Of a stretch of 64,000 nucleotides of DNA, positions 1 through 64,000 are shown one piece after another. The DNA comes from Sneathia vaginalis (GTDB lineage: Bacteria; Fusobacteriota; Fusobacteriia; Fusobacteriales; Leptotrichiaceae): contig NZ_CP011280.1 of NCBI RefSeq assembly GCF_000973085.1, positions 336,642 through 400,641 of the forward strand, read 5' to 3'. Made by a program: the position numbers and the translations under genes. How positions within the stretch are numbered: the stretch's first letter is position 1; each line of letters opens with the position of its first letter. The notes beneath the pieces are model-generated. The model saw only the letters and a program-made list of their open reading frames with translations. It ran no database searches and had not been told where the DNA came from.

Positions 1-1
1 A

Positions 2-247
2 TTTATTGGAGCAAGGGGAGAGATAATAATGAATTACTTATCAAGCATGAACATATATGTATCTACGGGTTCAGCGTGTTCTGTAAAGAAAGGTCCTAGT
101 AGTGTAATAAAGGCAATAGGACTTGAAGATAAGTATTCTAGTGGAGTTATACGTCTTAGTTTTGGAAGGTATAACACTAAAGAAGATATAGATGAGTTCA
201 TAACTCAATTAAACATAGTATTGGGAATGATAAGGAGTGTAGCATAA
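2..247 (+). CDS. Cysteine desulfurase (NifS/IscS family), C-terminal fragment
   Basis: The reading frame is open from the window edge and encodes the last ~81 residues of a PLP-dependent cysteine desulfurase, which supplies sulfur for Fe-S clusters and tRNA thiolation. Seen: an FIGARGE segment, the catalytic-cysteine loop STGSACS, and a C-terminal IRLSFGRYNT motif, in the family's usual order. The PLP-lysine half lies outside the window. Position 29 is an internal methionine and not the start, because homology continues upstream of it. No clear terminator follows the stop. Whether it is IscS, NifS or a tRNA-dedicated paralogue cannot be decided from this fragment. Confidence 0.92.
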   Translation, partial: FIGARGEIIMNYLSSMNIYVSTGSACSVKKGPSSVIKAIGLEDKYSSGVIRLSFGRYNTKEDIDEFITQLNIVLGMIRSVA

Positions 248-335
248 TGCTATATTCCTTATTTTATTTTACCTTATTTTGAAAAAAATTTTCATTTTTT
301 TCAATTTCTTTCTTCATTTTTTTCATTTTATGTAA

Positions 336-341
336 TATAAT
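336..341 (+). promoter_or_regulatory. Possible -10 element for the fru operon
   Basis: TATAAT at 336-341 lies 17 bases upstream of the chosen fruR start at 359. No convincing -35 box is visible in the T-rich sequence upstream, so only the -10 is proposed. Confidence 0.4.
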
Positions 342-358
342 ATATTGAGGTGATGGTA

Positions 359-1069
359 ATGTTATCTAAGCAAAGACAAGATAAAATTCTTGATATACTT
401 AGGGAAAAGGGTAAAATAAGTTTCACAGACTTAGCAAAAAAGCTTAATACATCATATGCTACAATCAGGCGTGATTGTGAAAATTTAGAAAGTTTTAATT
501 TAGTTACACGTATTTCAAAGGGTGTAGAACTAAATGAATTTAAATATGATATAGATATTTCATATAGACAAGTAAAAAATATTTCTAAAAAAAGAAAAAT
601 TGCTAAAAGGGCTGCAAAATTCTTGAAAAGAGGTAGTTTCATATTTTTAGATTCAGGGACTACAGTTAATGAATTAATACCATATTTAAAAAATTTAGAT
701 ATACGTGTTGTTACAAATGGTATTATGCACTTGCCTAAATTGATAGATAATAAGGTGGAGACAATTTTGGTAGGAGGTAGAGTCAAACCTACAACAAGAG
801 CTATAGTCAGTCCAGAAGCTATTAAGCAAATAAAGAGATACAGATTTGATTATTGTTTTATGGGTGCTAATGCAATTAATGAAGAATTAGGATATATGAC
901 TCCAGATCCAGATGAAGCAGAAATTAAAAGAGCAGTTATAGAGAGTTCAAAAGTAGCATTTGTTCTTGCAGAAAAATCTAAGTGTGATAAGATTTCAAAT
1001 GTTAGATTTTCTGAGTATGATAAATGCATATATATAGGGGAGGATAATGATATACACAGTAACGCTTAA
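359..1069 (+). CDS. fruR: DeoR-family transcriptional regulator of the fructose operon
   Basis: A 236-residue protein with an N-terminal DeoR helix-turn-helix (about residues 5-57, including TSYATIRRDCENLE) and a C-terminal sugar-phosphate sensor domain (DSGTTV, VTNGI and VGGRV motifs). By family it represses an adjacent sugar operon until a phosphosugar binds. The operon contains fruK and fruA, so fructose-1-phosphate is the likely effector (inference). GTG 350 and ATG 353 are in frame, but ATG 359 is correctly spaced from the GAGG at 347-350 and matches the family N-terminus. The 3' end overlaps fruK by 23 bases, implying translational coupling. Confidence 0.9.
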   Translation: MLSKQRQDKILDILREKGKISFTDLAKKLNTSYATIRRDCENLESFNLVTRISKGVELNEFKYDIDISYRQVKNISKKRKIAKRAAKFLKRGSFIFLDSGTTVNELIPYLKNLDIRVVTNGIMHLPKLIDNKVETILVGGRVKPTTRAIVSPEAIKQIKRYRFDYCFMGANAINEELGYMTPDPDEAEIKRAVIESSKVAFVLAEKSKCDKISNVRFSEYDKCIYIGEDNDIHSNA

Positions 1070-1961
1070 TCCAGCATTGGATTATGATATTTATACAAAC
1101 AAGATACAATTAGGAGAGCTAAATGATTCTAATAAAGTAGAGTTTAGAGCAGGTGGTAAAGGTATTAATGTGTCTATAATGCTAAATAATATAAATGAAA
1201 GATCGATAGCATTAGGATATATAGCAGGATTTACAGGCGAATATATATTAAAAGATTTAAATGCCCAAAATATTATGAGTGATTTCATAAGTGTAAAAGG
1301 TAATACAAGAATAAATATTAAGTTAAAAAGTGAAGAAGTAGAAACAGAAATAGCTGGAATTTCACCAGAAATAACTAGAGAGAATTATGAAGAACTTCTT
1401 TTGAAAATAAAGAGATTGAAAACTGAGGATATTTTAGTATTATCAGGATCTATTCCAGGTTGTATGGAAAAAGATGCGTATAAAAAAATGGCACAAAGTA
1501 CAAAAGCACAAGTAGTATTAGATACAAGGGGAGACTTGTTAATAGAAAATATATGGAATAATCTTTTAATTAAACCTAATATCAAAGAATTAGAACAAGC
1601 GTTTAATAAGAAATTAAATACACATAGAGAAGTATATGATGCTTGTAAGATATTCTTTGATAAGGGTGTAAAATACATTCTAGTTTCTATGGGAGAAAAA
1701 GGTGCTTTATTAGTAAAAAAAGGTAGAATGTTTAGTGCAAATGTACCAAGTGGTGAAATGATAAATACAATAGGTGCAGGAGATTCAACAGTTTCAGGAT
1801 TTTTAAAAGGATATACAGAAAATTTAGAAGATAAAGAAATCTTGAAATTAGCAGTTGCTTGTGGTAGTGCAACAGCATATTCTTATGGAATAGGTAAGAA
1901 GGATAAAATAAATGAATTAATAAAAAATATAGAATGTGAGGAAGAAATTTATGAAGATTGA
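1047..1961 (+). CDS. fruK: 1-phosphofructokinase (PfkB family)
   Basis: A 304-residue ribokinase/PfkB-family kinase that phosphorylates fructose-1-phosphate to fructose-1,6-bisphosphate after PTS uptake. Seen: the TLNPALDYD N-terminus typical of 1-phosphofructokinase/tagatose-6-phosphate kinase, the substrate-site GGKGINVS, and the C-terminal anion-hole motif NTIGAGDSTVSGF with the catalytic Asp. The start at 1047 follows GGGGAGG at 1037-1043, inside the end of fruR. The end overlaps fruA by 11 bases. Tagatose-6-phosphate kinase is the alternative by sequence, but the fruR/fruA context favours FruK. Confidence 0.93.
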   Translation: MIYTVTLNPALDYDIYTNKIQLGELNDSNKVEFRAGGKGINVSIMLNNINERSIALGYIAGFTGEYILKDLNAQNIMSDFISVKGNTRINIKLKSEEVETEIAGISPEITRENYEELLLKIKRLKTEDILVLSGSIPGCMEKDAYKKMAQSTKAQVVLDTRGDLLIENIWNNLLIKPNIKELEQAFNKKLNTHREVYDACKIFFDKGVKYILVSMGEKGALLVKKGRMFSANVPSGEMINTIGAGDSTVSGFLKGYTENLEDKEILKLAVACGSATAYSYGIGKKDKINELIKNIECEEEIYED

Positions 1962-3813
1962 CGCATTATTTAACAAAAAGCTATTCATACCAGAATTAGG
2001 GTCGGCAGATAAAAAAGATGTTATAGAAAAAATGGTTGATAAGCTATATGAAAATGATTGTATTACTTCAAAAGAAGAATTCTTAAAAGAAGTATTAAAA
2101 AGAGAAGAAGTAGCACATACAGCTTTTGAAGGTGGAGTAGCAACACCACATGCAAAAAGCTCTGTTGTAAAAAAAGCTAGTGTAGTAGTAGGTATTAGCC
2201 ATGATGGTGTAGATTTTAGTGATGGTGAAGAAGAAAAAAGTAAGCTATTCTTCTTAATAGCTGTACCAGTAGATAATCCTAACTTACATATAGATGTACT
2301 AGCAAAATTAGCAGGTTTAATTGAAGATGAAGGAAGAATTAATAATATATTAAATGCTGATAATTTTGAAGAAGTATTAAAAAATATACATGAAGAAGAA
2401 AAAGAAGTAAGTGTAGAAAAAAATAAGGGATATGTAGTAGCAGTTACAGCTTGTCCAACAGGAATAGCACATACATTTATGGCAAGAGATGCGTTAATAA
2501 AGGCAGCCAATGAAATGGGTGTAGAAATTAAAGTTGAAACAAATGGAACAGATGGAAGAAAAAATGAAATTACTAAAGAAGATTTAAAAAGAGCGAAAGG
2601 TATAATATTAGCGATTAATAAGTCTGTTGACGAATCTAGATTTAATGGTTACAGAGTTATTAAAGTTGGTGCTAAAGAAGGTATTAGTAATTCAAAGAAA
2701 TTAATACAAGATATTTTAGATGGAAAAGGTGAAATTGCAGAATTTAAGGCTGAAATAAAGGAAAATTCAAATAGCAAATTATCAGAAAGTAGTAATTTGT
2801 ATAAGCACTTAATGAGTGGTGTTTCATATATGTTACCTCTAGTTGTAAGTGGTGGTATATTAATAGCATTAGCATTTTTAGTTGATACATTAACAGGAAA
2901 TGGTAATGCAGGTTCTAATTTTGGATCAGTTAATATTGTAGCTAAGACATTAAAAGAAATAGGGGGAACAGCATTTGGATTATTTGTTCCTATACTAGCA
3001 GGTTATGTTGCATATAGCATGGGTCAAAAATCAGCATTAACAGCAGGACTTGTAGCAGGTGCATTAGCAGTAAGTGGTGGTTCAGGATTCCTAGGAGCAT
3101 TAGTTGGTGGACTATTTGCAGGTTTAATTGTTAGTTGGTTAAATAATGGAATAAACAAGGTGTCTGAAAAATTCAGAGGTATATATTTAATCCTTGTAAT
3201 ACCAGTAGTCAGTGTATTAATTACAGGTCTAGCTATGACATTTATACTAAACCCAATAGTTAGTGTTATAAACAAAGCGATGATAGACTTCTTAAATAAT
3301 ATGAATTCAGGTTCAAGAATTATACTAGGTTTAATAGTTGGTGGAATGATGGCAGTAGATATGGGTGGTCCTATTAATAAGGCAGCATATGTATTTGGTA
3401 CTGGTACTCTAGAAGCTACAATTGCAACAGGTGGAAGTTCAGCTATGGCTGCTGTAATGGCAGGTGGTATGGTTCCTCCATTAGCATTAGCAATAGCAAC
3501 TACTATATTTAAAGAAAAGTATTCAAAAGAAGAAAGACAAGCAGGAATATCAAACTATATAATGGGATTATCATTTATTACAGAAGGTGCAATACCATTT
3601 GCAGCAGCAAATCCATTAAGAGTAATACCAGCTTGTGTTATAGGGTCAGCAATTGCTGGAGCAATAACAATGTTCTTTAACATTAAAATACCTGCACCAC
3701 ATGGTGGAATTTTAGTAATGTTCTTATCTACAAATATTTTACTATATATTTTAGCAGTATTAGTAGGAAGTATAGTATCAGCAGTTATATTAGGTATATT
3801 AAAGAAGAAATAA
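1951..3813 (+). CDS. fruA: PTS fructose transporter, fused EIIA-EIIB-EIIC
   Basis: A 620-residue membrane permease that phosphorylates fructose to fructose-1-phosphate during import. Domain order: EIIA (1-150, phosphohistidine His67 in ATPHAKSS), EIIB (165-265, phosphocysteine Cys168 in TACPTGIAHT), and a multi-pass EIIC (about 285-620, with GGPINKAAY and ITEGAIPF motifs). GTG 1936 is in frame, but ATG 1951 is used because AGGA at 1939-1942 is spaced for it. The fused EIIA has no HPr-like domain, so phosphate comes from a separate HPr outside the window. A strong terminator follows. Confidence 0.95.
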   Translation: MKIDALFNKKLFIPELGSADKKDVIEKMVDKLYENDCITSKEEFLKEVLKREEVAHTAFEGGVATPHAKSSVVKKASVVVGISHDGVDFSDGEEEKSKLFFLIAVPVDNPNLHIDVLAKLAGLIEDEGRINNILNADNFEEVLKNIHEEEKEVSVEKNKGYVVAVTACPTGIAHTFMARDALIKAANEMGVEIKVETNGTDGRKNEITKEDLKRAKGIILAINKSVDESRFNGYRVIKVGAKEGISNSKKLIQDILDGKGEIAEFKAEIKENSNSKLSESSNLYKHLMSGVSYMLPLVVSGGILIALAFLVDTLTGNGNAGSNFGSVNIVAKTLKEIGGTAFGLFVPILAGYVAYSMGQKSALTAGLVAGALAVSGGSGFLGALVGGLFAGLIVSWLNNGINKVSEKFRGIYLILVIPVVSVLITGLAMTFILNPIVSVINKAMIDFLNNMNSGSRIILGLIVGGMMAVDMGGPINKAAYVFGTGTLEATIATGGSSAMAAVMAGGMVPPLALAIATTIFKEKYSKEERQAGISNYIMGLSFITEGAIPFAAANPLRVIPACVIGSAIAGAITMFFNIKIPAPHGGILVMFLSTNILLYILAVLVGSIVSAVILGILKKK

Positions 3814-3866
3814 AAAAAGAGAGTTGTTGCAAAGTGACTAATTTTTCATTTTGTTAAGCTCCTATA

Positions 3867-3900
3867 AAAAAATCTCTCAAAATTTTCGGGAGATTTTTTT
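3867..3900 (+). terminator. Intrinsic terminator of the fru operon
   Basis: An A-rich arm ending ATCTCTC pairs with GGGAGAT across a 9-base loop (3879-3887), with one T-G wobble, followed by a run of seven T. It ends the operon 54 bases after the fruA stop. Confidence 0.88.
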
Positions 3901-3938
3901 GTACAATATATAATATATTTTACTTTATATTATTTTAA

Positions 3939-3947
3939 TGATATAAT
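3939..3947 (+). promoter_or_regulatory. Extended -10 promoter for the ABC exporter pair
   Basis: TGATATAAT (TGn plus perfect TATAAT) lies 29 bases upstream of the start at 3977. The -35 region is not convincing, which is usual for extended -10 promoters. Confidence 0.6.
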
Positions 3948-3976
3948 ATACGAAAAATATAAAGAGTGAGGTTACT

Positions 3977-5524
3977 ATGATAAAAATTAATACAAAACTT
4001 GTATTTAGCATTACATTATCAGTTATATTATCATTTTTCACTATTTTTGTCATATATTTAAGAAAAAATATCTTTGATTATCTTATACAAAAAGATAACA
4101 GGATATTTAAAGCACTTTTAATTTTGTTTGTATCTATGATATTTTTAGAAATATTTAAACTTATACTAAAATTAAATAATGCTAGAATAATAAAAGAGTG
4201 GAATTTAAATTTGAGTAGTAATATTAGTAAAAAAATATGCAATTTACCATATAAAGAATTTTCTGATGCATCATCATATATTTCATGGTATACAAATGAT
4301 TTACCTTTGGTTAGTTCATATATTTTTCAAAATTATATAGAGGTATTTAACCAAGTTTTATTTACAATATTTTCAATAGGTTTTTTATATTATATTAATT
4401 ATATTTTAGCTATTACTTCTATTTTATTTCTAATAATATTGTATTTTACAGGTAAAATATTTGGAGATAAAATAGGTAAATACTATCAAAGATATGCAAT
4501 AATGCTTCAAGAATACAATAGTACTATAAGCAATTTCTTGGAGGGCTTAAATATATTAAGTTATTTTAATAGAAAAGATTTCTATAAACAAATGGTATAT
4601 AAAGAACAAGACAAGATAGAAACTCAAATGTATAATATAAAATGCTTAACAGCATTTTCTGATTTGTCATTTGCAGGGACTAAAGGTTTTTTAGAATTAG
4701 TTATGTTTGTAGTTACAATTTATTTGATATATATAAATAAAATAAGTGCTGGTAATGTATTAGTTACACCATTTATCCTTTCTACTTTTTTAGATGCTGG
4801 TATGAAATTAGCAGATATATATATACAAATTAAATTTTCTAAGGATTTAAAATCAAAATTAGAAAAATATGAAAAAAATGAATTAATACTTTATCCAAAT
4901 ATGAAACATAAGATAGAAATAAAAGATGTGTCATTTAAATATGGAGAAAAAGAAATATTAAAAAAATGCAATATGCTTTTTGAAAAGAATAAGAAATATG
5001 CAATAGTAGGTAAAAGTGGAAGTGGTAAGTCTACAATATTGAAGTTAATTTTAGGTATATTAAAACCTACAGAAGGATATATATACGTAGATGACCAAAT
5101 ACTTGATAATAAAAGAGATTTAGATTTCTCAAAAGAAATTTCATATGTAAGCCAAGAAGTATATATGTTTAATTTAAGTATTAGGGAGAATTTAACTTTA
5201 GGATATGAATATACAGAAGATAGTATAGAAAAGGCATTAAAAGAAGCAAAGGTGTATGAAAATATTTGTACTAAAAATGATAAATTAGAAAGTAATTGTA
5301 ATGAATTATCTGGAGGAGAAAAGCAAAGAATATCGTTAGCAAGAGCCTTATTAAGAAATACTAATACGATAATATTAGATGAAGCAACATCAGCTGTGGA
5401 TAAGAAGACGAGCAAAGAAATAGAGGATATATTACTAAGTAAAGAAGATAAGACGGTAATAGTAATATCACATCATTTAGATGAAGAAGATAGTAGAAAA
5501 TTTGATATGATTATAAAAATATAA
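3977..5524 (+). CDS. ABC exporter, fused membrane and ATPase domains, subunit 1
   Basis: A 515-residue half-transporter. An N-terminal region of about six membrane spans (1-295) is followed by an ATPase with Walker A GKSGSGKST, signature LSGGEKQ, Walker B IILDEATSA and H-loop ISHH. The start at 3977 follows a GTGAGG ribosome site. The partner gene begins 31 bases downstream and has the same architecture, so the two probably form a heterodimeric exporter. The substrate (peptide, lipid or drug) cannot be read from the sequence, and no precursor peptide or modifying enzyme is adjacent. Both ATPase sites keep a catalytic Glu in Walker B, unlike strongly degenerate heterodimers. Confidence 0.87.
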   Translation: MIKINTKLVFSITLSVILSFFTIFVIYLRKNIFDYLIQKDNRIFKALLILFVSMIFLEIFKLILKLNNARIIKEWNLNLSSNISKKICNLPYKEFSDASSYISWYTNDLPLVSSYIFQNYIEVFNQVLFTIFSIGFLYYINYILAITSILFLIILYFTGKIFGDKIGKYYQRYAIMLQEYNSTISNFLEGLNILSYFNRKDFYKQMVYKEQDKIETQMYNIKCLTAFSDLSFAGTKGFLELVMFVVTIYLIYINKISAGNVLVTPFILSTFLDAGMKLADIYIQIKFSKDLKSKLEKYEKNELILYPNMKHKIEIKDVSFKYGEKEILKKCNMLFEKNKKYAIVGKSGSGKSTILKLILGILKPTEGYIYVDDQILDNKRDLDFSKEISYVSQEVYMFNLSIRENLTLGYEYTEDSIEKALKEAKVYENICTKNDKLESNCNELSGGEKQRISLARALLRNTNTIILDEATSAVDKKTSKEIEDILLSKEDKTVIVISHHLDEEDSRKFDMIIKI

Positions 5525-5555
5525 TAAAAAATATACATATATTGGAGGTAAAAAG

Positions 5556-7094
5556 ATGATCAAGTATATAATGAAAAATAAAAAATATTTATTAATTAGT
5601 GTACTTTTTTATTTTTTGAGCTCTGTTTTTAATATATTAGTATCGTATTCTATGGGTTTTTTTACAAATGCATCATTAAAAAAAGAATTAAATATTGTTA
5701 TTATTTGGGCTTTAATAACATTATTATCAATAGTTATTTCAAATTTTTTTCAGGGGATTACAATATTTTTTAGAGGAAGATTTTCATCTTATGCTATATT
5801 AAATTTAAAAAATGAAATTTATAAAAAGATATTAAAAATAGAAAACAATAAGGATGTAGATAATTATTTTTCTATTATTAATGCTGATATAGAAATATTA
5901 AAGAAAGATTATTTTGAAGGGATTGTATTATTTATATCTATAATTATAAAGATAGTTATATCATGTATTGCGATTTTAGCACTAAATTTTGAGATTTTTA
6001 TATTATTTATAATTATAACAATTCCAACGACATTTTTTTTACCATTTTTAAAAAAGAAACTTTCTTTAAAAAAATCAAAAATGAGTAAAAATAATTTTTT
6101 ATTCACAAAAGAATTGAAAAATTATCTTTTTGGTAATGATGTAATAATTCAATTTGATAAAAGAAATAATTTCATTTTACGATTACTAAAAATTGATAAA
6201 GACTTTGAACTTTCAAAAGAAGAAAATAAAAATTGGGATAGTAATGTCAGTCTATTTTCAACAACTTTAGTAATGGTGTCTCAAATGTTTTGTATGATAA
6301 TAGGAGCATATTATATTTATTTAGGAAAAATAGAGATAGGTACTATGATAACAACTACACAGTTATTAAATTATATAGTGCTTCCAATTTCTTCATTAAA
6401 TAGTAATTTTGTTAAAATAAAATCCACAAAAAAAATAATAGAAAAAATTGATAATATTTTAAAAATTAATGAATTAAATAATCTTGAAAATATAGATGGA
6501 GACATAGAGTTTAAAAACTTTAGTGTAAAGTTTGATAATAAAATATTATATAAAAATTTTAATTATAGTTTTAAAAAAGGAAATAGATATTTAATTCGTG
6601 GTGCAAGTGGAACAGGTAAAACTATATTAATAAAAAGTTTATTGAAAAGAAATAACAATTATTATGGAGAAATATTTATTAATAATAAGAATATAAAGGA
6701 CTTATCACAAAAAAATATTTTAGATAAAATTATTTATGTATCACAAAATGATTATATTTTTGATGTAGGTGTATCTGAAAACATTAAATTATTTGATGAT
6801 TTTGAAGTATCTGAAATAATAAAAGAATTAGAAATAAAGACGAATATAAATGATATAGTAGAATTATCAGGTGGAGAAAAACAAAAAATAAATTTAGCGA
6901 GAGCTTTTATAAGAGAAGCCGATGTATATATTTTTGACGAACCTACTAATTTTTTAGATTATAAAAGTAAACAAAAAGTTATTGATAAAATATTCTCATT
7001 AAAAAATAAGATAATTTTAGTTATTTCTCATGACACAGATAGAAGTTTTATAGATAAATTTGATCATATAATAGAATTAGGGGATATCAATTAA
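5556..7094 (+). CDS. ABC exporter, fused membrane and ATPase domains, subunit 2
   Basis: A 512-residue partner of the preceding gene. A very Ile/Phe/Lys-rich membrane domain (1-300) is followed by an ATPase with Walker A GASGTGKT, signature LSGGEKQ, Walker B IFDEPTNFLD and H-loop VISHD. Walker A ends in Thr-Ile instead of Ser-Thr, a mild departure from subunit 1. The start follows GGAGG. By architecture it acts in the inner membrane with subunit 1. This gene looks even more A/T-skewed than its neighbours, which may reflect weak constraint or transfer. A terminator follows at 7104. Confidence 0.86.
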   Translation: MIKYIMKNKKYLLISVLFYFLSSVFNILVSYSMGFFTNASLKKELNIVIIWALITLLSIVISNFFQGITIFFRGRFSSYAILNLKNEIYKKILKIENNKDVDNYFSIINADIEILKKDYFEGIVLFISIIIKIVISCIAILALNFEIFILFIIITIPTTFFLPFLKKKLSLKKSKMSKNNFLFTKELKNYLFGNDVIIQFDKRNNFILRLLKIDKDFELSKEENKNWDSNVSLFSTTLVMVSQMFCMIIGAYYIYLGKIEIGTMITTTQLLNYIVLPISSLNSNFVKIKSTKKIIEKIDNILKINELNNLENIDGDIEFKNFSVKFDNKILYKNFNYSFKKGNRYLIRGASGTGKTILIKSLLKRNNNYYGEIFINNKNIKDLSQKNILDKIIYVSQNDYIFDVGVSENIKLFDDFEVSEIIKELEIKTNINDIVELSGGEKQKINLARAFIREADVYIFDEPTNFLDYKSKQKVIDKIFSLKNKIILVISHDTDRSFIDKFDHIIELGDIN

Positions 7095-7103
7095 ATTTTT
7101 TAC

Positions 7104-7136
7104 AAAAAAAGTGCCAAAATTATTTGACACTTTTTT
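7104..7136 (+). terminator. Intrinsic terminator after the ABC exporter
   Basis: AAAAAAGTG pairs with CACTTTTTT. An inner CAAA/TTTG extension is separated by one C-A mismatch around an ATTA loop. The A- and T-rich flanks would let it work in both directions, serving the convergent ROK gene too. Confidence 0.8.
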
Positions 7137-7171
7137 AAGTTGCCTACTACGTTTTAAATTTGCAATAGCCC

Positions 7172-8305
7172 TTATCTTATTAATTTTTTCCCATCAAACA
7201 AATTACCAATTACAATAGCTAAAGCACCTAGTGCTTCAATATTTGTTGGTAAAAGAGAATTTTCAATGGTTGTATTTTCAAATATTTCTTTATCTATATT
7301 TCCTTTTACATATTTAGTTATTGTGTCCTTCATAAAAGGGTGATTTACAAATACATCGCCTGCAAGTACTATTTTGCCTATATCTAGTATTCTTATTACA
7401 TTACTTAAAGAAAAGCCTATTTGCTCACACACTTTATCCATAACTTCCTTATACGGGCTCATATTCTTATCAGCTTTTGAAAGGACTTCATTAATATCAA
7501 GTTTATCAATATCTATTTCTTCATGTCCAGAAAATTTTTCTATAATATTAGAATTTTTACAGTATGCTCCTAGTGTATTATTGTTATCGTTAAATATTTT
7601 ACCCAATTGACCAGCTGCAAAATTTTGCCCTGAATAAATTTTCTTATTGATTAATATGGATGCACCTATGCTATTATGCATATATACTAATAGTGCGTTG
7701 TCTATTAATTTAAGAGAACCAAAAAGAGACTCAGCTTTTAAAATTGCACGTATATCATTATCAGCAACACAAGGTATTTCAAAACTGTCTTCTATATACT
7801 GTGCTATATTTATATTGCAATTTTTAAATATACTAGATTTTTTTACAATACCATTGTTTGAGTCGACAAGTCCAGGCATAGTAATACCTATACCACCTAT
7901 ATTTTCTTTTCCATATTTTTCAAGAACATACTCAATTTCTTCAACTAACATTTTTATAAATCTTGCTTGTAATAAATTATTAGCTCGTTTTCTATTTCTT
8001 GTCTCAATCACTTCACCATTAATATATGCAACAGATAAAGATATGAAATCTTCAGATAAGCATATGCCTAAGATTTTCTTGTAATCTTTATTAATAATTA
8101 AACCTCTTCTAGGTCTACCACCATTTGATGGTAAAATTTCTTCTTCCTGTAATATTAAATTTTTTGCTACTAGTTTTTTTATTATTTTAAATACTGCTGG
8201 TGCAGAAATTTCTAATTCAGAAGCTAATAGTGTTCGGCTCATATTGTTGAATAATAAAATATGATTTAATGCGTTGTAGTCATTTAGATTAAGCTTTTTA
8301 TTCAT
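7172..8305 (-). CDS. ROK-family transcriptional repressor
   Basis: A 377-residue protein with an N-terminal winged helix-turn-helix (about 10-70: SRTLLASELEIS, APAVFKIIKKL, GGRPRRG) and a C-terminal ROK domain (80-370). By family it resembles NagC/XylR repressors that sense a sugar or phosphosugar. The usual zinc-binding CxCGxxGC segment is replaced by AYCKNSN, so it probably lacks kinase activity and binds its inducer differently. The start follows GGAGG. A 21-bp palindrome at 8330-8350 sits in its own promoter, implying autoregulation, and may also control the divergent DUF1275 gene. The sugar is unknown; the nagE-like PTS at 56832 is a distant candidate target. Confidence 0.85.
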   Translation of the reverse strand: MNKKLNLNDYNALNHILLFNNMSRTLLASELEISAPAVFKIIKKLVAKNLILQEEEILPSNGGRPRRGLIINKDYKKILGICLSEDFISLSVAYINGEVIETRNRKRANNLLQARFIKMLVEEIEYVLEKYGKENIGGIGITMPGLVDSNNGIVKKSSIFKNCNINIAQYIEDSFEIPCVADNDIRAILKAESLFGSLKLIDNALLVYMHNSIGASILINKKIYSGQNFAAGQLGKIFNDNNNTLGAYCKNSNIIEKFSGHEEIDIDKLDINEVLSKADKNMSPYKEVMDKVCEQIGFSLSNVIRILDIGKIVLAGDVFVNHPFMKDTITKYVKGNIDKEIFENTTIENSLLPTNIEALGALAIVIGNLFDGKKLIR

Positions 8306-8322
8306 AATTCCTCCAAGTATAA

Positions 8323-8328
8323 ATTATA
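8323..8328 (-). promoter_or_regulatory. -10 element of the ROK repressor promoter
   Basis: The minus strand reads TATAAT here, 18 bases upstream of the start codon. The palindrome at 8330-8350 begins one base away on the promoter's upstream side, so a bound repressor would block RNA polymerase. Confidence 0.55.
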
Positions 8329-8329
8329 A

Positions 8330-8350
8330 ATTATTAACTAAGTTAATAAT
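8330..8350. promoter_or_regulatory. Predicted ROK operator, 21-bp perfect palindrome
   Basis: ATTATTAACT, one central A, then AGTTAATAAT: ten-base arms with perfect dyad symmetry. It lies between divergent genes, next to the -10 of the ROK gene and upstream of the predicted -35 of the DUF1275 gene. ROK repressors bind long AT-rich palindromes of this kind. Confidence 0.65.
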
Positions 8351-8382
8351 ATACTATTTTCACTTTAAATACAAGGTTTTTA

Positions 8383-8411
8383 TTACAAAAAAATAAATAT
8401 TGTGCTAAAAT
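8383..8411 (+). promoter_or_regulatory. Predicted promoter of the DUF1275 gene
   Basis: TTACAA (8383-8388), a 17-base spacer, then TAAAAT (8406-8411) preceded by TGC, making an extended -10. Confidence 0.5.
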
Positions 8412-8430
8412 ATACAAAAGGAGGAGAGAT

Positions 8431-9060
8431 ATGGAGCCAAGACAAGTTTCTGAATCAATAGAAGTATCAATGATGTTAACGTTTGTTGGTGGATTTCTTG
8501 AAATATATTCATTTATTTTAAAAGGTCATGTCTTTGCAACAACCATAACGGGTAATATTGTAATGATGTTATTTAATTTATCTAACAAAAATTATGCAGT
8601 ATTAATAAAATATATTTTCCCTATAATAGGTTTTGCATTAGGTATAATTATATCTATAATAGTTAGAAATAAATTGTCTGGTAATAAATTACACTGGAGA
8701 TTATATGTATTATTTATCGAAACAGTTTTAATATTCCTTATATACATCTTAAGGGCTAAAAGTGTTATGATAGTAGATGTTTGTTTAATATCTATGTTAA
8801 GTGGAATACAAATACAAACTTTTACTAAAATAAAGAAGAGAATGTACATGTCTACAATGTGTACAGGAAATACTAGAAAGCTTATACAACATTTAGCCTA
8901 TAAAGATTATGAAAATGCAAAAATATTTGGATTAATAATATTTAGCTTCGGTACTGGAGTTGTATGTGGTGGATATTTGATAAGGTATTTAAAAGAAGTA
9001 TCTATATTATTAATGCTAATACCTATATGGATTTCAGGATTTTTAGTTCATAAAAATTGA
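8431..9060 (+). CDS. DUF1275 (YoaK-like) membrane protein
   Basis: A 209-residue protein with about six hydrophobic segments. The N-terminal pattern MLTFVGGFLEIYSF, then TITGNIVMM, is typical of DUF1275/YoaK proteins, as is the central TGNTRKL. Members are inner-membrane proteins of unknown function, sometimes suspected to be transporters. The start at 8431 follows GGAGGAG. The gene is divergent from the ROK repressor with a shared palindrome between them, suggesting common control. A bidirectional terminator separates it from yebC. Confidence 0.82.
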   Translation: MEPRQVSESIEVSMMLTFVGGFLEIYSFILKGHVFATTITGNIVMMLFNLSNKNYAVLIKYIFPIIGFALGIIISIIVRNKLSGNKLHWRLYVLFIETVLIFLIYILRAKSVMIVDVCLISMLSGIQIQTFTKIKKRMYMSTMCTGNTRKLIQHLAYKDYENAKIFGLIIFSFGTGVVCGGYLIRYLKEVSILLMLIPIWISGFLVHKN

Positions 9061-9097
9061 AAAAAAACTCTCAATCTTAAAGATTGGGAGCTTTTTT
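9061..9097. terminator. Bidirectional terminator between DUF1275 gene and yebC
   Basis: CTCTCAATCT pairs with AGATTGGGAG (one wobble) around a TAA loop. It is flanked by six A on the left and T6 on the right, so it can terminate both convergent genes. Confidence 0.88.
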
Positions 9098-9814
9098 CTA
9101 TAATTCAGAACAATTATGATGAACTTTTTGTACATCATCATTGTCTTCTAATTGATCAATTAATTTTTGTAGTCTTTCTTTGTCACCAGGAGTCATATTT
9201 TCAACTTCTATAGTTGGGACATAAGAAATATCAGAATCAATAAATGTAAATCCTGCTTTTCTTAATGCATCACAAACTGAATCAAAGTTTTCAGTTGGTG
9301 TTGTGATGTAGAAACTATCATCGTATGTAGTAATATCTTCCATACCAGCATCTAGTGCAACATCCATAATGTCATCTTCAGTTATATCATCTGTTTTTTC
9401 TATTTCAATGACACCTTTTCTGTTAAACATATATGATACACAACCTGGTGTTCCAAGATTTCCACCAAATCTGTCAAATAAGCTCTTAACAGATGAAGCA
9501 GTTCTGTTTCTATTATCAGTTAAGATTTCAACTATTAATGCAACACCACCTGGTCCATATCCTTCATAGTTAAGTGCATCATATGAAACACTACCATCAG
9601 CACCAGAACCTTTTTTTATAGCTCTTTGAATGTTGTCATTAGGCATATTAATGCTTTTTGCTTTTTCAATAGCATGCTTTAATGCTACGTTATAATCAGG
9701 GTCAGCTCCTTCTCTTGCAGCAACAGTAATTAGTCTTACATATTTTGTAAAGGCTGCTGCTCTTTTTTTGTCTTGAGCTTCTTTACGACCTGCTATTGTA
9801 CCGTGTCTTCCCAT
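9098..9814 (-). CDS. yebC: YebC/TACO1-family regulator or translation factor
   Basis: A 238-residue protein of the YebC/PmpR family. It opens with the hallmark MGRHGTIAGRK and contains NMPNDNIQRAIKKG and YEGYGPGGVALIVE. Members have been described as DNA-binding regulators and as factors that help ribosomes through proline stretches; this sequence does not separate those roles. An upstream methionine at 9826 is in frame, but MGRHG at 9814 matches the family N-terminus and follows GGAGG. The gene is monocistronic, with a strong promoter upstream and a shared terminator downstream. Confidence 0.95.
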   Translation of the reverse strand: MGRHGTIAGRKEAQDKKRAAAFTKYVRLITVAAREGADPDYNVALKHAIEKAKSINMPNDNIQRAIKKGSGADGSVSYDALNYEGYGPGGVALIVEILTDNRNRTASSVKSLFDRFGGNLGTPGCVSYMFNRKGVIEIEKTDDITEDDIMDVALDAGMEDITTYDDSFYITTPTENFDSVCDALRKAGFTFIDSDISYVPTIEVENMTPGDKERLQKLIDQLEDNDDVQKVHHNCSEL

Positions 9815-9841
9815 AATTTCCTCCAATAAAAAATATGATTA

Positions 9842-9870
9842 ATTATACCACAAAATAAATGACTTGTAAA
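9842..9870 (-). promoter_or_regulatory. Strong promoter of yebC
   Basis: On the minus strand: TTTACA (9865-9870), a 17-base spacer, then TATAAT (9842-9847) preceded by TGG, giving both a -35 and an extended -10. Confidence 0.75.
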
Positions 9871-9908
9871 ATGAGGATGTAATAGTTTAAATTTAATTTT
9901 ACTTTCTA

Positions 9909-9937
9909 TTTGATATTTTTTTTAAATAGTGTATAAT
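9909..9937 (+). promoter_or_regulatory. Promoter of the TPP-riboswitch transcript
   Basis: TTTGAT (9909-9914), a 17-base spacer, and TATAAT (9932-9937). Transcription would begin just before the riboswitch aptamer. Confidence 0.6.
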
Positions 9938-9945
9938 ATTATTGA

Positions 9946-10018
9946 CAAACAGGGGTGCTGTAAAAAGCTGAGATTATACCCTTAACCTGATACAGGTAAT
10001 ACTGACGTAGGGAGTTTA
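9946..10018 (+). ncRNA. TPP (thi-box) riboswitch aptamer
   Basis: The conserved thi-box blocks appear in order: GGGGTGC, GCTGAGA, ACCC, AACCTGATACAGGTAAT, and CGTAGGGA. The leader precedes a ThiXYZ-type transporter, so thiamine pyrophosphate would switch off uptake of a thiamine precursor. Flanking bases (about AAAC at the 5' side and GTTT at the 3' side) can close helix P1. The boundaries are estimated from these pairings. Confidence 0.94.
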
Positions 10019-10045
10019 TGTATTTTTTTATTGCATTTTTTTACT

Positions 10046-10071
10046 CTCTTCAGAAATGAAGAGTTTTTTTT
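10046..10071 (+). terminator. Riboswitch-controlled intrinsic terminator
   Basis: CTCTTCA (10046-10052), a GAAA tetraloop, TGAAGAG (10057-10063), then eight T. The bases just upstream, ACTCTC (10043-10048), can instead pair with GGGAGT (10010-10015) from the 3' side of the aptamer, which would break the terminator. That is the expected antiterminator when TPP is absent. Confidence 0.85.
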
Positions 10072-10082
10072 AGGAGATAGGT

Positions 10083-10811
10083 ATGAAAAAGATTAAAAAC
10101 TATAGCTTGGTTATACTTTTACTAATAATATGGGAAATATTATCTGATATGCATATAATATCAGAGTTTTTACTACCATCACCATACCAAGTTATACTGG
10201 CATTTATACATGATTTTAATTTACTTATGAAACACACATATTACACTTTAACAGTTGCATTTTTAGGTGTGTTTATAGGGATAGTGTTAAGTTTTGTATT
10301 AGCATTAGTTATGGATCTTTATCAACCTGTATATGATATATTTTATCCCGTAATTATCTTAACTCAAACAATACCTACAATAGCAATAGCTCCTTTATTA
10401 ATAATATGGCTAGGCTATTACATGAAACCTAAGGTAGTTTTAGTAGTTTTATCTACATTTTTCCCTATAACAATAGCGTTGTTAAATGGATTTAAAGCAG
10501 TAGATAAAGATAATATTAACTTATTAAGATCTATGGGAGCAAATACATTTCAAATGTATAGATATCTAAAGATACCAACAAGTTTAAGTTATTTTTTCTC
10601 TGGACTAAAAGTATCAATGTCATATTCATTAATATCAGCTGTAATTGCTGAATGGCTAGGTGGATATTACGGTCTTGGGGTATATATGACAAGAGTAAAA
10701 AAAGCATTTGCATTAGACAAAATGTTTGCAGTAATATTTTTCATAACTTTTTTAAGTCTACTACTTATGTCTATTATAGATGTATTAGAGAAGAAAATAG
10801 TAAAAAATTAG
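10083..10811 (+). CDS. thiX: ABC permease for a thiamine pyrimidine precursor (ThiX-like)
   Basis: A 242-residue inner-membrane permease with about six spans and a binding-protein-dependent permease motif (LLRSMGANTFQMYRYLKIP, the EAA-type loop that contacts the ATPase). It is the first gene after the TPP riboswitch and is followed by an NMT1-type binding protein and an ATPase. The set matches ThiXYZ systems that import formylaminopyrimidine or hydroxymethylpyrimidine. The start at 10083 follows TTAGGAGATAGGT. The substrate is assigned from the riboswitch and the NMT1 partner, not from the permease itself. Confidence 0.85.
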   Translation: MKKIKNYSLVILLLIIWEILSDMHIISEFLLPSPYQVILAFIHDFNLLMKHTYYTLTVAFLGVFIGIVLSFVLALVMDLYQPVYDIFYPVIILTQTIPTIAIAPLLIIWLGYYMKPKVVLVVLSTFFPITIALLNGFKAVDKDNINLLRSMGANTFQMYRYLKIPTSLSYFFSGLKVSMSYSLISAVIAEWLGGYYGLGVYMTRVKKAFALDKMFAVIFFITFLSLLLMSIIDVLEKKIVKN

Positions 10812-10820
10812 GAGGAAGGC

Positions 10821-11792
10821 ATGAAAAAGAGATTGTTTCATTTACTAAGTTTATTAATTATGGTTTTAGGATTTGTAAGTTGTGGAGCAGCAAAACAACC
10901 TGAAAAGAAATTGGAGAAGGTAACACTAGTATTGGACTGGGTACCAAATACTAACCACACTGGTATATTTGTTGCAAAAGATAAGGGATATTTCAAAGAA
11001 GAAGGAATAGATCTTGAAATAGTACAACCAGCTGAAGATAGTTCTGCAACAGTAGTAGGAGCAGGAAAGGCTGAACTTGGAATATATTTCCAACCAAATT
11101 TAGTTAAAAAATTATTGAAAAATACACCAATTACTGCAATAGCAGCAATATTACAAAAAAATACTGCTGGACTTATGTGCTTAAAATCATTAGGAGCTAA
11201 GACACCTAAGGATTTAGAAGGTAAAAGATATTCTACTTGGCAAGATCCTATTGATGATGCAACAGTAAAGACATTAGTAGGAGATAAATTACAAGAAATA
11301 CCTGGTGAAAGTACAGATGCAACAGCTGGTTTAGTTGCTAATCAATATGATTTCATTATTGTATATAGCAATTGGGATTTAATTAATGCAAGATTAAAGA
11401 AAGTAGATGTAGATTTCTTCCCATTAGCACAATATGAACCAATATTTGACTATTATACACCAGTTTTAATAGCAAATAATGACTTTTTAAAGAATAAACC
11501 AGAAGTAGCTAGAAAAGTATTAAAAGCATTAGAAAAAGGATATAGATTTGCAGTAGAAAATCCAGATGAAGCAGCAAATATTCTAATAAAGAATGCTCCA
11601 GAAGGAAATCCTGAATTGATAAGAGAAAGTCAAAAGAGTATAGTTAAGTACTACTTAAATGAAAAAGGTGAATGGGGTAAAGTAGATATAGCTAAGTGGG
11701 ATAGATTCTACAATTGGCTATATGAAAAGAAATTAATAGATAAAAAACTAGATAGTGGAGCTGGAGTAACAAATGAATATCTTGGACATTAA
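10821..11792 (+). CDS. thiY: NMT1/THI5-like substrate-binding lipoprotein (ThiY-like)
   Basis: A 323-residue lipoprotein. The signal peptide ends in lipobox GFVSC with acylated Cys21. The mature domain begins VTLVLDWVPNTNHTGIFVAKDKGYF, the signature of NMT1/THI5-like pyrimidine-binding proteins (shown here in pieces: LDWVPNTNHTG, AKDKGYFKEEG). It would capture formylaminopyrimidine or HMP in the periplasm for the permease at 10083. A CCCGC-like motif known from some THI5 homologues is absent, consistent with a transport role. The start follows GGAGG; the end overlaps the ATPase gene by 20 bases. Confidence 0.9.
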   Translation: MKKRLFHLLSLLIMVLGFVSCGAAKQPEKKLEKVTLVLDWVPNTNHTGIFVAKDKGYFKEEGIDLEIVQPAEDSSATVVGAGKAELGIYFQPNLVKKLLKNTPITAIAAILQKNTAGLMCLKSLGAKTPKDLEGKRYSTWQDPIDDATVKTLVGDKLQEIPGESTDATAGLVANQYDFIIVYSNWDLINARLKKVDVDFFPLAQYEPIFDYYTPVLIANNDFLKNKPEVARKVLKALEKGYRFAVENPDEAANILIKNAPEGNPELIRESQKSIVKYYLNEKGEWGKVDIAKWDRFYNWLYEKKLIDKKLDSGAGVTNEYLGH

Positions 11793-12501
11793 AGATATTA
11801 GTCATAGTTTTGATAATAAGAAGAATACAATAGAAGACATATCTTTTTGTGTAAAAAAAGGAGAAATTGTTGGGATAATAGGTCCTAGTGGAGTTGGAAA
11901 ATCTACGTTGTTTAATATAATAGCGGGGTTAATAAAACCAACTAGTGGTAAGGTGTTTTTAGAAAATGAAGACATTACTGGTAAGACTGCAAAAGTAAGC
12001 TATATGCTACAAAAAGATTTACTTTTGCCTTTTATGACAGTTTATGAGAATATTGCCCTGCCATTAACAATAAAAAAGGTGAATAAGAAAGAAATAGAAA
12101 AGAAAATAAATGAAAATTTATCTAAGTTTGGTTTAGAAAATTTGTGTAACAGATATCCTAAAGAATTATCAGGAGGTCAAAGACAAAGAGTAGCTTTACT
12201 TAGAACATATATGTTCAGTGATAAAATAGTTCTTTTAGATGAACCATTTTCAGCACTAGACTATATCACCAAAGATACAATGTATAATTGGTTTTTAAAG
12301 CTAAAAAAGGAATTAAATCTAACCTGCCTATTAATCACACATGATATAGACGAGGCAATACGTTTATCAGATACTGTTTATGTTATACAAGGAGTTCCAG
12401 GTAAATTTGTTAAAAAATTTGATATACAAAAAGATGAAAAAAGTATGATGGAAATAAAGAAAAAAATATATGAAGTTATTAAACAAAAAATATCTTGGTA
12501 A
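11773..12501 (+). CDS. thiZ: ABC transporter ATPase for the thiamine precursor (ThiZ-like)
   Basis: A 242-residue cytoplasmic ATPase: Walker A GPSGVGKST, Q-loop MLQKD, signature LSGGQRQR, Walker B IVLLDEPFSALD, and H-loop LITHD. It resembles the nitrate/sulfonate/taurine branch of importers, as ThiZ proteins do. It overlaps the ThiY-like gene, so the three subunits are co-translated under the TPP riboswitch. The stop codon lies in the stem of the following terminator. No thiamine biosynthesis enzyme is in this transcript, so salvage must feed genes elsewhere. Confidence 0.88.
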   Translation: MNILDIKDISHSFDNKKNTIEDISFCVKKGEIVGIIGPSGVGKSTLFNIIAGLIKPTSGKVFLENEDITGKTAKVSYMLQKDLLLPFMTVYENIALPLTIKKVNKKEIEKKINENLSKFGLENLCNRYPKELSGGQRQRVALLRTYMFSDKIVLLDEPFSALDYITKDTMYNWFLKLKKELNLTCLLITHDIDEAIRLSDTVYVIQGVPGKFVKKFDIQKDEKSMMEIKKKIYEVIKQKISW

Positions 12502-12531
12502 CGATTTTATCGTTACTAAGATTTTTTTTTT
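12492..12531 (+). terminator. Strong terminator of the thiXYZ operon
   Basis: A 14-bp stem (ATCTTGGTAACGAT with ATCGTTACTAAGAT, one wobble) around a TTT loop is followed by nine T. The thiZ stop codon TAA (12499-12501) is inside the left arm. Confidence 0.92.
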
Positions 12532-12623
12532 ATTTTCATTTAAAAAAGAAATGTGATATTCGTTAAAAAGATATTAAAAAAATTTTTTGTATTCTGTAAA
12601 CTATTAACAAGGAGGTGATATAA

Positions 12624-13658
12624 ATGGATAAAAAAGATTTTTTAGAACATACAGATCTATTTGAAAATAGGATAAAAAATGAGCTAGATAAAGGGCTTAG
12701 TCATTTAAAGGAGCTAATAAACAACGATACAAGTATACCTAATATATATACCTGTGTACTAGAAAAAGATAATGAAAAATATTCATATTTTCTTTTTCCT
12801 ATGGTACAAGATGTTGATGATTGTGTATATATAAAAAAAGAATACTATGAGTTAGAAGATATAGAGGGTATGACATTTATTGGACAATATATATTAGGAA
12901 GTGAAAAGTTTAAATTTAAATTTATTCTAGAAAAAGATGAAAGATTTAATGAACAGGTAAATATATTGTATAAGTCCTTTATACTATCAAATCTACCATG
13001 GCAAAGTTTTGATAAAAGATATATTAATAGAATGTATAGGGTGAAAATATTAGAGGATATAGACTATTTAGAAGATAAAACAGATGCAATTATTGATTAT
13101 GGACTTGGTGATGACTATGTTTTTAATATGAATATATATTGGAATATAGAAAAGATACAGCAAATAAGCAAAAAAAGTTTAACCATACTAGATGACATTT
13201 CATATCTATACACATTAGACAAATCTAATATTGACTATTACCTATTACATGAAGATGAAAGGTACATAGATGATGTATTAAATTATGAGGATAATGTTAA
13301 AATATTTAGTACAAAAGATGATTTATACTGCTTTAATATATTAAGGGTTACCAAATTTGATGAGAGGTTCATATCAAACTATACGGTTAATAATTTAAAA
13401 TTAAGAAATATTGTAAGTTTGAAAGATATAGTAAAAATATTTAAAGTTAATTATGGTATAACTATAAAAGACTTATTCTATTCAAATGAAAATCTATCAC
13501 ATCTAATTATTCCAGATTACAACAAACAAATTTTGAAATTAAAAAACAGTTACCTATATTTAAAATTAGAAAAAATACAAAATTATGATGATGTTATTCA
13601 CTTAGTAAATTATTTAAATAATAATTTAACGACATACGAGGTAAGAGTATATGGCTAG
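12624..13658 (+). CDS. Uncharacterised protein, first gene of the VgrG-like island
   Basis: I do not recognise this 344-residue acidic protein. It has no signal peptide or membrane span and is rich in Asp, Tyr and Ile, with a central NLPWQSFDKRY segment and a long mixed alpha/beta C-terminal half. The start at 12624 follows a near-ideal AAGGAGGTGAT. The next gene overlaps its end by 8 bases, and the series runs through to the VgrG-like spike and effector, so it probably serves that system. Baseplate-like, adaptor or chaperone roles are possible but unsupported. The 123 bases upstream show no strong promoter. Confidence 0.75.
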   Translation: MDKKDFLEHTDLFENRIKNELDKGLSHLKELINNDTSIPNIYTCVLEKDNEKYSYFLFPMVQDVDDCVYIKKEYYELEDIEGMTFIGQYILGSEKFKFKFILEKDERFNEQVNILYKSFILSNLPWQSFDKRYINRMYRVKILEDIDYLEDKTDAIIDYGLGDDYVFNMNIYWNIEKIQQISKKSLTILDDISYLYTLDKSNIDYYLLHEDERYIDDVLNYEDNVKIFSTKDDLYCFNILRVTKFDERFISNYTVNNLKLRNIVSLKDIVKIFKVNYGITIKDLFYSNENLSHLIIPDYNKQILKLKNSYLYLKLEKIQNYDDVIHLVNYLNNNLTTYEVRVYG

Positions 13659-14205
13659 TAATTTTTACCCGTATTTGTGGTACATATATTTAAAGAAAAT
13701 AGAAAACATACAGTATGAGGGATATATACCATATTTTGAGTTAAGTTTATCAGGATTTAATAGTGGTAAAGATGTAGCATACGTTAATTTACCTATGTTA
13801 AATATGTATTTAGATAATGAAGAGTATAAGGCATTATACGATTTTTACATTAAACTCTTAGCATATATTAGATATAGTATGATGAATAATAGACTGTCTT
13901 TATCAAGAAGTGATAAAAACTATATCATTTCTAAATGGAAGTATAAGTCAAGATATATAAAAGACAGTATGTATGTGTTTTTTGCATGCCTTAGAAACAC
14001 TTTTTCAAGCTATATGGTATATAGAAAGAATAATATGTTCTACATCATCCTAGATTACAATAAGGATAAAAATATATTGGATATAATGGAAGAGATAATA
14101 GATAATTTTTTACCTATAGGAATTGAATGTAAGTATTTTTTTAATAATTTTCTTTTTTTAGATATAGAAGAATTTTCATTTTATGAAAGGTGGATAAGTC
14201 TATGA
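13651..14205 (+). CDS. Uncharacterised protein in the VgrG-like island
   Basis: A 184-residue Tyr/Phe/Lys-rich protein without signal peptide or clear membrane span. Its C-terminal segment IIDNFLPIGIECKY faintly recalls the end of small phage-tail proteins that sit at the tail hub (DUF2313-like), but this is a visual impression only. The gene overlaps its upstream neighbour by 8 bases, and the downstream gene starts just inside its end, so the three are translationally coupled. The function is unknown; an accessory role to the downstream spike is inferred from position. Confidence 0.7.
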   Translation: MASNFYPYLWYIYLKKIENIQYEGYIPYFELSLSGFNSGKDVAYVNLPMLNMYLDNEEYKALYDFYIKLLAYIRYSMMNNRLSLSRSDKNYIISKWKYKSRYIKDSMYVFFACLRNTFSSYMVYRKNNMFYIILDYNKDKNILDIMEEIIDNFLPIGIECKYFFNNFLFLDIEEFSFYERWISL

Positions 14206-14591
14206 AATATGAAGTAAAGATGGATAATCTTTTAATAGAACATAGCGTAATAGAAAATGTAGAAATAAATATTATGCAAGATATAGAGCAGAGCTATATA
14301 AACGATAAAAACAGAATACAAGTTTTGGTTGAAGGTAAGATTTTTACTAAAGATAATGGAGTGGTTAAAAGTAAGGATTTAATATCGGACTTAATTAAGT
14401 TAAAAGATAAATATTTTGATGTTTTTGTTAATATAGATGATATGAGCTATCTTTTTCCTAAGTTATACATCTACAAGCTAACACAGAAATTCTATGAAAA
14501 AGATGCAACATTTAAATTGTATTTATTACAAAAATTTTTAGGGGATAATAAAGAAATTGTGGTGAATACTAATGAAAATAAGGATAGATGA
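14202..14591 (+). CDS. Uncharacterised small beta-rich protein preceding the VgrG-like gene
   Basis: A 129-residue protein starting MKYEVKMDNLL. ATG 14202 is preferred over the in-frame TTG/ATG region at 14190 because AGGTGG (about 14188-14193) is spaced 8 bases before it. The alternating hydrophobic pattern in its first half (VIENVEINIM, RIQVLVEGKIF) suggests beta strands. Size and position immediately before a VgrG-like gene would suit a tube or Hcp-like subunit, but no diagnostic motif is visible. The end overlaps the next gene by 20 bases. Confidence 0.65.
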   Translation: MKYEVKMDNLLIEHSVIENVEINIMQDIEQSYINDKNRIQVLVEGKIFTKDNGVVKSKDLISDLIKLKDKYFDVFVNIDDMSYLFPKLYIYKLTQKFYEKDATFKLYLLQKFLGDNKEIVVNTNENKDR

Positions 14592-15813
14592 TAAGGAAAT
14601 AAAAGAATATACAATAAAAGAATTTAAGTTGAGTTCCGAATTCAATAAACACACCAAAATATATTTAGAGTTAGAAATATTAAATTTAGAAAAATTACAA
14701 GGTAAATCAATAGAGATTGAAGATAAAACAAAATATTTTACAGGAGTAATTTATGAAATATATACTTCAAAATTTGGTATAGATGGGAAAAGGGCTAGTA
14801 TAATAGCGTATTCTAATACTAAAAAATTAGATGAAGTTAAAAAGTATGAAATATTTCAAGATGAAGATATTACGTACCTTGATATATTAACTAATATAAT
14901 GAAAGATTATAAAATAAAGTATATGTATTCTGATAGTTTAAAAGTAAAAACAAATAGGCTATATATACAATACGATGAAACTGACTATGAATTTTTAAAA
15001 AGAATACTCTATGACATACAAGAAGTTGTGTATACTAGCTATAACGGTGTAGTAGTATTTGGTATAAAGGATATTTCAAATATATCTATAAATAATATTT
15101 TAGAAAATGGAAGTAAGAATAAGAATAGATACTATATGACAAGGGATGAAATGTATGTAGTTGGTGATAAATATCAGGGTGAATATATATGTAAACTTGA
15201 AGTAGAACAAAAGAAGAATATATATTTTAGTAAGGTTGAATTTTGTAAAAAAGGTGTGTACAAATATATCCCAGTTAAAAATATTAAAGGTACGTTTATA
15301 GAAGCAAAAGTAGTGGATGTAGTAGCAAATAGAGATGTTGCAGCTATGAGGGTAGATTTCTCAAGAAGCATTAAAGATAAGAGTAATAATAAGAAAATAT
15401 TAAGTTTTGCAACACCATATTCAAAGTCTAATACAGGATTTTTCCCAGCACCAGATGTAGGGGATATTGTTGATGTGTACTTTCCATCAAATAATGAAAA
15501 TGATGCAAAAGTTGCGTTTTGCATTAATAATGAAGGAAGTAATAGATTTTGTAGTGATGATAAGAGGAATTTTACTAATGGTAAAAGCACTATTGAGATA
15601 GAGGATAATAAGTTTAATATTGATGCAAGTGACATCAATATTAAAGCGAATAATAAGGTTAATGAGATAAGTAATGGATATATTGCCATAGAGTCTAAGC
15701 AAGATTTACAGCTATATGCAGATAATGTAGATATTGTTTCAAAAAAAGGAAACATAGAACTAAATAGCAGTAGCGATGTAAAAATTAAGGGTAGTAAGAT
15801 ATATAACAATTGA
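14572..15813 (+). CDS. Short VgrG-like (contractile injection system) spike protein
   Basis: At 413 residues it is shorter than typical VgrG (600 or more). The N-terminal part resembles the gp27/late-control-D fold, including YDETDYEFLKRILYD, the usual VgrG-like TD..FL.R.L pattern. Next comes a gp5 OB-fold-like segment (TPYSKSNTGFFPAPDVGDIVDVYF, in pieces TPYSKSNTGFF and PDVGDIVDVYF). The C-terminus (about 345-413) has repeated short beta units (IAIESKQDLQLYADNVDIV, GNIELNSSSDVKIKG) like a needle-shaped beta-helix. By family it caps an injected tube and carries a PAAR tip. The next gene but one supplies a PAAR-like domain. No sheath, ATPase or membrane-complex genes are nearby. Confidence 0.83.
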   Translation: MKIRIDDKEIKEYTIKEFKLSSEFNKHTKIYLELEILNLEKLQGKSIEIEDKTKYFTGVIYEIYTSKFGIDGKRASIIAYSNTKKLDEVKKYEIFQDEDITYLDILTNIMKDYKIKYMYSDSLKVKTNRLYIQYDETDYEFLKRILYDIQEVVYTSYNGVVVFGIKDISNISINNILENGSKNKNRYYMTRDEMYVVGDKYQGEYICKLEVEQKKNIYFSKVEFCKKGVYKYIPVKNIKGTFIEAKVVDVVANRDVAAMRVDFSRSIKDKSNNKKILSFATPYSKSNTGFFPAPDVGDIVDVYFPSNNENDAKVAFCINNEGSNRFCSDDKRNFTNGKSTIEIEDNKFNIDASDINIKANNKVNEISNGYIAIESKQDLQLYADNVDIVSKKGNIELNSSSDVKIKGSKIYNN

Positions 15814-15820
15814 GGGATAT

Positions 15821-16615
15821 ATGAAATTAAAAAAATTTGAAAATGAAAATATACCAGAAGAGATACATGAATTTTATGATGATATGTCGACAAAGTATTT
15901 AAAATCAGACTATTCATATGGTAAAGCAGAAAAAGGACATATAATTTCAGAAAAAATAGGCAGATACAAAATGAAAAAGGATGAAATATACTTAGTAGAA
16001 CCTAATGTAGACTTAAGTTATTTATTGCATTGTGAAGAAGGTCGTATAAAACAAGATGAGATAGTTATAAAATACGATAAATATGTACTATTAAAGGAAC
16101 TAAAAGATATATTAGAAAAATATGTTGATGATGTTTTTGAAACAATTGATATGGAATATATTGAGGATAATAAGACAATTGAAGATGCAAAGTTTATGAA
16201 GAATATAATAACGGTTAGTGCAGCAGGAATATTAATTGCTTGTCATATATTTGGTATAAGAAAGGTAAAGAAGCTATTTTCAAAAAAAGCAATCTATTGT
16301 AAGGATAAAATTCCCATAACCCACTATATAGATGACAAGATGAATTATGACATCACATATATAACGGGAGAAATAAAGAAAAAGAAGGTAATTCCTAATG
16401 TTAAAGAGGAAGATGAGATAAAAATAGATACTGGTGAAGAATTTATAGGTCAAAAGTCTACAAAAGATTTAAAAGAACAACTAGCAAAAATATTAGAGAC
16501 TAGTGAAAAAATAAAGAAAATGTTTGAAAAGAAAAAAGAAGGAAAAACAAGAAGAAAAAGTAGAAACACCAATAAAACAAGAACAACCTCAACAACCTCA
16601 ACAATCTCAAGATAA
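15821..16615 (+). CDS. N-terminal part of the split PAAR-amidase effector
   Basis: The reading frame encodes 264 residues and starts 7 bases after the VgrG-like gene. Residues 1-125 are charged, with a PNVDLSYLLHCEEGR motif I cannot assign. Residues 128-147 form one hydrophobic segment (IITVSAAGILIACHIFGI). The rest is Lys/Glu-rich. The last ~25 residues (KTRRKSRNTNKTRTTSTTST) look like out-of-frame translation of a Gln/Pro linker that reads naturally in the +1 frame. This ORF and the next are therefore best seen as one ~1,040-residue gene interrupted near 16530-16550. Ends are given for the open frame. Confidence 0.7.
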   Translation: MKLKKFENENIPEEIHEFYDDMSTKYLKSDYSYGKAEKGHIISEKIGRYKMKKDEIYLVEPNVDLSYLLHCEEGRIKQDEIVIKYDKYVLLKELKDILEKYVDDVFETIDMEYIEDNKTIEDAKFMKNIITVSAAGILIACHIFGIRKVKKLFSKKAIYCKDKIPITHYIDDKMNYDITYITGEIKKKKVIPNVKEEDEIKIDTGEEFIGQKSTKDLKEQLAKILETSEKIKKMFEKKKEGKTRRKSRNTNKTRTTSTTSTISR

Positions 16616-18938
16616 TTCTAAGATATTAGATGAGCTAAAAGAGTATATAAAAAAAGAGAATAATAATAGTAATAATAACCATAGATTAGTTAATGATAAT
16701 AAAGAAGTTGATGAAATATTACAGAAAAAATTTGATAATGAGTATGGTGATAAAAGGTATACAAAATATTTTGAGGATACAACTAATGCAAAAGTAGATA
16801 AAAAAGATAAAAAGAATTTAAATGAAGTTTTAAGAGCTGTTGATAAGAAGAATAAGGAAATTGTAAAACAAGAGCATTTTGATGATTATAGAGAATTTTT
16901 TAAAAATGAAAATAATGTTAATACTATAGATTTTTTATACAACCTTTGTATGCGTTCTAAAGATCCACTAGAAGAATTAGAAAATGCATTGTGTTTTCTT
17001 TCTTGTAAGTATGAAGGTGAAGGGATAATAAAAAATATAGGGACTATAGCTAAAAACATATTTAAATCTAAGGCTAAGGAAGCTATTGTTAATAAGATAA
17101 GTGATGTAATAAAAATACGTATACCTAAGGAAGAATTTAGTGAGAGACACTTATTAAAAATGGGTATAGCTGATGTGGATGATATAAAATTAAGCTGTAA
17201 GAGCTTACCATTAAAAGAATATCCTAAAACAAAATACTATAGATTCTTAAAACTTTTTAAAGATGAGGACTTAATAGCTAAAAGCTATAGTATAGATAAA
17301 AAAGGTAAAAGGAAGTATAAAAGGGCAAGAAGACTATTAGATAACATATTGATATGTCTAATTAAAAGTATAACTAGGGTAGAAAGTAAGTATTTAGATG
17401 AATATCCAAATGATAAGCAAAATATTTTAAGAAACTACTTATTAGCCCTAGATGAAAATGAAAATGGTTTAACTTATGAAAATTATAGCTTCTTACATTC
17501 AATAAAACCATTTAATATATCTGAGGTAATATTATCATTACTTAAAAGTGATAAATCATACAGGGAGTACTCATTAAGAAAAATATCTGATTTTATGTAT
17601 GATAAAGAGTACAAAAGTTATTTAAAAAATACGACTAGTGTAGATAAAATAAAGGGTAAGTTTCCGACTAGAAGTTCTCTAGAATACAATATGAGGTTAA
17701 GGTCTAGCTATAATATATACAAGTTTTATGAAGCCCTATACACAGATAATAATAAAGCAGAAAAAGAACAATTAGTATGTTCTGGTGCAAAAATACGTTG
17801 CACGATGAGTAGTACAGAAAGTAAGTTGTTAGTTATATCATCTAAAAAATATATAGATTCAAAACCATGTGCAACTATATATGATAGGATGATAGAACCA
17901 TTTAAAGAATGTCATGCTAATAAAGTTTGTGTACCTACTTTAGGTGTATGGGAAAAGAAGAAAAATATATCAATAGGTGATAAGGCAGCATTAATAAGTA
18001 ATTCAAAATGTATGTGTACCTTTGGTGGGGTAATAAGTATAACAGACCCTAATCAAAAAACAAGTAATCTAAAAGAAATATCAAAAATTGATCATGATAT
18101 AAAGTATAGTCTTGAGGACTATAAGGATATAAAAAATATATATTATGACCTAGAAAAAAGATATTTTAATAGATTTGCAAGATATGTGTATAGTTCATAC
18201 CTACATGTAGGAAGGATAGATATACATTGTATAAAACTTTTTAGAGAAAAATTAAAGCCTAAGTATGATGATAAAAAATTATACAACGAAAATTGTATAC
18301 CAGTAGTTGATAATGATATTGAATGTATAGTTAATATCTACCCGCTAGCTAAAATCATAATGGGATATTTTTATGGAAGATTAAATGATAATAGGATAAA
18401 AGATAAGTGGTTAGATGTAGGTAGAAGTCTATCTAAAGAATTAGATTTTGAAAAATTCATAAGTAAAGCTAAAAAGCAGTTACCAGTAATATATTCAGCG
18501 TATAAAGAGAAAAGTAGCCATTATCCAAAATGTACTTGGATGAAGGATGTATACAATGAATATATGAGTAGGTATTCTGGTCAAGAATTAAATGATAGGG
18601 TAAGAATGTATCATAAAGAAGGTGGAGGAATAAATGGAGATATGAAAACACCGTGGTGTGCTTCATTTGTAAACTTTATTCTAAAAACTGGTTTAAAATC
18701 ACCCTCATCACAGTGTTTTTATTCAAAAGAGGGTAAAAAATATTTTAATAAAATAAAGAAGGGTAAATTCGGTGCAATATTAGTACTAAATTATGGGAAT
18801 GGTAGAGGTCATTGTTCCTTTATAGTCACAGAAGATGACAATGGTTATTTGTGTCTTGGAGGTAATCAATCAAAAAAAATTAAAAAGAGCTATTTTCCTA
18901 AAAATAAAAGAGTACAAGGAATATATTGGCCAAAATAG
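16524..18938 (+). CDS. PAAR-like (DUF4280) and peptidoglycan-amidase (TIGR02594-like) effector part
   Basis: An 804-residue open frame with no good start of its own: the only early start is TTG 16524 without a ribosome site, and no methionine follows for over 100 residues. Order: a Lys/Glu linker; a QPQQPQQSQ repeat; a long helical region (30-400); a PAAR-like DUF4280 domain (about 416-510: SGAKIRCTMSS, then CVPTLGVWEKK, ALISNSKCMCTFGGVISI); and a C-terminal TIGR02594-like amidase domain (655-804) with Cys712 in PWCASFVNF, His763 in GRGHCSF, and the closing LGGNQ and IYWP motifs. It is predicted to sit on the VgrG tip and cleave peptidoglycan in a target. Confidence 0.82.
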   Translation: MKRKKKEKQEEKVETPIKQEQPQQPQQSQDNSKILDELKEYIKKENNNSNNNHRLVNDNKEVDEILQKKFDNEYGDKRYTKYFEDTTNAKVDKKDKKNLNEVLRAVDKKNKEIVKQEHFDDYREFFKNENNVNTIDFLYNLCMRSKDPLEELENALCFLSCKYEGEGIIKNIGTIAKNIFKSKAKEAIVNKISDVIKIRIPKEEFSERHLLKMGIADVDDIKLSCKSLPLKEYPKTKYYRFLKLFKDEDLIAKSYSIDKKGKRKYKRARRLLDNILICLIKSITRVESKYLDEYPNDKQNILRNYLLALDENENGLTYENYSFLHSIKPFNISEVILSLLKSDKSYREYSLRKISDFMYDKEYKSYLKNTTSVDKIKGKFPTRSSLEYNMRLRSSYNIYKFYEALYTDNNKAEKEQLVCSGAKIRCTMSSTESKLLVISSKKYIDSKPCATIYDRMIEPFKECHANKVCVPTLGVWEKKKNISIGDKAALISNSKCMCTFGGVISITDPNQKTSNLKEISKIDHDIKYSLEDYKDIKNIYYDLEKRYFNRFARYVYSSYLHVGRIDIHCIKLFREKLKPKYDDKKLYNENCIPVVDNDIECIVNIYPLAKIIMGYFYGRLNDNRIKDKWLDVGRSLSKELDFEKFISKAKKQLPVIYSAYKEKSSHYPKCTWMKDVYNEYMSRYSGQELNDRVRMYHKEGGGINGDMKTPWCASFVNFILKTGLKSPSSQCFYSKEGKKYFNKIKKGKFGAILVLNYGNGRGHCSFIVTEDDNGYLCLGGNQSKKIKKSYFPKNKRVQGIYWPK
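16584..16610 (+). repeat. Three 9-bp tandem repeats in the effector linker
   Basis: CAACCTCAA, CAACCTCAA, CAATCTCAA in tandem. In the frame of the downstream ORF they encode QPQ-QPQ-QSQ, a typical flexible linker. In the upstream ORF's frame they read as Thr/Ser. This supports the downstream frame as the true one here. Confidence 0.8.
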
Positions 18939-18947
18939 GAGGAAAAA

Positions 18948-19883
18948 ATGAAAAAAATATATTTATTATGTCTTGTGTTATCAAGCATAAGTATCGCAGA
19001 AGGAATAAAATATGAAACTTTAGATGAAGAGAAAAAATATGTAATAGATACAAGTGATAAATTAAGAGATTTACAAATTAAATCTATTAATTATGAATTA
19101 TCAAATTTTAATGTATCAAGTGAAAAAACAAGTGGTGAAAATTTCCTAGAAAGTATAGAAGATGAAAATTCTAAATATGAAATAGGTAATAATACATACT
19201 TTATAGGTAACAAAGATGAATACAACATAAATACAAAATTTAATTTTGGTAAAGTATTTGACTTTGAAGGTAATAATGCCACATTAGGTCTAAATATGGG
19301 CTATGTTAATGGTAAAATAAATAATAATAAATTAAATGGAGTAAATGTAGGTATATATGCTAAATCATATATGCCAGATTATAAGTTAAAAATTAACACA
19401 GAGCATAAATTTAATTATACTAATGTAGAATATGAAAAAGCATTTAAACAAAATTATTTAGGTGTATATGGAGGTATAGATATTAGAACAAGCTTAGGTA
19501 GCACATTTTTTGTTGAACCAGGAGTAAGAGCAAGTTATACATTTAATTTAGATTCTAATGTTTTAGATCAAAATGAAGATAAGATAGAATTAAAAAAAGG
19601 AATAAATGCTAGCATAGGAGGTTTAGCAAGAATTGGATATATTTTTGGTAAAGAAAATAAGTTTAAATTGTCTTTAGGATATTCACTAGACAAAAGATTA
19701 AATAATTTAAACAAGTATAATATATTTAACAAAAATGTTGAAAAACCAGCAAACAACTATATTACACATGATGTAGATATGCAATTTGATGTTAATTTAA
19801 AAGAAAAACATAAATTTTCTTTATCTGTAGGTAAGAATACAGGAGGGTATAAGGGAGGCTTATCATATAATTATATTTGGTAA
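18948..19883 (+). CDS. Outer-membrane beta-barrel-like protein
   Basis: A 311-residue protein with a cleavable signal peptide (MKKIYLLCLVLSSISIAEG), a short charged region (20-85), then repeated amphipathic strands. These alternate hydrophobic and polar residues with Gly/Asn turns (GLNMGYVNGKINNNKLNGV, VGIYAKSY) and end in an aromatic residue (YNYIW), as outer-membrane barrels do. It resembles the barrel half of fusobacterial autotransporters without a passenger. The start follows AGGAGG, 9 bases after the effector stop, so the two are co-transcribed. Whether it protects against the effector, exports it, or is an unrelated porin or adhesin is unknown. Confidence 0.72.
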   Translation: MKKIYLLCLVLSSISIAEGIKYETLDEEKKYVIDTSDKLRDLQIKSINYELSNFNVSSEKTSGENFLESIEDENSKYEIGNNTYFIGNKDEYNINTKFNFGKVFDFEGNNATLGLNMGYVNGKINNNKLNGVNVGIYAKSYMPDYKLKINTEHKFNYTNVEYEKAFKQNYLGVYGGIDIRTSLGSTFFVEPGVRASYTFNLDSNVLDQNEDKIELKKGINASIGGLARIGYIFGKENKFKLSLGYSLDKRLNNLNKYNIFNKNVEKPANNYITHDVDMQFDVNLKEKHKFSLSVGKNTGGYKGGLSYNYIW

Positions 19884-19920
19884 TGTAAACTATTTTAAAC
19901 TAACTGACAGTCCTAAATCC

Positions 19921-19949
19921 TTGTAATTTACTTTAAAATATTGTAAAAT
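19921..19949 (+). promoter_or_regulatory. Promoter of the opp operon
   Basis: TTGTAA (19921-19926), a 17-base spacer, and TAAAAT (19944-19949), 52 bases before the oppD-like start. Confidence 0.6.
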
Positions 19950-20001
19950 AGAATTCTAGTAGTTAAAAGCTATATGAAGTGAGAGAAAGGAGTGTCATAG
20001 T

Positions 20002-21009
20002 TTGGAAAGTGAAACATTGCTGAAAATACAAAATTTAAATACAGGTTTTCGTATTAAAGATAATTATTACAATGCAGTAGATGATGTGACGCTTGATTTG
20101 TGCAAAAACGAAGTTCTTGCCATAGTTGGAGAGTCAGGATGTGGTAAAAGTACATTAGCTACATCAATAATAGGTCTACACGATCCAAATATCACTAAAG
20201 TAGAAGGTAGTATTCTATTTGAGGGTAAAAATTTAGTTGGTCTCGATGAAGAACAATATAATAAAATTAGAGGTAATAAAATAGGTATGATTTTTCAAGA
20301 TCCTTTATCTGCATTAAACCCTCTTATGAAAATAGGTCAACAAATTGAAGAAGGATTATTATACCATACAAAATTAAATGAAAAAGAAAGAAAAGAAAGG
20401 GTATTAGAATTAATAGAAAGAGTTGGAATTCCTAATCCCCAAAGAGTTATAAATAGATTTCCACATGAATTATCAGGGGGTATGAGACAAAGAGTAATAA
20501 TTGCAATTGCCTTATCATGTAAACCTGATATATTAATAGCCGATGAACCAACAACAGCTCTAGATGTCACAATACAAGCACAAATTCTTGATTTAATTAA
20601 AGAATTGGAAGATGAAATAGGGGCTGGTATTATTTTAATAACACACGATTTGGGTGTAGTTGCTGAAATGGCTGACAGGGTAGCAGTTATGTATGCGGGT
20701 GAAATAGTTGAACTTGCTGATGTTAATGAATTATTTAAAAATCCTAAACATCCATATACAAGATCACTATTAAGCTCTATACCACAATTAGATAAAGAAA
20801 CTGAACATTTACATGTTATACAAGGTACTGTTCCATCATTAAAGAATTTACCAAGAAAAGGATGTAGATTTTCAGAAAGAATACCATGGATAGCTAAGAG
20901 TGAACATGAAGAAAATCCAGTGTTACATGAAGTATCAAAAAATCATTTTGTAAGATGCACATGTTACAAAAATTTCCACTTTGATAATGGAAGTGATATA
21001 AATGAGTAA
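20002..21009 (+). CDS. oppD: Oligopeptide ABC transporter ATPase (OppD-like)
   Basis: A 335-residue ATPase of the peptide/nickel importer class: Walker A GESGCGKST, signature LSGGMRQR, Walker B ILIADEPTTALD, H-loop THDLG. The C-terminal oligopeptide-type extension contains PSLKNLPRKGCRF and a Cys cluster (VRCTC), which in many OppD/DppD proteins binds an Fe-S centre or metal. The start is TTG 20002, chosen for its GAAAGGAG site 9 bases upstream. It overlaps oppF by 8 bases. Dipeptide or other small-molecule specificity cannot be excluded, as no binding protein gene is linked. Confidence 0.86.
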   Translation: MESETLLKIQNLNTGFRIKDNYYNAVDDVTLDLCKNEVLAIVGESGCGKSTLATSIIGLHDPNITKVEGSILFEGKNLVGLDEEQYNKIRGNKIGMIFQDPLSALNPLMKIGQQIEEGLLYHTKLNEKERKERVLELIERVGIPNPQRVINRFPHELSGGMRQRVIIAIALSCKPDILIADEPTTALDVTIQAQILDLIKELEDEIGAGIILITHDLGVVAEMADRVAVMYAGEIVELADVNELFKNPKHPYTRSLLSSIPQLDKETEHLHVIQGTVPSLKNLPRKGCRFSERIPWIAKSEHEENPVLHEVSKNHFVRCTCYKNFHFDNGSDINE

Positions 21010-21958
21010 TATAGTAATGGAAGTAAAAGGACTAAAGGTACATTATCCAATTAGAGGAGGCTTTTTCAATAGAATAATAGACTATGTTTATGCTGTTGAT
21101 GGTGTAGATATGGTAATAGAACAAGGAAAGAGTTATGGACTTGTTGGAGAATCTGGTAGTGGTAAGTCTACAATAGGTAAGTCAATAATAGGATTAGAAA
21201 AAGTTACAGAAGGTAAAGTGTTATACAAAGGAGAAGAAATATCATTAAATAAAATTAAAAGAAAGTCATCATATAGAAAAGATGTACAAATGATATTCCA
21301 AGATTCAATGTCATCATTAAATCCTAAAAAAAGAGTTCTAGATATTATTGCTGAACCTTTAAGAAATTTTGAAAGATTGACACCAGAAGAAGAAAAGAGA
21401 AAGGTTATAGAACTATTAGAAATAGTAGGTATGACAGAAGATACAGCATATAAGTATCCATTTGAATTCTCAGGTGGTCAAAGACAAAGAATAGGTGTTG
21501 CAAGATCTGTAGCAACTAAACCTAAATTAATTATAGCTGATGAACCAGTGTCTGCATTAGATTTATCAGTGCAAGCACAAGTCTTAAATTATATGAAAGA
21601 TATACAAAAACAATTTGGTTTAAGTTATATATTTATTTCTCACGATTTAGGTGTAGTAAAACACATGTGTGATGAAATATACATTATGTATAGGGGAAGA
21701 TTTGTTGAAAAAGGTATAAAAAAAGATATATATACAGATCCTAAACATATTTATACAAAGAGATTAATTGCGGCTATTCCTGATATAAATCCAGAAACTA
21801 GGGATAAAAATAGAGAATATAGATTGTTAGTTGAAAAAGAATACAAAGAAAAAGAAAATGTGTATTACGATAAAAATGGTAAAGTATTTGATTTAATACC
21901 ATTAGATAAAACTAACAAAAATGAAACACATTTTGTCGCATTGAAAGAGGTGAAATAA
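21002..21958 (+). CDS. oppF: Oligopeptide ABC transporter ATPase (OppF-like)
   Basis: A 318-residue second ATPase of the heterodimeric pair: Walker A GESGSGKST, Q-loop IFQDS, signature FSGGQRQR, Walker B IIADEPVSALD, H-loop SHDLG. The MFQDSMSSLNPKKRV-type region and the N-terminal VHYPIRGG are characteristic of OppF. The C-terminal tail (YRLLVEKEYKEKENVYYDKNG) is a little longer and more charged than usual. It starts within the end of oppD and is followed after one base by the permease gene, showing tight operon organisation. Confidence 0.88.
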   Translation: MSNIVMEVKGLKVHYPIRGGFFNRIIDYVYAVDGVDMVIEQGKSYGLVGESGSGKSTIGKSIIGLEKVTEGKVLYKGEEISLNKIKRKSSYRKDVQMIFQDSMSSLNPKKRVLDIIAEPLRNFERLTPEEEKRKVIELLEIVGMTEDTAYKYPFEFSGGQRQRIGVARSVATKPKLIIADEPVSALDLSVQAQVLNYMKDIQKQFGLSYIFISHDLGVVKHMCDEIYIMYRGRFVEKGIKKDIYTDPKHIYTKRLIAAIPDINPETRDKNREYRLLVEKEYKEKENVYYDKNGKVFDLIPLDKTNKNETHFVALKEVK

Positions 21959-21959
21959 A

Positions 21960-22922
21960 ATGTGGAAAACAACGTTAAGAAGAATTTTAATTATGATACC
22001 TCAAATTGTAATACTAAGTATATTAGTCTTTATATTAGCTAAAATGATGCCAGGAGATCCATTCTCAGGATTAATAGATCCTAACATATCACCAGCTAGA
22101 ATAGCAGAATTAAGACAATCTTTAGGATTAAATGATCCTTGGTATATACAATATATTAGATGGATAAGAAACTTATTCCATGGAGACTTGGGTATAAGTT
22201 ATACATATAAGTTAAAAGTTACAACTTTAATAGGACAAAGAGGATATAATACATTTATATTATCATTATTCAGTGTTATCTTATCATATGCTATATCTAT
22301 ACCTTTAGGTATATTAGCAGGTAGATATAACGGTTCTAAATTTGATAAAATTGTAATATTATATAACTATATAAGTTATGCAATACCAACATTTGTATTA
22401 TCAATACTAATGCTATGGTTATTTGGATATACTTTAAGATTATTCCCTACATCAGGGTCAGTTGATTTAGGAATAAAACCAGGAACGTTTGGATATATTA
22501 TAAATAGATTCTATCATATTCTATTACCATCAATAACATACGCTTTATTAAGTACAGTAGGAACTATACAGTATTTAAGAAACGAAGTTATAGATTCAAA
22601 ACAAATGGATTATGTAAAAACAGCTAGAAGTAAAGGTGTTCCAGTAAACAAGGTTTATACAAAACACATATTTAGAAATTCACTATTGCCAATTGCAGCA
22701 TTTTTTGGTTATACTATAACAGGTTTACTTGGTGGATCAGTATTTATTGAAACAATATTTGGTTACCCTGGAATGGGACAATTATTTATATCATCAATTA
22801 GTTCAAGAGATTACAGTATTATAACAGCATTAATATTAATGTATGGTATCTTAACATTATTAGGAACATTACTATCAGATATAATTCTAAGTATAGTAGA
22901 TCCTAGAATAAGAATAGAGTAG
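21960..22922 (+). CDS. oppB: Oligopeptide ABC permease (OppB-like)
   Basis: A 320-residue inner-membrane permease with about six spans. Family features are visible: the N-terminal FILAKMMPGDPF (the typical ...PGDP motif), GLNDPWYIQYIRW, and the ATPase-contact loop TARSKGVPVNKVYTKHIFRN, ending with an IVDPRIRIE tail. It pairs with the next permease and uses the OppD/F-like ATPases. The start at 21960 is one base after the oppF stop, with AAAGAGGTG as the ribosome site inside oppF. Confidence 0.9.
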   Translation: MWKTTLRRILIMIPQIVILSILVFILAKMMPGDPFSGLIDPNISPARIAELRQSLGLNDPWYIQYIRWIRNLFHGDLGISYTYKLKVTTLIGQRGYNTFILSLFSVILSYAISIPLGILAGRYNGSKFDKIVILYNYISYAIPTFVLSILMLWLFGYTLRLFPTSGSVDLGIKPGTFGYIINRFYHILLPSITYALLSTVGTIQYLRNEVIDSKQMDYVKTARSKGVPVNKVYTKHIFRNSLLPIAAFFGYTITGLLGGSVFIETIFGYPGMGQLFISSISSRDYSIITALILMYGILTLLGTLLSDIILSIVDPRIRIE

Positions 22923-22931
22923 GAGGGCAAA

Positions 22932-23822
22932 ATGGAAAAGAAAGAAAAAAAAGAAATAACCAAAGCACCTACTGGATTTGAAATCATAAAAAGAGAGTTC
23001 ATTAAAGATAAGATAGCATTAGTGTCACTTATAATACTTGTAGCATTAATTTTAATAATATTTATTTCTTCAGCATTACTTAATCAAGATGAAGTAATGA
23101 CTGTAAGCTTATTAGATAAGTATGCAAGACCAGGAGAAGGTTTCTGGTTAGGAGCTGACTCAGGTGGACGTTCTATTTTAGGACAATTAATAATAGGTGC
23201 AAGAAATTCTATAATTATAGGATTTTGTGTAACATTTATTTCACAAATTATTGGTATATCTATAGGTTTAATATCTGGATACTATGCAGGTAGAGTAGAT
23301 AATATAATAATGCGTATTATAGACTTTATTATAATCTTACCAACAACAATGGTAATAATTGTATTTATAACAATAGTACCAAAGTTTACAGCATTTAAGT
23401 TTATACTAATACTAACTGCATTTATGTGGGTAGGAACAGCAAGACTTATTAGATCAAAAGCATTATCAGAAGCTAGAAAAGACTATATAAGTGCATCAAA
23501 GACATTAGGAACTAGTGATATTAAGATAATGTTAACAGAATTATTACCTAATATTAGTTCAATAATATTAGTAGATTTAACATTGACTTTTGCAGGTAAC
23601 ATAGGTATAGAAACAGGACTTACATATTTAGGTTATGGGTTACCACCTGCAACACCATCATTAGGTACATTAATAACATATGCATCAAAACCAGAAATAA
23701 TTTCATCAAAATTATGGGTATGGTTACCAGCATCATTATTAATTTTAGTGTTGATGTTATGTATAAACTATGTAGGGCAAGCTTTAAAGAGAGCAACAGA
23801 CGCAAGACAAAGATTAGGATAG
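22932..23822 (+). CDS. oppC: Oligopeptide ABC permease (OppC-like)
   Basis: A 296-residue inner-membrane permease: an N-terminal cytoplasmic tail, a first span at about 30-50, the family motif FWLGADSGGRSILGQLIIGAR, and the coupling loop SEARKDYISASKTLG. It completes the translocator D-F-B-C. No substrate-binding protein (OppA) follows; the operon ends at a terminator 1 base after the stop. The binding protein must therefore be encoded elsewhere. Ribosome site AGGAGGG precedes the start by 5 bases. Confidence 0.9.
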   Translation: MEKKEKKEITKAPTGFEIIKREFIKDKIALVSLIILVALILIIFISSALLNQDEVMTVSLLDKYARPGEGFWLGADSGGRSILGQLIIGARNSIIIGFCVTFISQIIGISIGLISGYYAGRVDNIIMRIIDFIIILPTTMVIIVFITIVPKFTAFKFILILTAFMWVGTARLIRSKALSEARKDYISASKTLGTSDIKIMLTELLPNISSIILVDLTLTFAGNIGIETGLTYLGYGLPPATPSLGTLITYASKPEIISSKLWVWLPASLLILVLMLCINYVGQALKRATDARQRLG

Positions 23823-23856
23823 AAAAAATGAGGGTTTTTAAATTCCCTCATTTTTT
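23823..23856. terminator. Bidirectional terminator between opp operon and DUF1439 gene
   Basis: AAAAAATGAGGG (23823-23834) pairs perfectly with CCCTCATTTTTT (23845-23856) around a 10-base loop. A- and T-runs on both sides serve both convergent genes. Confidence 0.92.
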
Positions 23857-24346
23857 AAAAATCTACTAAAAGTCTATTATCATTTATAGTAATATCATTG
23901 ATAGGTAATAATTTTGTTAGTGAATGTTCTTTAGTGTTGTATATACTCTTTTTTTCAACAATAGGGTATATGCTATTCATTAAAGCAGTTGAGATGAAGT
24001 TAGATTCAGGCATGAATTCATGCTTACCATCAGTTATTTTAACTAATTTAACTTTATCTAAATAAATATCATTTGTCACATTATCAAACCTAACATTAGA
24101 TTCAAAATACATATTACCTTTAAACTTTTTAAGTAGTACACTAGCTGTATAATCAGTTTTTAATTTAAATTTATTATCTTCTATCTTAATTTCAGGATTA
24201 AAGACTTTAATCTTGCTTCCGTACTTTGCTTTTTCAACAGGGAAAATTTTTTTAATCCCATAGTCAATTGCAACATTTGGTATTGCAACTGAAAAGGCAA
24301 GTGAAACGAATGGAAGAATAATAAATAATAGAATAAATTTCTTCAT
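23855..24346 (-). CDS. Exported DUF1439 (YceB-like) protein
   Basis: A 163-residue protein starting MKKFILLFIILPFVSLAFS, a signal peptide without lipobox. The mature part (VDY-type IDYGIKKIFPVEK, then IEDNKFKLKTDYTASVLLKKFKG in pieces) resembles DUF1439/YceB periplasmic lipid-binding-like proteins, whose function is unknown. The frame extends upstream to 24397, but ATG 24346 has a GGTGAT site and puts the signal peptide at the N-terminus. It is a single-gene unit with an extended -10 promoter. The family match is from memory of its pattern and is moderate. Confidence 0.68.
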   Translation of the reverse strand: MKKFILLFIILPFVSLAFSVAIPNVAIDYGIKKIFPVEKAKYGSKIKVFNPEIKIEDNKFKLKTDYTASVLLKKFKGNMYFESNVRFDNVTNDIYLDKVKLVKITDGKHEFMPESNFISTALMNSIYPIVEKKSIYNTKEHSLTKLLPINDITINDNRLLVDF

Positions 24347-24365
24347 AATTTTATCACCAACGAAT

Positions 24366-24374
24366 ATTATACCA
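24366..24374 (-). promoter_or_regulatory. Extended -10 promoter of the DUF1439 gene
   Basis: The minus strand reads TGGTATAAT, 20 bases upstream of the start codon at 24346. Confidence 0.6.
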
Positions 24375-24381
24375 TATTGTG

Positions 24382-24410
24382 TTGAAAAAAAAAGCAAAAA
24401 TTAGTAGAAT
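24382..24410 (+). promoter_or_regulatory. Promoter of osmC-like/uvrC
   Basis: TTGAAA (24382-24387), a 17-base spacer, and TAGAAT (24405-24410), 25 bases before the OsmC-like start. Confidence 0.6.
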
Positions 24411-24434
24411 ATATGAAAGAATGGGAGGATAAGT

Positions 24435-24791
24435 ATGTACAAGGTAGAAGCAAAAACTAATACTGGCTTTATTGTAAAAGCAACAACAGAAGATTTCCTA
24501 TACGAAATGGATAAGGACAAAAAATTAGGAACAACACCTGTTGGTTATGTAGTAGTAGCACTTAGTGGTTGTGCATTAATGTGCGTTAGAGGATATTATT
24601 TAAGAAAGGGTATAAAGGATATAGAGATAAAATCTAATCTGGAATACGATGGAAGCTTTAAGTTTGATATTGAAATAGACAAAGAGATAACTGAAGTGGA
24701 AGCTAGTGAAATTAAAGAATATATTAAAAAATATTGTACAGTATCGCAAATGTTAAATAAGGAAATAAGCTATAAGATTATAGGAAAGTAA
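24435..24791 (+). CDS. OsmC-family peroxide-reducing protein
   Basis: A 118-residue OsmC-like protein. Seen: GTTPVGYVVVALSGCALM with the first redox Cys, and KKYCTVSQML with the second Cys, the two positions that reduce organic hydroperoxides in this family. At 118 residues it is slightly shorter than Ohr/OsmC (about 140) and fits the YhfA-like branch. GGGAGG precedes the start. The stop is one base before uvrC, so an oxidative-stress enzyme and a DNA-repair nuclease share a transcript. Confidence 0.85.
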   Translation: MYKVEAKTNTGFIVKATTEDFLYEMDKDKKLGTTPVGYVVVALSGCALMCVRGYYLRKGIKDIEIKSNLEYDGSFKFDIEIDKEITEVEASEIKEYIKKYCTVSQMLNKEISYKIIGK

Positions 24792-24792
24792 A

Positions 24793-26535
24793 ATGGATAT
24801 AAAAAAAGTTGATATACCTTTGAATCCAGGGGTATATATGATGAAAGATAAAAATGGTGAAATAATATATATAGGTAAGGCAAAGAATCTAAAAAATAGA
24901 GTTAGTTCATATTTTACAGGTACACATAACACAAAAACAATGGAACTAGTGAAAAATATAGAAAATATAGATTTTTTCATATGCAATACAGAATTAGAGG
25001 CATTTATACTTGAAAATAATCTAATAAAAAAGCATAAACCTAAGTATAATATTTTATTAAAAGATCAAAAAACATATCCATATTTAAAAATAACAAAAGA
25101 AGAATTTCCAAGAATATTAGTTGTTAGAAGAGTGAGCGATGATGCGTATTATTTTGGCCCATTCCCTAATGTTAATATGAAGGAAGTTGTAATGAATTTA
25201 AAAAAAGTGTTTAAATTAAAAGATACTAAGGTTAAAGTAGTAAATAAAGATGGGAAAGAATATATAGACTACCACATAGATTTATCAAATGGCCCTAGTT
25301 TTTTTAAAAAGCCTGAAATAAAAGAAGAATATCAAGAAAATGTAAGACAACTATTACTATTCTTAAATTCAAAAAAAACTGACGTTCTAAAATATCTCGA
25401 AGAAAGAATGGAAAAATTCAGTGAGAATTTAGAGTTTGAAAAAGCAATAATAGAAAGAGAAAGAATAAAAGCATTAAAAAAGCTTTTGGCATACCAAATA
25501 ACAGAATCTACAAGGGAAAATGATGAAGACATTGTTACAATAGATAAAAATGATAAGAAGCTATTCATATGCATATTAAGTATAAGAAATGGGAAATTAA
25601 TTTCCAAAACATCTAAAGTAATAGATATATTAGTAGACAATGACTTGATAGACAGTGTTATAGCAAGATATTATGAAAAAATATTGGCACCTAAAACTGT
25701 TGTATTAGATGAGATGTATGAAGATAAAAAAGATATATTAGAGGGTTGGTTTAAAACTGAAAAGAATAAGAATGTTAGAGTAGTTTTTCCTAAAAAAGGA
25801 CGACTACATAACTTATTAAAACTAGCAAATTTAAATCTAGAAAATGAGAAGAGCAGATATTTTAACGAAAAGAGGAAGTTAAATGCAATATTAGAAGATT
25901 TAAAAGAAATGCTAGACCTACCTAAATATCCAAGAATAATCGAAAGTTACGACATATCAAATATACAAGGTGTAGACAGTGTAGCAGGACAAGTAGTGTT
26001 CGTTAATGGTAAAAAACAAACGAAGATGTACAAGAAATACAAGATAAAAACTGTTGTAGGACCAGATGACTATCACAGCATGAAAGAGGTGATTTTAAGA
26101 AGATTGAATCATCCACCATATCCTGATCTAATATTATTAGACGGTGGTAAAACTCATGTTGGTGTTATACGAAAGACATTAGCAAAAGAAAATATATACA
26201 TACCAGTTTTTGGTATGTATAAGGACAATAAACACAGAACATATGGATTGTGCGATGATGAAAGAGTATACGATTTAAAAGGCAATGAAAAGTTATTTAA
26301 TTTAATAACAAGTTTTCAGGATGAAGTTCATAGATTTAGTATAACTTATCACAAACTATTGCGTTCAAAAAGAGTACTAAAAAGTAGGTTAGATGAAATA
26401 GAAGGCATAGGACCTAAGAGAAAAAAAGAACTATTGAAGAATTTTAAAACTGTAGATAATGTATTCAATGCAAGTATTGATGAGTTAAAAAAATATGTTC
26501 CAGAGAAAATAGCAAAGGCTATTTCTGAAAATTAA
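24793..26535 (+). CDS. uvrC: Excinuclease ABC subunit C
   Basis: A 580-residue UvrC, the nuclease that makes both incisions in nucleotide excision repair. Domains in order: GIY-YIG nuclease (1-95, NPGVYMMKDKNGEIIYIGKA), a UVR domain binding UvrB (about 190-225), an RNase H-like endonuclease (about 360-510, SYDISNIQGVDSVAGQ), and C-terminal helix-hairpin-helix (IEGIGPKRKKELLKNF). The length is near the usual 590-620. It starts one base after the OsmC-like stop. uvrA and uvrB are not in the window. Confidence 0.96.
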   Translation: MDIKKVDIPLNPGVYMMKDKNGEIIYIGKAKNLKNRVSSYFTGTHNTKTMELVKNIENIDFFICNTELEAFILENNLIKKHKPKYNILLKDQKTYPYLKITKEEFPRILVVRRVSDDAYYFGPFPNVNMKEVVMNLKKVFKLKDTKVKVVNKDGKEYIDYHIDLSNGPSFFKKPEIKEEYQENVRQLLLFLNSKKTDVLKYLEERMEKFSENLEFEKAIIERERIKALKKLLAYQITESTRENDEDIVTIDKNDKKLFICILSIRNGKLISKTSKVIDILVDNDLIDSVIARYYEKILAPKTVVLDEMYEDKKDILEGWFKTEKNKNVRVVFPKKGRLHNLLKLANLNLENEKSRYFNEKRKLNAILEDLKEMLDLPKYPRIIESYDISNIQGVDSVAGQVVFVNGKKQTKMYKKYKIKTVVGPDDYHSMKEVILRRLNHPPYPDLILLDGGKTHVGVIRKTLAKENIYIPVFGMYKDNKHRTYGLCDDERVYDLKGNEKLFNLITSFQDEVHRFSITYHKLLRSKRVLKSRLDEIEGIGPKRKKELLKNFKTVDNVFNASIDELKKYVPEKIAKAISEN

Positions 26536-26536
26536 A

Positions 26537-26564
26537 TTGTTTTTTTTAAAATATTAGGTATAAT
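26537..26564 (+). promoter_or_regulatory. Promoter of the nucleoside transporter operon
   Basis: TTGTTT (26537-26542), a 16-base spacer, and TATAAT (26559-26564), 36 bases before the ATPase gene start. Confidence 0.5.
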
Positions 26565-26599
26565 TAGTTTGAATAAATGAATGGAGGATAGTATAAGGT

Positions 26600-28126
26600 A
26601 TGAGTGACTATATTTTAGAAATGAAAAATATACGTAAGGAATTCTTTGGAGGTAAAATAGTCGCAAATGATGATATAAATCTTAAAATCCGTAAAGGTGA
26701 GATCCATGCAATAGTAGGAGAAAATGGTGCTGGAAAATCTACACTTATGAAAATACTTAATGGATTATATGATTTAACATCGGGTGAAATTTACTACAAA
26801 GGTGAAAAAGTTGATATATCTACTCCTACAATAGCAGCAAAGCTAGGAATAGGTATGGTTTATCAACATTTTATGCTAGTTGAAACGCTAACAGTAGCTG
26901 AAAATATGGTATTAGGGTTTGAACCTAAAAAAGCAAAAATTCTATTTGACATAGATAAAGCAAGAAGAGATGTTAAAGAAGTTTCAGAAAAATATGGGTT
27001 AAATATAGATCCAGATGCTTTAGTTGGAGATTTATCAGTTGGAGTTCAACAAAGAGTAGAAATTTTAAAAATACTATTTAAAGGGGCAGAATTATTAGTA
27101 TTTGATGAACCGAGTGCCGTTCTAACACCACAAGAAGTTATAGAACTATATGGTATTATGAGAAACTTAATAAAAGAAGGAAAGACTATAATATTCATAA
27201 CACACAAATTACAAGAAGTATTAGACTTGTCTGATAATATTACTGTAATAAGACGTGGAAAAGATGTAGGTGAACTAAAAACAAGTGAAGCTACAAAAGA
27301 AACTATAGCCAATATGATGGTAGGAAGACAAGTATTATTTAATATAAAGAAAGAACCAGTAAAAATAGGGGATACATTAGTTGAAGTTGACCATATATGT
27401 GCAAAAAATGACCTAGGAATAGATAAAGTTAATGATATAAGCTTTAGCATTAGAAAAGGTGAAGTATTAGGTATTGCAGGTGTTGAAGGTAATGGTCAAA
27501 CAGAATTAATAGAAGTTTTAGCAGGATTAAGAAAATCAAATTCTAATAATGGTAAATATACTATTGATAATGTTAGTGTATATAATCAAAAACCTAAATT
27601 TATACGTGATTCAGGATTAGCACATATACCAGAAGATAGACATAAAAGAGCTATTATTAATGAATTTACAGTTAAGGAAAATTTAATATTAGGTGTATTA
27701 GAACCATATGTAAATAAAGGTATATTAAATTCTAAAAAAATAGATAGAGCAGTAAAAGAATATATTCAAAAATATGATATAAGACCCACAGATCCAAGCG
27801 TAATTTATGGAGGATTGTCAGGTGGAAACCAACAAAAAGTTGTTATTGCAAGAGAATTAGAAAAAGAAAATAAGTTTATAATAGCAGCACAACCTACACG
27901 TGGTGTAGATATAGGGGCTATTGAAATGATACATAATACTATCTTACATGAAAGAACAAAAGGGAAAGCTATTTTATTAGTATCAGCTGAATTGTCTGAA
28001 ATAATGGCACTAAGTGATAGAATAGCTGTTATGTATTCAGGTAAATTAGTTGGAATTCTAAATAGAGAAGATGCAACAATAGAAAAGTTAGGTATACTTA
28101 TGGCAGGGGGAAAAATAGATGAATAA
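26600..28126 (+). CDS. nupA: Nucleoside ABC importer ATPase (tandem ATPase domains)
   Basis: A 508-residue protein of two ABC domains. The first has GENGAGKST, LSVGVQQR and LLVFDEPSAVL. The second has GVEGNGQTE as a degenerate Walker A, LSGGNQQK, and QPTRGVD in place of a normal Walker B Glu. This asymmetry is typical of sugar/nucleoside-type (RbsA/NupA-like) importers. With two permeases and a BMP-family lipoprotein downstream it forms a BmpA-NupABC nucleoside transporter. The start follows GGAGGATAG. It overlaps the first permease by 8 bases. Confidence 0.88.
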   Translation: MSDYILEMKNIRKEFFGGKIVANDDINLKIRKGEIHAIVGENGAGKSTLMKILNGLYDLTSGEIYYKGEKVDISTPTIAAKLGIGMVYQHFMLVETLTVAENMVLGFEPKKAKILFDIDKARRDVKEVSEKYGLNIDPDALVGDLSVGVQQRVEILKILFKGAELLVFDEPSAVLTPQEVIELYGIMRNLIKEGKTIIFITHKLQEVLDLSDNITVIRRGKDVGELKTSEATKETIANMMVGRQVLFNIKKEPVKIGDTLVEVDHICAKNDLGIDKVNDISFSIRKGEVLGIAGVEGNGQTELIEVLAGLRKSNSNNGKYTIDNVSVYNQKPKFIRDSGLAHIPEDRHKRAIINEFTVKENLILGVLEPYVNKGILNSKKIDRAVKEYIQKYDIRPTDPSVIYGGLSGGNQQKVVIARELEKENKFIIAAQPTRGVDIGAIEMIHNTILHERTKGKAILLVSAELSEIMALSDRIAVMYSGKLVGILNREDATIEKLGILMAGGKIDE

Positions 28127-29192
28127 AAAATTAAAGGATGCATTATATTCACTACTACCATCACTATTATCTGTATTAGTAGCATTAGTTATAGGGGCTA
28201 TAATAATATCAGCAAGAGGTGTAAATCCACTATTAGCGTATGGGAGTATGTTTAAAGCAGCTCTATATCAAACATCAAGGGTGTTTAGATTTAATGGTTT
28301 AGCAAAAACATTAGTATTTGCAACTCCATTAATGTTCTCATCTCTATCAGTATTATTCGCATTTAAATGTGGTATGTTTAATATAGGTGTACAAGGACAA
28401 ATGATGGCAGGAGGAATAGGAGCAACAATAGTAGGTCTATATTGCCATAATATGTTTGGAAGTTTAATAGTAGCCTTATTAGTAGCCATATTATTTGGAT
28501 TCTTATGGGCAGGTGTAGCAGGATTATTAAAATCAATATTTGGAATAAATGAAGTTATTAGTACAATAATGTTAAACTATATAATAATGCCATTTCAAAA
28601 TTATCTATTAACAGGGCCTTTAAAAGATCCAGTTTCTGGTAATACACAATCAGCACCATTATGTGATGCTGTTAAATTACCTACACTATTTAAAGATATT
28701 ACAAAACAATCATTAAATATAGGTTTCATAATAGCGATAGTATTATGTATTTTAACATATTACTTCTTCAAGAAGACATCATTAGGATATAAGATAAGAG
28801 CGGTAGGATATAATCCAACATCATCAGAAAATGCAGGAATTAATCCTAAAGTAATATCATTTATTGCAATGGGTATTGCAGGCGCAATTGCAGGATTAGG
28901 TGGAGCAGAAAGAATATTAGGAGGTTCAACATTCTATATTTATACTGATGGTATAATGGGAGAATTTGGATTTACAGGGATAGCTGTTTCATTACTAGGT
29001 AAAAATAATCCTATAGGTATAATATTTGCATCAATATTCTATGCAACTTTGGAAATAGGTGGACAAACACTACAAATAAACTATAAGTTAGATAAAGAAA
29101 TAGTGTATATAATACAAGCACTAATTGTAATATTAGTAGCTGCAGAAAATATGTTCTATTATTTGTTAAAGAAGAAAGAAGGTAAGATGTAA
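28119..29192 (+). CDS. nupB: Nucleoside ABC importer permease 1
   Basis: A 357-residue branched permease of the RbsC/NupP type with about eight to ten spans. Motifs include FKCGMFNIGVQGQMMAGG, GVAGLLKSIFGINEVISTIM in pieces, and KIRAVGYNPTSSENAGI (the ATPase-contact region). It lies between the ATPase and the second permease with almost no spacing, as in other nucleoside importers. It acts in the inner membrane as one half of the translocation path. Confidence 0.9.
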   Translation: MNKKLKDALYSLLPSLLSVLVALVIGAIIISARGVNPLLAYGSMFKAALYQTSRVFRFNGLAKTLVFATPLMFSSLSVLFAFKCGMFNIGVQGQMMAGGIGATIVGLYCHNMFGSLIVALLVAILFGFLWAGVAGLLKSIFGINEVISTIMLNYIIMPFQNYLLTGPLKDPVSGNTQSAPLCDAVKLPTLFKDITKQSLNIGFIIAIVLCILTYYFFKKTSLGYKIRAVGYNPTSSENAGINPKVISFIAMGIAGAIAGLGGAERILGGSTFYIYTDGIMGEFGFTGIAVSLLGKNNPIGIIFASIFYATLEIGGQTLQINYKLDKEIVYIIQALIVILVAAENMFYYLLKKKEGKM

Positions 29193-29193
29193 T

Positions 29194-30054
29194 ATGGATA
29201 CTTTAATATTAATTATAAAACAAGCAATAGTTATAGCACCTCCTATTTTAATAACAGCAGTTGGAGCATGTTTATGTGAATTATCAGGAGTAGTAAATAT
29301 AGGACTTGAAGGTATGATGTTAACAGGAGCATTTGCAGCAGCATGTGTAAACATCTTCACTGGTAATCCATACCTAGGTATATTTGTTGGTATAATAGTA
29401 GGTGGTTTAGTTTCATTAATTCATGCTGTAATTAGTATCCATCTTAAAGGAAATCAAATAGTAAGTGGGGTAGCAGTAAACTTATTTGCTGCATCAACTA
29501 CAAGTTTTTTAATCAAAGTAATATTCCATGTTGCAGGGTCTACAGATAAGGCAAAAAACGGGGCTAACAGTATGGTAGTATTGACTTTTGTATATGTACT
29601 TGCGATTATAACATACTTTGTTGTATACAAGACAGTATTTGGATTAAGATTAAGAACAGTAGGAGAACATCCATTAGCTGCTGATACAGTAGGTATAAAT
29701 GTATATAAATATAGATATATAGGTGTAATATTATCAGGTATGTATGCAGGACTTGGTGGTTCATATATGTCAACAGTAATATTACAAAACTTTATAAAAG
29801 ACATGACAGCAGGTCGTGGATTTATGGCGTTAGCTGCAATGATATTCGGTAAATGGAATCCATTAGGAGCAATATTAGCATCATTATTGTTCTCATTTGG
29901 TCAAGCATTCTCTAATAATGCAAAGGCACTAGCATTACCTGTGCCACAACAATTTATAGAAATGATACCATACATATTAACAATATTAGTTCTAATAGGA
30001 TTCGTAGGTAAGGCAAGACCACCTAAGGAAGATGGAAAACCATACGAAAAATAA
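29194..30054 (+). CDS. nupC: Nucleoside ABC importer permease 2
   Basis: A 286-residue second permease: ELSGVVNIGLEGMMLTGAF near the N-terminus, AVISIHLKGNQIVSGVAVNL, and the contact motif LRTVGEHPLAADTVGI. These are characteristic of the NupQ/NupC half of BMP-dependent nucleoside importers. It starts one base after the first permease. A separate promoter follows for the binding protein. Confidence 0.9.
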   Translation: MDTLILIIKQAIVIAPPILITAVGACLCELSGVVNIGLEGMMLTGAFAAACVNIFTGNPYLGIFVGIIVGGLVSLIHAVISIHLKGNQIVSGVAVNLFAASTTSFLIKVIFHVAGSTDKAKNGANSMVVLTFVYVLAIITYFVVYKTVFGLRLRTVGEHPLAADTVGINVYKYRYIGVILSGMYAGLGGSYMSTVILQNFIKDMTAGRGFMALAAMIFGKWNPLGAILASLLFSFGQAFSNNAKALALPVPQQFIEMIPYILTILVLIGFVGKARPPKEDGKPYEK

Positions 30055-30083
30055 TTGCAATTAAAACTATTTCAAGGTATACT
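30055..30083 (+). promoter_or_regulatory. Internal promoter for the BMP lipoprotein gene
   Basis: TTGCAA (30055-30060), a 17-base spacer, and TATACT (30078-30083). It begins immediately after the nupC stop, so the binding protein can be made in excess over the membrane subunits. Confidence 0.68.
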
Positions 30084-30121
30084 TTATTAGCTAAATATTT
30101 AATTAATAGGAGGAAAGTTTA

Positions 30122-31138
30122 ATGAAAAGAATTTTAGCATTTATTGGAACAGTGTTAACAATGATAACACTTATTTCATGTAATCAAAAACAAGAAGCAA
30201 AAGCAGAAGTCGCTGCTCCTAAGAAAGTTGCTATTGTTTATTCAACAGGTGGTAAAGGGGATAAATCATTTAACGATTCAGCATATCGTGGTTTACAAAT
30301 GGCAAAAGAAAAGCTAAATGTAGAATTTAGTGAATATGAACCAAAAGACCCATCAGCTGAAGCTCAAAATCAATTATTCCAATACGCTGAACAAGGTGAT
30401 TATGAAATAATTATAGGTGTTGGATTCAACATGAAAGACGCACTTGTTGCAGCTGCTAAAGCGTTCCCTAAACAAAAATTTGCTTTAGTTGACGATGAAA
30501 CACCAGCATTACCAAATGTAGTTTCATTAATGTTTAAAGAACAAGAAGGTTCATTCTTATTAGGTGCATTATCAGCAATGGTAACAAAGACAAATACAAT
30601 AGGATTTGTTGGAGGATGTCAAGCACCAGTTATATGGAGATTCCAAGCTGGATTTGAACAAGGTGCAAAATATGTAAATCCTAATATAAATGTATTACCA
30701 GTATTCATTAATGGAAATAATCCATTCAATGACCCACAAACTGCTAAGACTTTATCTGAAACATTAGTTGGTAAGAAAGCAGATATCTTATTCCAAGTTG
30801 CAGGTGCATCAGGAGCTGGAGTATTCCAAGCTGCTAAAGAAAAACACGTATATGCATTAGGTGTTGACTCTAACCAAGATGGTGAAGAACCAGGAGTAAT
30901 CTTAACATCAATGGTTAAACACGTTGATAATGCAATATTCGCAATAATAAAAGATACACTTGAAGGTAAATTTGAACCAGGTGTAAGACGTTTCGGATTA
31001 GCTGATAACGGTGTAAGTACAACTGACTTTGAATTCACTAAAGATGTAGTAACTCCAGAAATTCAAGCTAAATTAAAAGAACTAGCTGAAAAGATTAAAT
31101 CAGGAGAAATAAAAGTTACAGATCAAGTAGCAAAATAA
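30122..31138 (+). CDS. bmpA: BMP-family nucleoside-binding lipoprotein
   Basis: A 338-residue lipoprotein: signal peptide ending in lipobox LISC (Cys20), then a BMP/Med-type periplasmic fold with VYSTGGKGDKSFNDSAYRG and GVGFNMKDAL. By family it binds nucleosides and delivers them to the NupABC-type importer upstream. Its codons use noticeably more C-ending forms (TTC, GAC, AAC) than the neighbours, a sign of high expression, matching its own promoter and GGAGG site. A tandem hairpin region follows. A specific purine or pyrimidine preference is not deducible. Confidence 0.92.
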   Translation: MKRILAFIGTVLTMITLISCNQKQEAKAEVAAPKKVAIVYSTGGKGDKSFNDSAYRGLQMAKEKLNVEFSEYEPKDPSAEAQNQLFQYAEQGDYEIIIGVGFNMKDALVAAAKAFPKQKFALVDDETPALPNVVSLMFKEQEGSFLLGALSAMVTKTNTIGFVGGCQAPVIWRFQAGFEQGAKYVNPNINVLPVFINGNNPFNDPQTAKTLSETLVGKKADILFQVAGASGAGVFQAAKEKHVYALGVDSNQDGEEPGVILTSMVKHVDNAIFAIIKDTLEGKFEPGVRRFGLADNGVSTTDFEFTKDVVTPEIQAKLKELAEKIKSGEIKVTDQVAK

Positions 31139-31147
31139 GTTAAGTTT

Positions 31148-31203
31148 AAGTAGAAAAGCGTAATGCTTTTCTACTTTAAAAAAACAGCTTATGCTGTTTT
31201 TTT
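31148..31203 (+). terminator. Tandem hairpins after bmpA, second an intrinsic terminator
   Basis: Hairpin 1: AAGTAGAAAAGC pairs perfectly with GCTTTTCTACTT (12 bp) around GTAAT. Hairpin 2: AAAAAAACAGC pairs with GCTGTTTTTTT around TTAT, ending in a T-run. The first may stabilise the bmpA mRNA end; the second should terminate, at least partly, before the phosphorylase gene. Confidence 0.88.
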
Positions 31204-31232
31204 ATTCCATATTAAAAGTGAGGGTAATAAAA

Positions 31233-32537
31233 ATGAGGATAGTTGATATAATTGAAAAGAAAAGAGATAATATTGAATTAACAAAGGAAGAAATAGATTT
31301 TCTTTTGGATGAATGTCAAAAAGGTAATGTACCAGATTACCAATTATCAGCTTTCTTAATGGCAACATATTTTAACGATATGACAGATAAAGAGCTAGTA
31401 GAATTCACAAAAAAAATGAGAGATTCAGGAGATATTATTAGTTTTGATAAGATTAATAAATTTTTAGTTGATAAGCATAGTACTGGAGGAGTAGGAGATA
31501 AGGTTACAATAGTTTTAGCACCAATAATAGCTGCTCTAGGAATGGCAACAGCTAAATTGTCAGGTAAGGGACTTGGACACACAGGAGGAACTATAGATAA
31601 ATTTGAATCAATAGAAAACTTTAGATTCTCAGAAACTAAAGAACAATTGATGAATATTGCCAATAAAACAGGTATAGGTCTTATGGGTTATAGCGATAAA
31701 ATAGTACCTCTTGATAAAAAAATATATTCATTAAGAGATGTAAGTGCAACAGTTCCATCAATCCCCCTAATAGCAAGTAGTATAATGAGTAAAAAACTTG
31801 CAATAACATCTAATATAATAATCCTAGATGTTAAAGTTGGTGACGGAGCATTTATGAAAGATTTAAACCATGCAAAAGAATTAGCAAAAAGAATGATTAC
31901 AATAGGTAAAGGTGCTGGTAGAAAAACAAATGTAGTTCTATCAAATATGGATGAACCTTTAGGTAGAAATATAGGTAACGCTAATGAAGTTATTGAAGGT
32001 ATAGAAGCACTTAAAGGTAATATAATGCCAGATTTAAAAGAAGTAGTATATACAATTGCATCACTTGCACTTAAAGCAAAGGGAGAAATTGAGGATATAA
32101 AAAAAGGATGGCCTTTAATAGATAATGTAATAAAATCAGGTTTAGCTCTTAAAAAATTGCAAGAGTTCATCATAGAAAGTGGAGGAAATGGAGATCTAGT
32201 TAATGACTATACTCTTTTACCGCAAGCAAAGCACAAGTTACAAGTTAAAGCAGATAAATCAGGTTATGTAAAAAGAATAAAGACAGAAGAAATAGGTAAG
32301 GCAGCTATGGTAATAGGTGCTGGAAGAGCAACAAAAGAATCAATAATAGATCATGCAGTAGGTCTTAAAGTAATTAAGAAAGTTGCAGATAAAGTTGAAA
32401 AAGGTGAAGTTATATGTGAAATAGAATATAACGATGATAAATTTGTTGAAGATTCAAAAGCATTAATATTAGATGCATATGTAATAACAGATGAAAAGGT
32501 TGAAAATCCAAAAACAATTTTAGAAATAATAGAATAG
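31233..32537 (+). CDS. pdp: Pyrimidine-nucleoside (thymidine/uridine) phosphorylase
   Basis: A 434-residue phosphorylase that cleaves pyrimidine nucleosides to base and (deoxy)ribose-1-phosphate. Seen: VDKHSTGGVGDK (phosphate site), KLSGKGLGHTGGTIDK (the family signature), and a C-terminal biotin-like hammerhead domain (VKADKSGYVKRI). ATG 31233 with AGTGAGGG is chosen; the frame's earlier ATG at 31191 lies in the terminator hairpin. deoC follows after 8 bases, giving a direct route from deoxynucleosides to glycolysis. DeoA is the alternative name. Confidence 0.93.
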   Translation: MRIVDIIEKKRDNIELTKEEIDFLLDECQKGNVPDYQLSAFLMATYFNDMTDKELVEFTKKMRDSGDIISFDKINKFLVDKHSTGGVGDKVTIVLAPIIAALGMATAKLSGKGLGHTGGTIDKFESIENFRFSETKEQLMNIANKTGIGLMGYSDKIVPLDKKIYSLRDVSATVPSIPLIASSIMSKKLAITSNIIILDVKVGDGAFMKDLNHAKELAKRMITIGKGAGRKTNVVLSNMDEPLGRNIGNANEVIEGIEALKGNIMPDLKEVVYTIASLALKAKGEIEDIKKGWPLIDNVIKSGLALKKLQEFIIESGGNGDLVNDYTLLPQAKHKLQVKADKSGYVKRIKTEEIGKAAMVIGAGRATKESIIDHAVGLKVIKKVADKVEKGEVICEIEYNDDKFVEDSKALILDAYVITDEKVENPKTILEIIE

Positions 32538-32545
32538 GAAGTAAT

Positions 32546-33199
32546 ATGGAAATAAATAAATATATAGATCATACAGTTTTAAAAGCTACTGTAAGTCCTA
32601 AAGAAATAGAAAAATTATGTAGTGAAGCAATAGAATATAAATTTTATTCAGTATGCGTAAATGGGTGTTATGTAAAAAAATGTAGTGAAATATTAAAAAA
32701 TACAGGTGTTAAAATAGCAGCAGTTATTGGTTTTCCATTGGGAGCAATGTCAACTAAGGCTAAAGTTTATGAAGCAAAAACTTGCATAGAAGATGGAGCT
32801 TCTGAAATTGATATGGTAATCAATGTTGGTATGTTAAAAGCACAAGAATATAGCTATGTCGAAGGGGAAATAAGACAAATAAAGGAAGCTATAGGAAATA
32901 ATGTATTAAAAGTAATAATAGAAACTTGTTATTTAACTGACGAAGAAAAAGTTAAAGCATGTAAGTTAGCACTTAATGCAAATGCAGACTTTGTTAAGAC
33001 TTCAACTGGATTTGGTACAGGTGGTGCAACATTTGAAGATGTAAAATTAATGAAAGAAACAGTTGGAAATAGAGCTAAGGTTAAAGCATCAGGTGGAGTT
33101 AGAACTTATGAAGATGCAGTTAAGTATATAGAATTAGGAGCAGAAAGACTAGGAACATCATCAGGTATAAATATAGTAAAAAAAATAGGAGGTAAATAA
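32546..33199 (+). CDS. deoC: Deoxyribose-phosphate aldolase
   Basis: A 217-residue class I aldolase that splits 2-deoxyribose-5-phosphate into glyceraldehyde-3-phosphate and acetaldehyde. Seen: YIDHTVLKA N-terminus, VIGFPLGAMSTKAKV, DMVINVGMLK, the Schiff-base lysine region FVKTSTGFGTGGAT, and KASGGVRTYEDA. The length is typical. It is placed between the pyrimidine and purine phosphorylases, and deoD starts directly after its stop. A phosphopentomutase, needed to link the steps, is not in the window. Confidence 0.96.
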   Translation: MEINKYIDHTVLKATVSPKEIEKLCSEAIEYKFYSVCVNGCYVKKCSEILKNTGVKIAAVIGFPLGAMSTKAKVYEAKTCIEDGASEIDMVINVGMLKAQEYSYVEGEIRQIKEAIGNNVLKVIIETCYLTDEEKVKACKLALNANADFVKTSTGFGTGGATFEDVKLMKETVGNRAKVKASGGVRTYEDAVKYIELGAERLGTSSGINIVKKIGGK

Positions 33200-33910
33200 A
33201 TGGCAACACCACATATAGGAGCAAATAAAGGAGATATTGCAGAAGTAGTATTATTACCAGGAGATCCACTAAGAGCAAAATATATTGCAGAAACATTTTT
33301 AGAAAATCCAGTTTTATACACTAATGTTAGAGGTATGTTAGGATTTACTGGAACATATAAAGGTAAAAGAGTTTCAGTACAAGGTACAGGTATGGGAGTA
33401 CCATCAATAGGTATATATGTTAATGAATTAATAACTGAATATGGTTGTCGTGTACTAATGAGAATAGGTACAGCAGGATCAACAAACAAGAATGTAAAAA
33501 TTAGAGATGTTGTATTAGCTATGGCAAGTTCAACAGATTCAGCAATTAACAAGATAAGATTTAGTGGTAAAGATTATGCACCATGTGCAGATCCAGACCT
33601 ATTTATAACAGCATATAATATTGCAAAAGAAAGAGGAATGAGTGTAAAAGCTGGTAACATTTTAACTAGTGATACTTTCTATAATGATGATGTAAATTCA
33701 TGGAAACATTGGTCAGATTTTGGTATCTTATGTGTAGAAATGGAAACAGCACAATTATATACACTAGCAGCAAAATATGGAGTTAAGGCTTTAACATTAT
33801 TAACAATAAGTGATTCATTAGTAACAGGAGAACAAACAACAGCAGAAGAAAGACAATTAACTTTCAATGATATGATAATAGCTGCACTAGAAACAGCTCT
33901 TAAATTTTAA
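33200..33910 (+). CDS. deoD: Purine-nucleoside phosphorylase, hexameric type
   Basis: A 236-residue low-molecular-mass purine nucleoside phosphorylase. Seen: [15 protein letters not shown] start, [14 protein letters not shown] (phosphate-binding Arg), [19 protein letters not shown], and the base/ribose site VEMETAQLY with SDSLVTGE near the end. It converts purine (deoxy)nucleosides to the base and sugar phosphate. Its start directly abuts the deoC stop, with GGAGGTAA inside deoC as ribosome site. Confidence 0.97.
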
Positions 33911-33922
33911 AAGAGGTGATAT

Positions 33923-34330
33923 ATGTCACACACAGATTATATAAAAAAGGCAAACAAATTACTTTGTAGAGCCTATGTACCATATTCAAAGTTTCCAGTT
34001 TCAGCAATAGTTATTGACCAAGACGGAAATGAATATGAGGGTGTAAATGTTGAAAATGCTGCATATGGACTTTGTTTATGTGCAGAACGTAACGCAATAA
34101 CAAGTGGCGTTACAAAAAATTTGAAAAGTATAAGAACTATATATATAACAGGAAATACAAATGAACCCATTAGTCCTTGTGGTTCATGTAGACAGGTTAT
34201 AGCAGAATTTAGTACAAAAGATACTAAAGTAATATTGGGTAGTTCAAAAACAGATGAGTATAAGGAAATGGATTTAGAGACCCTAATTCCTTACTATTTT
34301 TCAAAGAATAGTTTAGATGAAATAAAATAG
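33923..34330 (+). CDS. cdd: Cytidine deaminase
   Basis: A 135-residue zinc deaminase converting cytidine or deoxycytidine to uridine or deoxyuridine, making them substrates for the upstream phosphorylase. Seen: AYVPYSKFPVSA, the ENAAYGLCLCAERNAI zinc/catalytic motif (Cys and Glu), and SPCGSCRQVIAEF with the other two zinc cysteines. It is last in the salvage operon; the TAG stop lies within the terminator stem. AAGAGGTGAT is the ribosome site. Confidence 0.96.
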   Translation: MSHTDYIKKANKLLCRAYVPYSKFPVSAIVIDQDGNEYEGVNVENAAYGLCLCAERNAITSGVTKNLKSIRTIYITGNTNEPISPCGSCRQVIAEFSTKDTKVILGSSKTDEYKEMDLETLIPYYFSKNSLDEIK

Positions 34331-34353
34331 CTAGTAAATTCTAGCTATTTTAT
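34324..34353 (+). terminator. Terminator of the nucleoside salvage operon
   Basis: AAAATAGCTAG pairs perfectly with CTAGCTATTTT around TAAATT, with the cdd stop codon inside the left arm. The T-run is short, so termination may be partial. Confidence 0.75.
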
Positions 34354-34360
34354 TTTATCA

Positions 34361-34389
34361 TTGTTTAATTTAAAAAAAATTGATATAAT
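34361..34389 (+). promoter_or_regulatory. Promoter of the GH13 gene
   Basis: TTGTTT (34361-34366), a 17-base spacer, and TATAAT (34384-34389) preceded by TGA, giving an extended -10. Confidence 0.68.
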
Positions 34390-34419
34390 CTATATAACAT
34401 AGAAAAAAAGGAGACAATT

Positions 34420-35985
34420 ATGAATAAACAAGCTATATTACACATACAAGATTCAAATTATGCATACCCTAAATCGGTTGATAAATTTGTTGTAAGACTA
34501 AGAGTAGCAAGAAATGATGATATTCAAAAAGTAATTATTGAATATGGTTGTAAGTACACATTCTATGATGTGCGTTTTGAAAAAGAAATGAAGATAAAAT
34601 ACAATGATGAATTGTATTCATACTATGAAGTAGAACTAAAATTAGATGATCCAAGACTAGCATATGTGTTTAGAATTTATGACAGCTCTAATGAAATGTA
34701 CTACTATTTTGAAGAAGGATTAAGTAAGGAGTTTGATTATAAGAATAGCTTCTATAATTATTTCCAATATGCACATATAAATGAAGTTGATATAGTAGAA
34801 GAAGTTGAATGGTTTAAGAATGCAGTATTTTATCAAATATTTGTAGATAGATTTAATAGAGGTAAGAATAAGAAAGACTTTTCATATATAACTATGCAAA
34901 AGGAAGATACACCTACACCACACTCATTTTATGGTGGAGACTTAGAAGGTATATATGATAAAATTGAATATTTACACAGTATAGGAATTAATGCCATATA
35001 CCTAACTCCAATATTTAAGTCTATATCAAATCATAAATATGATATTATTGACTATGAAAAAATAGATGAACATTTTGGTAATGATGAAATATTTATTAAT
35101 CTTGTAAAAAAAGCTCATGAATATGGAATAAAGATAGTTATTGATGTTGTATTTAATCATTGTAGCAATCAACACAACTACTTTAATGATGATAAGTACT
35201 ATGACTACTTTAGAAGAACAAAAGATGGATATATGACTTTTGCAGACTGTGAATATATGCCAGAATGGAATGGAAATAACCCTAAAGTAGTAGACTACTT
35301 AATAAGTATTACAAAAAATTGGATAAGAAAATATGATATAGATGGTCTAAGATTAGACGTGGCTGATGAATTACCACATGAATTTTGGAGACGATTTAGA
35401 AAAGAAGTTAGAAATGAAAAAAATGATTGTATAATAGTTGGAGAAGACTGGCATGATTCATATACATATTTACTAGGAGATCAATTTGACAGTGCTATGA
35501 ATTATGCGTTCACTAAAGCTTGTGTAGACTATTTTGCAACACAAAAGTTAGATGAAAAGGGATTATCAGACAGACTTAATATGTTACTTATGAGATATAG
35601 GGAACAAAACAACAAGCAATGCTTTAATTTATTAGATTCACATGATAAAGAACGTTTCTATACACAGGTAGGTAAATCAAAGAATAAGCTATTAGCAGGA
35701 CTTAATTTATTAATGTTCTATCAAGGTGTTCCTTGTATTTATTATGCAACTGAACAAATGATGGAAGGAGAAGGAGATCCTTACTGTAGACGTGCATTTG
35801 ATTGGGATAAGAAACCTGAACAAGAAATACTAGATATATTAAAACTTAGAAAAGAAAAAGTTTTAGTTGATGGAGATATACAAATTTATGAAAAAGATGG
35901 TAAATTGTATGTAAAAAGAACTTTAGATGATAAAACTAAAACATTAGTTATATCAAAAAATGGTGAAGAATTTAATGTAGAATAA
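34420..35985 (+). CDS. GH13 alpha-glycosidase (cyclomaltodextrinase/neopullulanase-like)
   Basis: A 521-residue cytoplasmic glycosidase without signal peptide. Residues 1-125 look like a CBM34-type beta domain, followed by a GH13 (beta/alpha)8 barrel (AVFYQIFVDRF, FYGGDLEGIYDKIEYL, DVVFNHCS). Catalytic residues: Asp313 (GLRLDVAD), Glu342 (VGEDW) and Asp409 (DSHDKER). It is likely to hydrolyse imported maltodextrins or cyclodextrins. The C-terminal beta-sandwich is short compared with typical neopullulanases of about 580 residues. It has its own promoter and shares a transcript with the small secreted protein downstream. Confidence 0.9.
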   Translation: MNKQAILHIQDSNYAYPKSVDKFVVRLRVARNDDIQKVIIEYGCKYTFYDVRFEKEMKIKYNDELYSYYEVELKLDDPRLAYVFRIYDSSNEMYYYFEEGLSKEFDYKNSFYNYFQYAHINEVDIVEEVEWFKNAVFYQIFVDRFNRGKNKKDFSYITMQKEDTPTPHSFYGGDLEGIYDKIEYLHSIGINAIYLTPIFKSISNHKYDIIDYEKIDEHFGNDEIFINLVKKAHEYGIKIVIDVVFNHCSNQHNYFNDDKYYDYFRRTKDGYMTFADCEYMPEWNGNNPKVVDYLISITKNWIRKYDIDGLRLDVADELPHEFWRRFRKEVRNEKNDCIIVGEDWHDSYTYLLGDQFDSAMNYAFTKACVDYFATQKLDEKGLSDRLNMLLMRYREQNNKQCFNLLDSHDKERFYTQVGKSKNKLLAGLNLLMFYQGVPCIYYATEQMMEGEGDPYCRRAFDWDKKPEQEILDILKLRKEKVLVDGDIQIYEKDGKLYVKRTLDDKTKTLVISKNGEEFNVE

Positions 35986-35995
35986 GGAAGGCAAT

Positions 35996-36457
35996 ATGAG
36001 AAAATATTTAATATTATTAGCACTAATATTTTCATTTTTTAGTTTCTCAAATATAGGATACAACGATTATGTTGGCTATTGGGTAGGCAGTGTTGAAAAT
36101 GAAAAGCCTGATTTTGAAATAGTTAAAGAAAATAACGAATACTATCTTGTAGAATACGCATTTGTTAGAGATAGATTAGAAAAAATTGCTGACAAATATT
36201 TACTAGCTAAAGTAAAAGACGGATTAGAAAATAAAGTAGGTACAGAAGTATATTCATTTGAAAATGCAAGAAGTGAAATACAAAAAAACTATGTTGATAT
36301 TAAAGTTGGAGAAAAAGTCCTAGCACAAATATTTGATGGTAAGAAAAACAATCCAGAGTATGTATTTTATTACAAAAAAATGGATGAAAAGAAAAGACAA
36401 AATTTTGAAAGAGAAAAAACAAAAGCAAGAATAAAATACGAATTACATACATTTTAA
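35996..36457 (+). CDS. Small exported protein of unknown function
   Basis: I do not recognise this 153-residue protein. It has a clear signal peptide (MRKYLILLALIFSFFSFS) without lipobox, so the product is probably periplasmic. The mature part is charged, with YVGYWVGSVENEKPDFEIV, which looks like a small beta-barrel start, and a Lys/Arg/Glu-rich C-terminal helix (EKKRQNFEREKTKARIKYE). It lies 10 bases after the GH13 gene with an AAGGAAGG site and ends at a terminator. A role linked to the glycosidase is not supported beyond co-transcription. Confidence 0.75.
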   Translation: MRKYLILLALIFSFFSFSNIGYNDYVGYWVGSVENEKPDFEIVKENNEYYLVEYAFVRDRLEKIADKYLLAKVKDGLENKVGTEVYSFENARSEIQKNYVDIKVGEKVLAQIFDGKKNNPEYVFYYKKMDEKKRQNFEREKTKARIKYELHTF

Positions 36458-36459
36458 TA

Positions 36460-36484
36460 TAGCACCTGTATAGGTGCTTTTATA
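36460..36484 (+). terminator. Terminator after the small exported protein
   Basis: AGCACCT (36461-36467) pairs perfectly with AGGTGCT (36472-36478) around GTAT, then TTTAT. The T-tract is short. Confidence 0.72.
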
Positions 36485-36497
36485 TTGCCATAAAATA

Positions 36498-36506
36498 TGA
36501 TATAAT
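36498..36506 (+). promoter_or_regulatory. Extended -10 promoter of the mreC operon
   Basis: TGATATAAT, 31 bases before the GTG start of mreC. It is the likely start of a long housekeeping transcript running to lolD. Confidence 0.55.
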
Positions 36507-36537
36507 CTATAATAAAAGTTGAAAGAGTGGATATATA

Positions 36538-37353
36538 GTGAATAGAAATAAAAAGATAGAAACTATAAAAAAGATTATATATATAGTTGTAATTATATCC
36601 TTTATTTTTTTAGTTAGAAAGAAAATGATATATGCATATGATTTTGTTGTAGAAAATGTGAATTTTAGATTAGTAAAGTACAAGGATAACCTATACCAAA
36701 GTGCTATTAATTTTAGAACTAAAGTTGACATGGTTTCAAATAGTGATAAGTATATAGAAAATATAAAGGACTTACAAAAAAAAGTTGAAGAAAAAGAATT
36801 TGTGGAAAATAAAGCAAGGGCATTAGAAATTGAAAACTTAAACTTAAGAAGTACACTAGAGTTAAAACAATTTTTAAATTTAGATACAATAGCATGTGAA
36901 GTTAAGTTTTCTGATATAAAAGACGATGACACCTTATACTTATCAAAGGGAAGCGATGATGGAATTAGGTTAAATCAAGTAGTAGTATATAACGGGAATA
37001 TGATAGGTAAGATAACAAAATTAGATAAGAATTGTTCAGAAGTAACCTTATTAACAAGTAAAGACTCTAAAGTTGGTGTAATAATCAATAATGAGTACTT
37101 ATGTATTTTAAGGGGTAATGGTAATGGTACATTTTCAGTTAAAAACTATAACACAGATATAGATATTAATGGTAATAATAGCTTTGAAATAAAGACCTCA
37201 GGAGTAAGTGATATAATCCCTAAGGATATAATGATAGGAAATTATTATCTAAAAAATAAAGAACAATTTAAGCAAACAAAAGAGTTAATATTTGAACCTA
37301 CATATAAGTACGCAAATATACGTATAGTATTAGTAGTTAAAGGGGTGAAATAA
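36538..37353 (+). CDS. mreC: Rod shape-determining protein MreC
   Basis: A 271-residue cell-shape protein: an N-terminal membrane anchor (about 12-30, IIYIVVIISFIFLV), a coiled coil (about 65-105, DLQKKVEEKEFVENKARALEIENLN in pieces), and a periplasmic double beta-barrel (AYLSKGSDDGI-like segment, VVVYNGNMIGKITKL, VTLLTSKDSKVGV). It organises elongasome enzymes with MreB/MreD and RodA/PBP2, none of which is in the window. The start is GTG 36538 with a weak AGAGTGG site. mreB and mreD are usually adjacent, so isolation here is notable. Confidence 0.85.
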   Translation: MNRNKKIETIKKIIYIVVIISFIFLVRKKMIYAYDFVVENVNFRLVKYKDNLYQSAINFRTKVDMVSNSDKYIENIKDLQKKVEEKEFVENKARALEIENLNLRSTLELKQFLNLDTIACEVKFSDIKDDDTLYLSKGSDDGIRLNQVVVYNGNMIGKITKLDKNCSEVTLLTSKDSKVGVIINNEYLCILRGNGNGTFSVKNYNTDIDINGNNSFEIKTSGVSDIIPKDIMIGNYYLKNKEQFKQTKELIFEPTYKYANIRIVLVVKGVK

Positions 37354-37355
37354 TA

Positions 37356-37826
37356 GTGAAAAAGTATTTAGTTTGTTTTTTAATTTCAAGTTTTACTATG
37401 GCAAATTTTTTGAATACAAGTTTTAGAGCAAAGATATTAGAAAGAAGTAATAGAACAGAAAAAGAATATGTTTTGCAGTATAAGCCAAATAATATTAAGG
37501 TAGAAGTCTTATTTCCCTCTACAAATAAAGGTGAGATATATACATATAAGCAAGGTAAAAAATACATATATTATCCTAAATTAAACCAAACTGTAGAACA
37601 AACATTATCCAATTCATCAAATGATATATTTAAATTATTAGGTGAAATGAGAGGGATTAATAAAAGTACAAGAAAAGGTAATAAGGAATATATAGTTAAA
37701 AACGGGAATATAACAAAAATTATTTGTGGTTCATTAGTAATAAATGTTACGTATATAAATAATATGCCGATAAAAATTAATATACAAGATGGTAAAGAAA
37801 AAGTTGAATATTTATGGAGTTATTAA
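37356..37826 (+). CDS. LolA-like periplasmic lipoprotein carrier
   Basis: A 156-residue exported protein: signal peptide (MKKYLVCFLISSFTMANF) and a beta-rich fold resembling LolA/LolB (NTSFRAKILERS, GEIYTYKQGKKYIYYPKLNQT, PIKINIQDGKE). LolA carries lipoproteins from the LolCDE complex to the outer membrane. Matching lolC/E- and lolD-like genes lie downstream in the same cluster, supporting the role. The start is GTG 37356 with AGGGGTG 8 bases upstream. Sequence similarity is weak, so the call rests partly on context. Confidence 0.7.
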   Translation: MKKYLVCFLISSFTMANFLNTSFRAKILERSNRTEKEYVLQYKPNNIKVEVLFPSTNKGEIYTYKQGKKYIYYPKLNQTVEQTLSNSSNDIFKLLGEMRGINKSTRKGNKEYIVKNGNITKIICGSLVINVTYINNMPIKINIQDGKEKVEYLWSY

Positions 37827-38404
37827 AAGATAATGCACTAGTATTAAGTAGAAAATACTATAATGAATCAAATATACTAGTCACTCTATTTACAAAAACT
37901 TATGGTAAAATTTCATGTATTTCATATAGGGGAAGGGTAAGCAAGAAAAAAGAACTTTATGCATTAACACCAACTAGCTATATTTATACAGAAATAGAAA
38001 AAAATGGTAGTAAAACTAGCTTAGTAGACTATAGGCTATTAAAGAATGTAGATACAAGCAAGAGCATAGGAAAAGTTGAACTTTGTCTATATATAGTATA
38101 TGTATTAGATAAAATACTTGAGTACAATCAAGAAGAAAAAGAATTGTATGAGAGAATAGAAAAAATATATGATTACATAGAAGAAGTAGATGAAAAAAAA
38201 GTTGAGTCTTTAGAGTATGTGTATAAGTTTATATCTCGTTTTTTAAAGAGAATATTGATAGATTTGGGTATATATTTTGAAGGTAACTTTAAAGAAACAA
38301 GAAATATTGAAGATAAAGTGTGTGAATATGAAGGATATATTAATACATATTTTAATATTGATTTAGATTATAGGAAAATAATAACAAGGAGAGTATATAA
38401 ATGA
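37814..38404 (+). CDS. recO: DNA repair protein RecO
   Basis: A 196-residue recombination mediator that with RecR loads RecA onto SSB-coated DNA. Seen: the N-terminal OB fold (ALVLSRKYYNESNILVTLFT in pieces, YGKISCISYRGRVSKKKELYALTP) and a helical middle. It is shorter than typical RecO (about 240), with the C-terminal zinc-finger region missing or reduced; only one Cys (VCEYEGY) remains there. It overlaps the LolA-like gene by 13 bases and the EIIA gene by 4. Confidence 0.85.
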   Translation: MELLKDNALVLSRKYYNESNILVTLFTKTYGKISCISYRGRVSKKKELYALTPTSYIYTEIEKNGSKTSLVDYRLLKNVDTSKSIGKVELCLYIVYVLDKILEYNQEEKELYERIEKIYDYIEEVDEKKVESLEYVYKFISRFLKRILIDLGIYFEGNFKETRNIEDKVCEYEGYINTYFNIDLDYRKIITRRVYK

Positions 38405-38862
38405 AAAAGATTACAGATTATTTAAAGGTTGAAACAGTTAATTTGAACTTAGAAGCAAAAGATAAAAAAGCAGTTCTAAAAGAACTATTTGAACAACTTC
38501 AAAATAGTAGCGAAATAACAGATAAGTCTAAATGTTATGAAGATCTATTAGAAAGAGAAAAGTTAGGAAGTACAGGTATAGGTGAAGGATTTGCAATACC
38601 ACATGCTAAGTCAGATTTTGTAAAAGAATTAATAATGACAGTAGGTATTTCTAAAAATCCAATAGAATATGATGCTGTTGATGGTAAACCAGTTAATATA
38701 TTCTTTATGTTCTTATCACCAAATGAATTATCACAAGAATATTTAATTTTACTTGCAAAAATATCAAGATTTATAAGAGAACCTAATTTTAAATCTGAAT
38801 TATTAAGTGCAAAATCAAAAGAAGAAATAGCTGAAATTCTTTTATCAAAGGAAGAAGATTAG
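38401..38862 (+). CDS. Stand-alone PTS EIIA (fructose/PtsN type)
   Basis: A 153-residue EIIA-2 domain protein with phosphohistidine His68 in FAIPHAKSD. No EIIB or EIIC is adjacent; it sits among recO, nrdR and divisome genes. By family such orphans are either PtsN-like regulators (linked to potassium or nitrogen balance) or spare sugar EIIA domains. It is about as similar in layout to the FruA EIIA domain as to the second orphan at 46079. ATG 38401 overlaps the recO stop. Confidence 0.88.
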   Translation: MKKITDYLKVETVNLNLEAKDKKAVLKELFEQLQNSSEITDKSKCYEDLLEREKLGSTGIGEGFAIPHAKSDFVKELIMTVGISKNPIEYDAVDGKPVNIFFMFLSPNELSQEYLILLAKISRFIREPNFKSELLSAKSKEEIAEILLSKEED

Positions 38863-39318
38863 ATGAGATGCATTTTTTGTAAAAGTACAGATACTAGTGT
38901 AGTAGATTCTAGACTAGTTGATGATAATAGGATAAAAAGAAGAAGGGAATGTAGGGTTTGTAAAAAAAGATTTAATACTTATGAAGAAGTAGAATTTCAA
39001 CCCATAACAGTAATAAAAAAAGATAATAGTACAGCACCTTTTGATAGAAAAAAAATTTATAACGGAATAACTAGAGCTTTAGTTAAAAGAAAATATAATG
39101 CAAATGATATAAGGGATCTTGTAGCAGATATAGAAATAGAAATAAGAGAAAAATACAGTAAAGGGATAAGAAGCACTGAAATAGGAGAATTAATTTTAAA
39201 ACATTTATTAGATATAGATGAAGTTGCCTATGTTAGGTTTGCTTCTGTGTATAATAAGTTTGAAAATTTAGATAGCTTTATTGAGATTATAAACAAAATA
39301 AAAAAAGACAAGGGGTAG
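38863..39318 (+). CDS. nrdR: Transcriptional repressor NrdR
   Basis: A 151-residue repressor of ribonucleotide reductase genes. Seen: the N-terminal zinc ribbon (MRCIFCKS, RRRECRVCKKRFNTYE) and the ATP-cone domain (VIKKDNSTAPFDRKKI to VAYVRFASVYNKF), which senses ATP/dATP. The length matches the family's usual ~150. It starts directly after the EIIA stop. Its operators (NrdR boxes) were not found in this window, and no nrd gene is present. Confidence 0.96.
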   Translation: MRCIFCKSTDTSVVDSRLVDDNRIKRRRECRVCKKRFNTYEEVEFQPITVIKKDNSTAPFDRKKIYNGITRALVKRKYNANDIRDLVADIEIEIREKYSKGIRSTEIGELILKHLLDIDEVAYVRFASVYNKFENLDSFIEIINKIKKDKG

Positions 39319-39321
39319 AAA

Positions 39322-39630
39322 ATGAAAAGAAAGGATAGAATAATTCTTTTAATTTTATTTGTATTGTTTTTTGCAATATTTTTGCTACTTCCAATAATAA
39401 GAAGACAAGTTTTAATAGCTAACGAAAAATCAAAAACAAAAGTTCTTGAAAAGCAAATTGAAGAACAAAAGAAGATAAAAGAAGGTTTAGAAAAAGAAAT
39501 TAAAGATTCTGGAAATTCTGAAAATATTGAAAAAATTGCAAGAGATCAATTGAATATGTCTAATGATAAAGAAAGAGTCTATAAATTTGTTGATGACGAT
39601 AAAGGGGATAAAAATGGAACAAGTAAATGA
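39322..39630 (+). CDS. FtsB/DivIC-like septum formation protein
   Basis: A 102-residue single-pass membrane protein: a short cytoplasmic Lys/Arg tail, one span (about 8-27, IILLILFVLFFAIFLLLPII), then a coiled coil (about 36-65, EKQIEEQKKIKEGLEKEI) and the conserved-looking end IEKIARDQLNM, typical of the FtsB/DivIC family (ARE.L.M). It would link early and late divisome proteins. The Asp/Lys-rich tail (KFVDDDKGDKNG) overlaps the next gene's start by 17 bases. Confidence 0.8.
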   Translation: MKRKDRIILLILFVLFFAIFLLLPIIRRQVLIANEKSKTKVLEKQIEEQKKIKEGLEKEIKDSGNSENIEKIARDQLNMSNDKERVYKFVDDDKGDKNGTSK

Positions 39631-40081
39631 AATCTTAGAAAAAGTAAAAAAAGAAACAGTGGATACAAATATAAAGCATACATTTAGACTTTCATTTATG
39701 TATAGCCTAAAGGCTATAGTATTTTTAGTGATAATTATAGCACTTTTTGTTTTGAATATAGCAAAGTTTTCTAAAAAGCATATGTTACAATATGCTATAC
39801 TAGTTGTAATAGTAGTGTATATCATATACTATATATATAAATTAATAAAATACAGAATAGTAATTGATGAAAATATTTTGATATATGAAAAAAATAGAAT
39901 AAATTTAAAAGATATAGTTAAATTGCAATTTATGAGAACAAGAGTTGGTGGAAGTAAATATGATAATTGCATAGCACTTCTTACTAAAGATAAAAGATAT
40001 ATTATACGTCTTAATATGGAAAAAAAATACTTATTCATAGCATTATTGATGAAAATTACAAAATTGAAGGTTGAAGTATAA
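39614..40081 (+). CDS. Two-span membrane protein with PH-like domain, unknown function
   Basis: A 155-residue protein starting MEQVNEILEKV. ATG 39614 is chosen over the frame's 39563 start because GGGGAT lies just upstream. Two hydrophobic segments (about 35-52 and 60-78) are followed by a C-terminal beta-rich domain (YRIVIDENILIYEKNRINL, then DKRYIIRL) that looks like a bacterial PH (bPH) fold. The function is unknown. It sits between an FtsB-like gene and lolC/E and overlaps the latter by 1 base. Confidence 0.7.
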   Translation: MEQVNEILEKVKKETVDTNIKHTFRLSFMYSLKAIVFLVIIIALFVLNIAKFSKKHMLQYAILVVIVVYIIYYIYKLIKYRIVIDENILIYEKNRINLKDIVKLQFMRTRVGGSKYDNCIALLTKDKRYIIRLNMEKKYLFIALLMKITKLKVEV

Positions 40082-41226
40082 TGATAGAGTTATTTATAGC
40101 ATATAGACATATAAAGGAAAGAAAGTTTCAAACATTTATTTCAATAATATCAGTAGCATTATCATTGATAGTATTTATAGTTTCTCTAACAATATCAAAT
40201 GGATTAAAAGAAAATATGATTAATTCATTATTAACTTTGAGTCCACATATAAGTATAAAGTATACTCCCAAAGTTGAGGGAGACTATAAGCAAATCATAA
40301 AAAAAGTAAAAGAACATGGTGCAAAGACAACGGTATCTAATGTATATGTTCAAGGATTTGTTAAGTATAATGATAATAATTATATGCCTATAATTCGTGC
40401 AACAGAAATAGATAAGTTGAACTTAAATTTAGTTAAAAAAAATAAGGTAAGTGGTATAGATTATGCATATATAGGTCAAGAAATGGCAAAGGATATGCAT
40501 ATTAAGATTGGTGATGATATAAGCATAGCATCATTAAATGGTAGAGAAATTCGTGTAAAAGTTCAAGGATTCTTTAAGACTGGTTTTTTAGCTTATGATA
40601 GTAATCTTGTAATAATGCCTTTAGAAGTTGGACAAATTTTAGAGGAAACAGGAGATAATATTAATAGCTTAGATGTTAGAGTTGAACATCCTGGAGACAT
40701 AAAGAGTTTAAATGAATTGAAGCAAAAAATTAACTCAATTGATGATGATATACAGGCAACTACATGGGCAGATGAAAATGAAAACCTACTAGCTGCTGTA
40801 CACTTTGAAGAGTTTATACTAATTCTTATACTTAGTATGCTATTTTTAATTTCAAGCTTTATAGTGTCTATAATATTAAATATATTAATACGTGAAAAAA
40901 CAAGTGATATAGGTATATTAAAAGCTTGTGGATATACAAAAGGTATGATAAAAAGAATATTCATAATAGAAGGTAGTATGTTAGGAATAGGGGGTATAAT
41001 TTTATCAGCTATTCTATCACCGATAGTATTAAGAGTTATACAAATTATATCTAAAAATTATTTGATAAAAACATACTATATCTCAAATTTGATTATAAAA
41101 ATAGATATAAAAGAAGAATTATTGATATATGCCATATCATTTTTAATAATTTTACTAGCCTCATATCTACCATCTAGAAAGGCAGCAAAATTAGATGTTA
41201 CGGAGGCGATTAGATTTAATTTATGA
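40081..41226 (+). CDS. LolC/LolE-family lipoprotein-releasing permease
   Basis: A 381-residue inner-membrane protein: one N-terminal span (about 20-40), a large periplasmic domain (45-240), and three C-terminal spans with the MacB/FtsX-type end YLPSRKAAKLDVTEAIR. The N-terminus IAYRHIKERKFQTFISIIS matches LolC/LolE. With LolD it would extract lipoproteins from the inner membrane and pass them to a LolA-like carrier. Only one such permease is present, so the complex may be LolF-like (homodimeric) or have its partner elsewhere. It overlaps lolD in ATGA. Confidence 0.87.
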   Translation: MIELFIAYRHIKERKFQTFISIISVALSLIVFIVSLTISNGLKENMINSLLTLSPHISIKYTPKVEGDYKQIIKKVKEHGAKTTVSNVYVQGFVKYNDNNYMPIIRATEIDKLNLNLVKKNKVSGIDYAYIGQEMAKDMHIKIGDDISIASLNGREIRVKVQGFFKTGFLAYDSNLVIMPLEVGQILEETGDNINSLDVRVEHPGDIKSLNELKQKINSIDDDIQATTWADENENLLAAVHFEEFILILILSMLFLISSFIVSIILNILIREKTSDIGILKACGYTKGMIKRIFIIEGSMLGIGGIILSAILSPIVLRVIQIISKNYLIKTYYISNLIIKIDIKEELLIYAISFLIILLASYLPSRKAAKLDVTEAIRFNL

Positions 41227-41891
41227 ACTTATTAAAAATAGAAAATTTAACCAAAGAATACAAGACAAAGGTAGAAGATATAAAAATATTTTCTAATATA
41301 AATTTAACGATAGATAAAGGAAATCTAATATCTATACAAGGTAAATCAGGTAGTGGTAAGACAACATTATTAAACATTTTAGGACTTTTAGATACTAAAT
41401 ATGATGGCAAGGTAGAGTTTTTTAATCAGTCTTCATATAAGAGTCTTGAAAAATTAAGAGCTAAAAATATAGGGTTTGTCTTCCAATTTCACTATTTATT
41501 GCCAGAATTCACAGCACTAGAAAATGTTATGTTACCAGCATTAGCGATGAAAGAGTCTTCAAAAAATGAAATAAGAAAAAGAGCAATAGAGTTACTTAAA
41601 TTAGTTGATTTAGAAGATAGAATAAATTTTTATCCTAATGAATTATCTGGTGGACAAAAACAAAGAGTCGCTATAGCAAGAGCATTAATAAATAATCCTA
41701 GTATTGTTTTAGCAGATGAACCAACAGGGAATTTAGATGAAGAAAATAGTAAAAAAATAAATGATTTATTCATTAAATTAAATAAAGAAAATGCACAGAC
41801 AATAATATTAGTAACACATAGCCAAAATCTTGCAAATATTGCTAATAAAAAATATATATTAAAAAATAGAGAATTAGTAGTTGTAGAATAG
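41223..41891 (+). CDS. lolD: Lipoprotein-releasing ABC ATPase LolD
   Basis: A 222-residue ATPase: Walker A GKSGSGKTT, the family segment NIGFVFQFHYLLPEFTALENV in pieces (GFVFQFHYLLPEF), signature LSGGQKQR, Walker B IVLADEPTGNLD, and H-loop VTHSQ. The FQ.H.LLPEF.A.ENV pattern is typical of LolD within the MacB/FtsE group. It is cotranscribed with the LolC/E-type permease, and its ATG overlaps that stop. The hpf promoter begins inside its 3' end. Confidence 0.9.
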   Translation: MNLLKIENLTKEYKTKVEDIKIFSNINLTIDKGNLISIQGKSGSGKTTLLNILGLLDTKYDGKVEFFNQSSYKSLEKLRAKNIGFVFQFHYLLPEFTALENVMLPALAMKESSKNEIRKRAIELLKLVDLEDRINFYPNELSGGQKQRVAIARALINNPSIVLADEPTGNLDEENSKKINDLFIKLNKENAQTIILVTHSQNLANIANKKYILKNRELVVVE

Positions 41892-41909
41892 TTGAAATAG
41901 GACTATAAT
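41881..41909 (+). promoter_or_regulatory. Promoter of hpf-dps
   Basis: TTGTAG (41881-41886, inside the lolD end), a 17-base spacer, and TATAAT (41904-41909), 33 bases before hpf. Confidence 0.62.
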
Positions 41910-41942
41910 ATATTAGAAGCAATTGAAAGGAGTGTTATTATT

Positions 41943-42245
41943 ATGAATGTAATAGTAAGTGGACAACATCTAAAATTAACAGATGCTTTAAGAGAATATG
42001 CAATTATGAAATGTAAGAAGGTTTTGAAATATTGTAACAACATTACAGAAGTTAAAGTAATGCTTTCAGTTGAAAAAACTAAATCTGAGGGAGCTGTACA
42101 TCATGCAAGTGCTACAATATATGTTGCAGGTAAAACAATAAATGTAGAATGTAAAGATAAAAGTCTTTATTCAGCAATTGATGCAATGCTTGATATAATG
42201 GTTAGACAAGTAACAAAATATAAAGAAATAAAGAATAAAAAATAA
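41943..42245 (+). CDS. hpf: Ribosome hibernation factor, short form (HPF/RaiA)
   Basis: A 100-residue protein of the HPF/RaiA fold: VIVSGQHLKLTDALREYAIMK at the N-terminus (in pieces), VKVMLSVEKTKSEGA, and a DKSLYSAIDAMLDIMVRQV helix. It binds the 30S decoding region of resting ribosomes. It is the short type; the long form's C-terminal dimerisation domain is absent. Fusobacteria and Firmicutes often carry the long form, so a separate dimerisation factor would be needed for 100S particles. It is cotranscribed with a dps-like gene, both stress/stationary-phase functions. Confidence 0.92.
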   Translation: MNVIVSGQHLKLTDALREYAIMKCKKVLKYCNNITEVKVMLSVEKTKSEGAVHHASATIYVAGKTINVECKDKSLYSAIDAMLDIMVRQVTKYKEIKNKK

Positions 42246-42256
42246 TAGGGGTAAAC

Positions 42257-42685
42257 ATGGAAAGTAAATTAAATCAATTTTTAGCTGATTTATCAGTGTT
42301 AGCAAAGAAAGTGCAAAATTTTCATTGGAATATAACAGGTAGAGGATTTTTCTCTATACACGCACAATTAGATAAAATGTATGAAGATTTAAATGAAGTT
42401 GTAGATGAAGTTGCAGAAAGAATATTAGCTATAAAGGGTAGACCTTTATCTACATTAAAAAGTTATTTAGAAATCTCAAAAATAAAAGAAGGAGAAAATA
42501 AATCTATAACAATAGATGAAGCTCTAAAGACTTTAATTAGTGATTTTCAATTTATAGTTGATGAAGCTAAAGAAGTTAAAGTTTGTGCAGATAAAAACAA
42601 TGATTATGGTACATCAGCTATGATGGATGAATATATAATAAAATACGAAAAATTATTATGGATGTTAAATAGTTTTGAATATTAA
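42257..42685 (+). CDS. dps: Dps-like ferritin (DNA protection/iron storage)
   Basis: A 142-residue ferritin-like four-helix protein. Seen: the Dps ferroxidase signature KKVQNFHWNITGRGFFSIHAQ (in pieces: NFHWNITG, FSIHAQLDKMYEDL) and DEVAERILAIKGRPLST. It oxidises and stores iron and protects against peroxide. The 12-base gap from hpf and the shared promoter suggest co-induction in stationary phase. A strong terminator follows. The short N-terminus lacks a Lys-rich DNA-binding tail, so DNA binding is uncertain. Confidence 0.93.
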   Translation: MESKLNQFLADLSVLAKKVQNFHWNITGRGFFSIHAQLDKMYEDLNEVVDEVAERILAIKGRPLSTLKSYLEISKIKEGENKSITIDEALKTLISDFQFIVDEAKEVKVCADKNNDYGTSAMMDEYIIKYEKLLWMLNSFEY

Positions 42686-42715
42686 AAATAATGGGTTTAA
42701 CCCATTATTTTTTTT
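42684..42715. terminator. Bidirectional terminator between dps and the SDR gene
   Basis: AATAATGGG and CCCATTATT form a perfect stem around TTTAA, with A5 on the left and T8 on the right. The SDR gene's stop codon (minus strand, 42697-42699) lies in the loop. Confidence 0.9.
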
Positions 42716-43461
42716 GTTATAACCTCAACTAAACTACTAGGAATAAATTTAATTAATTTTATCATTAAGTAATTTGTTACTCCTGGGATAATAACTTTTT
42801 TACCCTTTAAAAGACCATAATATGCACAAAGGGCAACATCATATGGCTTCATGGCAAATATGTTTTTAAATACATTAGGAGTAAATTTAAAGTCCTTTGT
42901 AAAATTAGTTTTTGTAGGACCAGGACAAAGACAAGAGATTTTAATAAACTTATTTGAGTTTTCTCTTCTTATTGCATTAGTGAATGATAAAACATATGCT
43001 TTTGTTGCATAGTATACTGCCATTTTAGGACCACACATAAAACTTGCAACAGAACCTACATTTAGTAAATATGACTTAGTAGTAGTATTTTTATTCTTTT
43101 TTAAGAAGAAGTAGCTAAGACTTGTTAGAGCCTTAATATTAAGGTCTATCATATCTTGAGACTTTTTTAAGTTAGAATCTACAAAATCACCTAAGTCTCC
43201 AAAACCTGCATTATTTATCAGACAATAAAGAGATTTATTATCTGTTTTTTCTTTTAATTTTTCTAGATCTATTCCATTTATTAAATTCATTTCTAATATA
43301 TCAATATTAGCCCCATTATTATCTAGAAGCTTTTTAGTCTTTTCAAGATTATTAATATTACTTGAAATTAAAAGAAGATCTATATTAAAGCATGAATATA
43401 TTTTAGCTAGTTCCAAGCCTATTCCACTGGTTGCTCCAGTTATAATACATAAATTTCTCAT
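42697..43461 (-). CDS. Short-chain dehydrogenase/reductase (SDR)
   Basis: A 254-residue classical SDR: NAD(P)-binding ITGATSGIGLELAK near the N-terminus, NNAGFGDLGDF, a Ser-Tyr-Lys active site (LLNVGSVASFM, then VYYATKAYVLSF), and PGPTKTNF. It matches the DltE/YqjQ-like cytoplasmic SDR branch in which the substrate is rarely known. It is a single minus-strand gene between dps and sepF with a GAGGTG site and its own terminator. The substrate cannot be inferred. Confidence 0.9.
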   Translation of the reverse strand: MRNLCIITGATSGIGLELAKIYSCFNIDLLLISSNINNLEKTKKLLDNNGANIDILEMNLINGIDLEKLKEKTDNKSLYCLINNAGFGDLGDFVDSNLKKSQDMIDLNIKALTSLSYFFLKKNKNTTTKSYLLNVGSVASFMCGPKMAVYYATKAYVLSFTNAIRRENSNKFIKISCLCPGPTKTNFTKDFKFTPNVFKNIFAMKPYDVALCAYYGLLKGKKVIIPGVTNYLMIKLIKFIPSSLVEVITKKIMG

Positions 43462-43516
43462 AAAACACCTCAGTTATGATTATAGTATTTTTTTTTATAT
43501 AAATCAAAGTTTTATG

Positions 43517-43545
43517 TTGAAATAAATTGGGAAAAAGTATATAAT
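43517..43545 (+). promoter_or_regulatory. Promoter of sepF
   Basis: TTGAAA (43517-43522), a 17-base spacer, and TATAAT (43540-43545), 27 bases before the sepF start. Confidence 0.7.
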
Positions 43546-43572
43546 TTAATAAATAATGTTGGAGGTATGATG

Positions 43573-43917
43573 ATGTCAGTATTTAAAAAATTCTTTACGT
43601 ATACAGATGAAGAAGGGAATAATGAAGATATAATTGAAAAATCATTAAATAAAGAAGCAGAGAATAGTGATTTTATATATAACGGTGTTAACATATTAAA
43701 ACCAAAATCATATGATGAAGATTCAAAAAAAATTGCAGAAATGATTAAAAATAGTAATATAGTTGCGTTTAGTTTAGAAAATATGTCAAGAGAAGAAGGT
43801 CAAAGATTAATTGATTATTTAAGCGGAGCATCATATGTTCTAGGGGGAACTATTGTTGCTATAACAGATAAGGTATTTGCTTCAATACCAGCTGGTGTAA
43901 AAGTAAGAAATAACTAA
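43573..43917 (+). CDS. sepF: Cell division protein SepF
   Basis: A 114-residue protein: an N-terminal amphipathic helix (MSVFKKFFTY) for membrane binding, an acidic linker, and a SepF domain (about 40-112) with LKPKSYDEDSKKIAEMI and ENMSREEGQRLIDYLSGASYVLGG (in pieces). SepF anchors FtsZ to the membrane and shapes the septum. Three ATGs stand in a row at 43567, 43570 and 43573; the third has the correct 7-base distance from GGAGG. ftsA/ftsZ are not in the window. SepF in a diderm is consistent with Fusobacteriota. Confidence 0.9.
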   Translation: MSVFKKFFTYTDEEGNNEDIIEKSLNKEAENSDFIYNGVNILKPKSYDEDSKKIAEMIKNSNIVAFSLENMSREEGQRLIDYLSGASYVLGGTIVAITDKVFASIPAGVKVRNN

Positions 43918-43933
43918 ATTAAAAAATTATTTA

Positions 43934-43960
43934 TAGGGCTTATTTCATAAGTCCTATTTT
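43934..43960 (+). terminator. Weak hairpin between sepF and obg
   Basis: TAGGGCTTA pairs with TAAGTCCTA (one wobble), followed by only four T. It may partly attenuate read-through into obg. Confidence 0.5.
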
Positions 43961-43973
43961 AGAGAGGAATATA

Positions 43974-45245
43974 ATGTTTATAGATGAAAGTGTAATAACA
44001 GTAAAATCTGGAAACGGTGGTGATGGTGCAGCAACATTTAGAAGAGAAAAATTCGTGCAATTTGGTGGACCAGACGGCGGAGACGGAGGAAAGGGTGGCT
44101 CTATAATCATACTAGCTGACCCTAATATGAATACGCTATTAAATTTCAAAACTATAAAAAGAATAGAAGCACAAAATGGAAGTAAAGGCATGGGTGCTAA
44201 ATGTGCAGGTAGAAATGGAGAAGATGTAATTATTAGAGTTCCAGTTGGAACTATGATAAGAGATTATGAAAGTAATAAGCTTTTACTTGATATGAATAAG
44301 GCAAATGAACAAGTAGTGTTTTTAAAAGGTGGAGATGGTGGAAAAGGAAATGTACACTTTAAAAATTCCATAAGAAAAGCACCAAGAATTTCTGAAAGTG
44401 GTAAACCAGGAATAGAATTAAAAATAAAGCTAGAATTAAAACTATTAGCAGATGTAGCTTTAGTAGGTTACCCTAGTGTAGGTAAGTCTTCATTCATAAA
44501 CAAAATATCAGGTGCAAATTCAAAAGTTGCAAGCTATCACTTTACTACATTAAAACCAAAGCTTGGTATAGCAAAAGTTGATGAAGATCATTCATTTGTT
44601 GTAGCAGATATACCAGGTTTAATAGAAGGTGCACATAAAGGTATAGGTCTTGGAGATAAATTCTTAAGACATATAGAAAGATGTCGTGTAATTATTCATA
44701 TAGTAGATATATCAGAGATTGATGGTAGAAGTGCTATAGAAGATTATTTTAAAATAAATGAAGAATTAGAAAAATATAGCAAAAAATTAGCAAGTAAACC
44801 TCAAATTGTCGTGTTAAATAAGATAGATATGCTATATGACGATAAAAAAATAGAAGAATTCTCAAAAGCTATAAACAAAGAAGTACTAACTATGTCTGTA
44901 ATTGCAAATGAAGGTATAAGTGAGGTAATAAAGAAAGCTTATGAGCTTTTATGCAATACAAAAGAAGAAGAAATAGAAGAAGTAAGAGACTTAGATACTG
45001 TGTTATCAGAAGTAGTAAAAAGAAAAGAAGACTGGATTATTAAAAAACTTGAACCTAATGTTTATGAAGTGTCTGGACAAGTTGTTGATAATGTATTAAA
45101 TAAGTACGTCTTTATAGGTGATGATGGAATTATACAATTCTTGCAAGTTATGCGTCATATAGGAATGGAACAAAAGCTAGAAGAAAATGGAGTCAAAATA
45201 GGTGACACCATAGTTATAGAAGGATATGAATTTGAATATGTATAA
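43974..45245 (+). CDS. obg: Obg-family ribosome-associated GTPase
   Basis: A 423-residue essential GTPase in 50S assembly and stress control. Domains: a glycine-rich Obg fold (1-157, VKSGNGGDGAATFRREK, GGPDGGDGGKGGS), a G domain with G1 GYPSVGKS, G3 DIPGLIEGAHKGIGLG, and G4 NKID, and a C-terminal OCT domain (about 345-423, QVVDNVLNKYVF). The start at 43974 follows AGAGAGG. It overlaps miaA, placing ribosome assembly and tRNA modification in one operon. Confidence 0.97.
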   Translation: MFIDESVITVKSGNGGDGAATFRREKFVQFGGPDGGDGGKGGSIIILADPNMNTLLNFKTIKRIEAQNGSKGMGAKCAGRNGEDVIIRVPVGTMIRDYESNKLLLDMNKANEQVVFLKGGDGGKGNVHFKNSIRKAPRISESGKPGIELKIKLELKLLADVALVGYPSVGKSSFINKISGANSKVASYHFTTLKPKLGIAKVDEDHSFVVADIPGLIEGAHKGIGLGDKFLRHIERCRVIIHIVDISEIDGRSAIEDYFKINEELEKYSKKLASKPQIVVLNKIDMLYDDKKIEEFSKAINKEVLTMSVIANEGISEVIKKAYELLCNTKEEEIEEVRDLDTVLSEVVKRKEDWIIKKLEPNVYEVSGQVVDNVLNKYVFIGDDGIIQFLQVMRHIGMEQKLEENGVKIGDTIVIEGYEFEYV

Positions 45246-46089
45246 TGCGATAGTAATAGCAGGACCAACTGGAGTTGGTAAAACTGAGTTATCAATAAAA
45301 CTTGCAAAGTTATTAAACGCAAGAATTATTTCAGCTGATGCATCGCAAGTGTACAAGACGCTTGATATAGGTACAGCCAAGATAACTGAAGATGAAAAAG
45401 ATGGAGTAATACATTATTTAATAGATGAGGTAGAACCAAATGAAAAATATAGTGTGGGACATTTTTATGAAGCTGCCAATAAGATATTAAATGAAAATAG
45501 AGAAGTTCCCTTTTTAATCGTAGGTGGTACAGGGCTATATATCAGTTCTTTGACTGATGGTTTGACCATGATGGATAAAGTTGACTATAAAAAAAGAGAA
45601 AAGTTAGAGAGTATGACTCTTAGCGAATTACAAGACCTTTTAAGTGAAGAAGAAAAAAAACAAATAGATATTAAGAATAAAGTTAGAGTAATACGTAAAA
45701 TTGAAACAAGAGGGGTTGTGTATAACAATAAACTTGGTAATGATAGAAAATTTTTAAAAATATTTCTAACGAGAAATAGAGCTACATTATATGATAGAAT
45801 TAATAAAAGAGTTGATATAATGATGGAACAAGGTCTTTTAGAAGAAGCAAAAAAAGCATATAATGTATATGGTGATAAAATACATTGTATAGGGTATAAG
45901 CAATTATTTGAATATTTTAAGTCTAATGTAAGTTTAAAAGAGGCTATCGAAAATATCAAAACAGCTAGCAGAAGATATGCTAAAAGACAATTTACATGGT
46001 TTAAAAATAAAGGATATATTGAGTATAACCTAGATGATGAAAGTATAGATAAAATTATAGAAAAAATTAGGAGGGATTATGGAAATTAA
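45226..46089 (+). CDS. miaA: tRNA dimethylallyltransferase
   Basis: A 287-residue enzyme that adds dimethylallyl to A37 of tRNAs reading UNN codons. Seen: P-loop AGPTGVGKTEL, SADASQVYKTLDIGTAK, VGGTGLY and a C-terminal FTWFKNK. The start is ambiguous: ATG 45226, TTG 45232 and ATG 45238 are in frame, and AAGG at 45220-45223 best fits TTG 45232. All lie within the end of obg, indicating coupled translation. The stop overlaps the following EIIA start by 11 bases. Confidence 0.94.
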   Translation: MNLNMYNAIVIAGPTGVGKTELSIKLAKLLNARIISADASQVYKTLDIGTAKITEDEKDGVIHYLIDEVEPNEKYSVGHFYEAANKILNENREVPFLIVGGTGLYISSLTDGLTMMDKVDYKKREKLESMTLSELQDLLSEEEKKQIDIKNKVRVIRKIETRGVVYNNKLGNDRKFLKIFLTRNRATLYDRINKRVDIMMEQGLLEEAKKAYNVYGDKIHCIGYKQLFEYFKSNVSLKEAIENIKTASRRYAKRQFTWFKNKGYIEYNLDDESIDKIIEKIRRDYGN

Positions 46090-46537
46090 GAATTATTTAT
46101 CTTTAGATAATATAGTATTTAAAATTAAAGCAGATAAGAAAGAAGATATTATCAAGGAATTATTAGAAAATTTTTCAAAAAATGATGATGTAATAGAAGA
46201 AGGTAAATTTGATGTTGTACTAAATGACCTATATGAAAGAGAAAATTTATCATCTACAGGTATGCAAGATGGTATTGCTATACCTCATGCAAAATCAAGT
46301 GGTGTAAAAAAAGTTAGCATGGTAGTAGCAATAGATAAAGACGGAAAAGATTTTGCATCATTAGATGAAAAGAAGTCTAAAGTATTTTTCTTAGTTGTCG
46401 CTCCAGAATCAACTAAAAGGGAACATTTAGATATTTTATCTGTAATATCAAAATTATCTTTTGAAGAAGAAAAATTAGAAAAATTAATTAATTCAACTGA
46501 TAAACATGAAGTGTTTGAAATACTAGAAAGTCTTTAA
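46079..46537 (+). CDS. Second stand-alone PTS EIIA (fructose type)
   Basis: A 152-residue EIIA-2 protein with phosphohistidine His70 in IAIPHAKSS, very like the EIIA domain of FruA (ATPHAKSS). No EIIB/EIIC partner is adjacent; it lies between miaA and udk. It could phosphorylate an EIIBC encoded elsewhere or act as a PtsN-like regulator. AGGAGG inside miaA is its ribosome site. Together with 38401 it makes two orphan EIIAs embedded in housekeeping operons within 8 kb. Confidence 0.88.
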   Translation: MEIKNYLSLDNIVFKIKADKKEDIIKELLENFSKNDDVIEEGKFDVVLNDLYERENLSSTGMQDGIAIPHAKSSGVKKVSMVVAIDKDGKDFASLDEKKSKVFFLVVAPESTKREHLDILSVISKLSFEEEKLEKLINSTDKHEVFEILESL

Positions 46538-46545
46538 GGTGTAAT

Positions 46546-47172
46546 ATGGAAGGAAGAATTATACTAGCAATAGCAGGAGGAACTGGATCAGGTAAAACAA
46601 GTGTAGCAAATTTAATAGTTGAAGATTTAAAAAAATTTGGTACTAATGTTAGCTTATTAGAACAAGATTCATATTACAAAGATCATCCAGAATTGGATTA
46701 TGAACATAGGTCTAAATTAAATTATGACCATCCAGATGCTATAGATTTTGACTTATTGATTAAGCATATAAAGGAATTAAAAGAAGGAAAAGATATACAA
46801 AAACCTACATATGACTTTACTAATCATAGAAGAACAGATAAGACTGAGCTTATAAAATCAGAACCAATAATAATAGTTGAAGGTATACTTATACTTACAT
46901 TGGCAAAGATGCGTAACCTATTTGATATGAAAATATTTGTTGATACAGATGATGATATACGTTTATTAAGACGTATAGAAAGAGATATGAAGGAACGTGG
47001 AAGAAGTTTTGAGAATATACGTAATCAATATATAGAAACTGTAAAACCTATGCATCTTGAGTTTGTTGAACCAACAAAAAGATATGCAGATGTAATAATA
47101 CCAAGAGGTAAATCTAATGAAGTTGGTATTAAAATGGTAACAAGTAGATTAAAGTATTTAAGTAAAAAATAG
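46546..47172 (+). CDS. udk: Uridine kinase
   Basis: A 208-residue kinase phosphorylating uridine and cytidine to the monophosphates. Seen: P-loop AGGTGSGKTSVA, LEQDSYYKDHPELDY, NYDHPDAIDFDLL, YDFTNHRRTD, and VDTDDDIRLLRRIERDMKERG. The length is typical. It adds a direct salvage step to nucleosides imported by the NupABC system. It begins 8 bases after the EIIA gene with an AAGGTG site. Confidence 0.96.
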   Translation: MEGRIILAIAGGTGSGKTSVANLIVEDLKKFGTNVSLLEQDSYYKDHPELDYEHRSKLNYDHPDAIDFDLLIKHIKELKEGKDIQKPTYDFTNHRRTDKTELIKSEPIIIVEGILILTLAKMRNLFDMKIFVDTDDDIRLLRRIERDMKERGRSFENIRNQYIETVKPMHLEFVEPTKRYADVIIPRGKSNEVGIKMVTSRLKYLSKK

Positions 47173-47180
47173 AGGATAAA

Positions 47181-47900
47181 ATGAATGATATAAAATATAA
47201 ATTTGAGACAGAATATGGAGAATTTTATCTAGTCGAAAATTCTAAATATGATGAAACTATGAAATATCCAGTATTTGTTTCAAAAGATTTAAAAGATTTT
47301 GGTGAGGTAGTTTTATTAAACTATCCCTTGCCAGTTCTAAAAACAAAAAATGAGGAAGTGATAACTCATTTAAAGAAAGCATGGGATGAAGGTTATAGCG
47401 ATTTTTTAAGTGATATAGTTGGAAAGAATAACTTTTCACATATGTATAAAAGGGGCGATGACTTTTATTTAATTTTGAGAAATAAGGACTTTCAAATACA
47501 AGATACTTGTAATCTTGCAATATTTTCAAAAGGTGTTAATGAAATAGATGAATTAGGAACTATGGAAATTACAAAGAAAATATCAAGTGAGATATTAGAA
47601 TTAGATCAAAATTTACAAAGTTGTGGATCTTTGGATTTAATTTTAGAATTATTAGAAGAAAATACAGATATGAAAAAGTATATTGAGTTTATAAAAAAGA
47701 ACATTAAAGAAAGCGATATGGATGACTTATTCTTCTTTGATGAATACATATATGAGTTATTCTCTAAAAAATACATGGAAGTTTTAAATGATGTTGCACC
47801 ATATAAGCATGATGGATTTGGAATAAAGGGTGTAGAAAGATTTGTAGATAGGGTATTAAAGAATGAATATAATGACGAATGTAAGTGTTGTAACGTTTGA
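47181..47900 (+). CDS. Uncharacterised cytoplasmic protein
   Basis: I do not recognise this 239-residue acidic protein. It has no signal peptide or membrane span. The N-terminal half looks beta-rich (YGEFYLVENSKYDE, DDFYLILRNKDFQI). The C-terminal half is helical and ends in a cluster NEYNDECKCCNV with three cysteines, which could bind metal. It sits 8 bases after udk and overlaps the HAD phosphatase by 38 bases, so it is firmly part of that operon. No function can be inferred beyond context. Confidence 0.72.
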   Translation: MNDIKYKFETEYGEFYLVENSKYDETMKYPVFVSKDLKDFGEVVLLNYPLPVLKTKNEEVITHLKKAWDEGYSDFLSDIVGKNNFSHMYKRGDDFYLILRNKDFQIQDTCNLAIFSKGVNEIDELGTMEITKKISSEILELDQNLQSCGSLDLILELLEENTDMKKYIEFIKKNIKESDMDDLFFFDEYIYELFSKKYMEVLNDVAPYKHDGFGIKGVERFVDRVLKNEYNDECKCCNV

Positions 47901-48516
47901 TTTAGATGGGACTTTAGTTGATACATTACCATCAATAGCAAATGCCTTTAATGAAATATTAAAAGAATATGGTTATGAAATATTTAGTGTAGAAAAGTAT
48001 ATGGACTTTATAGGCAATGGCTTTGGTGTAGCCTTTGATAGAATAAGAGAAGTAAGAAATATAAAGGAAGATAAGGAGGAGTTCTTATCTAGAGTACGTG
48101 ATTACTATAACCTCAACTACTTAAAAGGTGCTAAAATATATGAGGGTATGGATAAATTACTTACATATTTAGAAAAAAAGAATATAGTTCTTGCTGTGAT
48201 AACAAATAAGGATCAAATAACAGCCGAAAAATATTGTAATACCTTATTAAATAAATGGAAATTTAAATATATATTTGGAAATCCAGAAAATAATGCATAT
48301 CCACCTAAACCTTATCCATATGGGCTTAAAATGATAGTAAAAGATGGATATAGTATAGACGAAATTATACATATAGGTGATATGATAGTTGATTATACAA
48401 TGGCAAAAAATATGGGTGTAAGACAAATACACTGTAATTATGGCTATGAAAAAAGAAACTTTGAGTTTGAAAATTGTGTTGATAGAGCAGATGAGATAAT
48501 AGGTATAATAAAGTGA
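47863..48516 (+). CDS. HAD-superfamily phosphatase (phosphoglycolate phosphatase-like)
   Basis: A 217-residue HAD hydrolase: motif I FDLDGTLVDT, a helical cap, motif II VITNK, the lysine motif in NAYPPKPYP, and motif III HIGDMIVDYTMAKNMG. It resembles Gph/PGP-type small phosphatases, but the exact substrate is not determinable. It begins deep inside the previous gene; ATG 47863 follows GATAGGG, with ATG 47872 as an alternative. The DMIVDY in motif III replaces the more usual GD..NDI/D, retaining the metal-binding Asp residues. Confidence 0.88.
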   Translation: MNIMTNVSVVTFDLDGTLVDTLPSIANAFNEILKEYGYEIFSVEKYMDFIGNGFGVAFDRIREVRNIKEDKEEFLSRVRDYYNLNYLKGAKIYEGMDKLLTYLEKKNIVLAVITNKDQITAEKYCNTLLNKWKFKYIFGNPENNAYPPKPYPYGLKMIVKDGYSIDEIIHIGDMIVDYTMAKNMGVRQIHCNYGYEKRNFEFENCVDRADEIIGIIK

Positions 48517-48929
48517 TAAGATATTGTATTAGAAAATTTTGTGATTACTATATAGAAAAAATAGATGAAAATCTTGAAAAAGAGGCTATTAAGATATTAA
48601 ATGATGAAGAGCTAAGAATATATTTTAATATGGACTATTATGATAGATGGCATGGTCTATTAGTATACAGTATAATGAAAAAAGTTACGACTGATAGAAA
48701 TTATTTAATATTTAGTATACTACATGATTGCGGTAAAAAAAGAGCATCATTTTTATTAAGAATAATACATAAGTTAGGTTTTGTAACAAGACTTAAAAAT
48801 CATCCTAAGATAGGTTATGATATGTTGGAAAAGATTAATAAAGATGTTGCTATTTTAATATTACACCACCATGATAAAAATACTAGTGGGATGCTAAAGG
48901 TATTTCAAGATATTGATGATAGGAGTTAA
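48513..48929 (+). CDS. Small HD-domain phosphohydrolase-like protein
   Basis: A 138-residue protein with an HD-domain layout: WHGLLVYSIMKK (first His), LIFSILHDCGK (the HD pair), NHPKIGYDMLEKI, and LHHHDK. These fit a metal-dependent phosphohydrolase, but the family within the HD superfamily is not clear. The start is GTG 48513, overlapping the HAD stop by 4 bases, with a poor ribosome site, so coupling is likely. The C-terminus (FQDIDDRS) ends just before the rluD-like gene. Confidence 0.78.
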   Translation: MIRYCIRKFCDYYIEKIDENLEKEAIKILNDEELRIYFNMDYYDRWHGLLVYSIMKKVTTDRNYLIFSILHDCGKKRASFLLRIIHKLGFVTRLKNHPKIGYDMLEKINKDVAILILHHHDKNTSGMLKVFQDIDDRS

Positions 48930-48930
48930 A

Positions 48931-49806
48931 ATGTATATAGTTGAAAAAGGTGATGTGGGTAAAAGAATTGATAAATATTTAAGTGAAAAATTAAATATTT
49001 CAAGAAATAGGGTAGCCTTATCACAAGTTTTTTCAAATGATAAATTAGTTAAGCCATCATACAAGGTATGTGAAAATGATAAAATTACATATGAAATAAA
49101 GGAAGATGAACCTATTGTCATAACTAAAGAAGACAAGAAGCTTGATATAGTTTATGAAGATGAATATCTTGCTATTATCAATAAGCCATATAATATGGTT
49201 GTTCATCCATGCAGTAGTTTTAGAGAAAATACACTAGTAAATGCATTGTTATCCAATTTTAAAAGTTTATCTAATGTAGATCCACTAAGACCAGGGATAG
49301 TTCATAGATTAGATAAGGATACTAGTGGCATATTAATAATAGCTAAGACAAATGCTTGTCATGAAAAATTGGTTCAAATGTTTAAAAATCATGAAATACA
49401 TAAGACATATCTTGCTATACTAAAGGGAAAATTAAATAAGGATAGAGTAGAAGTAAGAACATATATAGGTAGAAGCAAAAAAGATAGAAAAAAGATGAGC
49501 TCTAATACTGATAATGGTAAACTTGCAATTAGTATTTTTAAACTAATAAAGGAAAATGACCTATACTCATATGTGAAAGTTGAGATATTAACTGGAAGAA
49601 CGCATCAAATAAGGGTACACGCTAAAGAATTAAACCACCCCATATTAGGTGATCATGTGTATGGTAGAAATGATAAGTTTAATAGACAGCAATTGCATGC
49701 ATATAGTGTGGAGTTTATACATCCATTTACAAATGAAAAAATGAAGTTTAGTGTGGATATTCCTTGTGATATGAAAGAAACATTAGAAAAGGTGAAATTA
49801 TGCTAG
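48931..49806 (+). CDS. Large-subunit rRNA pseudouridine synthase (RluA/RluD family)
   Basis: A 291-residue enzyme: an N-terminal S4 RNA-binding domain (1-70, VGKRIDKYLSEKLNISRNRV) and a catalytic domain with HRLDKDTSGILIIAK, where Asp is the catalytic residue, plus GRTHQIRVHAKELNHPILGD. By size and S4 domain it is RluD-like, modifying 23S helix 69, but RluC-type specificity is possible. The frame opens at 48913, but ATG 48931 after GGAGTT matches the family start. It overlaps rnhB by 7 bases. Confidence 0.92.
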   Translation: MYIVEKGDVGKRIDKYLSEKLNISRNRVALSQVFSNDKLVKPSYKVCENDKITYEIKEDEPIVITKEDKKLDIVYEDEYLAIINKPYNMVVHPCSSFRENTLVNALLSNFKSLSNVDPLRPGIVHRLDKDTSGILIIAKTNACHEKLVQMFKNHEIHKTYLAILKGKLNKDRVEVRTYIGRSKKDRKKMSSNTDNGKLAISIFKLIKENDLYSYVKVEILTGRTHQIRVHAKELNHPILGDHVYGRNDKFNRQQLHAYSVEFIHPFTNEKMKFSVDIPCDMKETLEKVKLC

Positions 49807-50381
49807 AGTATAGAGATGTAATAGGTGTAGATGAAGCAGGGCGTGGGCCTTTATTTGGACCAGTTGTTGCTGCTTGTGTATATATATTAGATACTGATGA
49901 TGAAATTTTTAATAAAATAAATGATTCTAAGAAGTTAACTGAAAAGAAAAGAGAGCAGATATATAAGGAATTGATAGTGTCAGATAAAATACAGTATGCT
50001 ATAGGTGTTGCAAGTAGTGAAGAAATTGATAATATTAATATATTAAATGCTACTTTTTTAGCAATGAATAGGGCATTAGAAAAGCTTAAGATAACAGATA
50101 AAAAAGTTTTAGTTGATGGTAATCAAAAAATAAGAGGATGTAAGTTAGAGCAAGATTTTCTTGTAAAAGGAGATTCTAAAGATTTATCCATTGCCACAGC
50201 ATCAATAATAGCAAAGGTTTATCGTGACCACTTACTATATGACTATGATGAAAAATATCCCTTATATGGCTTTAAAAATCATAAAGGTTATGGTACAAAA
50301 GCACATTATGAAGCTATAGAAAAATATGGGATATTAAAAGAACATAGAAAAAGTTTTTTAAAAAAAATATTAATGAAGTGA
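49800..50381 (+). CDS. rnhB: Ribonuclease HII
   Basis: A 193-residue RNase HII that removes ribonucleotides from DNA. Seen: IGVDEAGRGPLFGPVVAA with catalytic Asp/Glu, VDGN in the middle, KGDSKDLSIATASIIAKVYRD (in pieces, containing a catalytic Asp), and HKGYGTKAHYEAI. The length is typical. AAGGTGA lies upstream within the previous gene. It is followed 4 bases later by a small zinc-ribbon gene. Confidence 0.96.
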   Translation: MLEYRDVIGVDEAGRGPLFGPVVAACVYILDTDDEIFNKINDSKKLTEKKREQIYKELIVSDKIQYAIGVASSEEIDNINILNATFLAMNRALEKLKITDKKVLVDGNQKIRGCKLEQDFLVKGDSKDLSIATASIIAKVYRDHLLYDYDEKYPLYGFKNHKGYGTKAHYEAIEKYGILKEHRKSFLKKILMK

Positions 50382-50385
50382 TAGT

Positions 50386-50592
50386 ATGAAATTAAATAGA
50401 TGTATTAAGTGTTCAAATGTTGAACATGTAATTAAGAGTATATATTTACCAACAAAAGACATAGATGGTTGGATAAAAAATATTTTACCAACATCAGAGC
50501 TGTTTTACATTAAAATATGTAAAAATTGTGGATATACAGAAATATATTGTGCAAAATTAGTTGATAGGGATACTGAACATGGGAATATTTAG
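50386..50592 (+). CDS. Small zinc-ribbon protein
   Basis: A 68-residue protein with two CxxC pairs (CIKCSN at the start and CKNCGY near residue 50), a rubredoxin-knuckle-like zinc ribbon resembling predicted nucleic-acid-binding proteins of the COG3478 kind. Its function is unknown. It begins 4 bases after rnhB, and its end overlaps the comF-like gene. Because that comF-like protein lacks the usual N-terminal zinc finger, this small protein could supply one in trans (speculative). Confidence 0.8.
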   Translation: MKLNRCIKCSNVEHVIKSIYLPTKDIDGWIKNILPTSELFYIKICKNCGYTEIYCAKLVDRDTEHGNI

Positions 50593-51190
50593 CTTTTTAT
50601 TCGATAAACATGAATATGAAATTGGTAAAACCAAGTATGAACAAGTAAAAAAACTCGCACATTTTTATTCTATTGAAAATGTGCATTTTTCTATGTACTA
50701 TAACGACTATTTTAGAGATATGATATATGAGCTAAAGTATAAAAGAAAAAAATATGTAGCAACAGCTATATATAGTATAATAAGGTCACAAGTTGAATTT
50801 GTTGTGGAAAGTCAAAAAATTGAATATATCATATGTGTTCCTACAAGTAAAGAGAGGATAAGAGATAGAGGCTTTGATCAGGTGGAATTAATTTTTGAAA
50901 AATTCAATTATCCCTTCTTAAAAATCAAAAAGATAAAAAATACAAAAAAGATGTCTAAATTATCCAAATCATATCAGAAAAATCTAAATATCCTACATAG
51001 TTTCGATGTTAAGAATTTAAATTTAAGTAATAAGACGGTATTAATAGTAGATGATATTATAACAACAGGGGCTACTGTTAATGAGATAAAAAAGTGCTTA
51101 GAAAAAGAATACAAGGGGATAAAAGTGTTATTCTATTCAATAGCTATTTCAAGAAAATTTATAAAATCTTTAATTGCAAAAAACCTCTGA
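50579..51190 (+). CDS. ComF-like phosphoribosyltransferase-family protein
   Basis: A 203-residue protein. The C-terminal half has the ComF/PRT features YIICVPTSKERIRDRGFDQ (in pieces) and the PRPP loop VLIVDDIITTGAT. The N-terminus (MGIFSFLFDKHEYE) has no cysteines, whereas ComF usually begins with a four-Cys zinc finger. ATG 50579, 7 bases after GGGAT, is chosen over TTG 50561. ComF helps import transforming DNA in competent bacteria, so this suggests competence but does not prove it; no other com genes are present. Confidence 0.85.
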   Translation: MGIFSFLFDKHEYEIGKTKYEQVKKLAHFYSIENVHFSMYYNDYFRDMIYELKYKRKKYVATAIYSIIRSQVEFVVESQKIEYIICVPTSKERIRDRGFDQVELIFEKFNYPFLKIKKIKNTKKMSKLSKSYQKNLNILHSFDVKNLNLSNKTVLIVDDIITTGATVNEIKKCLEKEYKGIKVLFYSIAISRKFIKSLIAKNL

Positions 51191-51202
51191 AATTAGTATA
51201 AT
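51174..51202 (+). promoter_or_regulatory. Promoter of the peptidase pair
   Basis: TTGCAA (51174-51179, inside the comF-like end), a 17-base spacer, and TATAAT (51197-51202), 35 bases before the M32 gene. Confidence 0.68.
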
Positions 51203-51237
51203 AGAATGGTTATCTATAATTAAAAGGAGATAAAAAA

Positions 51238-52731
51238 ATGGACAAAATTTATGAATATATAAGAAGAGATATGGCATTTAGTCATGCAATAACCTTATTG
51301 AGTTGGGATTTAGAAACTGAAGCTCCAGTTAAGGCTATTGATGGTATAAGCAATACAATGGAAGTTTTAACACAATTACAGTATGAAAACTTTGTTAATG
51401 ATGAATTTAAAAAGATGCTATATGATTTAGATGAGGATAAATTAAGCGAAATTGACAAAAAAGTAGTGAAAAAATTAAAAAAAGATGTATTTGAAAAGAT
51501 GAGTAAGATACCTAAGGATGAATATGCAAAATACAGTTCACTAGTAACAAAGGCAACTCAAAAATGGGAAATAGCTAAGAATAAAGAAGACTATTCATTA
51601 TTTAAAGATTATCTTCAAGACTTAATAGACACTAATAAGAAATTCATTCTTTATAGAGGCTACAAAAAAAATCCTTATGATGTTCTATTAGATGACTATG
51701 AAACAAATTTAACAGTAGAAAAAGCAGATAAGTTTTTTGATTTAATAAGAAAAGAATTAATACCATTTATTAAGGAAATAAGAAGTAAGGATACAACTAA
51801 ATTAGAGGATATAAAAAAGAGATTTTACTCTGTTAAATTTAGCATAGAAGAACAAAGAGAAATATCAAAAATATTATCAAACATTATGGGGTTTGACTAT
51901 GATAAAGGTGTAATAAAAGAAAGTGAACATCCATTTACAACTAATATGAATAATAAGGATGTTAGAATAACAACACACTATTATCTAGATGATGTATTAT
52001 CAAGTATATATTCTACTGTTCATGAAACAGGTCACGCTATATACGAACAACAAGTAGATGATAAGTACAATGATACTGGTATATTATCTGGTGGTTCAAC
52101 TATGGGTATACATGAATCACAATCTAGAATTTATGAAAATGTCATAGGTAAAATGAAAGAGTTTACAGATTTAATATATAGCTTATTAGAAAAATATAGA
52201 AAGCTTAATATATCAAAGGATGAATTCTATCTTCTAGTTAATGAAGTTAAAAATCAATATTATAGAACAGAAGCTGATGAAGTGACATATCCTATACATG
52301 TAATGATTAGATATGAAATAGAAAAATATATATTTTCTAACATAGATACTAAAATCAATGCTAGTGATTTAGAAAAAATGTGGAACGATCTATATGAAGA
52401 ATATTTAGGTATAAGACCTAAAAATGCAAAAGAAGGAATATTACAAGATTCACATTGGGCAGGAGGAGCATTTGGATATTTTCCATCATATGCAATAGCA
52501 AGTGCATATGCATCACAAATCTACCACGCATTAGAAAAGAAAGTAGATGTAAAAAAAGCAATAGAAGACAAAGACTTTAAGAAAATAAATGATTTCTTAA
52601 GAGAAGGTATACATCAATATGGAAATTCTAAAACACCAGAAGAATTAATTAAATTATGTACTGGTGAAGAATTTAATCCAGAATACTATATCAAATATTT
52701 AAAATCAAAATATGAAAGAATATATAAGTAG
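51238..52731 (+). CDS. M32 metallocarboxypeptidase (Taq carboxypeptidase family)
   Basis: A 497-residue cytoplasmic peptidase that trims C-terminal residues. Seen: the zinc site STVHETGHAIYEQQ with His262, Glu263 and His266, MGIHESQSRIYENVIG (third-ligand region), RTEADEVTYPIHVMIRYEIE (in pieces), and HWAGGAFGYFPSYAIAS. The length matches the family (~500). With the adjacent M18 aminopeptidase it would finish digestion of peptides imported by Opp. It has its own promoter and an AAAGGAG site. Confidence 0.94.
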   Translation: MDKIYEYIRRDMAFSHAITLLSWDLETEAPVKAIDGISNTMEVLTQLQYENFVNDEFKKMLYDLDEDKLSEIDKKVVKKLKKDVFEKMSKIPKDEYAKYSSLVTKATQKWEIAKNKEDYSLFKDYLQDLIDTNKKFILYRGYKKNPYDVLLDDYETNLTVEKADKFFDLIRKELIPFIKEIRSKDTTKLEDIKKRFYSVKFSIEEQREISKILSNIMGFDYDKGVIKESEHPFTTNMNNKDVRITTHYYLDDVLSSIYSTVHETGHAIYEQQVDDKYNDTGILSGGSTMGIHESQSRIYENVIGKMKEFTDLIYSLLEKYRKLNISKDEFYLLVNEVKNQYYRTEADEVTYPIHVMIRYEIEKYIFSNIDTKINASDLEKMWNDLYEEYLGIRPKNAKEGILQDSHWAGGAFGYFPSYAIASAYASQIYHALEKKVDVKKAIEDKDFKKINDFLREGIHQYGNSKTPEELIKLCTGEEFNPEYYIKYLKSKYERIYK

Positions 52732-52739
52732 GTGATAAA

Positions 52740-54041
52740 ATGGAAAAAGTTAAACAATTTGCACTAGATATGATGAAGTTCATTGACGAAAGCCCTAGTG
52801 TTTATCATGTTGTAGAAAATGCAAAAGCCTTATTAGAAAAAAATGGCTTTAAAGAATTAGATATATGTTCCAAATGGAATATAGAATTAGGTAAAAAATA
52901 TTATGTTAAAAAGACCAATTCAACAATATTAGCTTTTACTACACCAAATAAATTAGATGTAAAAAAAGGTATAAAAATATTTGCATCTCATACAGATAGT
53001 CCAAGTATTAGAATTAAGCCTAAAAGTGAAGTAGTAACTAATAATATGTTAAGATTAAATACTGAAGTATATGGAGGGCCTATACTATCAACATGGTTTG
53101 ATAGACCCTTATCAATAGCAGGAAGACTATTAACAAGAAGTCAAGATGCATTCAAACCAAAAGTATCATACATTAATTTAAGTGATATAGTTGTTGTTAT
53201 ACCTAATTTGGCAATACATCAAAATAGGGATGTTAATAACGGACATAAAATAGACAAGCAAAAAGAATTATTACCCATAATTAGTCTAGTTAATGACACA
53301 TTAGAAGCTGATAATTACTTATTAAAAACTATATCTAAAAAGTTAAATGTAGATATAGAAGACATATTAGACTTTGACTTAATGCTATATCCATTAGATA
53401 AAGGTAGACTTATGGGTGTAAATGAAGATATGTTAACTAGTACAAAGCTAGACAATCTTTTATCAGTATATACAGGTTTAATGGGAATAATAGAATCAAA
53501 TAATGATTCAGAAAAAATAAATGTATTTGTTGGATTTGATAATGAAGAAATAGGAAGTTCAACAAAACAAGGTGCAGATTCAAATTATCTAGCACATATA
53601 TTAGAAAGAATAGTATATTCATTAGGGTATAATAGACTAGATTACTTAGAAATATTAGCGTCATCATTTATGCTATCAGCAGATAGTGGACACGTAGCAC
53701 ATCCATCATTTATGGAAAAATTTGATATTACAAATCAATGTACAATGAATAATGGTGTTTCAATAAAGTTAAGTGTTAATCAAAGATATACATCAGATGG
53801 ATATTCTATGGCAGTATTAAAAGAAATTGTAAGAGATAAGGATATTAAGTTACAAGTATTTGTAAATAATTCTAATGAAATAGGAGGTACTACAATAGGT
53901 CCTTTAAGTGCAAGTCACTTAGATATAGAAGCAGTAGATTTAGGAGTGCCTATTTTATCAATGCATTCTATAAGAGAAATGTGTGGAACATATGATGTCT
54001 TTTATTTAAAAGAGATTGCAAAAGAATATTTTAATAGATAG
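52740..54041 (+). CDS. M18 aminopeptidase
   Basis: A 433-residue metallopeptidase removing N-terminal (often acidic or hydrophobic) residues. Seen: SPSVYHVVENA near the N-terminus, ASHTDSPSIRIKP (zinc His/Asp), DNEEIGSSTKQGADS (catalytic Glu and ligand), SADSGHVAHPSF, and PILSMHSIREMCGTYDV (last His). The family forms dodecameric cytoplasmic cages. It starts 8 bases after the M32 gene (GTAGGTGAT) and overlaps nothing downstream once potA is started at 54052. Confidence 0.94.
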   Translation: MEKVKQFALDMMKFIDESPSVYHVVENAKALLEKNGFKELDICSKWNIELGKKYYVKKTNSTILAFTTPNKLDVKKGIKIFASHTDSPSIRIKPKSEVVTNNMLRLNTEVYGGPILSTWFDRPLSIAGRLLTRSQDAFKPKVSYINLSDIVVVIPNLAIHQNRDVNNGHKIDKQKELLPIISLVNDTLEADNYLLKTISKKLNVDIEDILDFDLMLYPLDKGRLMGVNEDMLTSTKLDNLLSVYTGLMGIIESNNDSEKINVFVGFDNEEIGSSTKQGADSNYLAHILERIVYSLGYNRLDYLEILASSFMLSADSGHVAHPSFMEKFDITNQCTMNNGVSIKLSVNQRYTSDGYSMAVLKEIVRDKDIKLQVFVNNSNEIGGTTIGPLSASHLDIEAVDLGVPILSMHSIREMCGTYDVFYLKEIAKEYFNR

Positions 54042-54051
54042 GGGGTATAAA

Positions 54052-55152
54052 TTGGAAAAAGATTTAGAAATAATTGGTATATCAAAGTCTTTTGAAGGAG
54101 ATAAAATATTAAATAATATAAATTTAAGTATAAGAAAAGGTGAATTTTTCTCTATACTAGGTCCATCTGGTTGCGGTAAAACAACTCTACTTAGAATGAT
54201 AGCAGGGTTTATTTCACCAGATGAGGGAGAAATTAGGGTTAATGGTGAAAGGATAGATGTATTAGAACCTAATAAGAGAAATGTTAATACGGTATTTCAA
54301 AATTATGCATTATTCCCAAATATGACTATATTCGATAATATAGCCTTTCCACTAAAACTTAAGAAAATGAAAAAAAGTGAAATAGAAAAAGAAGTAAATA
54401 AGTATTTAGACTTAGTAGGTTTGAAAAAGCATAAAAATAAGTACCCCGCATCATTATCTGGTGGTCAAAAACAAAGAGTTTCTATTGCAAGAGCTTTGAT
54501 AAATAAGCCAGAAGTTTTATTGTTAGATGAACCACTTTCAGCATTAGATGCAAAATTAAGACAAAGATTATTAATCGATTTAGATACAATACATGATGAA
54601 GTAGGTATAACATTTGTGTTTGTAACACATGATCAAGAAGAAGCACTGAGTGTTTCTGATAGAATAGCTGTTATGCACAATGGAAATGTGTTACAAGTAG
54701 GAACTCCAAATGAAATTTATGAAACTCCTGCTGATACTTTTGTTGCAGACTTTATAGGAGAAACTAATTTTATTAAAGGTAAAATAAAGGAAGTTTATGA
54801 TAATTATGCAATAGCTGAGTCAAATGAAATAGGAGAATTTAAGGTAGAACTTGATAAAAATGTTAAAGTAGGAGATATGGTTAAATTAACTTTAAGACCT
54901 GAAAAGATTAAAGTGGATAATAAGCCACCTAAATTTAATGAAAAGTATAAGGTATTGCAAGGTGTAATAGATGAAGTAATCTATACAGGGTTTCAAAGTA
55001 AGTTGTTTATAAAAATTGAAGGAAATAATAGAATTATTAAAGCCTTTGACCAACATAGAGAATTCTTAGAAGAAGATGAATTATTCGAATGGAAAGAGAA
55101 GGTGTATTTCTACTGGAACTATGAAGATGCTTATCTTGTAGAGGTGATGTAG
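54052..55152 (+). CDS. potA: Spermidine/putrescine ABC transporter ATPase
   Basis: A 366-residue ATPase: Walker A GPSGCGKTT, FQNYALFPNMTIFDNIAFPL (in pieces), signature LSGGQKQR, Walker B LLLDEPLSALD, H-loop VTHDQEEAL, and a C-terminal TOBE domain (about 285-366). PotA-type identity rests on SIFGYALFPN-like motifs and on PotB/PotC partners. The start is TTG 54052 preceded by TAGGGGGT; the longer frame from 54016 overlaps the M18 gene and lacks a site. potB follows directly. Confidence 0.9.
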   Translation: MEKDLEIIGISKSFEGDKILNNINLSIRKGEFFSILGPSGCGKTTLLRMIAGFISPDEGEIRVNGERIDVLEPNKRNVNTVFQNYALFPNMTIFDNIAFPLKLKKMKKSEIEKEVNKYLDLVGLKKHKNKYPASLSGGQKQRVSIARALINKPEVLLLDEPLSALDAKLRQRLLIDLDTIHDEVGITFVFVTHDQEEALSVSDRIAVMHNGNVLQVGTPNEIYETPADTFVADFIGETNFIKGKIKEVYDNYAIAESNEIGEFKVELDKNVKVGDMVKLTLRPEKIKVDNKPPKFNEKYKVLQGVIDEVIYTGFQSKLFIKIEGNNRIIKAFDQHREFLEEDELFEWKEKVYFYWNYEDAYLVEVM

Positions 55153-55986
55153 ATGCATAAGAAAAATTTAAAATTACTATATTACCTTCCATTAACAATA
55201 TGGATGAGTATATTTTTTGCAATACCAACAGGTATAATAGTATACTTTAGCTTTCTAAAAAAAGCTGCTTATGGTGGAATAGAAGGTTATACAACATTCA
55301 CACTAAAAGCATATAGAAATCTATTAGATCCACAATTAGTAAAGGTGTTAATAAAGACCTTAAAAATATCTGTACTTATTACAGTTATAGTAATAATTTT
55401 AGCACTACCTACTGCGTACTTTATTTCAAGATCTAAGTATAAGAATTTATGGCTATTATTAATAATAATTCCATTTTGGACTAACTTTTTAGTTAGAATA
55501 TTTGCGTTAATAGGTCTATTAGGTAATAATGGGTTGATAAATAAAGCATTGATGTGGATATTTAAATTAACTAGTCCTATACCTATGCTATACAATCAAA
55601 GAGCAGTAGTGATAATAAGTGTATATATATTGATGCCATATGCAATTTTACCTCTGTATACATCAATTGAAAAATTTGATTTTTCTCTAATAGATGCTGC
55701 AAGAGATTTAGGTGCAAATAAGTATCAAGCACTATTAAAAGTATTTTTACCTGGTATAAAAGGCGGTATAATTACAGCAATAGTACTAACATTTATACCT
55801 GCAATAGGGTCTTATGCTGTTCCAGATATAGTTGGAGGAACAGATGGTATTATGCTAGGTAATATTATTGCAAATAAGATGTTTGTTCTTCGTGATTGGC
55901 CATCAGCTGCAGCAATATCAACAATATTTATACTAATAACAATAGTTGCAATGTTCATAAATAAAGGTGGTGAAATTGATGAATAA
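55153..55986 (+). CDS. potB: Spermidine/putrescine ABC permease PotB
   Basis: A 277-residue inner-membrane permease of about six spans with the ATPase-contact loop DAARDLGANKYQALLKVFLPG and the PotB-like AIGSYAVPDIVGGTDGIMLGN. ATG 55153 abuts the potA stop. It overlaps the potC frame by 8 bases. With PotC it forms the polyamine channel. Other spermidine/2-aminoethylphosphonate-type importers share this pattern, but PotA/B/C order favours polyamines. Confidence 0.9.
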   Translation: MHKKNLKLLYYLPLTIWMSIFFAIPTGIIVYFSFLKKAAYGGIEGYTTFTLKAYRNLLDPQLVKVLIKTLKISVLITVIVIILALPTAYFISRSKYKNLWLLLIIIPFWTNFLVRIFALIGLLGNNGLINKALMWIFKLTSPIPMLYNQRAVVIISVYILMPYAILPLYTSIEKFDFSLIDAARDLGANKYQALLKVFLPGIKGGIITAIVLTFIPAIGSYAVPDIVGGTDGIMLGNIIANKMFVLRDWPSAAAISTIFILITIVAMFINKGGEIDE

Positions 55987-56761
55987 CGAAAAAAAAGTGA
56001 TATCAACAATATTTTTTGCACTAGTAATGATATTTTTCTACTTACCCATAGTAATGTTAGTTGTTTTATCATTTAATGAATCAAAAACATATATGTGGAC
56101 TAAGTTTTCATTAAAATGGTATAAAGATCTATTTTTAAATTCACCACATTTATGGGTAACTTTTGGAAGAAGTATAATAATAGCACTTAGTTCATCAGTG
56201 GCATCAGTAATTATTGCAACATTAGGTGCAATAGGTATAAAGTGGTATAACTTTAGAATGAAGAATTATGTTAAAATATTAAGTTATGTTCCATTAGTAT
56301 TACCTGATTTAATAATAGGGGTATCATTATTAATATTTTTTAACATCAATAGAACAATACCACTTGGGATGTTAACTATATTTATAGCACACACAACATT
56401 TAATATACCTTTTTCTTTGTTTATAATAATGTCAAGATTAGATGAATTTGATTTTTCTATTGTTGAGGCAGCAAGAGACTTAGGTGCTACTGAATTTCAA
56501 GCATTAACTAAGGTAATAATCCCAACTATGATGCCAGGAATAATATCAGCATTCTTGATGTCATTAACATTATCATTAGATGATTTTGTAATAACAAGCT
56601 TTGTTACTGGAACAAATTCAGATACTTTACCTATACAAATATACTCAATGCTTAAATTTGGAATAACACCAACAATAAATGCACTTTCAACAATCTTAAT
56701 AATTGGCACATTAATTTTATCAGTATCTAGTACAAAACTACAAAAATATTTATTAAATTAA
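55979..56761 (+). CDS. potC: Spermidine/putrescine ABC permease PotC
   Basis: A 260-residue second permease: a span at about 8-30 (IFFALVMIFFYLPIVMLVVLSFNES in pieces), FSLKWYKDLF, and the contact loop EAARDLGATEFQALTKVIIP, followed by SLDDFVITSFVTG, strongly PotC-like. ATG 55979 is chosen because GGTGGTG sits just upstream. No PotD binding protein follows; the next gene is a PTS permease with its own promoter, so the binding protein must be elsewhere. Confidence 0.9.
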   Translation: MNNEKKVISTIFFALVMIFFYLPIVMLVVLSFNESKTYMWTKFSLKWYKDLFLNSPHLWVTFGRSIIIALSSSVASVIIATLGAIGIKWYNFRMKNYVKILSYVPLVLPDLIIGVSLLIFFNINRTIPLGMLTIFIAHTTFNIPFSLFIIMSRLDEFDFSIVEAARDLGATEFQALTKVIIPTMMPGIISAFLMSLTLSLDDFVITSFVTGTNSDTLPIQIYSMLKFGITPTINALSTILIIGTLILSVSSTKLQKYLLN

Positions 56762-56772
56762 AACAATAGTCA

Positions 56773-56800
56773 TTCTCTTTTTAAAAAATTATAGTATAAT
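56773..56800 (+). promoter_or_regulatory. Probable promoter of the nagE-like gene
   Basis: TTCTCT (56773-56778), a 16-base spacer, and TATAAT (56795-56800), 31 bases before the gene. The -35 match is poor. Confidence 0.45.
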
Positions 56801-56831
56801 ATATTAACACTATATTAAAGAGGAGGACTTT

Positions 56832-58310
56832 ATGTTCGGTTATTTACAAAAAATTGGAAAAGCCTTGATGGTTCCTGTTGCAGTATTACCTGCAGCGGCA
56901 GTTCTTATGGGAATAGGTTATTGGATTGACCCTGTTGGTTGGGGTAGTAATTCACAACTTGCAGCATTTCTTATTAAATCAGGAGCAGCAATAATAGACA
57001 GTATGCCTATATTATTTGCAGTTGGTGTTGCTTTTGGTCTTTCTAGAGATAAAAATGGTGCTGCAGCTTTAACAGGACTTGTAGCATTTTTAGTTGTTAC
57101 TACATTACTTTCAACTAATGCTGTTGCACAACTTACAAATACTCCAGTTGAAAATGTTTCACCTGCATTTGGAAAAATAAATAATCAATTTATAGGTATT
57201 CTATGTGGGGTTATATCTGGAGAATTATACAACAGATTCTATAATATTGAATTACCTAAGTTTTTAGCATTCTTTAGTGGTAAGAGATTTGTTCCTATTA
57301 TTACATCAATTGTAATGTTAGTAGTGTCATTTATTTTACTATACGTATGGCCAGCAATTTACTCAGCATTAGTTAGTTTTGGTATAAAGATTGCAACATT
57401 AGGACCTGTAGGTGCAGGGATTTATGGATTCTTTAATAGACTTTTAATACCAGTAGGACTACACCATGCATTAAATTCAGTTTTCTGGTTTAACGTTGCT
57501 GGTATAAATGATATAGGAAGATTCTGGGGATCACCTGAATTAGCATATGCCGATTTACCAGAAGCTGTAAAAGGAGCTTATCATGTTGGTATGTATCAAG
57601 CAGGATTTTTCCCTATTATGATGTTTGGTCTATTAGGAGCTTGTGCAGCATTTATTAAGACTTCTAAGCCACAAAATAGAAATAAGATAATGTCAATTAT
57701 GGTGGCAGCAGGATTTACTTCATTTTTCACAGGAGTAACTGAACCTATAGAATTTGCATTTATGTTTGTTGCACCAGTACTATACTTAGTGCACGCAATC
57801 TTAACAGCTATATCAGTGTTTATAGCAGCAAGCTTTAATTGGGTAGCTGGATTTGGGTTCTCTGCAGGGTTTGTTGACTTTGTATTATCATCAAGATTAC
57901 CAAATGCACATAAACCATACATGCTTATACTTTTAGGAATAATATTCTTCGTTCTTTACTATGTAATATTTACTACTTTAATAAGAGTATTTAATTTAAA
58001 GACACCAGGTAGAGAAGATGATGAAGAAGGTACTGAAAAAGTAAGAAAAACAAAATTAAATCATAATGCATTAGCAACTGCTTTAATACCATTACTTGGT
58101 GGTTTGGAAAATATAGAAGAAATAGATTGTTGTACAACAAGACTAAGATTAACAGTTAAAGATAGTTCTGTTATAAACGACAAAGAAATAAAGAAACTAG
58201 TTCCTGGTATATTAAAACCAAATAAAAAAGCAGTACAAGTAATTATTGGACCTGAAGTAGAATTTGTTGCTGATGAAATTAGAAATTATATTGACAAAAA
58301 ATCTATATAA
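56832..58310 (+). CDS. nagE: PTS EIICB for N-acetylglucosamine or glucose
   Basis: A 492-residue permease: an EIIC glucose-superfamily domain (1-390, MVPVAVLPAAAVLMGIGYW, PVGLHHALNSVFWF, GVTEPIEFAFMFVAP) and a C-terminal EIIB (about 415-490) with phosphocysteine Cys434 in DCCTTRLRL. No fused EIIA is present, so a separate glucose-type EIIA is required; the orphan EIIAs in this window are fructose-type and probably do not serve it. The GLHHALNSVFWF region favours GlcNAc specificity over glucose. AGAGGAGG precedes the start. The ROK repressor at 7172 is a possible regulator. Confidence 0.85.
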   Translation: MFGYLQKIGKALMVPVAVLPAAAVLMGIGYWIDPVGWGSNSQLAAFLIKSGAAIIDSMPILFAVGVAFGLSRDKNGAAALTGLVAFLVVTTLLSTNAVAQLTNTPVENVSPAFGKINNQFIGILCGVISGELYNRFYNIELPKFLAFFSGKRFVPIITSIVMLVVSFILLYVWPAIYSALVSFGIKIATLGPVGAGIYGFFNRLLIPVGLHHALNSVFWFNVAGINDIGRFWGSPELAYADLPEAVKGAYHVGMYQAGFFPIMMFGLLGACAAFIKTSKPQNRNKIMSIMVAAGFTSFFTGVTEPIEFAFMFVAPVLYLVHAILTAISVFIAASFNWVAGFGFSAGFVDFVLSSRLPNAHKPYMLILLGIIFFVLYYVIFTTLIRVFNLKTPGREDDEEGTEKVRKTKLNHNALATALIPLLGGLENIEEIDCCTTRLRLTVKDSSVINDKEIKKLVPGILKPNKKAVQVIIGPEVEFVADEIRNYIDKKSI

Positions 58311-58319
58311 AGTTAAAAT

Positions 58320-58408
58320 AGAAGTGAAGATGGATTTATCCATACTGGTAATTTCTATGAATACTGAATGAGAGTTTAAGCGTAATGATAAGTACGTCAG
58401 ACATAGAG
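58320..58408 (+). ncRNA. Candidate structured leader RNA upstream of the DUF3800 gene
   Basis: The 140 bases between nagE and the DUF3800 gene fold into nested pairings that I traced by eye. Hairpin ATGGA/TCCAT is at 58330-58343. A long-range helix joins TTCTATG (58353-58359) with CATAGAG (58402-58408, one wobble). Inside it CTGA (58364-58367) pairs with TCAG (58397-58400), and CGTA (58381-58384) pairs with TACG (58393-58396), stacked directly on it. A terminator follows immediately. Several conserved RNA motifs named after DUF3800 are known upstream of such genes; this may be one, but I cannot match a consensus without a model search. Confidence 0.5.
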
Positions 58409-58440
58409 CCACTCAATTTAAAAATGAGTGGTATTTTTTT
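58409..58440 (+). terminator. Attenuator-like terminator just before the DUF3800 gene
   Basis: CCACTCA (58409-58415) pairs perfectly with TGAGTGG (58425-58431) around a 9-base A/T loop, followed by TATTTTTTT. It ends one base before the AAGGAG ribosome site of the next gene, so it could end nagE transcription or act as a regulated attenuator for the DUF3800 gene. Confidence 0.85.
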
Positions 58441-58450
58441 AAGGAGAATT

Positions 58451-59125
58451 ATGAATTTATATATATTTTCAGATGAATCTGGTGTATTTGATAAGAAACA
58501 CAATGTTGTTTTTGTGTTTGCAGGAATAGTATTTACAGATAAGAATAGTGTTCTAAAGAGTATGAATAAGTACATCAATGTAGAAAGGCATATAAAAAGG
58601 AAGTTAAATATGCCAAAAGATATAGAGCTAAAAGCAACTATGTTAAATGAAGATAATAAAAGAAAATTATTAAGATCTATAAAGTGTGATAGAAGATTTT
58701 TTGTTGTCATAAATCAAGAAAAAGTTTTTGATAGGATTTTTGATGATAAAAAAAGTAAACAAAGATACTTAGATTATGCATACAAGATGGGAATAAAAAG
58801 AATGTTAGAAAAAATGGGTGTTGATTTAAGTCAAATCCATAATTTATACATTTACTGTGATGAACATACAATTGCAAGTAATGGAGTTTATGATTTGAAA
58901 ACAGGTATATATAGGGAATTAAAAATAGGGACAGAAAATTTTGAATATAACTTCATAACTAAGCCCATATTACCTAATTTACAGACAGTAACAGTTACAT
59001 ATTGTGATTCTAAAGAAAATGCCCTAATTAGATATACAGATATATTAGCTAATAGACTTTTTAATATATTAAGAAGTAATAAGGTCGTAGAAAACAAAAA
59101 AGATATAATAACAAGGTTGCCGTAA
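58451..59125 (+). CDS. DUF3800 domain protein
   Basis: A 224-residue protein with the DUF3800 layout: an N-terminal strand carrying acidic residues (MNLYIFSDESGVF, Asp8 and Glu9), FAGIVF, ELKATML, LYIYCDEHT, and the C-terminal DSKENALIRYTDILANRLF (in pieces), where Asp residues would complete an RNase H-like metal site. The family is widespread in mobile and defence-linked loci but has no settled function; a nuclease role is inference. ATG 58451 after AAGGAG is preferred over the open frame from 58385, which runs through the terminator hairpin. tRNA-Cys follows. Confidence 0.8.
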   Translation: MNLYIFSDESGVFDKKHNVVFVFAGIVFTDKNSVLKSMNKYINVERHIKRKLNMPKDIELKATMLNEDNKRKLLRSIKCDRRFFVVINQEKVFDRIFDDKKSKQRYLDYAYKMGIKRMLEKMGVDLSQIHNLYIYCDEHTIASNGVYDLKTGIYRELKIGTENFEYNFITKPILPNLQTVTVTYCDSKENALIRYTDILANRLFNILRSNKVVENKKDIITRLP

Positions 59126-59130
59126 AACAC

Positions 59131-59160
59131 TTGACAAACTCATTATTAATTTTGTATAAT
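59131..59160 (+). promoter_or_regulatory. Strong promoter of tRNA-Cys
   Basis: Consensus TTGACA (59131-59136), an 18-base spacer, and consensus TATAAT (59155-59160), 11 bases before the tRNA 5' end. It is the best promoter match in the window. Confidence 0.85.
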
Positions 59161-59171
59161 CTTCTTTGTAC

Positions 59172-59246
59172 GGCAGCATGGTCGAGGGGCTTAGGCAGAG
59201 GTCTGCAAAACCTTTTACATCAGTTCGAGTCTGATTGCTGCCTCCA
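59172..59246 (+). tRNA. tRNA-Cys (anticodon GCA), CCA encoded
   Basis: A complete cloverleaf: acceptor GGCAGCA pairs with TGCTGCC; the anticodon stem GAGGT/ACCTT encloses loop CTGCAAA with anticodon GCA; the T arm ATCAG/CTGAT encloses TTCGAGT. The discriminator base T (position 73) is the expected tRNA-Cys identity base, followed by encoded CCA. It has its own promoter and terminator, so it is transcribed alone. Confidence 0.97.
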
Positions 59247-59256
59247 TAATTAATTT

Positions 59257-59280
59257 AAGATTGTTAATCAATCTTTTTTT
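59257..59280. terminator. Terminator of tRNA-Cys, shared with the convergent ttcA-like gene
   Basis: AAGATTG (59257-59263) pairs with CAATCTT (59269-59275) around TTAAT, followed by five or more T. The ttcA-like stop codon (minus strand, 59268-59270) lies inside it. Confidence 0.8.
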
Positions 59281-60086
59281 ATTGTAATTTTATCATATAC
59301 AGAATATTTTTCTTTTTTACACTTAAAGCCCAATATCTTTTCTATATTAACATTAAATACACTTTGCATTATTCTTTTTTTAATATCTTTATCTTTTTCA
59401 ACAAGACTATTTAATAGTGCTTTTGTATCTCTTCTTTTACTATCAAGTATACCCTTAGCAACTTCACAACCGCAAGCCATGGGAGTTAAGTCTATGTATT
59501 TAACAAACCTTCTTATATCCTTTTCTTCAACATAAAAAAGAGGTCTTATTAACTCTATATCAAAATTATCTGAGTGTAGTTTAGGTAGCATAGTTTCAAC
59601 TTTTCCCATATAGAACATACTCATAACAGTTGTTTCAACCACATCATCCATATGATGACCTAGTGCTAGTTTATTACACCCAAGTTCCACAGCGTGTGAA
59701 TAAAGACTTCCACGACGAAGTCTAGCACACATATAGCAAGGTTTTTTAGGATCCATTTTTTGAGCTATTTTAAATACATTATCATCATATATATGACAAG
59801 GTATATTCAAGTTTTTTACATTTTCTTTTAACATTTTAAGATTTTCTTCTGTAAATCCTGGATTCATTGATAAGAAAACAACTTCAAAATTAACTGTACT
59901 AACTCTTTTTAATTCTTGAAATAATTTGGCTAGAACTAAAGAGTCTTTACCACCAGATATTGCAACAGCAATTTTATCTCCCTCATTAACTAAGTTAAAA
60001 TCTTTTAATGCGTGAATAAATGGAGACCATAAAACTCTTTTAAATTTTTTTTGTAGTGCTCTTTCAACATCAATTAAAGGTTTCAT
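59268..60086 (-). CDS. TtcA-like tRNA 2-thiolation ATPase (PP-loop)
   Basis: A 272-residue PP-loop enzyme: ATP-pyrophosphatase motif SGGKDSLVLAKLF, the CxxC pair PCYMCARLRRG, LGHHMDDVVETTVM, and MACGCEVAKG supplying further cysteines. TtcA-type enzymes bind an Fe-S cluster through such cysteines and make 2-thiocytidine at position 32 of tRNAs; TtuA-like activity is also possible. Sulfur could come from the cysteine desulfurase at the window's left end. It overlaps the histidine phosphatase gene by 4 bases and lies beside tRNA-Cys, though no functional link is implied. Confidence 0.87.
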   Translation of the reverse strand: MKPLIDVERALQKKFKRVLWSPFIHALKDFNLVNEGDKIAVAISGGKDSLVLAKLFQELKRVSTVNFEVVFLSMNPGFTEENLKMLKENVKNLNIPCHIYDDNVFKIAQKMDPKKPCYMCARLRRGSLYSHAVELGCNKLALGHHMDDVVETTVMSMFYMGKVETMLPKLHSDNFDIELIRPLFYVEEKDIRRFVKYIDLTPMACGCEVAKGILDSKRRDTKALLNSLVEKDKDIKKRIMQSVFNVNIEKILGFKCKKEKYSVYDKITIKKD

Positions 60087-61066
60087 AGTCGTCCTTTCTT
60101 TAAGAATTCAATTACAGGATCGTTATCCTTGTCTCCTCTTATTGTTTCATAATCAAAATATGTATAGTAAACTTCATATGAATTATCTTCAAATATATTA
60201 AATATTAATTTAGCACCTACAGGATATTTTTCTATTGATCTTTCATTAGGTTCATAAGTAATACCTAGTTTTGAAAAAATTAATGATAGATTAGAGTCAT
60301 GTCCCACTATTAGTGAAAATTTATTAGGACTATATAGTTCTGCTTTTAATATCTTATCATATACATTTCCATTTGCATTATCTTGATAGTACTTATCTGA
60401 GAAAACGCAGTCTAAAAACATATCTTTAGCTCTTGACATAAATTTTATGTCTTTTATAAACTGAGAACTTTTAAATATTTTATCTTCATCAAAACCTTCA
60501 TAATATTTAAGTATGAATAAATCACAAATATCGGTTGCAATTTTTAAAGCACCACGTATATGTAAGAATTTATCATCGTCAATAAAGAAAGTTGTTTTTT
60601 TATCAGAAATAGTACCTTTTTCTACACCAAGTAGTTCTTCCATCTTTGTATATACAGGTAAAAATTCTTTGTCTATAATAGGACCTTTTTCTTGTAATAC
60701 AGTTTTTTTGTTGTCAAATAAAAGGCAAAAGTCCAAATCCATTTGCTTAAATCCACTAAGTCTTGTATTAATTTGAACATCTTCATAAGGCATCATTCCT
60801 AGAGCAATGCATCTTGCTGTAAGATATGTACGTCTCATTGAATTAGAAAAAATACTATCTATTTTTTTACCTTTAAAAAAATCTCTAAAATATATACCAA
60901 ATTTATGCTCTAAAAGTTCACCTCTTTTAGTTAGGATTCCCATTTCATCGTCTGAAAAGTCCCAATTAGTAATATCGTGTCCAAAAAGATCAATAAATTG
61001 TTGTTTGTAAATTAATGGATAACGTAGACCGTGTCTACTGAATATAACAGTTTTTTTAATATCCAT
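60083..61066 (-). CDS. Histidine-acid-phosphatase-like protein, apparently cytoplasmic
   Basis: A 327-residue member of the histidine phosphatase superfamily, branch 2: catalytic RHGLRYP (His12), SNSMRRTYLTARCIALGM, and the C-terminal HDSN motif in VGHDSNLSLIF. Relatives such as Agp and AppA are periplasmic, but here RHG lies at residues 11-13 with no room for a signal peptide, so the enzyme should remain in the cytoplasm. The substrate is unknown. GGAGGG precedes ATG 61066. It is followed in the same transcript by the ttcA-like gene. Confidence 0.85.
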   Translation of the reverse strand: MDIKKTVIFSRHGLRYPLIYKQQFIDLFGHDITNWDFSDDEMGILTKRGELLEHKFGIYFRDFFKGKKIDSIFSNSMRRTYLTARCIALGMMPYEDVQINTRLSGFKQMDLDFCLLFDNKKTVLQEKGPIIDKEFLPVYTKMEELLGVEKGTISDKKTTFFIDDDKFLHIRGALKIATDICDLFILKYYEGFDEDKIFKSSQFIKDIKFMSRAKDMFLDCVFSDKYYQDNANGNVYDKILKAELYSPNKFSLIVGHDSNLSLIFSKLGITYEPNERSIEKYPVGAKLIFNIFEDNSYEVYYTYFDYETIRGDKDNDPVIEFLKKGRL

Positions 61067-61127
61067 GAGCCCTCCTTCTTGATTTTATTGTACAAGAATT
61101 ATATCTTTTTTACAAGTAATAACTACA

Positions 61128-61156
61128 ATTAATGCTTAAATAAGTCAAGCATTAAT
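61128..61156. repeat. Inverted repeat in the divergent phosphatase/liv intergenic region
   Basis: ATTAATGCTT (61128-61137) and AAGCATTAAT (61147-61156) are perfect 10-base arms separated by 9 bases. No T-run follows, so it is more like a protein-binding operator than a terminator. It lies 31 bases upstream of the livJ -35 box. Confidence 0.7.
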
Positions 61157-61186
61157 GAAATTTATAGTTCCATTAATTAAATATAT

Positions 61187-61215
61187 TTTACAACCCATGT
61201 AAATAGTAGTATAAT
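61187..61215 (+). promoter_or_regulatory. Promoter of the liv operon
   Basis: TTTACA (61187-61192), a 17-base spacer, and TATAAT (61210-61215), 32 bases before livJ. Confidence 0.75.
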
Positions 61216-61247
61216 GCACATATCAAAAAAAATAAGGAGATATACAC

Positions 61248-62342
61248 ATGAAAAAATTTTTAAGTTTAGTAATCGCATTGTTATTAACTTTAACAAGTTG
61301 TGGATCAAAATCGAACAACAATGAAATACTTGTTGGTGTACCAGAACCTTTAACAGGAGAATATGCACAATATGGAAATTCAATTAAAGAAGGAATTGAA
61401 TTAAAGATTGCTGAAATTAATGAAAAAGGTGGAATTAATGGGAAGAAAGTAAAGGCAATTTATCAAGATACAAAAGGAGATGTACAAGAAGTAGTAAATA
61501 TATTTAAACAAATGGCAAATCAAAAAGTTGATGTCGTCATCGGGGAAGCAATTTCAGCTAACTCATCTGCATTAGCAGAATTAGCACAAAAAGCAAAAAT
61601 ACCTATGATAACTCCAGCAGGAACTGCAATGGATATAACAAAGGATAGAGACTATGTATTCAGAACTACATTTACAGATCCATATCAAGGAGAAGTGTTA
61701 GCGAAATACTTAAAGAAAGAAGGAGCAACTAACGTAGCTTTATTAACAAATAATGGAAGTGACTATTCAGTTGGTGTAGCAAATTCATTCAAAGCAACAG
61801 CTAGCAAAGAAGGTGTAAGTGTTACAGAAGAATGTTATACAAACAGTGATAAAGACTTTAAGAGTGTATTAACAAAATTAAAGAATATGGGTGTTAAGAC
61901 AATAGTAATACCTGACTACTACAACACAATAGGATTAATATTATCACAAGCAAAAGAAGTTGGATTAGAAGCACAATACTATGGTGCAGATGGTTGGGAC
62001 GGAATACAAGATAGCTTCGCTAAATTAGCTGATGGAGCAGTGTTCTCATCACAATTTACATCTGATGATACTTCACCAGCAGTACAAGAATTCATAAAGA
62101 ATTACAAGAAGAAATTTAATAAAGAACCTCTAATATTTGCAGCACTTGGTTATGACGCAATGACTACAATAGAAAATGCAATAAAACAAGGTGGAAATTT
62201 AAGAGATGCATTAGCTAAGACAGACTTAGAATTATTAACAGGGCATATAAAATACGATGAAAATAGAAACCCTAAAAAGAAAGTAAGTTTTGTTCAAATA
62301 AAAGATGGAAAACAAGTATTAAAAGAAAAATTCGGAGATTAA
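61248..62342 (+). CDS. livJ: Branched-chain amino acid binding lipoprotein (LivJ-like)
   Basis: A 364-residue lipoprotein: lipobox LTSC with acylated Cys18, then a type I periplasmic-binding fold (ILVGVPEPLTGEYAQYGNSI in pieces, INEKGGINGKKV, the DPYQGEVLAKYL segment, and ALGYDAMTTIENAI). LivJ-type proteins bind Leu/Ile/Val; other amino acids are possible in this family. The AAGGAG site and strong promoter fit high expression, as do C-ending codons. livH and livM follow directly. Confidence 0.92.
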   Translation: MKKFLSLVIALLLTLTSCGSKSNNNEILVGVPEPLTGEYAQYGNSIKEGIELKIAEINEKGGINGKKVKAIYQDTKGDVQEVVNIFKQMANQKVDVVIGEAISANSSALAELAQKAKIPMITPAGTAMDITKDRDYVFRTTFTDPYQGEVLAKYLKKEGATNVALLTNNGSDYSVGVANSFKATASKEGVSVTEECYTNSDKDFKSVLTKLKNMGVKTIVIPDYYNTIGLILSQAKEVGLEAQYYGADGWDGIQDSFAKLADGAVFSSQFTSDDTSPAVQEFIKNYKKKFNKEPLIFAALGYDAMTTIENAIKQGGNLRDALAKTDLELLTGHIKYDENRNPKKKVSFVQIKDGKQVLKEKFGD

Positions 62343-62343
62343 A

Positions 62344-63240
62344 ATGATTAAAAATTTAATAGATCAGACTATAATAGGTCTTCAGACAGGTAGTATTTAT
62401 GCATTGATAGCATTGGGATACACCATGGTATATGGAATTGTAAAACTTATAAACTTTGCACATGGTGATTTGTTAATGGTAGGTGCATATGTAACATATT
62501 ATGGCGTAGAAAAAGGTTTACCTTTTTCTATTGCCATTTTAATATCAATAATTTTTTGTGCTATTCTAGGAATATTAATAGACTTTTTTGCATATAAGCC
62601 ATTGAGAAATGCACCTAGAATGTCAGTATTAATAACAGCAATAGGAGTCAGCTTCTTATTAGAAAGCGTAGCATTGATAATATTTGGAGCAGCACCAAAG
62701 GTTATTAAACATGAATATATACCTAAGTATTTTAGCACAACAGATAGCATTAATATATTTAATTTTTCAGTAAGTTATTTATCAGTAGTAGTAATTCTAG
62801 TATCAGTATTATGTATGGTATTATTACATCTATTCATAACTTATACAAAAATGGGTAAAGCAACAAGAGCTGTTGCACAGGATAGTGATGCAGCTAATTT
62901 GATGGGTATAAATTCAAATTTAACTATATCATTAACATTTGCAATAGGTTCAGCATTAGGAGCATTAGGTGGAGTTATGTATGCTTTAATGTATCCTAGA
63001 ATAGAACCGTATATGGGTATAATGCCAGGGCTTAAAGCCTTTATAGCCGCTGTATTTGGTGGAATAGGAAGTATACCAGGTGCCATGTTTGGTGGATATA
63101 TGCTAGGTATGATAGAAACATATACTAAAGCATATATATCAACAAGTTGGGCAAATCCTATAGTATTCTTGTTGTTGATAATAATATTACTTGTTAAACC
63201 AAGTGGAATATTTGGTAAAAATGTTAAGGAGAAAGTATGA
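62344..63240 (+). CDS. livH: Branched-chain amino acid ABC permease (LivH-like)
   Basis: A 298-residue inner-membrane permease with about eight spans. Seen: GLQTGSIYALIALGYTMVYGIVKLINFAHGDLLMVGAY (in pieces: GSIYALIALGYTMVYG, NFAHGDLLMVG), RAVAQDSDAANLMGI (ATPase contact), and FGGIGSIPGAMFGGYMLG. It starts one base after the livJ stop. The tail LVKPSGIFGKNVKEKV is typical. It overlaps livM by 4 bases. Confidence 0.94.
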   Translation: MIKNLIDQTIIGLQTGSIYALIALGYTMVYGIVKLINFAHGDLLMVGAYVTYYGVEKGLPFSIAILISIIFCAILGILIDFFAYKPLRNAPRMSVLITAIGVSFLLESVALIIFGAAPKVIKHEYIPKYFSTTDSINIFNFSVSYLSVVVILVSVLCMVLLHLFITYTKMGKATRAVAQDSDAANLMGINSNLTISLTFAIGSALGALGGVMYALMYPRIEPYMGIMPGLKAFIAAVFGGIGSIPGAMFGGYMLGMIETYTKAYISTSWANPIVFLLLIIILLVKPSGIFGKNVKEKV

Positions 63241-64000
63241 TGAAGTTAAAAATTAAAGATAGTTTTATTGTAGGAGTATTACTTATTGCTATTTATGCTT
63301 TTCTTTACTTAACAATAATGAATGAAGGTGTATTTAGCTATAAGGCAGGAATATATATTAATATATTAATAGCAATACTATTTGCAGTAAGTTTAAATAT
63401 TACAGTAGGACTAATGGGACAATTAAACCTAGGTTTTGCTGGGTTCATATCAATAGGTGCTTATACAGGTGCAGTAATTACAAGAGCAATGAGTAATGTA
63501 AATATTAATGATAATATTAAATTAGTAATTGCATTAATTGCTGCTGGTATAGTAGCAGGTATATTCGGTGTTATAGTCTCAGCATTGACTTTAAGATTAA
63601 AAGGAGACTATTTAGCAATAATTACACTAGCTTTTGGAGAAATGGTTAGATATGTAATACAAAATATAGACTTTTTAGGTGGTGCAGCTGGATTTAAAAA
63701 CATACCGATAATTACTAATTTTACTAATACATATATTGTAACAATAATCAGTTTAATTATTATCATCCGTCTTATGACATCAGGATATGGTAGACTTGTA
63801 TTATCAATACGTGAAGATGAAATAGCTAGTGAAAATATTGGTATAAATACTAACATGGTAAAGATATATGGATTTTTCATATCATCATTTTTTGCAGGAG
63901 TAGCAGGTGTACTATTTGCACATAATTTAGGGGTATTATCACCAGATAAGTTCTCTTTTGTATATTCAATCGAAATATTAGTTATGGTAGTATTTGGTGG
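63237..64000 (+). CDS. livM: Branched-chain amino acid ABC permease (LivM-like), truncated by window edge
   Basis: The frame is open from ATG 63237 (or ATG 63240) to the window end, giving the first ~254 residues. Translation shows MKLKIKDSFIVG, then NITVGLMGQLNLGFAGFISIGAY, the LivM signature (in pieces LMGQLNLGFAGF), RLKGDYLAIITLAFGE, and the contact motif SIREDEIASENIGI. The ribosome site AAGGAG is at 63226-63231. About 50-80 further residues and the ATPase genes livG and livF probably lie beyond the window. Confidence 0.93.
   Translation, partial: MMKLKIKDSFIVGVLLIAIYAFLYLTIMNEGVFSYKAGIYINILIAILFAVSLNITVGLMGQLNLGFAGFISIGAYTGAVITRAMSNVNINDNIKLVIALIAAGIVAGIFGVIVSALTLRLKGDYLAIITLAFGEMVRYVIQNIDFLGGAAGFKNIPIITNFTNTYIVTIISLIIIIRLMTSGYGRLVLSIREDEIASENIGINTNMVKIYGFFISSFFAGVAGVLFAHNLGVLSPDKFSFVYSIEILVMVVFG

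Follow-up and report, generated by a model that had tools for sequence, protein, structure and literature searches.

Introduction

Several systems are known in which a small RNA and the protein that it controls are encoded side by side. In the AbiF/RCd22 system of a C. difficile prophage, a sigma-A promoter drives an RNA of about 100-130 nt that ends at a terminator and is followed by a promoterless gene expressed from a read-through message, and the RCd22 RNA neutralises AbiF both in cis and in trans (PMC12373285). Type III toxin-antitoxin systems have the order RNA, terminator, toxin (PMC5086642), and phage PhiTE evades one of these, ToxIN, by means of an RNA mimic, pseudo-ToxI (PMC3475682). 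DUF3800 proteins, for which an RNase H fold with a rearranged active site has been reported (PMC10910872), are found at class 2 CRISPR loci (PMC10910872, PMC12669027). None of the papers that we read states a function for the RNAs associated with DUF3800 genes.

We describe here a DUF3800 gene of Sneathia vaginalis and the structured RNA that precedes it, both located in a 64,000-nucleotide stretch of DNA that was analysed as a whole and to which we refer as the window. The RNA is a free-standing transcription unit by its computed promoter and terminator, and its relatives are found on either side of DUF3800 genes as well as apart from them.

Results

The region between nagE and the DUF3800 gene contains a match to RF02969 (DUF3800-I RNA) at 58319-58442 on the + strand, as are all of the window features described here. 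The match was found with cmscan at 64.1 bits against a gathering score of 44.2, spans the full model (1-115), and is the only one in the 1.33 Mb genome; the suggestion of the sequence-only reading that a known DUF3800 RNA motif might lie here is thus borne out. The window RNA scores low relative to other members (64 bits, with up to 109 elsewhere) and its 5' hairpin is weak; all helices and the terminator are present, with no essential difference from the model. The window also contains a TPP riboswitch at 9941-10030 (67.1 bits).

A sigma-70-type promoter (TTGACA-17-TAAAAT, 11 of 12 matches) is situated at 58291-58319 inside the end of nagE, with its -10 end abutting the RNA, and transcription is predicted to start near 58325. 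In the Rfam alignment the RNA begins with a 5' hairpin, P1 (58325-58350), which has two non-standard pairs in the window, and continues into a junction (58354-58407) composed of an outer helix (58354-58359/58402-58407) and an inner helix (58364-58366/58398-58400). Within the junction are a short hairpin A (58367-58376, AAT-GAGA-GTT) and a hairpin B (58380-58397) with an invariant UUAA just before it. The RNA closes with an intrinsic terminator (58408-58440) that has an 8-pair stem with one G-U pair (58408-58415/58425-58432), a 9-base loop, and seven T at 58434-58440. This terminator is absent from our terminator scan because the scan was limited to loops of 3-8 bases. The ribosome site of the DUF3800 gene (AAGGAG, 58441-58446) follows directly after the seven T.

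The structure is well supported by covariation. When 61 members are aligned by sequence without reference to structure, 94.6% of cells are paired and 21 of the 33 pairs show two-sided changes; none of 500 shuffles reaches the same level of covariation, and structures that are slid along the alignment fall to 28-43%. With 80 members (78 distinct) fitted to the model, an alignment that is biased toward structure, the figures are 95.1% and 27 of 33 pairs. P1 covaries with 95% of its cells paired, every pair of helix 2 shows two-sided changes, hairpin A is paired in 100% of cells, and hairpin B is paired in 96% with two-sided changes at four of its six pairs; the terminator helix also covaries in relatives. 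The folding energy is modest (z -2.39, with 4 of 200 shuffles as good), so it is conservation rather than energy that provides the proof of structure. The sequence features described without knowledge of the family are present, and the helices proposed there correspond to RF02969 helices (58354-58359/58402-58407, 58364-58366/58398-58400, and 58381-58384/58393-58396) that covary among the 78 distinct relatives; the terminator recognised ahead of the ribosome site is likewise real. The additional pair 58353/58408 would occupy G58408, which the terminator stem also uses. Both P1 and the hairpin at 58367-58376 had been overlooked.

The further proposal that TGAG and CTCA pair to break the terminator, and so constitute a switch, does not hold. 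The two tetramers are indeed complementary, but relatives do not conserve this: the TGAG in question lies inside hairpin A, 86 of 309 antiterminator cells (28%) are paired among the 80 aligned members, and a full antiterminator is present in one of the 80, the window itself.

Relatives were gathered with an RNA core pattern, which favours canonical members and yielded 22 viral-contig and 33 genome loci, all of which are RF02969 members. In 58 of 66 loci, orphans included, the -10 of the best-scoring sigma-70 promoter ends at one and the same position relative to the RNA, and the window shares this register with 57 of the 65 others. The register is also kept at all nine loci of the downstream type, with scores of 8-12 against a background mostly of 6-8. 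On the promoter register and the relatives we reject the reading that the region is merely the 3' UTR of nagE.

Where the RNA is 5' of the gene, DUF3800 usually starts about 5-25 nt past it, and in the window the separation is 8 bases, a space too small for a promoter. The RNA is situated 3' of DUF3800, on the same strand, in Streptococcus phage Javan110, Enterococcus, Ligilactobacillus, Exiguobacterium, Fructilactobacillus (at 41.2 bits, slightly below threshold), and several Lactobacillales chromosomes. The proteins of this downstream type have DDSG rather than DESG and cluster together inside the diversity of the 5'-type proteins, which indicates that the RNA switched side yet remained with the gene. 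In Javan110 (L077:2619-3681) the DUF3800 gene, in addition to having the RNA 3' of it, shares 8 bases with the end of a Cro/CI-type regulator gene upstream, whose product is possibly an additional protein regulator.

The association of RNA and gene is close when approached from the protein, as the RNA is found with eight of nine phage and plasmid relatives examined (one at 41 bits, under threshold; H3 and H9 were left out) and with all eight clade members in 396 Lactobacillales genomes. Approached from the RNA, DUF3800 adjoins at 23 of the 33 genome loci (in some it is truncated by a contig end), remnants are present at two (L055 and L057), and there is none at eight; at least eight whole genomes carry the RNA with no detectable DUF3800, and Mycoplasma prophages also hold the RNA without the gene. 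Orphan RNAs form 94.8% of their pairs and partnered RNAs 95.8% (P 0.19). Some orphans could be recent remnants. At L055:1330-1600 and L036:1052-1100 the RNA is followed by the first DUF3800 codons only (MNIFVYSDESGVFDS..., MDLFV...), and these are apparently scars of a lost gene whose RNA was retained. In genome G073 (L015:1501-1618) the RNA ahead of a broken DUF3800 has decayed to 76% of pairs, while another copy lying 1.4 kb further along is intact. Toxin-antitoxin or related genes adjoin orphan RNAs at L017/L030, L107, L027, L003/L005/L006, and L004/L013; these neighbours include SocA/Panacea together with a PemK/MazF-like toxin, HicAB, RelB/YafQ together with an acetyltransferase, and a RelA/SpoT protein that matches PADLOC PDC-S33.

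A different setting is found on three viral contigs of 69 kb, 172 kb, and 26 kb (L018:1309-1416, L020:3864-3969, and L023:4560-4665, respectively), where the RNA lies amid tRNA genes and has no recognisable promoter or terminator. This arrangement is in keeping with action of the RNA in trans, and these copies are possibly counter-defence RNAs.

The DUF3800 gene (58451-59125) encodes a 224-residue protein with the motif SDESG at residues 7-11. It matches PF12686 with an E-value of 4.4e-13 and a score of 50.6 bits against a curated cut-off of 21, which places it in the family; no other DUF3800 gene is present in the genome, and this one gives the RF02969 member the DUF3800 neighbour typical of the RNA family. 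An AlphaFold2 model built from an alignment with 33 relatives has a mean pLDDT of 91.5, and its best solved matches in Foldseek are RNase HII (E 2.2e-5, probability 1.00, TM 0.43-0.56). D8, D137, and D197 are invariant among the relatives and residue 9 is either E or D, as expected for a DE-D-D nuclease, and by its modelled fold we regard the protein as a putative RNase HII-like nuclease. A protein-profile sequence search of the PDB gave no match, and none of the PADLOC models matches the window protein.

In phage and plasmid records DUF3800 follows the endolysin gene, often close to the integrase gene, and it is also found in a satellite phage. In the window, a perfect promoter and a tRNA-Cys gene (59131-59243) are directly 3' of DUF3800, and a PP-loop gene also lies downstream. 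A congener (G091) has the module elsewhere, and its copies of the same tRNA-Cys and PP-loop genes have other neighbours, from which we conclude that the module is a variable insert in the window.

DUF3800 genes of another clade, with the motif VDESG, are mostly without RF02969, and those of Lactobacillales prophages carry another structured RNA directly 3'. This RNA is located on the - strand at L113:1177-1330, L119:1198-1341, and L138:2577-2730, and is present also at L137, L139-L141, L145, L146, and L164-L173. It contains the motif GTAAGYTGCCTGTRTGGTARTC (degenerate in L169-L173), has its own promoter and terminator, and is uncatalogued: none of the Rfam families, searched at E up to 1, matches it in L113 or L119. 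A blast search with it against plasmids gave no match. Our model of it, R3, detects it in all 10 of the viral-contig relatives that were gathered through their proteins only (five of them served as seeds of the model), and has high-scoring matches in three of the 396 Lactobacillales genomes, one of these without DUF3800 and with transposase genes on both flanks. A weak R3 match (L089:2249-2366, + strand, E 9e-5) lies 3' of an Oscillospiraceae DUF3800 gene; it is preceded by a perfect TTGACA-17-TATAAT promoter. This second RNA class shows two-sided changes at 27 of 46 pairs, in an alignment fitted to the structure that has eight distinct rows from few related sequences. The topology of this RNA and its GUAAGC-stem-UGUGU-stem-GUC arrangement resemble the DUF3800-I core, UUAAGCG-stem-UGUAA-stem-GUC, such that both fit a common hairpin pattern of UAAGC-stem-UGURW-stem-GUC. 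The likeness in topology and motif hints that the two belong to one RNA superfamily.

Next to other DUF3800 subfamilies no RNA was detectable, including those of Fusobacteriales at L154 and L156, and all Rfam models, those for other DUF3800 classes among them, gave nothing at gathering scores beside the RNA-less DUF3800 genes. One locus, L155, resembles a foreign GC-rich contig.

Discussion

The reading toward which we lean, with modest confidence, is that the RNA of about 115 nt and the RNase HII-like DUF3800 protein are partners, and that the RNA is most likely an antitoxin. Transcribed from the promoter and stopped at the terminator described above, the RNA would fold, bind to the nuclease and hold it inactive. 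In the 5' type, translation of the nuclease probably depends on transcription that continues past the RNA terminator, because the few bases after the RNA hold no promoter of its own, and expression by read-through would keep the RNA in excess. A fall in RNA supply, for example on takeover of the cell by a competing phage, would then free the nuclease, and the pair may thereby serve in phage exclusion. A strain-specific DUF3800 gene (subfamily unspecified) was scored essential in a Legionella Tn-seq study (PMC7811196), which is a poor fit to a simple toxin, and some DUF3800 genes may behave otherwise.

Among the alternatives, the one that survives best is that DUF3800 depends on the RNA, as cofactor or guide, for finding or cutting its target, making the protein an RNA-directed nuclease rather than an inhibited one. 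An RNase H-like nuclease with a structured, conserved RNA to one side or the other would suit such a role, as would the inclusion of DUF3800 proteins in some class 2 CRISPR loci, and we consider it rather unlikely. However, a variable guide-like segment is not seen in the RNA, in which the core is conserved and variation is confined to the covarying helices, and a cofactor would be useless in genomes without DUF3800, where orphan RNAs are nonetheless intact. A nuclease that can be lost while its RNA is kept speaks more for an antitoxin than for a cofactor.

A second alternative, that this is a general small RNA of mobile elements acting on other transcripts, with DUF3800 as one of several cargo genes, could draw on the toxin-antitoxin genes that adjoin orphan copies. 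We think it improbable: such genes are frequent at prophage ends regardless, the RNA variants track the protein clades, and in about two thirds of the genome loci gathered by RNA, DUF3800 lies a short and constant distance away. It is more doubtful still that the RNA gene serves chiefly, in the manner of tRNA genes, as a place where mobile DNA inserts or is exchanged, for although near-identical RNAs occur with differing cargo and with IS and integrase genes close by, the covariation and promoter conservation require a working RNA.

We strongly disfavour the remaining alternative, that of the sequence-only reading, in which the RNA is a leader controlling the DUF3800 gene in cis as an attenuator or riboswitch, since the position of the 5'-type terminator immediately ahead of the ribosome site is outweighed by an antiterminator in one of 80 members, by the RNA's own promoter, by its location 3' of the gene in one clade, and by its intact solitary occurrence elsewhere. 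Neither a conserved upstream position nor a conserved pairing exclusive with the terminator, as a leader would have, was found. The word attenuator is apt only in the weak sense that the terminator may limit DUF3800 expression through partial read-through.

Returning to the antitoxin reading, we also put forward, as a tentative extension that may well prove too broad, the idea that DUF3800 nucleases, as RNase HII-like effectors, constitute together with one superfamily of small structured RNAs (DUF3800-I and the second RNA class) a new and widespread kind of RNA-protein toxin-antitoxin or phage-exclusion system, with the viral RNA copies acting as counter-defence. The linkage to either side of the gene, the intact orphans, the RNase HII-like partner, the location at prophage ends, and the viral copies in tRNA clusters together pose a specific and cheap question, namely whether the RNA neutralises the protein in trans. 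If it does, then RNA-regulated toxins would gain a new effector fold, and the second RNA class would extend the idea to further DUF3800 clades.

The known systems with which this locus can be compared each share some of its features. The Cas12a2-associated DUF3800 proteins are TPR fusions encoded in CRISPR loci, whereas the protein of the window has one domain only, and its gene adjoins that of a small RNA. The 5' type, including the window, has the order RNA, terminator, and nuclease gene of the type III systems ToxIN and AbiQ, an order from which the 3' type departs, and the viral DUF3800-I copies recall the pseudo-ToxI of PhiTE. However, the fold of DUF3800 is RNase HII-like and not ToxN-like, and DUF3800-I is a single, non-repetitive structured domain without the toxin-cleaved tandem repeats that make up classical type III antitoxins, a point that counts against an antitoxin role. 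AbiF/RCd22 (RF03085) differs in that its protein is unrelated (Abi_2, Cas13-like), its RNA motif is different, and DUF3800-I also occurs 3' of its gene. Nonetheless, AbiF/RCd22 is prophage-borne and has the same anatomy of promoter, RNA, terminator, and gene as the 5' type of DUF3800-I locus, and is the nearest tested precedent.
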